Made by a program: the position numbers and the translations under genes | Shown here: one piece after another, positions 1 through 22,476 of the stretch | Layout: each line of letters opens with the position of its first letter | How positions within the stretch are numbered: the stretch's first letter is position 1 | Source of the DNA: a virus | Length of the DNA: 22,476 nucleotides | Virus record (IMG/VR): IMGVR_UViG_3300042463_000176 | Location: 1-22,476 of that record | Direction: 5' to 3' (one strand) | Notes under the pieces: model-generated | The model's input: the letters and a program-made list of their open reading frames with translations, nothing else | The model's database searches: none | What the model was told of the DNA's origin: nothing

Positions 1-12
1 ATTTCATTTTTT

Positions 13-56
13 AAAAATAAAAAAGCCAGTCTGCGTCGGAGTGCAAAACTGGCTTT
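13..56 (-). terminator. Rho-independent terminator closing the left operon and candidate small RNA
   Basis: A perfect 9-bp stem (22-30 with 48-56) is followed on the minus strand by TTT-A-TTTTT directly after the stem's own T-run. Plus-strand transcripts would not meet a U-tract, so the terminator faces the minus strand. It lies 71 bases beyond the stop codon of the last left-operon gene and also forms the 3' half of the candidate small RNA. Confidence 0.8.
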
Positions 57-107
57 GGTTATTTAACCTATTAAATTACCCAAGAACTCCGACCCTCTTG
101 GTTAATT
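13..107 (-). ncRNA. Candidate small RNA with two hairpins and complementary (kissing) loops
   Basis: Read on the minus strand. A first hairpin pairs 107-96 with 85-74 (12 positions, 11 paired, one G/A mismatch) around a 10-nt loop, GGGTCGGAGT. A linker (73-57) can form a 4-bp mini-hairpin, GGTT-AAAT-AACC. A second hairpin pairs 56-48 with 30-22 (AAAGCCAGT/ACTGGCTTT); inside it, TGC/GCA (45-43 with 34-32) closes an apical loop of exactly 8 nt, ACTCCGAC (42-35). That loop is the perfect reverse complement of GTCGGAGT (93-86) in the first loop, and the complementarity stops at the loop edges. The second hairpin ends in a U-rich tract. A consensus promoter ends at 113, which would place the transcript start near 107, the base of the first hairpin. 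No ORF occupies the stretch. I match it to no known RNA family. Structure and promoter are seen; expression and function are inferred. Confidence 0.62.
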
Positions 108-112
108 ATATT

Positions 113-143
113 CAAATATAAAAAAACTAAACCGATTTACAAA
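113..143 (-). promoter_or_regulatory. Consensus Bacteroidota promoter, TTTG-N19-TATATTTG
   Basis: On the minus strand TTTG (143-140) is followed by 19 bases and then TATATTTG (120-113). This matches the Bacteroidota vegetative consensus (TTTG about 19-21 nt before TAnnTTTG) at every defined position. It overlaps the last five codons of the upstream small gene and points at the hairpin pair starting at 107, with no ORF in between. The likely product is therefore a small RNA and not an mRNA of a gene in this window. Confidence 0.7.
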
Positions 144-393
144 GTCTTTTAGAAAAATATCCTGAATATATTGGATGCTCTGATTCAAATAACCTAGCAT
201 AGTCCGAAGTAAATGAATTATTAACTTTAAATCTATCATTCCCTTCGACCATTGTATGCCATCTAATGACTTCAAATATCTGCTTTGCTCCAAGTCTAAT
301 GTATCCTCGATTAATTAGTTGGAATGCTAAACGTTTAAACTCCTGGTATATTTGGGGATTGTCTTGATGATATTTTTTGAAGCTTGTTTTCAT
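127..393 (-). CDS. Small conserved phage protein of unknown function (88 aa)
   Basis: The protein begins MKTSFKKYHQDNPQIYQEF and contains IRWHTMVEGNDRFKVNN and YARLFESEHPIYSGYFSKR. I recognise this pattern (FKKYH..NP..Y..F, IRW.T, FK.NN, YAR.F...P.Y.G.F.KR) as a small protein common near replication and recombination genes of tailed phages, but I know no proven function for it. There is no signal peptide or membrane segment; it is basic and mostly helical, and nucleic-acid association is only a guess. The ATG follows TTAAACCAA directly, a leader seen before other starts in this operon. Its first 59 bases overlap the end of the 51-aa ORF upstream. It is the last gene before the terminator, and the promoter for the candidate small RNA overlaps its end. 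Confidence 0.8.
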   Translation of the reverse strand: MKTSFKKYHQDNPQIYQEFKRLAFQLINRGYIRLGAKQIFEVIRWHTMVEGNDRFKVNNSFTSDYARLFESEHPIYSGYFSKRLCKSV

Positions 394-490
394 TTGGTTT
401 AAATTTAGATGTGTGATATAATTTCTTATAATCCTTTTTTAACTCTTTGCTTAAATGGTCTTGCCATTGGTTGAACGTAAGTGCTTTCAT
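335..490 (-). CDS. Small hypothetical basic protein (51 aa)
   Basis: Starting at the ATG at 490 the product begins MKALTFNQWQDHLSKELKKD and is rich in Lys. I do not recognise it. I chose this start over an upstream alternative because its ATG overlaps the stop of the preceding 39-aa membrane protein as ATGA, typical of coupled phage genes. The oddity is the 59-base out-of-frame overlap of its 3' end with the well-supported 88-aa gene, so the C-terminal part may not be under its own selection. The coupling favours a real gene; the length and overlap leave doubt. Confidence 0.45.
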   Translation of the reverse strand: MKALTFNQWQDHLSKELKKDYKKLYHTSKFKPNENKLQKISSRQSPNIPGV

Positions 491-606
491 CTTAATAAAT
501 CTACAATTAAATAAAATATCCAAGTGGCAATTATTCCCACGATGCCGACCATCGTGAGAAATTCTGCCGTTTCAGTTGAGTTATTGGATTTGCCTTGATT
601 TTTCAT
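487..606 (-). CDS. Very small single-pass membrane protein (39 aa)
   Basis: A short ORF from the ATG at 606 to the TGA at 487. A polar, Asn/Ser/Thr-rich N-terminus of about 17 residues (MKNQGKSNNSTETAEF) is followed by one strongly hydrophobic helix (MVGIVGIIATWIFYLIVDLL, residues 19-38), ending in Arg. It overlaps the end of the upstream gene by 26 bases and the start of the next by 4 (ATGA), so it fits exactly into an otherwise unexplained gap. It would insert in the inner membrane. Function is unknown. Small phage membrane proteins can be holins, exclusion factors or host-takeover peptides, but nothing here decides among these. Confidence 0.5.
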   Translation of the reverse strand: MKNQGKSNNSTETAEFLTMVGIVGIIATWIFYLIVDLLR

Positions 607-814
607 CTTGCATTTGTTTAGCTATCATTTGAACTTCTCGCATTACTTCAGGGTACTTAACGTATCCGTTCTCTTTGTTTCTAAGATTCCAGTAGACTAC
701 TTGCTGAACATTCTGAACGTTCCATTCTCTTGCGCTAAAAGGTAAAATACCTTTCTTGTTTAAACTATCGGCAACCGCCTGATGTATAATATTTTTCTTT
801 ATCTTAATCATCAT
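581..814 (-). CDS. Hypothetical small protein (77 aa)
   Basis: The product begins MMIKIKKNIIHQAVADSLNK and contains FSAREWNVQNVQQVVYWNLRN. It is mixed-charge and largely helical, without a membrane segment. I do not recognise a family; the mid-region could be a small DNA- or protein-binding helical domain, but this is speculative. Its ATG overlaps the stop of the preceding coiled-coil gene by 4 bases (ATGA), indicating translational coupling. A second in-frame ATG follows the first immediately, so the start is uncertain by one residue. Confidence 0.7.
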   Translation of the reverse strand: MMIKIKKNIIHQAVADSLNKKGILPFSAREWNVQNVQQVVYWNLRNKENGYVKYPEVMREVQMIAKQMQDEKSRQIQ

Positions 815-1308
815 AGTATTGTTTTTTTAATTGATGTTGTACTTGATTTAGCTGGTGGATAAAACTCAAACGATTCGCCCGTTTCCTCATCTACCGTAAT
901 AGTTTTATTCTTGATTCCTTTACAAAACTTCTCGACTTCCTTTTGTTTTTCTTTTAACTCATCGATTTGGTCCTGAATATCAACCCATTGCTTAGTAGCA
1001 CTAAAGTCGTATTTCGTTCCAACCTCAGCCACTTGCATCTCAACATTGTGGACCTCAAATCGACCTTTGTCGTATTTAAGCAATTCGTCAACTGCTTGCT
1101 CTTTTAAAGTCTTCTCAAGTTCAGCAAATAGCAACTGATACTTCGATGCGATGGCAAGCAAAGACTTAATGTCTCTGCCCCCTTCCTTAATGCCTTCATT
1201 AATCAAATGTACTAAATGATTAATTTGAGCCTTGCTCATATCTAAGATTGGATTATGACCGAATAATCCTATCTCGAATTGTTGTGGATTAAATTGTATT
1301 TCTTCCAT
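811..1308 (-). CDS. Coiled-coil protein in the recombination operon (165 aa)
   Basis: The predicted protein is soluble and strongly helical. An N-terminal segment (about residues 1-25) precedes helices around LVHLINEGIKEGGRDIKSLL (32-51) and FAELEKTLKEQAVDELLKYD (61-80). A second charged helix spans about 104-135 (QWVDIQDQIDELKEKQKEVE). The C-terminus carries a short acidic stretch (VDEETGESFEFYPP) and a basic end. It lies 2 bases after the SSB-like gene, downstream of the ERF gene, and is coupled to the next gene. Position suggests an accessory role in single-strand annealing or replication. The helical layout resembles phage Gp157-type proteins, but I see no decisive motif and leave it unassigned. 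Confidence 0.75.
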   Translation of the reverse strand: MEEIQFNPQQFEIGLFGHNPILDMSKAQINHLVHLINEGIKEGGRDIKSLLAIASKYQLLFAELEKTLKEQAVDELLKYDKGRFEVHNVEMQVAEVGTKYDFSATKQWVDIQDQIDELKEKQKEVEKFCKGIKNKTITVDEETGESFEFYPPAKSSTTSIKKTIL

Positions 1309-1310
1309 CG

Positions 1311-1607
1311 TTAAAAAGGTAAATCGTTATCGACTAATGTAGCACTTGGAGAATCATAAACTGGCATTGGCTTAGGTGCTTGTGCAGCAAATCCTTCCGT
1401 TCCTTTAATTTTAAAGTTACCCAATATTGGCGCATTACTTTCGGGAGTCTTTACTCCGTCTTGAGTTACGAAACCATAGTTCCCGTAATTATCAGCATCC
1501 TCTTTTAAGAATCCGCTGATGTTTAGGTAAGTACCTTTCTTACCCTTGTACAATTTAGACTTGTCTAACAAATCTACGTTAATTGAAATGCTTACTAATT
1601 TGCTCAT
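1311..1607 (-). CDS. Probable phage single-stranded DNA-binding protein (98 aa)
   Basis: Two features suggest an SSB. The first 70 residues are rich in beta-type segments (LVSISINVDL, GTYLNISGFL, YGFVTQDG, LGNFKIKG), compatible with one OB fold. After a Pro/Ala linker the protein ends DNDLPF, very like the acidic SSB tail (DDDIPF/DDDLPF) that recruits replication and repair partners. It is shorter than cellular SSBs (roughly 110-180 aa), as often in phages. It starts 4 bases after the ERF gene stop; annealing protein plus SSB is a common phage recombination pair. The ATG is preceded at 7 nt by ATTAACCAA, the operon's start leader. The OB fold is inferred from pattern only; the tail is seen directly. 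Confidence 0.7.
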   Translation of the reverse strand: MSKLVSISINVDLLDKSKLYKGKKGTYLNISGFLKEDADNYGNYGFVTQDGVKTPESNAPILGNFKIKGTEGFAAQAPKPMPVYDSPSATLVDNDLPF

Positions 1608-1611
1608 TTGA

Positions 1612-2178
1612 TTATTGGTTAATTGTGAAACTTAATTTTTTAGTTTTGAATAATGATAATACATCTTGATTATTATTGACAATAAAAGATTTTTCAGAAT
1701 ATAATGAATTTAATTCTTCTATTGTTTTGCACTCATCAATCATTTTTTTCCATTGAGATAATGGTAATTGAATTTGAACTTTAGCCTCCTCTTTACCGTG
1801 AGTATTTGTAGCATCCGAATCCTTTGTATCATCCAATGCAAACAATCCGTTAAGCGCATACTTCCTGGCATAAGAACTGCTCGCTCCAGTAACTTGACTG
1901 CCATCCATTCCTTTCTTGCTTTCTTCTTCTCTTGCATATCCATCCGTAGACCACGTTTCCTTGCCGTTTGAAAGCGTTGCAGTAGCTTTAATATAATATC
2001 TATCGCCCACGTTAATTATCGTGTCGGAAATCGTAATAGAATAACCCATCGGATTAACTACTTGCTTGACTGCTTCAAGGATATCTTCAGCACTTCGGTA
2101 GTTGTATTTACCGAATGAGTTGAATTGTCCTTTAGGTGCTTTAACCTTTGCTTGAATTTCTGCTAATTTGTTTTCCAT
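1612..2178 (-). CDS. ERF-family single-strand annealing protein (188 aa)
   Basis: ERF-type proteins bind single-stranded DNA and anneal complementary strands during phage recombination and genome circularisation. The family signature is clear: FNSFGKYNYRSAEDILEAVK at 19-38, then an alternating beta/helix core including YYIKATATLSNG, then GMDGSQVTGASSSYARKYAL at 90-109 followed by NGLFALDDTKDSDA. After about residue 125 a charged, variable tail follows, as is normal for the family. It sits directly before the SSB-like gene in the early-type operon. No exonuclease of the RecE or lambda Exo type is visible in the window. The length is in the usual family range. High confidence in family; the role in this phage is by family knowledge. 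Confidence 0.93.
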   Translation of the reverse strand: MENKLAEIQAKVKAPKGQFNSFGKYNYRSAEDILEAVKQVVNPMGYSITISDTIINVGDRYYIKATATLSNGKETWSTDGYAREEESKKGMDGSQVTGASSSYARKYALNGLFALDDTKDSDATNTHGKEEAKVQIQLPLSQWKKMIDECKTIEELNSLYSEKSFIVNNNQDVLSLFKTKKLSFTINQ

Positions 2179-2180
2179 TT

Positions 2181-2327
2181 TTAGTCTTGGTTTAACTCTA
2201 TGAATTTTGATTTGTAAACTCTTTCTTCACGATACACTTTAGACCAAAAGTCTTCAAGTCCTTCGCAAAACCAGGTGCAATGATAGAACCCAGCTTCGTC
2301 TTGAAATTTTGCTTTATACTTTATCAT
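2181..2327 (-). CDS. Hypothetical small protein (48 aa)
   Basis: The product from the ATG at 2327 begins MIKYKAKFQDEAGFYHCTWF and ends with a basic/aromatic segment. A longer reading of the same frame would need a TTG start inside the 41-aa gene upstream. I prefer the ATG because it follows that gene's TAA after one base (TAATATG), a coupled arrangement. It has two Cys and several aromatic residues and looks like a compact beta-rich fold, but I recognise no family. It ends 2 bases before the ERF ATG. Confidence 0.6.
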   Translation of the reverse strand: MIKYKAKFQDEAGFYHCTWFCEGLEDFWSKVYREERVYKSKFIELNQD

Positions 2328-2328
2328 A

Positions 2329-2454
2329 TTAGTAGATGATTGGGATAATATGAAACAATAGGAAGTAAAAAAATATTGCGATTGCAATGCTACCAACTAA
2401 ACCTTCTCGGTCAGTTTGGTAAAAGTCTTTAATGTACTCGATTGATTTTTTCAT
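2329..2454 (-). CDS. Very small membrane protein (41 aa)
   Basis: An ORF from the ATG at 2454 to the TAA at 2329. A charged N-terminus (MKKSIEYIKDFYQTDREG) is followed by one long hydrophobic stretch from LVGSIAIAIFFYFLLF (residues 19-34) to the C-terminus. Lys-rich ends before the helix predict N-in topology. Its start carries the operon leader, TTAAACCAA 7 nt upstream, and a GC-rich hairpin lies 20 bases upstream of the ATG. Its stop is one base from the next ATG. These features make it a likely real gene in what otherwise looks like a gap. Function unknown. Confidence 0.6.
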   Translation of the reverse strand: MKKSIEYIKDFYQTDREGLVGSIAIAIFFYFLLFHIIPIIY

Positions 2455-2474
2455 TTGATTGTTGGTTTAAGATT

Positions 2475-2494
2475 GCCGAAGAATCCGCTTCGGC
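2475..2494 (-). other. GC-rich RNA hairpin between two early genes
   Basis: GCCGAAG (2494-2488) pairs perfectly with CTTCGGC (2481-2475) around a 6-nt loop, CGGATT. It stands out in very AT-rich surroundings and lies between the stop at 2509 and the ATG at 2454, just 5' of the TTAAACCAA leader. No T-tract follows on the minus strand, so it is not an intrinsic terminator. It could protect or process the mRNA, or position ribosomes for the 41-aa membrane protein. Confidence 0.6.
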
Positions 2495-2508
2495 TCGGGT
2501 TATATTTT

Positions 2509-2709
2509 TTACCACTCTTTAAAATCTTGATTTTCTTCGTACCCTAATAAATATTCTTCTATTTCTTTTGGGTCTGTTAATATAACCATTTCTCCGTTAC
2601 CAGTTCCTTCAGGCCACTTGTGTGGGAATTTAGGTCTTCTATAATAAGAATCTGCACTTCCTCTATCGTAAGCTGAACCGTGAGTTGAATCGATTGTTGA
2701 ATTTCTCAT
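2509..2709 (-). CDS. Small conserved phage protein with AYDRG..DSYYRRP motif (66 aa)
   Basis: Residues 12-26 contain GSAYDRGSADSYYRRP, followed by PHKWPEGTGNGE, LTDPKEIEEYLLGY and an acidic/aromatic C-terminus. I recognise the pattern (AYDRG.ADSYYRRP.PH...P..G, then a helix E.EEY..GY) from small proteins scattered over phages and plasmids of several phyla. Their function is unknown to me. It is the first gene of the left operon. Its ATG lies behind TTAAACCAA (spacing 7) and about 40 bases downstream of a TATATTTG promoter element, so it is probably strongly expressed early. Confidence 0.8.
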   Translation of the reverse strand: MRNSTIDSTHGSAYDRGSADSYYRRPKFPHKWPEGTGNGEMVILTDPKEIEEYLLGYEENQDFKEW

Positions 2710-2749
2710 TTTTTGATTGGTTTAAGTTTATTATTTGTTTTTGTTGAGA

Positions 2750-2757
2750 CAAATATA
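2750..2757 (-). promoter_or_regulatory. Promoter -7 element (TATATTTG) of the left, early-type operon
   Basis: The minus strand reads TATATTTG, matching the Bacteroidota -7 consensus TAnnTTTG. It lies about 40 bases upstream of the first ATG (2709), in a gene-free AT-rich stretch just after a terminator. At the expected -33 spacing there is only a T-run and no TTTG, so an activator or a T-rich upstream element may compensate. The 208-base gap 2710-2916 holds this element, the terminator at 2822-2860 and a second TATATTTG at 2906-2913. Confidence 0.6.
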
Positions 2758-2821
2758 TACCTATTATTTTAAATAAAAAAACTTTTTATAAAATTATTAT
2801 AATTATTTATTTAACGGTAGT

Positions 2822-2860
2822 ATAAAACAAAAATCCCCACCGATATGACCGATAGGGATT
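2822..2860 (-). terminator. Rho-independent terminator after the lysis/metallophosphoesterase operon
   Basis: On the minus strand AATCCCTATCGG (2860-2849) pairs with TCGGTGGGGATT (2843-2832) over 12 consecutive positions, three of them G-U wobbles, with a 5-nt loop TCATA. TTTTGTTTT follows. It separates the metallophosphoesterase stop (2917) from the promoter of the left operon, insulating late-type from early-type genes. Confidence 0.82.
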
Positions 2861-2905
2861 CTATTTACTTAAACCTATTTAACAAAAAACTTAACTATGA
2901 AAAGA

Positions 2906-2913
2906 CAAATATA
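2906..2913 (-). promoter_or_regulatory. Second TATATTTG -7-like element, before the terminator
   Basis: TATATTTG on the minus strand lies just downstream of the metallophosphoesterase stop codon. No TTTG is found at the -33 spacing. If active, it would give a transcript of only about 70-75 nt ending at the terminator at 2822-2860, containing AATAGGTT as in the candidate small RNA at 13-107. It could equally be a chance match in AT-rich DNA. Confidence 0.3.
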
Positions 2914-2916
2914 ATA

Positions 2917-3912
2917 CTATTTAATTATTTTCCCTTCTCTTATCTGAATATTGTGGACCATAGTTTTGCCGTTATCTATCTCGACAATAGCCATGCCGTG
3001 GTTGTGCATACTAAACGGCATATACTTAGGACTTAATAAAGTTAAGCATCCAGTACTATAAGTATTTATAAACTCCTTAAAGCCAGTCTTCTTCTGAGTT
3101 GTTGAAGTTCTATGAACGTGACCAATTAAAGTATTGCAGATAGTCTTGTTAAATAGATTTTGACTTGGATTTACTCCGCCACCACCATACAATTCATGCC
3201 CGTGAAGCACTAACAAATCGCCCATCTCCATACCCTGCCAATCTTCAACCATCGTAATGCCTAACTTATCTAACCTAAAAAATATATCAAATTGTAAATC
3301 GTGTAATTGCGCAAACTCTTCAGCTTGTAATTGTAATGACCTAGCAAATCTATTCTCGTGGTTGCCTAATTTATAATAAATCGGAATCGTTCTAAATAAA
3401 TCCCTAAGCCTCTGCAAGAAATCCCTATTCATGTCGACCTCTCTTTTAAAGTCTCGCATATCCTTTTCCTTTTCGTGCCTGGAAATAGAATAGAAGTCTT
3501 GGATATCTCCGTTAAGATACAAGCAATCAATTTCTTGCTCCTTTAAATGCTTAATAGCGCAAGTCAAAGCAGTCAAGTCGTGATAAGGAAAATGAATGTC
3601 AGATAAGATTCCGACTTTTTTTAAGTGGTTAGGTAATTTAGCCGATACATATTCTTTGCCAATGCTATCTTCAATCCCAAAGTTGTCCAATGTATCAAGG
3701 TTATAGTTTACGACTACTGGTGGCATCTCTTGATTAACTGCCTGCAAAGACCTATCCTTTGCCAAAATATTGTATTGACTCATTAATTTCCTTAATGAAT
3801 TTGGACTTTTATATCCATACATTTCATAAAATGAATTGTAAAAATCCGTTTTGCTAAGATTTGTTGAAAAGAAATGCTCCCTAATCTTAATTAATTTATC
3901 GTCCTTGTTCAT
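2917..3912 (-). CDS. Calcineurin-like metallophosphoesterase (331 aa)
   Basis: All five metal-binding blocks of the calcineurin-like superfamily are visible: SDIHF with D105/H107, LNGDIQ with D136, KLGNHENRF with N184/H185, LHGHE with H237/H239, and GHVHRTS with H265/H267. These coordinate two divalent metals to hydrolyse phosphoesters. The substrate could be DNA, RNA, a nucleotide or a phosphoprotein. The protein lacks the cap domain expected of Mre11/SbcD, so a nuclease role is unproven. The first 50 residues form a separate helical piece (LSKTDFYNSFYEMYGYKSPN) that could be a small HTH or partner-binding segment. It follows the lysis genes, overlapping the preceding 63-aa gene by 17 bases, and its operon ends at the 2822-2860 terminator. 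Family certain, role unknown. Confidence 0.92.
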   Translation of the reverse strand: MNKDDKLIKIREHFFSTNLSKTDFYNSFYEMYGYKSPNSLRKLMSQYNILAKDRSLQAVNQEMPPVVVNYNLDTLDNFGIEDSIGKEYVSAKLPNHLKKVGILSDIHFPYHDLTALTCAIKHLKEQEIDCLYLNGDIQDFYSISRHEKEKDMRDFKREVDMNRDFLQRLRDLFRTIPIYYKLGNHENRFARSLQLQAEEFAQLHDLQFDIFFRLDKLGITMVEDWQGMEMGDLLVLHGHELYGGGGVNPSQNLFNKTICNTLIGHVHRTSTTQKKTGFKEFINTYSTGCLTLLSPKYMPFSMHNHGMAIVEIDNGKTMVHNIQIREGKIIK

Positions 3913-4087
3913 ATTCTTCCATTAAAACATCGACTAAAAATTCGATATTGTTTAGCACTTTCATTCGTAAAACGTAAGCAGCATCATCAACGTGTTCGAT
4001 GTTCTCCATTACATCCATCATAGTATCAAGTAAATCTTTTGCTCTTGATTTTGGCTTCTCCACTGGCTCAATATCTATTTTATACAT
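3896..4087 (-). CDS. Hypothetical acidic helical protein (63 aa)
   Basis: After a basic N-terminal part (KPKSRAKD), the product is acidic and helical (LLDTMMDVMENIEHVDDAAY, LNNIEFLVDVLMEEYEQ), with no membrane segment. I recognise no family. It overlaps the preceding spanin-like gene by 8 bases and the metallophosphoesterase start by 17 bases, so it is packed into the operon and translationally linked to both. It may be a partner or regulator of the downstream enzyme, but that rests only on position. Confidence 0.65.
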   Translation of the reverse strand: MYKIDIEPVEKPKSRAKDLLDTMMDVMENIEHVDDAAYVLRMKVLNNIEFLVDVLMEEYEQGR

Positions 4088-4529
4088 GAAATATTCTTAA
4101 ATATAAGTAACCAAAGATTATAAGTCCTTGAAAAATAATGGTTAAGATACACCAAGTTGGAATAATATTCGTTACTTTTTCTTTATTAGATATTAATTTA
4201 TCGGTTGACAAAGTAGAAGCATACAAATTTTGATAGACATTTTCAATAGAATCTATATTAATCGTGGCTTGAATATTGCCTTTGTAAGACCTTATAATTA
4301 TGCGACCCTGAGGAACGGTTATTTTAGAATAAAATCGTGTCAGTATGCCCGTAGAATCGCAAGGATTAGCAATGGTTAGCGTATCGTGGACCGAATCATA
4401 TTTAGTAATTACTTTGTAGTCACGAATCGTATCAATACGAATCTTTTCTTTTTCGATTATGACCGATTTAGTTGGCTTGCAAGAATAAAAAAAGTTTGCA
4501 ATTAGCAAACCGATGAGTAGTTGTTTCAC
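4080..4529 (-). CDS. Lipoprotein with C-terminal membrane helix; probable unimolecular spanin (149 aa)
   Basis: The N-terminus is a short lipoprotein-type signal: Lys2, hydrophobic LLIGLLIANFFYS, then Cys17. A periplasmic part with beta-rich repeats (IRIDTIRDYKVITKYDSV, GRIIIRSYKGNIQATINID) follows, then one membrane helix near the end (IIPTWCILTIIFQGLIIFGY, 122-141). An outer-membrane lipid anchor plus a C-terminal inner-membrane helix is the architecture of unimolecular spanins such as T1 gp11, which join the two membranes in the last step of lysis. It directly follows the endolysin gene with a 4-base overlap, the usual spanin position. The lipobox (F-Y-S-C) is not canonical. Similar proteins in Bacteroidota phages are, as far as I know, mostly left unannotated. 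Function is inferred from topology and context. Confidence 0.7.
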   Translation of the reverse strand: MKQLLIGLLIANFFYSCKPTKSVIIEKEKIRIDTIRDYKVITKYDSVHDTLTIANPCDSTGILTRFYSKITVPQGRIIIRSYKGNIQATINIDSIENVYQNLYASTLSTDKLISNKEKVTNIIPTWCILTIIFQGLIIFGYLYLRIFHV

Positions 4530-4981
4530 GAAAAGTATAATTCAGATTCTGCTTGTCTTCTCAAGGTAAGTCCGTTAAGAACTTTGCCTCCACTTTTATT
4601 CCATTTTAAAAATTCTAATTTGATTAAAGGGTCATTTGGATTAGCATTGACTTTCTTTAATAATGTGCTTTTCTTTAAAGCGCCAGCGCCCACGTTATAG
4701 CAAAACGATACAAGGGCATCGAACTGATTTTGATTAATGTCATCACGACAAAATGAGTCAACGCTCCGTTCATAATGTTTAATTACATTTAAAAATATAT
4801 CCGTTGCTCTCGCTTCACTTATTGGCGCATCAGTCATTTTGACTTTAGTTCCATCTTCGTAATAGGTGCAACCGATTGAAATGGTCGGTATGCCAGCTGG
4901 ACATAAGTAAGGCTTGAGTTTAACTCCCTCAAACTTCTTTATTAGGCTTAGTCCTTTTTGGCTTATTTGGTTGACTTTCAT
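4526..4981 (-). CDS. Endolysin, GH24 T4-type lysozyme (muramidase) (151 aa)
   Basis: It cleaves the MurNAc-GlcNAc glycosidic bond of peptidoglycan to lyse the host. The family pattern Glu-8aa-Asp/Cys-5aa-Thr is present as E18-C27-T33 within KKFEGVKLKPYLCPAGIPT, followed by ISIGCTYYEDG. Further on come the FDALVSFCYNVGAGALKKST block and the C-terminal GLTLRRQAESELY, all typical. The Cys variant replaces the Asp20 of T4 lysozyme and is known in the family. There is no signal peptide or signal-anchor-release helix, so release should need a holin. The ATG at 4981 lies inside the upstream holin-like gene: the frames overlap by 53 bases. A later start would remove the catalytic Glu helix, so the overlap is real. 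Confidence 0.95.
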   Translation of the reverse strand: MKVNQISQKGLSLIKKFEGVKLKPYLCPAGIPTISIGCTYYEDGTKVKMTDAPISEARATDIFLNVIKHYERSVDSFCRDDINQNQFDALVSFCYNVGAGALKKSTLLKKVNANPNDPLIKLEFLKWNKSGGKVLNGLTLRRQAESELYFS

Positions 4982-5243
4982 CTAATTTTGCTCTTAGTTC
5001 TACATTCTCTGAACGTAGATTATGAATCTCAGTTGTTAAACTTTCGACCTTATCTTTTAAGTCGGCAACCTCTGCTTTTAAATCCGTTGCCATTTCTCTC
5101 CAAATTTTAATAGCTTCTTGAACATTAGTAATCTCAGTCGATTGTACCTCAACTCCTTCTTTCTTTCTGCCAAATAACCAAGTAATTAAAGAACCAAATA
5201 ATCCCGTTATTCCTGGTATTATTACCTCTTCCCAATCATTCAT
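4929..5243 (-). CDS. Single-pass membrane coiled-coil protein, holin candidate (104 aa)
   Basis: One hydrophobic segment near the N-terminus (VIIPGITGLFGSLITWLFG, 7-25) is bounded by acidic NDWEE before and RKK after. By the positive-inside rule the N-terminus is outside and the C-terminal part in the cytoplasm. Residues 38-89 form a coiled coil (MATDLKAEVADLKDKVESLT), and the tail is Lys/Pro-rich. It directly precedes the endolysin and overlaps its start by 53 bases, and its own ATG overlaps the previous stop by one base (TAATG). Placement and size suit a holin or holin-associated factor like the XhlA type; an inner-membrane spanin is less likely given the predicted topology. No sequence signature proves it. 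Confidence 0.7.
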   Translation of the reverse strand: MNDWEEVIIPGITGLFGSLITWLFGRKKEGVEVQSTEITNVQEAIKIWREMATDLKAEVADLKDKVESLTTEIHNLRSENVELRAKLDESQPNKPKRTKPNKEV

Positions 5244-5587
5244 TATTCGCCATCAGTTTCAGGTGCAACTTCTTCTTCGTCTTCAACCAATACTTCTTCT
5301 TCCTCTTCAATCAATACTTCTTCTTCTTGTACTGGAACGATTTTCTTTTCTTCTAAGCCTAATGTTTGTAAAGCCCATTTAACAATGAACGAGTCATCAA
5401 CTCCCCATTGAGCAACGATTGGCTCAGGTATAATAAGATTACCTTCTTCAATCATAGGATTAAATTGGCTCATCAATTTGAAATACAAAGTTTGCTCAGG
5501 ATTTTGAAGTGCATAATTAACGACCTTAATTTCTACTCGGTCTGCAATTTCTCTAACTCCCTTAACTGGCTCAATGAATACTATCAT
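5243..5587 (-). CDS. Hypothetical protein with poly-acidic C-terminus (114 aa)
   Basis: A folded N-terminal part of about 80 residues (MIVFIEPVKGVREIADRVE; YALQNPEQTLYFKLMSQFNP; WGVDDSFIVKWALQTLGL) is followed by a tail of Glu/Asp clusters alternating with Val/Leu/Ile (VQEEEVLIEEEEEVLVEDEE). The matching DNA is a run of TTC/TTCTTC triplets on the plus strand and could vary in length by slippage. It lies between the fibre genes and the lysis genes, two bases after the 89-aa gene. I know no function; acidic tails occur in charge-mimic and chaperone-like proteins. Confidence 0.7.
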   Translation of the reverse strand: MIVFIEPVKGVREIADRVEIKVVNYALQNPEQTLYFKLMSQFNPMIEEGNLIIPEPIVAQWGVDDSFIVKWALQTLGLEEKKIVPVQEEEVLIEEEEEVLVEDEEEVAPETDGE

Positions 5588-5588
5588 A

Positions 5589-5858
5589 TTAGTCTTTAAT
5601 AAATATCTCTAATAATTGTGCTTTCGCTAAAACGGTAAATGATTCGCTATCTTTTACGAATCCTTTTAAAGTTTCTTGGTCTGACTTGTCTAAATCTAAG
5701 ACCTCGCCTTTAAATAATTTCTTTGCCCAATCCCAAAATTTAAGTGCATCTCCTTTAGATGCGGAGGCTAATGCGCCAGCTAACATTTTACCAGCATTAC
5801 CACCCTCAAATACTTGGTCATCAAGACCGATAAAGTCAAAGTTAAAATCTAATTTCAT
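5589..5858 (-). CDS. Small conserved phage protein of unknown function (89 aa)
   Basis: The product begins MKLDFNFDFIGLDDQVFEGG and contains NAGKMLAGALASASKGDALK, FWDWAKKLFKG and DQETLKGFVKDS. I recognise the layout (N-terminal strand with a 'normal' target phrase, AGKLLA.AL...SKGDALKFYDWA, then SDQETLKGF) from small proteins near tail genes in phages of several host phyla. No proven role is known to me; its resemblance to small tail-assembly or regulatory proteins is only general. The start has an A-rich leader (AAACAAACAACCAAATG). It begins the group of small genes leading to lysis, after a 51-base spacer in which I see no promoter. Confidence 0.75.
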   Translation of the reverse strand: MKLDFNFDFIGLDDQVFEGGNAGKMLAGALASASKGDALKFWDWAKKLFKGEVLDLDKSDQETLKGFVKDSESFTVLAKAQLLEIFIKD

Positions 5859-5909
5859 TTGGTTGTTTGTTTAGTTTACAATTATAAATAGCTATTATTC
5901 AAAATTTTA

Positions 5910-8108
5910 TTAATCTGGCCAATATCTGTATGTTCCATTTGGATTAAGTATTATTTTAAATAATACATTTCTTAGCTTTGGCTCATTATCATATATATTA
6001 ACATAAACATCTTCTCTTGAATCAAATAATTGAAACCAAATATCACCTGGATTAACATAAGCAGTAGTAATATGCCTTCCTTTATGAAAAATTCTATAAT
6101 AAATTCTTATCCAAAATGTCCCACTTGTTTGAAATGGATAATCTACATTTATATTACCAAATAAATTATCTCTTACTGCATTAAGTGCATACATATTACC
6201 AACGGCAGTAAAAGTATTTATGCCAGCATCGTAAGTCAATGGGAATTGTTGACTTACGGGAGTTTTATTATTAATCGAATAATCCCAAGTCAAATCATTA
6301 GTATCAATAGGAGCAATAACGTTTTGATTTGTATCTCTACAAGTTGCCGTTGCTAAAAATTGATAATTGTTAGCCCAATCAATTGACCTTTCATCTTCAT
6401 GTACTTGAGTCCCTCCAACAAAACCTTTAAAATTTGTAAATTGTCTTCTTGGAACTACTTGACTATTTGAATTAATTATTAAATTATCAAAAGGTCTTCC
6501 CGATACGGGTTGTACTATTGAAGACATTCTATAATAATCAATAACTAAATTTATCCTGACATAAAAAATATATTGTCCTACGGGAACGGTTACATTACTA
6601 CGTTGAAATATTAACAATTCATAAGGTAAAAGACCTTGAGAATAAAAAAAATAAGTTTCATTAATAAATACTGAAACGTGGTCAACAATTCTTAAATGGT
6701 TAGGTAAGGTAATTCGCATGGCTACCAAAGAAGAATTAGTACTTGGTTGGTTGCCAATTGTTAATCGATATACATAATAAGCCTCATCCGTAGGTATTGC
6801 AGTTATTGGTCTTGGATATTTAAAATTTTCATTAAACGAGTCAACTGAAAAAGCAAATGATGGTTGTCCAAATACATAAGTTGACACCGTATTACTTTGA
6901 GCATAATTATTTAAAATATTCCCTCCATAAGCAGAAGCAAAGTTTGTGTAATTCCCAACCGTTATTGCCCTAACCGTAAATACAAACTCGGCAAAGTAAT
7001 CTACTGGTAATGAAGTAGAAGTTGTATAAGTTAAAGTCTTTCCACTAACCGTTAAACTAAATGGAATTGGAATATCAACCGTACTTACAAATTCAAATCC
7101 ACTTGGCAAAACATCTGACATCACAATTTGCCCAGTTGTCACATTTGCCAAAATTCGCATTTGAATCCTTACCGTTCCCGATTGATTAAGATTAAATGAG
7201 TCTGGCATCGATTTCGATAATGTCATCTGAGGATAACCGTAAACACAAGTCCCGTATTGATTTGCAACCGATTGCCCATTAGCATCAAGCCATTGGTTAC
7301 ATAATGCAGTTGCCTGATTATTTGCATTAGTATCGGCATCAGCCTGACTTATTGAACTTGTATAAGTAGCCGTAAAAAAAGGCGAATAAACTTCTTGATA
7401 TGAGCCTACTCCGTATTCCCCGCAGTCATTCTTTTGAATTGTACGGACTAATCTTTTAGTGACTGAACTTGTCCAAGTTTCTGCGCCACCTATTAAAGTA
7501 GTGGTTGTATTTGAGGTCTTAGAAATCGCTTCGCCTCCACCCGATACCGTTGCATAATTATAATACGTTGTCGATATAACTGGATTAACAATTAACTGAA
7601 GTACTAAGACTTCGTTTGGTTGTAAAACCCCGTTATAAGTTCCAAAGACATTATAAGAAAATATGCCGACATCGATTGAAACTTGCTGAACGGTTATATT
7701 CCATCCATCTCCACTATGAGTAATAAAATTTAATCCGTATTGAAAATAATCAGATATTTGAATAGGCGCAGTCGTTGCCGTTGTGCCATTGTTTACAATA
7801 GTTAAGTAATACGAATATGCTTGATTAAGATTCCCACCCGTAGGCGCCGATTTGCTAATCGTTAAATATGGATTAGGTTGGTTACATCGTTGACAATATA
7901 AATACCATTCAGTCGGAAATACCGTTGGTAGACTGCCGTCAGGTCTTGGAGTGTAATATTGATTTAATGGAATTGTTTGCCCACTAGAGTTTTGAAGTTG
8001 ACCTTGTTCAGCAGCAGTAATAGAAATAGGGGGATTCGTTAAAGATTCCCCCGTCATTTCATTGTACACATCGGCAAAAGACATTGCCCCACTTCCTTGT
8101 AATGGCAT
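5910..8108 (-). CDS. Adhesin-like virion protein with DUF11 repeats and a DUF5977 domain (732 aa)
   Basis: The N-terminus MPLQGSGAMSFADVYNEM resembles the start of phage tail-tip/fibre proteins. Residues 80-205 and 295-412 look like DUF11-type Ig-like repeats (YLTISKSAPTGGNLNQAYSY; MTLSKSMPDSFNLNQSGTVR), with a third, looser unit at 418-520. Between them, about 215-290 matches DUF5977 (YTSSISQADADTNANNQATA, then GQSVANQYGTC). The C-terminal 130 residues are beta-rich and unassigned. Ig-like stalks in phages usually present weak carbohydrate-binding surfaces on tail or capsid. The gene starts immediately after the stop of the S74 fibre gene (TAG|ATG), so both are probably host-contact proteins. 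There is no signal peptide, as expected for a virion protein. Domain family calls are from pattern recognition. Confidence 0.8.
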   Translation of the reverse strand: MPLQGSGAMSFADVYNEMTGESLTNPPISITAAEQGQLQNSSGQTIPLNQYYTPRPDGSLPTVFPTEWYLYCQRCNQPNPYLTISKSAPTGGNLNQAYSYYLTIVNNGTTATTAPIQISDYFQYGLNFITHSGDGWNITVQQVSIDVGIFSYNVFGTYNGVLQPNEVLVLQLIVNPVISTTYYNYATVSGGGEAISKTSNTTTTLIGGAETWTSSVTKRLVRTIQKNDCGEYGVGSYQEVYSPFFTATYTSSISQADADTNANNQATALCNQWLDANGQSVANQYGTCVYGYPQMTLSKSMPDSFNLNQSGTVRIQMRILANVTTGQIVMSDVLPSGFEFVSTVDIPIPFSLTVSGKTLTYTTSTSLPVDYFAEFVFTVRAITVGNYTNFASAYGGNILNNYAQSNTVSTYVFGQPSFAFSVDSFNENFKYPRPITAIPTDEAYYVYRLTIGNQPSTNSSLVAMRITLPNHLRIVDHVSVFINETYFFYSQGLLPYELLIFQRSNVTVPVGQYIFYVRINLVIDYYRMSSIVQPVSGRPFDNLIINSNSQVVPRRQFTNFKGFVGGTQVHEDERSIDWANNYQFLATATCRDTNQNVIAPIDTNDLTWDYSINNKTPVSQQFPLTYDAGINTFTAVGNMYALNAVRDNLFGNINVDYPFQTSGTFWIRIYYRIFHKGRHITTAYVNPGDIWFQLFDSREDVYVNIYDNEPKLRNVLFKIILNPNGTYRYWPD

Positions 8109-10142
8109 CTATTTAGAAGCTAAAAGTGTTTCTAAATTTTTAATTTTAATATTTTGTTCTTTAATCGCTTCGATTAATAAAGCTGATATGTTTCCGTATT
8201 CAACACCAAGAATACCATTGTTACCTTTGTTTACAATCTCAGGAAGAACAGTTTGAATCTCTTGAGCAATAACCCCAGCGTGGCGCTTTGAATCATCTGC
8301 TTTAAATTCGTAAGTATATCCGTTTATTTGCTCTACTTTTTCTAAAGCATTTTCTATTTTTAAAAGGTTTTTCTTTAAGCTAATATCTGAGTTTGCAGTA
8401 ATTGTTCCCGTTGCTCTTATTGCACCTGATACATAAAGACGTTCCCCATTGTCAGTTGAAGTTCCAACTAATACATTTCCCCCATCAGGGTTTAAAGATA
8501 GCCTTGCCCATGCAGTTAAAGCACTATTATGTCCACCAATACTTGGCGCTCCTCCTAAATTCCCAATAACCACAACATCACCTCCTCCGCTACCTCCTAT
8601 TACTGCACTAATCCAATTTGTTCCATCTGATGCTATTCTTAATCTTCTATCTGGCGAAGTCGTTCCAATACCTACGTTGCCAGCAGAAGTAATTCGCATT
8701 TTTTCACTATTACCAGCATTAAAACATAAATCAGCACCAGAATTTCTACTATAAATTGCAGTTGTAAATAATCCTTGTCCATTAAATCCGATACCTTCGT
8801 TTTGTGGTACAAAGAACCCTGTTGCAAATACTGTACTCGAAAACGTGGCTGCTCCAGCGTTTGAAATTCTAAATCTTTCTATGTTATTAGTTTCAAATGT
8901 TAATGCAGTATTTGATACGTTTCTTATTCTTGCATATCCATTAGCATTATCATAACCCATTAATAAACCATATCCACCAGCATTATTTGATGCAAAATAG
9001 GCTTGTCCGGTTGTAGCTACTGCATTAATTTGAATAGGTAATAAAGCATCTGCGAGTAAAGATGTTGTTGATACTCCAATATTACTTCCGTTATCAAAAA
9101 TTAAACTATTTCCAATTGTAGAACTTGAAGTAAATTTGGCTACATAATTAGTCGTTCCACTTAGCGCACTTGCCTTACCATTAAACGTATTCCAATCCGT
9201 ACTTGACAAGAATCCCGATACTGATGAACTTGCTTGCTTAACTTGAATAGAAGTTCCAGCGCCAAGAACTGCACCCGTTCCTCCAGTAATTGTTAAGACC
9301 GAACTTGTCGCTTCGGTTAAATTACCACTTGTTAAGCTAATTACTCCAGTAGTATTATTATAAGATACTGCTCCACTTGCTGAAATCAATGCTCTTATAC
9401 TTGAATCAGTATAAACCGTACCTGAGTAACTAATCGCACCCGTAGTATTATTATAAGTAATACCAGTACCTCCACTTAATGAAGTGTAAGAAATACCTCC
9501 AAGTCCAGCAAGAGTATATTCAGGCACGTTTATTACTCCCGTTGTATTATTGTAGGTAGATGCGCCACTATTCCCCGTAGTTGTCAAAGAAATCAATGCC
9601 CTAATCGATGAATCCGTGTAAACCGTGCCACTATAAGTAATTGCGCCCGTAGTCGAGTTATAAGTAATACCCGTTCCACCGCTAAACAAAGCACGAATCG
9701 AAGCATCAGTATAAACCATACCCGAATAAGAAATAACTCCCGTAGTTGAGTTATAAGAAATACCAGTTCCACCACTTAAAAACGTTGCAGTAATACCACC
9801 AAGACCAGCAAGCGTATAAGTAGGTACGTTTAGAACACCCGTTCCACTTGAATAAGTCGAAGCACCTGAGTTACCCGTTACCGTTAAACTAATTGCTGCC
9901 CTTGCCCTTGCATCAGTAAACCATTTATTAGTCGGAGTCGCTAATTCTTGAATGTCATCCGTGTCCAAAACAACCGTTCCAACTAAGCCGTTTACCGAAA
10001 TTACTGCTCCACCAATCGCAGCTTGCAATTCAGCAATAGTCTTTTTAAATAGTTGCCCCGTAGTTGCATCTCCGATACCAAATAAATCGGTTGATAAAAT
10101 TGAAGTCTTAGAGACTAATTGGTTTATTTTCTTATTTGCCAT
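8109..10142 (-). CDS. Tail fibre/spike with C-terminal S74 intramolecular chaperone (677 aa)
   Basis: A short N-terminal attachment region (MANKKINQLVSKTSILSTDL) leads into Gly/Ser/Thr-rich tandem repeats (84-270). A beta-structured shaft follows with repeated FRISNAGAATFSS / MRITSAGNVGIGTTSP phrases. The last 93 residues form a peptidase S74 domain: SDISLKKNL with Ser585 as the expected nucleophile and a Lys nearby, then GYTYEFK, HAGVIAQEIQTVLPEIV, VEYGNISALLIEAIKEQN and a final coiled coil. S74 domains trimerise the fibre, then cut themselves off before the Ser. The mature fibre would be about 584 residues. It follows the tail-terminator-like gene and precedes the DUF11 protein. It recognises the host surface; the ligand is unknown. 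Confidence 0.92.
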   Translation of the reverse strand: MANKKINQLVSKTSILSTDLFGIGDATTGQLFKKTIAELQAAIGGAVISVNGLVGTVVLDTDDIQELATPTNKWFTDARARAAISLTVTGNSGASTYSSGTGVLNVPTYTLAGLGGITATFLSGGTGISYNSTTGVISYSGMVYTDASIRALFSGGTGITYNSTTGAITYSGTVYTDSSIRALISLTTTGNSGASTYNNTTGVINVPEYTLAGLGGISYTSLSGGTGITYNNTTGAISYSGTVYTDSSIRALISASGAVSYNNTTGVISLTSGNLTEATSSVLTITGGTGAVLGAGTSIQVKQASSSVSGFLSSTDWNTFNGKASALSGTTNYVAKFTSSSTIGNSLIFDNGSNIGVSTTSLLADALLPIQINAVATTGQAYFASNNAGGYGLLMGYDNANGYARIRNVSNTALTFETNNIERFRISNAGAATFSSTVFATGFFVPQNEGIGFNGQGLFTTAIYSRNSGADLCFNAGNSEKMRITSAGNVGIGTTSPDRRLRIASDGTNWISAVIGGSGGGDVVVIGNLGGAPSIGGHNSALTAWARLSLNPDGGNVLVGTSTDNGERLYVSGAIRATGTITANSDISLKKNLLKIENALEKVEQINGYTYEFKADDSKRHAGVIAQEIQTVLPEIVNKGNNGILGVEYGNISALLIEAIKEQNIKIKNLETLLASK
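9333..9893 (-). repeat. Tandem protein-coding repeats in the fibre gene
   Basis: Two repeat types alternate. Type A (about 33 residues, TGNSGASTY..TGV.NVP.YT followed by LAGLGGI) occurs at residues 85-117 and 185-217, exactly 100 residues apart. Type B (about 31 residues, SGGTGI.YN.TTG.I.YSG followed by .VYTD.SIRAL) occurs at 123-153, 154-184 and 223-253, with a partial copy ending near 270. Copies are close in protein but differ at many third codon positions, so duplication is not recent. Confidence 0.85.
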
Positions 10143-10145
10143 TTC

Positions 10146-10604
10146 TTAACTTGGATATGTAAAGTCGGTTGGTATTTGACAACGATTAGAAAGCATCGGA
10201 TAAATAACCGTTATATCGGCTTTCACTCCAGCTAAATAATCCTTCTCGTTTTCAGTAAAAAATTCTAATGTAATTCCTTCGCCAATCTCCCAATTAAAAT
10301 TTGGATGCTTTAGCATTGAAATAATATCTTGGCAGATTAGCAATTGGTCAGATAAAACCTCCGTTTCATTAGTCTCATCTTGTAGTTGCCTATCAAGAAA
10401 GAATAAACTAAATGACATACTTAATTCTTTGCCGTTTATTTGGCTTCCAGTCAACGAATAGAACATGGATGGATAAACATTATCAGGCTGAGAAAGAAAC
10501 TCCCACACATCGCCAAAATAGACCGTATTAATTTGGTCGTGGCTTTGGGCAATATCCCTTATCAGCTTGATTGTTTGATTTAATGTCAGTTGTTTTATTG
10601 CCAT
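10146..10604 (-). CDS. Probable tail-terminator/tail-completion protein (152 aa)
   Basis: The product begins MAIKQLTLNQTIKLIRDIAQ and contains QINTVYFGDVWEF, YPSMFYSLTGSQINGKEL, SFSLFFLDRQLQDETNETEV and KADITVIYPMLSNRCQIP. I recognise this pattern from Bacteroidota phages and prophages, where it lies in the neck/tail-joining region. Its size and alpha/beta layout suit a tail terminator like lambda gpU, but I infer that from position. I use the ATG at 10604; a TTG six codons upstream is less likely. It lies between the connector and the fibre gene. The preceding 64-base spacer shows no recognisable promoter or terminator. Confidence 0.7.
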   Translation of the reverse strand: MAIKQLTLNQTIKLIRDIAQSHDQINTVYFGDVWEFLSQPDNVYPSMFYSLTGSQINGKELSMSFSLFFLDRQLQDETNETEVLSDQLLICQDIISMLKHPNFNWEIGEGITLEFFTENEKDYLAGVKADITVIYPMLSNRCQIPTDFTYPS

Positions 10605-10668
10605 TTTGTTGTAAATAAACAATTAGTTTATTAATGTTTTTGGTTGAGAATGCTTTTGGCATATTTTA

Positions 10669-11250
10669 TTAATTGCAATGTCCTTTACTTTTCATAACGT
10701 GCTGAGGATAAGTCATCCCAAACAAACTATTCTCATCGCCTAAGAAAATACTTGATTGATAGCCATCTTTCTCAGGGTACATTGTATCGACTCCCGTGCC
10801 TGGATTAATATATTCAGGAAACAAATTGCTTGTGCTTACCTCTTGTAAGTACTTAATCATTCTTTGCTTGTAAAACTCTGCTCTTGAGCGATAACGGTTA
10901 GCCACATCGATTAAATCTTGCATATTAGGCTGGTCGCTATTATCAGAAGTCTTTCTTACCAATCCTTTGTTATAAAACTGAAAAGATAAACCTACTGGCA
11001 ACTCTGATAATACATAATAAACCAAAGTGTCGGTTACATAGTCATTTAATAAAGCCGTTTCAACATTGCTCAACGTAGCATTTTCAATACCCGTTTGAAG
11101 TTTAACATATAAAGCCGTTCCCAAAGCTGGCAAGATATACATATCCTGGCAGGTCTTGATTTCTGGCATTATCAATTTATCATCAATATTAGAATGGACC
11201 GAAGTTCTTTCCTTAATTGCATTTGCTCCTATAAATAATATATTCTTCAT
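10669..11250 (-). CDS. Head-tail connector (DUF6712-like) (193 aa)
   Basis: The N-terminal part fits the adaptor pattern of Bacteroidota phages: MKNILFIGANAIKERTSVHS, then IDDKLIMPEIKTCQDMYILP and LGTALYVKLQTGI, then helices (LLNDYVTDTLVYYVLSELPV) and a helical segment YRSRAEFYKQRMIKYLQE. This resembles DUF6712 and, more distantly, the gp6-like connectors that bind beneath the portal and prepare the head for the tail. The Pro/Gly-rich C-terminus (NPGTGVDTMYPEKDG) is probably extended. It starts one base after the portal stop, consistent with a portal-adaptor unit. Family fairly sure; function inferred. Confidence 0.75.
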   Translation of the reverse strand: MKNILFIGANAIKERTSVHSNIDDKLIMPEIKTCQDMYILPALGTALYVKLQTGIENATLSNVETALLNDYVTDTLVYYVLSELPVGLSFQFYNKGLVRKTSDNSDQPNMQDLIDVANRYRSRAEFYKQRMIKYLQEVSTSNLFPEYINPGTGVDTMYPEKDGYQSSIFLGDENSLFGMTYPQHVMKSKGHCN

Positions 11251-11251
11251 A

Positions 11252-13213
11252 TTAACCTTTCTTTATAACCGTTTGAGCAAACCACCGATGTCTGCAACTT
11301 GGAGAATGATTGCCATTTGGTTGAGTCCACCAACCGCCTCGCCTATCAAATACGCTATATCCTAATCGTGCTGATATTGCTTCAATCTCTGCTCTTGAAT
11401 ATAACCTATCTAATTGCATTAATCTTGTGCAGAAAAAACGACTTGGATGGTCCGCAGAATTACGTTCATTGCTTGGAATATCTGACCTCCATTCATATGA
11501 ATACCGAACCATAAAACTTGTAGTTGTTGGCTTAGGCGCATTCAATTCGGATAATGGCTTTGATAGTTTCCTTTCAGTGATACCTCTTGAAACTGAACTT
11601 CCAACTATGCCTCTTTTTTCTAAGCCATCTAAGACACGATTTACAATATCTTTGTCCACTCCAATAGTTCCAGCAATAACCTCAGCAGTTATTCTTTTAT
11701 CCTTTTGAATCAAGTCCAATATATTAGCCTCTAATCCTGATAATGCTTGCTCGGCAAATTCTAAATGCAAAGCCTCCTCTAATTCATTCGGAACTTGACT
11801 AAATACCTCTCTTGATTTAAAGATTGAATAGTCTGCCTTAGAAACACCAAATTCTTCGAATACACTTACAACCTCATCTTCGCTAAACTTAAAGCCACTT
11901 GGCGCAGTTGGAATATTCTCTCCACCTTGCTCGGGTATTAAACCAACCAAAGAACGAATTTCGTTTGCAGTCATTGACTCAAGTACCTTATTAGCAACCA
12001 ATGGACTTAATGAATTAATCGCATCAATTACATCCTGAGAAGTTGAAGAAGTTTTAGCCTCCAATGCTGGCGCTCCTAACTTTTCACGAATCTCGTCTTT
12101 TGTTAAATTTGCTGCAATGATTGCTTCGCCAAACTCTATGCCAATCGGCTCGACTGGAACGATTTGGAGTTCACTATTAGCACCGTGTAATTTGGCAAGT
12201 AAACTGAATACTTGCTCAAGAAATATTTGCTTATCATTTACGTAAGTATTTTTAAAAATCTCGTAAGAATCTCGCATTTGTTGGCGAGTTCCCAATTGAC
12301 CTGGAGTTGAAATACCAAACAAATCGGGAGCAGTAATCTGATGCCCAGCAAAGATATTTTGCTGAATCATTTTATCTACATTACCGAAATCTTCTTTAGT
12401 AATATCCGAAGCACCTAAATCCTCAATGACTGGCTTTCTTGAAGCATCATTAACAAATGAAAGTATAAACTTTTTGCCATCACTACCCGTAAACCTATCA
12501 GTAAACTTTCGTTCAATTTGGCGCTTCTCGTCATCCGATGGCTCGCCATTTGGTAACGTAATTAATTTAGATGCACTAAATCCCGTTTGAGCATTACCTA
12601 AAACGTGCTTAGATATTTCAATATCTGATTCAACGTAATTTAAAGCACCGAAATAACCTGGCAATGCATAGGCATTCAAGTTAGGTCGATACTCCTTTAA
12701 ATACATTATCTGAGTGCCTTGTCGTAACTGAGAATTAAATCCGTTGTAAACCTCTCTTTTGTACTTCCTATCTTCCCAATTCTCTGAATACCAAAACTGA
12801 GTATTATCAGCATTTGTACGAATCTTAGTATAATCAACGTGATAAACCTCAGCAAGATTTTCACCCGTTACACTCCATATAATTTGCAAGTAAGCGCCTC
12901 CAAATAACTCAATATCAATAGATGCCTTTCTTAATACTTCGGTCAACGACTCCACTCGGTTGGCTTGTGCGATGAATTGTTCACCAATAGGGTCAACGCC
13001 CTCTTTGATTTTGAAGCCATTCCCAGTTATGTAGTTGACCTTACCTTTAATTATCGCGTTATGCTTGGCAGACTTATTGTATAAATCGACCAAATAGTTA
13101 GGATAATCATTCTTTTTCCCGAACTCAATATAACCTTCTCCTTCGCCTTTCTTCTCTCGGTATTCGGGTTGCCTTGCTTCCGCAAAGGTCAGGACCATTA
13201 ATTGATTGCTCAT
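11252..13213 (-). CDS. Portal protein with C-terminal winged-helix-like and MuF-like extensions (653 aa)
   Basis: Residues 30-365 are a phage portal: NDYPNYLVDLYNKSAKHNAI, the KVNYITGNGFKI strand, LRKASIDIELFGGAYLQIIW, and HQITAPDLFGISTPGQLGTR near the stem/crown region. Portals form the dodecameric ring through which DNA is packaged and ejected. After a helical region (370-490), residues 495-540 look like a small winged helix (ILDLIQKDKRITAEVIAGTI, then DKDIVNRVLDGLEKRGIV). The last 87 residues hold ADHPSRFFCTRLM, a GWW segment and SPSCRHRW, with H589, C595, C640 and H642 as possible metal ligands, resembling the end of MuF-type minor head proteins. It is longer than usual (about 400-500 aa). 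It overlaps the upstream gene by 4 bases. Portal call strong; extension calls tentative. Confidence 0.88.
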   Translation of the reverse strand: MSNQLMVLTFAEARQPEYREKKGEGEGYIEFGKKNDYPNYLVDLYNKSAKHNAIIKGKVNYITGNGFKIKEGVDPIGEQFIAQANRVESLTEVLRKASIDIELFGGAYLQIIWSVTGENLAEVYHVDYTKIRTNADNTQFWYSENWEDRKYKREVYNGFNSQLRQGTQIMYLKEYRPNLNAYALPGYFGALNYVESDIEISKHVLGNAQTGFSASKLITLPNGEPSDDEKRQIERKFTDRFTGSDGKKFILSFVNDASRKPVIEDLGASDITKEDFGNVDKMIQQNIFAGHQITAPDLFGISTPGQLGTRQQMRDSYEIFKNTYVNDKQIFLEQVFSLLAKLHGANSELQIVPVEPIGIEFGEAIIAANLTKDEIREKLGAPALEAKTSSTSQDVIDAINSLSPLVANKVLESMTANEIRSLVGLIPEQGGENIPTAPSGFKFSEDEVVSVFEEFGVSKADYSIFKSREVFSQVPNELEEALHLEFAEQALSGLEANILDLIQKDKRITAEVIAGTIGVDKDIVNRVLDGLEKRGIVGSSVSRGITERKLSKPLSELNAPKPTTTSFMVRYSYEWRSDIPSNERNSADHPSRFFCTRLMQLDRLYSRAEIEAISARLGYSVFDRRGGWWTQPNGNHSPSCRHRWFAQTVIKKG

Positions 13214-13596
13214 ATATCTCTTACTTTGTAAGTGTTTGTTTGGTTGCTATATGTTGTAAAACTAAATTGACTCGTGTCATTTAATGTCGCTTGTCCACTT
13301 TCAACCATTGAAGTAGCATTTGCTGGTATTAAATTAGAAGTAGAAACTTGCTCATAAATCTGATATGACCATTCGCCTGGTAATTTCCCCGTAAAATAAG
13401 AATTTACCGTAATATTAAAAGCATTAAATCTTTCTTGGTATGTAGATAAATCGGCACTATTTAAAATTACAAAAGCAACCGTTTCATTTGTATTTCGTGA
13501 CTTAAAATAAAATAACCAATTAGGCGAAGTAAGTGTTGCCTTCTCGCTTAATGTTAAAATTATCTTATTGACTTGACCTTTGATTAAATGTATCAT
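13210..13596 (-). CDS. Hypothetical virion-module protein (128 aa)
   Basis: A beta-rich protein: VNKIILTLSEKATLTSPNWL, FYFKSRNTNETVAFVIL, then LPGEWSYQIYEQVSTSNLIP and VESGQATLNDTSQFSF. It lacks a signal peptide or membrane helix. I have the impression of similar proteins next to tail-tube and portal genes in Bacteroidota phages, but know no function; an Ig-like decoration or neck protein is possible. Its stop overlaps the portal ATG by 4 bases. It is the first gene after the hairpin terminator at 13631-13656 and has no clear promoter of its own, so it depends on read-through or an unrecognised start site. Confidence 0.7.
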   Translation of the reverse strand: MIHLIKGQVNKIILTLSEKATLTSPNWLFYFKSRNTNETVAFVILNSADLSTYQERFNAFNITVNSYFTGKLPGEWSYQIYEQVSTSNLIPANATSMVESGQATLNDTSQFSFTTYSNQTNTYKVRDI

Positions 13597-13630
13597 CTAA
13601 TATAAATAGCATTAACAAAATTGTTTATAT

Positions 13631-13656
13631 AAAAAAAGGGGAAGCATCTGCTCCCC
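13631..13656 (-). terminator. Intrinsic terminator after the tail tube gene
   Basis: On the minus strand GGGGA (13656-13652) pairs with TCCCC (13642-13638), with an inner GC/GC continuation around the small loop AGAT, followed by a run of seven T (13637-13631). It lies 26 bases after the stop of the probable tube gene and 35 bases before the next start. Confidence 0.8.
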
Positions 13657-13682
13657 CCTTACCCGTCAACCAAACGACTATC

Positions 13683-14204
13683 TTAAGCGCCTGGAGTAGT
13701 CAATGCGGTATAAACGCCTGAAGCTACCGTAGGTGCTAATTCTTTCTCTTGTGCGGAGAAAGTCAAAGTATAACCTGAACGGTCTCCTTGAGCAGTTCCA
13801 GTTGCACCGTTTCCACCAGTGATGTTAATGCCGTTTAAACGACCTAACAACCAAGTGTTATCATTATTGTCTTTTACAACACATAACAACGTATTCTGAG
13901 CCAACAAAAGAATTTCGTTTCTTGTTGACACTTGTAATTTATTCAATACTATCGATAATTCTTGAGCATAGAAAACCGTACCATTTTGGACGTTAGCATT
14001 AATGTTTTCAGTCAAAGAAGCAGTACCAGGTACTAACTCATATTTCCAAAATCTTTTACCAGCTACTTTAGTTAATGCTGAAACCGAACCCGAAGCAACG
14101 GTAATTGCACTAATATTTCCTTTTTCGATAAAATACACTTCTGTTATTCCACCTAATGAATCACGACAATCTAAAGAATATCCTTGAGTTAAAGCACACG
14201 GCAT
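13683..14204 (-). CDS. Probable major tail tube protein (173 aa)
   Basis: The sequence MPCALTQGYSLDCRDSLGGI, then VYFIEKGNISAITVASG, YAQELSIVLNKLQVSTRNEI, LLAQNTLLCVVKDNNDN and GDRSGYTLTFSAQEKELAP is a pattern I recognise as very common in Bacteroidota phages and prophages. The beta-rich fold, size (about 170 aa) and isolated strong expression context fit a tail tube subunit that polymerises around the tape measure. No experimental assignment is known to me. It sits alone between two hairpin terminators, one after the capsid gene and one after itself, as expected for a protein needed in many copies. A DNA-packaging or neck role is the main alternative. Confidence 0.75.
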   Translation of the reverse strand: MPCALTQGYSLDCRDSLGGITEVYFIEKGNISAITVASGSVSALTKVAGKRFWKYELVPGTASLTENINANVQNGTVFYAQELSIVLNKLQVSTRNEILLLAQNTLLCVVKDNNDNTWLLGRLNGINITGGNGATGTAQGDRSGYTLTFSAQEKELAPTVASGVYTALTTPGA

Positions 14205-14226
14205 AATTATTTTTCTTTAAAGTGTT

Positions 14227-14264
14227 AAAAATTCGGGCAGTCACAACCAAGCAATCTGCCCGAA
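14227..14264 (-). terminator. Intrinsic terminator after the major capsid gene
   Basis: A perfect 9-bp stem TTCGGGCAG/CTGCCCGAA (14264-14256 with 14240-14232) has a 15-nt loop and is followed on the minus strand by TTTTT. It lies 16 bases after the capsid stop and 22 bases before the next ATG. With no clear promoter beyond it, it probably terminates only part of the transcripts or protects the capsid mRNA 3' end. Confidence 0.82.
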
Positions 14265-14280
14265 CTTATTTGTAAGATTA

Positions 14281-15243
14281 TTAAGCTAAGATGAAATCAA
14301 CCATCTCATCAGGGAATGCAAACTGCACACCGAACTTAAATGCTGCCATGAACTTAATGTTCATTGCATATGGGTCATGCAACAATTCGAATTGCTCTTC
14401 CTCGTTTAACAAGTCAGTACCGATGAACAAGTTAGAAACTCTTGAAGCATAAATCTTAGAAGTTCCGTTCAATCCTTGAACTGCGATAACCTTGATAGTA
14501 GTACCTGGCAAAGTTAATTCTCCAGTTGCAGCACCATCAAAAGTGTAAGCAAACAAGTTAGCATTTTTCAATGCGATTGTGTAAGTACGGAATACATCGT
14601 TTCCAACAAAGATAGCAACGTCATCCTTATCAACAATTTGCGCTGGAATAGCCTTGTAAACTGAATCCAAAACTGCAATCACGTTTGAAGTAGTGATACC
14701 AGCAGAAGCAGCCAAAGGAGTTCCGTAATAAGTAGTTGTGTTAGCGTGAACAACTGAAGCAGAAGCAGCAGCAACTAATTTCACAAAACCATCAAACTTA
14801 TTCAAGTTACCATTTGCAGAAGCAGAATCTCCAGTCCAAATAGCAGTTTCTAATTGAGAAGAAATACGAGACGCTTTCTTAGAAGTATAATCAGCAGCGA
14901 AAGCGATTGAATCGTAAGTGCTTCCAGCAGATAATGCTTTTTGTAAATACTTAGACTCTAATCCTTTTGGACATAATGCCTCTTGTACCTTAATTTTACC
15001 AACCGTTACACTACGCTGAGTGAAAGTAGTTGTACCTGATGCGTTGAAACCGCAATCGCTATCATCTTGAAAGAAAGCATCAGTATCCATGATACCAATT
15101 TTCTCAGAAGATTTTACTCCAACTAAAACGTTTCCTTGAGACTTAATCAAAGAAGCAGTTTTTGAGCCAAGAACTGAAGACGTTACTAATAATGCTTCGT
15201 TTTCTTTGGCGTAATCCGTTAATGAACTTACAACAAATGCCAT
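14281..15243 (-). CDS. Major capsid protein (320 aa)
   Basis: I call this the capsid from its place directly after protease and scaffold genes, its size, and its sequence style: TDYAKENEALLVTSSVLGSK, KIGIMDTDAFFQDDSDCGFN, VKIQ-like strands KIKVQEALCPKGLESKYLQK, VYKAIPAQIVDKDDVAIFVG, and LGT-like C-terminal YAMNIKFMAAFKFGVQFAFP. The long Ala/Ser-rich middle and the VFVG-type beta segment before the last third suit an HK97-like fold with an A-domain and P-domain. Roughly 415 copies would build a T=7 head; the T number here is unknown. The codons look more regular (GCA/GCT, AAC, ATC rich) than in the neighbours, as expected for strong expression. A terminator hairpin follows. Confidence 0.88.
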   Translation of the reverse strand: MAFVVSSLTDYAKENEALLVTSSVLGSKTASLIKSQGNVLVGVKSSEKIGIMDTDAFFQDDSDCGFNASGTTTFTQRSVTVGKIKVQEALCPKGLESKYLQKALSAGSTYDSIAFAADYTSKKASRISSQLETAIWTGDSASANGNLNKFDGFVKLVAAASASVVHANTTTYYGTPLAASAGITTSNVIAVLDSVYKAIPAQIVDKDDVAIFVGNDVFRTYTIALKNANLFAYTFDGAATGELTLPGTTIKVIAVQGLNGTSKIYASRVSNLFIGTDLLNEEEQFELLHDPYAMNIKFMAAFKFGVQFAFPDEMVDFILA

Positions 15244-15264
15244 AATTTTTCTTTTTTAAAATTT

Positions 15265-15849
15265 TTAATTTAAAGTTTTTACTCTTTCCAAGAATCGCTC
15301 TATCTTGTCAGCCTTTGGCTCAACGATTCTAAAGTTATTTTTTGGGTTTTGAATTGGGTCAGCAACTGGAGTTTTTGAAAATCCTTCCAATACGCTTAGC
15401 ATTTCACTAAATCCTTGATTAAACTTGCTCTCTAATTCTCCTAACTTGTTTTTCAAAGCCTCATTCTCGGCTTGCAAGTAAGAAATAGTTGAGTTCATTT
15501 CATCAAATTGAGAATCTGCTTCCATTTCCATAGGAGCTTCTTCTTCAGATGGTGCTTCAGCCTGAGGGGTTTCAATTCCTTCAACCTTTCCACCAACGAC
15601 AGAAATCATAGTTCCATCAGCTAATTCATACTCGCCATCGGGAGCAGAAACTGAGTTACCTGATTCATCAACAAGCATAGCATCTCCACCAATCTCCAAA
15701 CCTGATAAGTCAATCTTACTTCCATCTTTAAGGTCGTAAGTTTCAAATACCAATTGAGTAGCTGGCTCTGATGCAATTTCTTCAGTTTGCTCAACGGTAT
15801 TATCCGCTAACAAAACTTTAATTTTTTCAATTGCTTCTGAAACGTTCAT
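15265..15849 (-). CDS. Probable capsid scaffolding protein (194 aa)
   Basis: It lies between protease and capsid, where scaffolds are encoded. The N-terminal 90 residues contain a small beta domain (TYDLKDGSKIDLSGLEIGGD, DGEYELADGTMISVVGGKVE). An acidic linker (SEEEAPMEMEADSQF) leads to a coiled coil (TISYLQAENEALKNKLGELE, 120-150) and a basic C-terminus (DKIERFLERVKTLN) that could bind the inner capsid surface. Acidic linker, coiled coil and basic tail are the standard scaffold recipe. It would be degraded by the maturation protease. The start is preceded by an A-rich leader in a 55-base spacer with no recognised promoter. Confidence 0.78.
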   Translation of the reverse strand: MNVSEAIEKIKVLLADNTVEQTEEIASEPATQLVFETYDLKDGSKIDLSGLEIGGDAMLVDESGNSVSAPDGEYELADGTMISVVGGKVEGIETPQAEAPSEEEAPMEMEADSQFDEMNSTISYLQAENEALKNKLGELESKFNQGFSEMLSVLEGFSKTPVADPIQNPKNNFRIVEPKADKIERFLERVKTLN

Positions 15850-15904
15850 AAATTGTTTTTACTATTGTTTGATTATAAATACTGATACTAAAATACTTTA
15901 TCCT

Positions 15905-16495
15905 TTAAACTTGTTCTAAAATCGAACATATCTCCGACCATAGCGATTCCTCAACGCTCATCGGTTGCTTTTCTTTCTTATAATTAAATATGCCCTCAAC
16001 ACTAAATCCTTTAAACTCCCCTGATTTAATCTTATTCCAAACCGATTCGTTTTCGACTTTAAAACTTCCAAACCAAGAACCTTCAGGTGCATCCTCAAAT
16101 CCTTTCATTGCCATTACTCCCCGTGATGAATCCACAATAAACGATTCGTACATCGTTACTCCTTCAACTGCTAAAGCCTCATCGTGCATCAAGTTTACGT
16201 TTGACTGATAACCTTTCTTAAAGAACTTTTGCGCTATCTTCTCAATCGTATCTTTTGTAAACGTAACGTAATACTCGCCATTTTGGTCATTGCGATAAAT
16301 AGGAGTTTCAGCCAACATCAAAGGACCTGAAACAATTCTTCTATCCTCTGATTGAATAACAAACTTAGCCTTGTCTTCTTTAAACTTTAGGAAATCTCTT
16401 TCTATTGCTGGTCTGTCTACCAAAGCAACGAAGTCAACCTCAACATCATCGTTTAAATCTTCGCTTATTTCTAATTGATAAATTGGTAATTTCAT
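15905..16495 (-). CDS. XkdF-like prohead (head maturation) serine protease (196 aa)
   Basis: Head proteases cleave scaffold and capsid proteins during head maturation. The fold signature is present: VDFVALVDRPAIERDFLKF, then a strand-rich region with GPLMLAETPIYR and VNLMHD (His104, likely base), then GSWFGSFKVENESVWNKIKS and GEFKGFSVEGIF with Ser165 as the likely nucleophile. This is the XkdF-like branch of herpesvirus-type serine proteases. It lies immediately before scaffold and capsid genes in the normal order, but directly after the tape measure gene, 11 bases downstream, which is unusual. A C-terminal tail (MSVEESLWSEICSILEQ) may be an autocleaved linker. Confidence 0.88.
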   Translation of the reverse strand: MKLPIYQLEISEDLNDDVEVDFVALVDRPAIERDFLKFKEDKAKFVIQSEDRRIVSGPLMLAETPIYRNDQNGEYYVTFTKDTIEKIAQKFFKKGYQSNVNLMHDEALAVEGVTMYESFIVDSSRGVMAMKGFEDAPEGSWFGSFKVENESVWNKIKSGEFKGFSVEGIFNYKKEKQPMSVEESLWSEICSILEQV

Positions 16496-16506
16496 ATTAT
16501 TTGTTT

Positions 16507-18258
16507 TTATATTCTTGCAGAGTTTTCAATTCTTCTTATTCTTTTTTGACTTCCCGTAATATCTGATTCAACTACGTAGGCTCTTGCTGCCACGTTTCCA
16601 ATTGCATTTAAAGAAGTTTGGTCTAAAGCCGTTGGCGCATTAGGAGTAAAACTCGGAGGTACTGGTGCTGCCGATAGTCTTGCTCCGCCTCCGCCTCCAC
16701 TTGAATCAGTAACTCCAGGCATACTTGGTAATGGAGTATTAATAATTGATTGAACACTTAATAAACCTTGAGCGATTGTCGCTGCCGCTGCAATAAAGTT
16801 AAATGGCGGAGGCAATTTCAAAGCAGCCGTTGCTCCAACATAAGTGTTAATCGTAGCATCTGCAATACCTAATGCCTTGCCAGCAACCGTACCTTCTCCA
16901 GCCAATTGCATTCCAGTACGAAGAGCATTGCTAACAATACCTAATTTTTGCTCTTGAGTTAATTGGGCAATCTTTACTTCGGCATCAGCACTTGCTTTAA
17001 TTGACCTATCCATTGCAGAAGTTACTAATGCTACGGTCTTAGGCTTATTGTTTTGAATTACATCAAAGACATTCTTAACATCTTTTAATTGTTTTACTTC
17101 AGACTTGGTAGATTCTCTTTTAATCTTATCAATTTCTTCAGCCGACTTTCTTGTTAATTCTGCTTTTAATCTTTCGTTATCAGCAAATAAAGTTAAATCC
17201 GCTTCTAATTGTTGTCTTACTTTTAATATCTTTTTTTGCTCATCCGTTAAGTTAGCCTCCGCAAGTTCTTCTAATCTTTTAATTCTTGCATTCTCATTCT
17301 CAATCTCTTTATCAATCTTTTCGTTTTGATTTTTAAGATATTCATCATCGCCTTTCTTTTGGGTAGCTAAAACGGATTTTTTATAATTGCCTTCAATAAC
17401 AACTAAATCATTTTTTGCATTAGCTAAATTCTTTGTTTCTTCTTCACTTAATTTTATTCCATTACGTTTCTTTGCCTCAAGTACATTAATATCTTCTTTC
17501 GCTATTTGCTTACGTTTCTCAGATAAATCTTTCTCAGATGCGCCTTGTGATTCAAGAACTTTTAATTCTCTTTCATATTGCTCTTTGCGACCTTTAGAAT
17601 TTTTAGCATATATTTCAAGCGCCCTATCGGTTTGGGAAGTAATGCCTACAAAATCAGTTACTTTTGTAACTATTGCGCCAATGGCATTAGCTACAAGACC
17701 TAAGCCTGGCACTAATTTTAAAACTGCTTCCCTTACTTTATCAAAGTTGGCAATCAATAAACCTAATCCAATTGCCAAAGCACCAATACCCGAAGCAATG
17801 ATAGCGCCTCTAAGAGTAGTAAATGCTTGCAATACCTGAGTTTTAATTACTAAGGCTAAGTTTTTAAAACCATCGATTGAGCCTAATATTGTATTTAAGC
17901 CTTCAGAAAATGCTAATGCACCTTGTACTTTAAGTAATTGCTTTTGTACGTTTTCTGATTCTACTCCAAACAAAGCTAATGCTCCTTGCGCTCCAGCAAA
18001 TGCTCCAGCAACTCCTTGAATAGATTGACCAAATGCTTTGAATTTAGCATCAGGATTGAAAGCATCAATGGTAGCTTTAGCATCGCCAATACGGTCCTTT
18101 AACTCGGCTGCTCTTTTGGCTGCATTCGCTATCTCTTGAGCAGAAGCGCCAGCAGTATTTTGTAATCGTGCTAATTCTTGAACCGATTCTCTTAATTGAC
18201 TTCGTAAACTTCGTGTGTCCGCTACTAAATCAATACCAACCTTTGCGTTTTCAGCCAT
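16507..18258 (-). CDS. Tail tape measure protein (583 aa)
   Basis: The N-terminus (MAENAKVGIDLVADTRSLRS) and following helices (AQEIANAAKRAAELKDRIGD) are typical of tape measures. Two hydrophobic stretches follow (IIASGIGALAIGLGLLIANF at 152-171 and VPGLGLVANAIGAIVTKV at 183-200). Then comes a long charged coiled-coil region (210-395), an Ala-rich helix with a hydrophobic patch (450-510) and a Gly/Ala/Pro-rich tail. It sets tail length and is ejected with DNA. At about 1.5 angstrom per residue it predicts a tail near 85-90 nm, short for a siphovirus. Its place before the protease gene breaks the canonical order. It starts 9 bases after the baseplate gene stop. Confidence 0.88.
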   Translation of the reverse strand: MAENAKVGIDLVADTRSLRSQLRESVQELARLQNTAGASAQEIANAAKRAAELKDRIGDAKATIDAFNPDAKFKAFGQSIQGVAGAFAGAQGALALFGVESENVQKQLLKVQGALAFSEGLNTILGSIDGFKNLALVIKTQVLQAFTTLRGAIIASGIGALAIGLGLLIANFDKVREAVLKLVPGLGLVANAIGAIVTKVTDFVGITSQTDRALEIYAKNSKGRKEQYERELKVLESQGASEKDLSEKRKQIAKEDINVLEAKKRNGIKLSEEETKNLANAKNDLVVIEGNYKKSVLATQKKGDDEYLKNQNEKIDKEIENENARIKRLEELAEANLTDEQKKILKVRQQLEADLTLFADNERLKAELTRKSAEEIDKIKRESTKSEVKQLKDVKNVFDVIQNNKPKTVALVTSAMDRSIKASADAEVKIAQLTQEQKLGIVSNALRTGMQLAGEGTVAGKALGIADATINTYVGATAALKLPPPFNFIAAAATIAQGLLSVQSIINTPLPSMPGVTDSSGGGGGARLSAAPVPPSFTPNAPTALDQTSLNAIGNVAARAYVVESDITGSQKRIRRIENSARI

Positions 18259-18267
18259 CTCTTAATT

Positions 18268-20460
18268 TTAATAAAATAATTCAATTACTCTTAACAATTC
18301 ACATTTGGTTGTTTGGGGAATGCTTGGATTAAAATCAATTACTTTATTTAATCTCCACAAAGCGCCATCGATATAAATCAATTGAGAAAAATCAAGTGAA
18401 TAAATATCTTGTACGGTTAAGTATAAATAGCAACTTAGAAGCTTACTATCTTTGTTTATTATTTCAGCTAAATATTCATCCCACCACGAATTAAATAAAT
18501 TAGCCGTAGGATAAGGATTTAATAACGTAAAATAAAATTCATTAGGCACTCCAAAATTAATGTCAATCGTTGGCTCTAATGGGTCATCTAAATGCCCAGC
18601 ATATCCGTAAGTTGATAAATGCCCAGCTGTTAAATTACCGTTACTTGAACTGCCTTCCCCACTATAATAATCTTTAATATGATAATTTGAAGTTGAGACA
18701 CTTTTAAAAATCATAATACGAATATTATTATCTTTTCGCTCTTGAACTCCATTGGATTCTTTAAATAAATTTGCCCTTAATTTATCATCATTAATATCCT
18801 CAGTTAAAATACTTGGGCTAAATATTACTTTTACTTCCGTTCTATCTTCAGCAAATTGATAGCCAGTATCCTCTTTCCTATCGCCATAAGATTCATTGTA
18901 TTTCTTATTATATGCCTCATTATAGTAATCATCGTCCTCAGTATAAAAGAAATCGTAATACCGAGCATTTAATTCCGACATTGGCTTAATAGAAATCTCT
19001 CTTGAATAGTCTACTTTATTCGACCAATCAATTGATTCAGCTATTGGGTCAGATAACAAAAGTAAACCCGTAGAATCTCCAGGCTCTCCGTGCAATAATA
19101 ATTCGCCAACATCGTTTACCTTTAAAAACCCAGCGCCTTTACGATAAAATTCTATGTATGGTTCAATTAATAAATGAGTTGTTTTTTGTGGGTCTTCATA
19201 AACGTATAAATTAAACATTCTACAAATCGATGTAAAAAAATCTTTTTGTTGAATCCCTTTAGGTAAACAATTACCAATTGAAATATAATCGCCTTCTTCT
19301 GCTAATGCAACTTGAGGATAATCAGCTACAAATTCAAATGATAAATTAGGGTCTAAAGTTACATATTGTTCAGAAGCGCTAAAACTTGCAAAAACATTTA
19401 TATAATCTGTATTATCTAATGATGTTGATATAACCCAATCAATGTCAAAATTTTGATAATCGTTGTAAGATGTAAATTCTTCAACATATAATTCAGTTGT
19501 ATTTTGATAAACGTAAACACTAAAAGTACCTGGTCTTGATAATGATATTGTACCGAAAAGTCTTAATTTCCCAAGAGTTCCATTTGTGCCAGCAAAAGTA
19601 AAAGTTTGATTATCAACATCTTTCGTAAATAATACTAAGTTTACTATGTTTAGAAACCTAAGTGTTTCTCCAGCAGAAGTGCTTGCTCCAGCATCAATCG
19701 AATAATTACCCGAAACTAACAATAAATTACTTGCTAATTTCTCAAGATTTGCCTTGTTATTTGGTATAATTAATGATTTAAAAAAAGGCGTATCAAAAAA
19801 AGCAGAAGTATACGTGTAACCTGAAAAATCAATAATTTTATCTATCAATTCATGTACAAAAAATGCTGGTCTAAAAGCATTTATATGCCAATCTTTATTA
19901 TTTTTTTTACATAATCCGTAATCAATTAATGGATAAACAATTCCTAATCCACTTGCCACACCTGAAGCAGTCCAAGAATTTTCAATAGTTTCAACATTCC
20001 AATATTCTTCGTATGAATTAGTGAAATGAGCAATGACATCAGGGTCATTTAATACCTTGTTCCCAATGGCGGAGGCAAAGCCACCTAACTCCCCAAATAC
20101 TGCGCATTGATATTCTATTACACCGTTCTGAATGGTTATCTCCAAAAGGCGAAGAACTCCCTTAAAAACTTGTATCTTATTGACAAATATCTGACAATTT
20201 GCTTGCTTGGTCGGGTCAAAATTATAGCCAACATTTGGTTCATTAGGGTTACTAAAACCGTAATTATTACCGCTGGTAAAATTATAAATATGACCAAACA
20301 CTTTATTATTGTTTGCGTTACCAGGTACGTTAATCGTTTTTGAATAGTTCGTATTCCTCGAAGAAAAGTCTTTAATGTCATCTATTGCGTAGTTTAATTC
20401 TGCTCCTAAATCCTCGAATAAATCGAGTCGTTGTTGTTCAACTATTATTTCAGTTATCAT
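18268..20460 (-). CDS. Large distal tail/baseplate protein (730 aa)
   Basis: The N-terminal 130 residues contain the Bacteroidota-phage signature RLDLFEDLGAELNYAIDDIK, SKTINVPGNANNNKVFGHIY and IFVNKIQVFKGVLRLLE, which is a virion-associated domain. The middle carries beta-sandwich segments (about 250-350) and LPKGIQQKDFFTSICRMFNL (about 402-421), a segment reminiscent of the tail-hub domain of gp27/gp44-like proteins. The C-terminus ends in a beta-rich part with PQTTKCELLRVIE. The size and position beside the tape measure fit a baseplate hub or tail-tip protein at the distal end. No lysozyme or peptidase motif is visible. Its ATG overlaps the stop of the upstream gene by one base (TAATG). Function inferred from context and partial pattern. 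Confidence 0.75.
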   Translation of the reverse strand: MITEIIVEQQRLDLFEDLGAELNYAIDDIKDFSSRNTNYSKTINVPGNANNNKVFGHIYNFTSGNNYGFSNPNEPNVGYNFDPTKQANCQIFVNKIQVFKGVLRLLEITIQNGVIEYQCAVFGELGGFASAIGNKVLNDPDVIAHFTNSYEEYWNVETIENSWTASGVASGLGIVYPLIDYGLCKKNNKDWHINAFRPAFFVHELIDKIIDFSGYTYTSAFFDTPFFKSLIIPNNKANLEKLASNLLLVSGNYSIDAGASTSAGETLRFLNIVNLVLFTKDVDNQTFTFAGTNGTLGKLRLFGTISLSRPGTFSVYVYQNTTELYVEEFTSYNDYQNFDIDWVISTSLDNTDYINVFASFSASEQYVTLDPNLSFEFVADYPQVALAEEGDYISIGNCLPKGIQQKDFFTSICRMFNLYVYEDPQKTTHLLIEPYIEFYRKGAGFLKVNDVGELLLHGEPGDSTGLLLLSDPIAESIDWSNKVDYSREISIKPMSELNARYYDFFYTEDDDYYNEAYNKKYNESYGDRKEDTGYQFAEDRTEVKVIFSPSILTEDINDDKLRANLFKESNGVQERKDNNIRIMIFKSVSTSNYHIKDYYSGEGSSSNGNLTAGHLSTYGYAGHLDDPLEPTIDINFGVPNEFYFTLLNPYPTANLFNSWWDEYLAEIINKDSKLLSCYLYLTVQDIYSLDFSQLIYIDGALWRLNKVIDFNPSIPQTTKCELLRVIELFY

Positions 20461-21608
20461 TATCTAAATTGGCTATATTGTTTTTGACCTAAATCAAATT
20501 GAAGTTGATAGTTAAATAATTTATCTGAAGTACTTACTTTCTCTTGGTAGTTTGTGTCCTTCATTACAATTGGATAATAATCACTTGTACCTCCATTAAT
20601 GATTTGCAAATAAACCTCGTTAGATGCAAGCAATTCAGAGCCAAGAGCATAATCTATTGCTGAAACATAATCACTCGTTACAAGGTAACTCCAATCGGTT
20701 TGAGTTGATAATGCTTGCACACCACCGTAATGAACACCCGAACTATTCTTATGGGTCATTGTCGCAGCGCTTCTTTGATATTCAGCAGTCTGATAAGTCG
20801 TTCTTTTAAAATTCTTTTGTTGGCGATTAAGTAAGCGAAAAGCATAAGTGTCATAACCTCCGAATTGATTTTGAAATATTAAATTGATAGGCGTAAATCT
20901 TGGCGCACAAACTTGCTTAATTGTTATTGTATCTGAGCCAATCGTTACATTATATCCATATGTTGCACTTGTAATAAATGAACTACCTAAATAAGTATTT
21001 ATTGCCGTAGGACTTAAATCTAAAAGCAATGATGAAAGACTTGATAACGTTCCGCCCGTTGAAGAACTTCCGCTATTACTGCCATCCTCATTTATCTTTT
21101 GAACCGTTGCCGTTACTGCTGATAAGTTTGCATTGAAATAAGTAATAAATAACTTCTCTCCACTAATTACCTCGCCAGCCGTTCTATCTCTTGTCGTTAA
21201 GAACTTATTTGCATAAGTAGAAATTGAAACTCTAAATGGATTGAGAGAATAATTCCAACCTTTAGAACTTGCTGAATCTTGATTCATTATAGGCTCTTGC
21301 CCCAACCATTCTTCTCCAAATATTAACGTGTAGTCCACGAATAAGAATGAGCCAGCATACTGTAAGACTGAACTTCCTGATGGGTTAAAACCGCTTCCAA
21401 GATAGTTTCTGACAATGGGAGCGACATCAAGTACACCATAGTTTCCTGAGTCGGGATAATTTTTAAGTGTGGCAACGGTTGCGCCACCAATTTGTAAATC
21501 AAATACATATTTGAAGGATGATTCTGATACATTTCCTGAAGTTGCTATATGCCATAAACTATCATGAGCCGATGAGTAAGATGGTGGAACGTATACGCTT
21601 GTTGCCAT
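20460..21608 (-). CDS. Distal tail-like virion protein (382 aa)
   Basis: The N-terminal region MATSVYVPPSYSSAHDSLWH, then FKYVFDLQIGGATVATLKNY and YGVLDVAPIVRNYLGSGF, is a pattern I associate with tail proteins of Bacteroidota phages. It is followed by beta-rich sequence with IFGEEW, GEKLFITYFNANLSAVTATV, and a C-terminal half (NQFGGYDTYAFRLLNRQQKN, then YYPIVMKDTNYQEKVSTSDK). No enzymatic motif is seen. Its place next to the hub-like 730-aa protein and the tape measure suggests a distal tail (Dit-like) adaptor. Overlaps of one base at both ends (TAATG) link it with its neighbours. Function is inferred. Confidence 0.72.
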   Translation of the reverse strand: MATSVYVPPSYSSAHDSLWHIATSGNVSESSFKYVFDLQIGGATVATLKNYPDSGNYGVLDVAPIVRNYLGSGFNPSGSSVLQYAGSFLFVDYTLIFGEEWLGQEPIMNQDSASSKGWNYSLNPFRVSISTYANKFLTTRDRTAGEVISGEKLFITYFNANLSAVTATVQKINEDGSNSGSSSTGGTLSSLSSLLLDLSPTAINTYLGSSFITSATYGYNVTIGSDTITIKQVCAPRFTPINLIFQNQFGGYDTYAFRLLNRQQKNFKRTTYQTAEYQRSAATMTHKNSSGVHYGGVQALSTQTDWSYLVTSDYVSAIDYALGSELLASNEVYLQIINGGTSDYYPIVMKDTNYQEKVSTSDKLFNYQLQFDLGQKQYSQFR

Positions 21609-22276
21609 TATTTCTTAAATGTTTGTGTTATTGTTAATGCTATATCTTGTCCTAATGCTTGGGATAATTTTGCTTTAAAATCTTCTCCAAATGCTTTTTG
21701 TTCATTATCATCAAAAAACCCTACTCTTCCAATGCCTCGTTCTTTAATTCTTTTAGCAGTATTTTTAGCTATTGCCAATAACTTCTTTTTTGGGTCAGCA
21801 GCATTTGTAAGTGTTTTTCTTTTTATCTGCAACGGACTTAATCCTTTGCGTTGGTCTTCATTTTTAATATAATTCTTATGCCTTAAATACCATTGAAGAA
21901 TTGCCTCAACCATATTTTTAGAAACGCTTAACGTTCTAAATTTATAAGGCGAATTTGGTTGACCGCTTTTTAATCCTTTTACTCCTTTGTTTTGAAAATC
22001 ATAATATTTACTTGCTGGATTTGATTCATCGTATCCAATTGTTAAAGTATATTTATTGCCTTTTTTATTAATTGCTGAAACGGAAATATCACTCATATTC
22101 CCCCTATCAACTTTTCCTTTAGCATTTATTCTTTGCTTTGCTAATAAAATAAATTTATTCGCAGCATCATACATAACTTTTTCAACCGCATCTAATTTTA
22201 ATGCGCCTTGAGAACTTTCGCCTCCTAAATCAAAATTTTCCCCTAATGATTCTTGTGCTTTAAGAATGCTTGCCAT
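21608..22276 (-). CDS. Tail-completion-like/virion assembly protein (222 aa)
   Basis: A basic protein with helical N-terminal parts (DAVEKVMYDAANKFILLAKQ) and a central beta segment (YTLTIGYDESNPASKYYDFQ, then NKGVKGLKSG). Further on come YKFRTLSVSKNMVEAILQWY, a Lys-rich stretch, and a C-terminal TITQTF. The middle pattern (beta, then 'Y.DF.N.GVKG') resembles HK97 gp10-like tail-completion proteins, which connect head and tail, but also other small assembly proteins. It lies at the start of the tail module, overlapping the preceding partial gene by 17 bases and the next by one base. I hold the general virion role firm, the exact role open. Confidence 0.65.
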   Translation of the reverse strand: MASILKAQESLGENFDLGGESSQGALKLDAVEKVMYDAANKFILLAKQRINAKGKVDRGNMSDISVSAINKKGNKYTLTIGYDESNPASKYYDFQNKGVKGLKSGQPNSPYKFRTLSVSKNMVEAILQWYLRHKNYIKNEDQRKGLSPLQIKRKTLTNAADPKKKLLAIAKNTAKRIKERGIGRVGFFDDNEQKAFGEDFKAKLSQALGQDIALTITQTFKK

Positions 22277-22475
22277 ATATCTGTTTCATTTGCTCCCTAT
22301 CAAAACTATTCTTTGCCTTAATATAACTTAAATCGTTTAATGCTTGAATCGTTGGCAACTCAAAAGCATCTGCTAAATTTATTCTTTCGTGTTCGGCAAT
22401 GATGGTAGCTTGGTAAATCCATCCATAACGTTGCATAAAGCCATTATCGTTACCTCTGCTTCTAATTTCTCCATC
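22260..22475 (-). CDS. C-terminal end of a gene truncated by the window edge
   Basis: The last 71 residues of a protein are readable to a TAA at 22260. They contain GFMQRYGWIYQATIIAEHER, then ADAFELPTIQALNDLSYIKA and a basic/polar end. The start lies beyond the window. The pattern (FMQRYGWIY..., then FELP.IQ.LNDLSY.KAK) is one I associate with small proteins beside tail genes in Bacteroidota phages, perhaps tail-assembly chaperones; this is tentative. It overlaps the next gene by 17 bases. Confidence 0.65.
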   Translation of the reverse strand, partial: DGEIRSRGNDNGFMQRYGWIYQATIIAEHERINLADAFELPTIQALNDLSYIKAKNSFDREQMKQIYGKHS

Positions 22476-22476
22476 C

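Follow-up and report, generated by a model that had tools for sequence, protein, structure and literature searches.

What kind of RNA, if any, is encoded where two hairpin loops near the end of a viral contig match each other perfectly over 8 nt, and what might such an RNA do? The window (the entire 22,476-nt stretch of DNA analyzed) represents a 22.5-kb viral contig with nearly all of its genes on the minus strand, and the locus lies at one end of it. A preliminary description of this sequence had proposed a free-standing small RNA with its own promoter and terminator, folded or dimerized through a loop–loop kiss. Here we compare the element with homologues in other viral contigs, place it in its genomic context and weigh its possible roles.

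A compact RNA unit with two complementary loops

The RNA unit spans positions about 108–19 of the minus strand. It is ∼90 nt long and comprises three hairpins, with a promoter and an intrinsic terminator of its own. Promoters of Flavobacterium have the consensus TTTG/TAnnTTTG (PMC2483708, PMC6847099), and the candidate promoter at 143–113, TTTG-N19-TATATTTG, agrees with this Flavobacterium/Bacteroidota pattern; it consists of a –33 element TTTG (143–140), a 19-nt spacer and the –7 element TATATTTG (120–113). The G of TAnnTTTG is positioned at –5 in such promoters (PMC6847099), so transcription is predicted to start at ∼108. This is the base of the 5′ hairpin, where the preliminary description had placed the start.

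The 5′ hairpin (107–74) has 11–12 bp with one mismatch and a loop, GGGUCGGAGU, that contains the first kissing strand, GUCGGAGU (DNA GTCGGAGT, 93–86). The linker includes a weak mini-hairpin, GGUU-AAAU-AACC (68–57), and is followed by the terminator hairpin, AAAGCCAGU...ACUGGCUUU (about 56–22). The loop of this hairpin is the second kissing strand, ACUCCGAC (DNA ACTCCGAC, 42–35), with a 3-bp collar, UGC/GCA, below it. A U-tract (24–19) forms the RNA end. Both large hairpins are seen in the predicted fold and in covariation, the mini-hairpin in the folding of linkers of homologues, and the kissing strands in the sequence and its homologues. The 8-nt match is perfect and lies exactly where it was first reported. 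The minimum free energy (MFE) of the fold is –28.9 kcal/mol (z = –3.8), and none of 200 shuffled sequences folded as well. The MFE structure adds one G–U pair to hairpin 1, so the loop can be counted as 8–10 nt and the kissing helix as 7–8 bp.

Two genes flank the unit. Upstream and outside it, a gene at 393–127 (minus strand) encodes an 88-aa protein of unknown function (phrog_13625), which served as the anchor for finding relatives. Relatives of this protein occur in Mycobacterium, Prochlorococcus, Pelagibacter and Polaribacter phages, that is, in phages of very different hosts. Downstream, the sequence and its relatives place the next gene start at 7–1, where the contig end cuts the gene. 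The terminal ATGAAAT fits an MKYYLHDSNS-type replication initiator, as found in relatives.

Evolution has kept the loop–loop pairing

Homologues were collected through the 88-aa neighbor gene, a terminator-loop pattern and the downstream initiator gene. A covariance model (R1), built from 15 sequences with secondary structure only and without the loop pairing, found the RNA in >100 viral contigs. The terminator-loop pattern and the 15 sequences of R1 were picked after the loops had been seen, the pattern leaving the varying loop positions free; the downstream-initiator set of loci was found without use of the RNA. We refer to the RNA of the window and its homologues as type A.

Among 65 distinct type A sequences from viral contigs, loop–loop pairs 1–7 were Watson–Crick in every case, and an eighth pair was formed in 37. 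At pairs 3, 4 and 5, both sides had changed in 27, 12 and 10 sequences, respectively, and one-sided changes were absent. Six loop codes were seen (GUAGGAG, GUGGUAG, GUGAGAG, GUCGGAG, GUCGUAG and GUCAGAG), with at least seven code changes on a tree built from the rest of the RNA. Overall, 95.5% of cells were paired, versus 32–48% when the partner was slid by 1–3 columns and 82.5% upon shuffling; 0 of 500 shuffles reached the observed value. These are raw pair counts, uncorrected for kinship and judged against shuffling and sliding, together with a parsimony count of code changes. They bear out the earlier suggestion that the loop match exceeds chance. The homologues were also searched for loops that change and lose their match, the outcome on which the preliminary description had staked its proposal; complementarity was kept. 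We conclude from the comparison that the loop–loop helix is under strong selection, with its exact complementarity kept by evolution.

The stems show the same kind of constraint. In the type A alignment, two-sided changes occurred in 10 of the 11 pairs of the 5′ hairpin, where 98.2% of cells were paired. For the terminator, the corresponding values were 91.6% (lower stem) and 100% (collar), again with compensatory changes. The linker, 16–20 nt in length, folds into a mini-hairpin of 3–5 bp in 63 of 65 sequences. Comparative evidence thus makes the RNA fold near certain. Because both stems, including the 3-bp collar, covary together with the loops, the loop helix and the stems can coexist, as had been supposed from the single sequence. 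For the same reason no antiterminator fold is evident: no mutually exclusive alternative was seen in the fold or in the type A covariation. Hence, judged by its sequence, the RNA does not look like a mutually exclusive switch.

We scanned four phage genomes for the whole design (a loop-complementary hairpin pair, a terminator and an adjacent start codon) and, reading the raw matches by eye, recovered these RNAs only. When viral contigs were scanned for exact 14-mers, the matches were mostly due to chance. Some RNAs agree at all 88 nt although up to 68% of the four-fold sites in the neighbor gene differ. Identical 88-nt RNAs beside diverged genes, and before different downstream genes, indicate that the RNA is a module of its own or is frequently transferred. 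As first surmised, it belongs to no known family represented in Rfam: at gathering thresholds there was no match for the window or for six relatives, type B (see below) included; permissive settings applied to window positions 1–300 gave two weak matches only, far below threshold; and the model of the c4 antisense RNA (RF01695) did not match.

An unrelated scaffold of the same design at the same site

A second RNA, type B, unrelated in sequence to type A, occupies this genomic site in many close relatives. It has a 6-bp hairpin with the loop CUCACUAC-AUUAUA and a terminator hairpin with the loop AAGUAGUGAG. The order of the strands is opposite to that of type A, the pyrimidine strand coming first; the design is otherwise the same. 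The loops of all 20 distinct type B RNAs showed 8-nt complementarity without a mismatch. Exchanges occurred at positions 1–6, giving six codes and bringing the loop codes seen to twelve, six in each of the two scaffolds. We took these pairs from the sequences themselves, since the automatically generated alignment of type B (A7) was out of register in the 3′ loop, so that its pair counts understate the helix. In most members the 3′ hairpin of type B (L131, L126, L172 and others) holds a short open frame, for example MPCIEIGSSEPMDL or MPSFNEPEVRSWGFTWRLF. This frame was considered and set aside: the encoded peptide is not conserved across B subgroups, and in one member the ATG is missing.

Every locus examined beside the 88-aa gene carried one of the two RNAs (A in 29 and B in 31 of 60). 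The tree of the 88-aa gene requires no fewer than 16 switches between A and B, a figure close to the mean of 20.4 obtained by shuffling. A full TAnnTTTG element was found upstream of 38 of 65 type A and 19 of 25 type B elements, as compared with 27 of 2000 random stretches. Each phage record searched had one A or one B, except a 59-kb record with two A copies. In this record (G008, L277–L279; 59277 bases), the two type A RNAs lie ∼31 kb apart, and long-range repeated stretches are seen at about 29–32 kb; it may represent two related phages joined in assembly. What the two scaffolds have in common is loop pairing and position, not a binding sequence. We infer that both RNAs serve one function, and that this function rests on the layout they have in common, namely promoter, 5′ hairpin, terminator and complementary loops.

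The RNA directly precedes replication-initiator operons

Absent from the preliminary description was the downstream context. The next ATG (7–5, minus strand) probably opens a replication-initiator operon. In 67 of 68 type A matches, a start codon, as a rule that of such an operon, follows the end of the terminator stem by 13–20 nt (median 17). The element held up as a real RNA unit, with a Flavobacterium-consensus promoter and a U-tract, but not simply as a free-standing one, as it also has the place of a 5′ leader. Type A spacing is constant across many different first genes; for type B, the distance is 12–25 nt. The first genes encode replication initiators or replisome organizers of several N-terminal families (Lin1244-like PF14297, HTH_36, phrog_2562, phrog_6251 and others). 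In some loci the initiator is separated from the RNA by an inserted small ORF or HNH gene, which lies after the RNA; at L053/L124 and L166, a small HNH endonuclease gene lies directly 3′ of the RNA at the usual spacing. By our own count, only two of 80 initiator loci (L343 and L360) lack both A and B upstream; the other 78 have one of them. At L122, L125, L129, L173 and their relatives, the N-terminal domains of the initiators are exchanged (Lin1244-like, HTH_36, DnaA-like replisome organizer) and the C-terminal parts are similar, suggesting domain swapping of origin recognition.

The phage family is uncultured and probably infects Bacteroidota, given the promoter type and the distant relatives of the initiator in Flavobacterium and Porphyromonas phages. 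Searches of genome_contigs returned neither a relative of the 88-aa protein nor a match to the type A pattern. The capsid protein had no match among phage isolates, type B had none in isolate phages, and the RNA had none among plasmids; weak matches of the RNA in isolate phages (best E 0.4) look like chance. A related initiator is found in three isolates (Flavobacterium phage 1/32, Porphyromonas phage 005b and EF62phi), which were considered as carriers and rejected. There, the initiator starts 0 to ∼60 nt after the previous gene, a gap into which no such RNA fits.

Possible roles of the RNA

Comparative sequence analysis establishes the fold, the loop–loop helix, the fixed position and the fact that a second scaffold built alike can take the RNA's place. 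As to function, we lean somewhat towards a modular leader RNA of the replication-initiator operon, acting as an attenuator or a self-pairing feedback RNA. The argument is drawn mainly from layout. In the window and its homologues, a predicted intrinsic terminator occupies the leader position of the replication-initiator gene. Because nearly all genes lie on one strand and there is no space for a promoter after the terminator, the initiator start codon should be present only on transcripts that read through. Since these transcripts must pass the terminator, the RNA would limit initiator expression.

In such a leader, transcription from the RNA's own promoter would produce a ∼90-nt, three-hairpin RNA. 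Most transcripts would end at the intrinsic terminator, which lies immediately ahead of the initiator operon's ATG, and few would continue. The loops of the 5′ and terminator hairpins would pair over 7–8 bp, either intramolecularly or intermolecularly, and this helix would set how frequently the terminator is passed. Alternatively, the helix would stabilize the terminated RNA, which would exert feedback on leaders still being transcribed. Identical RNAs precede different genes, so there is no sign that the RNA senses or binds the downstream gene product. On the other side, the constant spacing could come from compact genomes and the need for an unstructured start region. The –20 to +20 region around start codons tends to be unpaired in Flavobacterium (PMC6847099), and a terminator stem ending ∼17 nt upstream of the start codon fits this tendency.

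A serious though less likely alternative is a free-standing RNA that acts in trans, a compact and stable ∼90-nt molecule working on host or phage RNA or protein, its site before the initiator operon being incidental to the location of an early promoter and terminator. The RNA does have its own promoter and terminator, it is strongly conserved as a whole and recombines freely with different downstream genes, and its stems and loop helix can coexist. Yet the type A start codon follows at 13–20 nt whatever the gene, with no space for a second promoter, and the only things common to the two unrelated scaffolds are loop pairing and position rather than a sequence that could bind a target. The preliminary description had also suggested regulation of phage mRNAs, but an informal scan of four phage genomes revealed no obvious excess of loop targets elsewhere, which argues against direct action of the loops on them.

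Within the leader model, the loops might instead pair in trans, so that each 5′ loop meets a terminator loop on a different molecule. A nascent leader would thereby sense the amount of terminated RNA, hence of phage genomes, and adjust initiator expression; cross-talk between phages would then depend on the loop code. We consider this form unlikely, although several observations suit it. By rough geometry, the linker of 16–20 nt, usually with its mini-hairpin, is short for a coaxial stem–kiss–stem rod in one molecule and easy to accommodate in a two-fold dimer. The geometry is an estimate, however, and a bent complex or an opened mini-hairpin would permit pairing within one molecule. Calculated duplex energies for matching 7-mer codes are –8.5 to –10.7 kcal/mol, and those for mismatched codes are mostly weaker than –5.5 kcal/mol, with one exception at –8.5; by this calculation, the loop codes would be mostly orthogonal. 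In addition, the site before replication initiators is one where plasmids use kissing RNAs for copy control. An extension of the same idea, which we regard as unlikelier still, is a self-titrating sensor of gene dosage. Here terminated copies would bind leaders still being transcribed from the initiator operon, and the loop code would determine which phages interfere with one another, so that lineages keep swapping codes and scaffolds.

It is very improbable that the RNA is a structured primer transcript similar to ColE1 RNA II, one that would prime replication at the phage origin or mark this site. Its place directly before initiator genes would suit a primer, but it ends in a strong predicted terminator, it is conserved while initiator domains change, and the cumulative GC skew of a relative has no turn at the RNA and no origin signal. 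Finally, an ordinary terminator with chance loop complementarity, conceivable for a single sequence noticed post hoc (such matches occur occasionally), is refuted by retention of the pairing in 65 of 65 and 20 of 20 homologues with compensatory changes, a level that the controls fail to reach.

Comparison with known systems

To our knowledge, kissing-loop leader RNAs normally need two transcripts or a ligand-binding core. In the cobalamin riboswitch, a loop of the aptamer kisses the loop of a regulatory hairpin in the 5′ leader. The phage RNA likewise has a loop–loop helix that joins an upstream hairpin to a regulatory hairpin in a 5′ leader, but no ligand-binding core is visible, the upstream element being a plain hairpin. 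The pRNA of phage phi29 is a small phage RNA with two complementary hairpin loops able to pair between molecules, and forms part of the packaging motor. The RNA studied here differs in its location before replication initiators, its loop helix of 7–8 bp and its being part of a leader. Nor does its gene lie next to packaging genes, as would be expected of a phi29-like pRNA: in the relative G001, a terminase-like gene at 18.9 kb is well separated from the RNA at 10.5 kb. This distance lends no support to the packaging signal that was earlier listed among possible roles.

GOLLD and ROOL are RNAs of phages and prophages and, like OLE, are held together by kissing loops, partly between molecules (PMC12286853). 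These are large, ornate RNAs (GOLLD often >800 nt, OLE ∼600 nt), whereas the present one measures ∼90 nt and is tied to one operon. The CI immunity RNA of satellite phage P4 is a phage leader RNA of a replication operon, where self-complementarity to its own transcript stops transcription early (PMC4825925). However, P4 CI arises by processing of a longer transcript, and its partners are the separate sites seqA and seqC, whereas here the pairing is loop to loop in one ∼90-nt unit with its own intrinsic terminator.

The attenuator of pT181 repC, which serves plasmid copy-number control by antisense RNA (PMC4878617), offers a further parallel. Both lie in leader position before a replication-initiator gene, with a 5′ hairpin, an intrinsic terminator ahead of the gene and RNA–RNA recognition that starts, or would start, with loop–loop kissing. 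But pT181 depends on an antiterminator fold and on an antisense RNA made separately, whereas the phage RNA has both loops in one transcript, one of them in the terminator, with no antiterminator evident. Among open-licence PMC papers, we found no system with both kissing partners in one small leader and one of them in the terminator loop. What sets this RNA apart is that a single short molecule holds both partners, and that two unrelated scaffolds of the same design replace each other at one site. The mostly orthogonal loop codes would also make a ready set useful in RNA design. The exact loop complementarity, maintained in both of the unrelated versions that these phages keep swapping, suggests a previously undescribed switch or feedback device made of RNA that serves phage replication; if the RNA does control the initiator operon, it would be a new and very small form of RNA-based replication control in phages.
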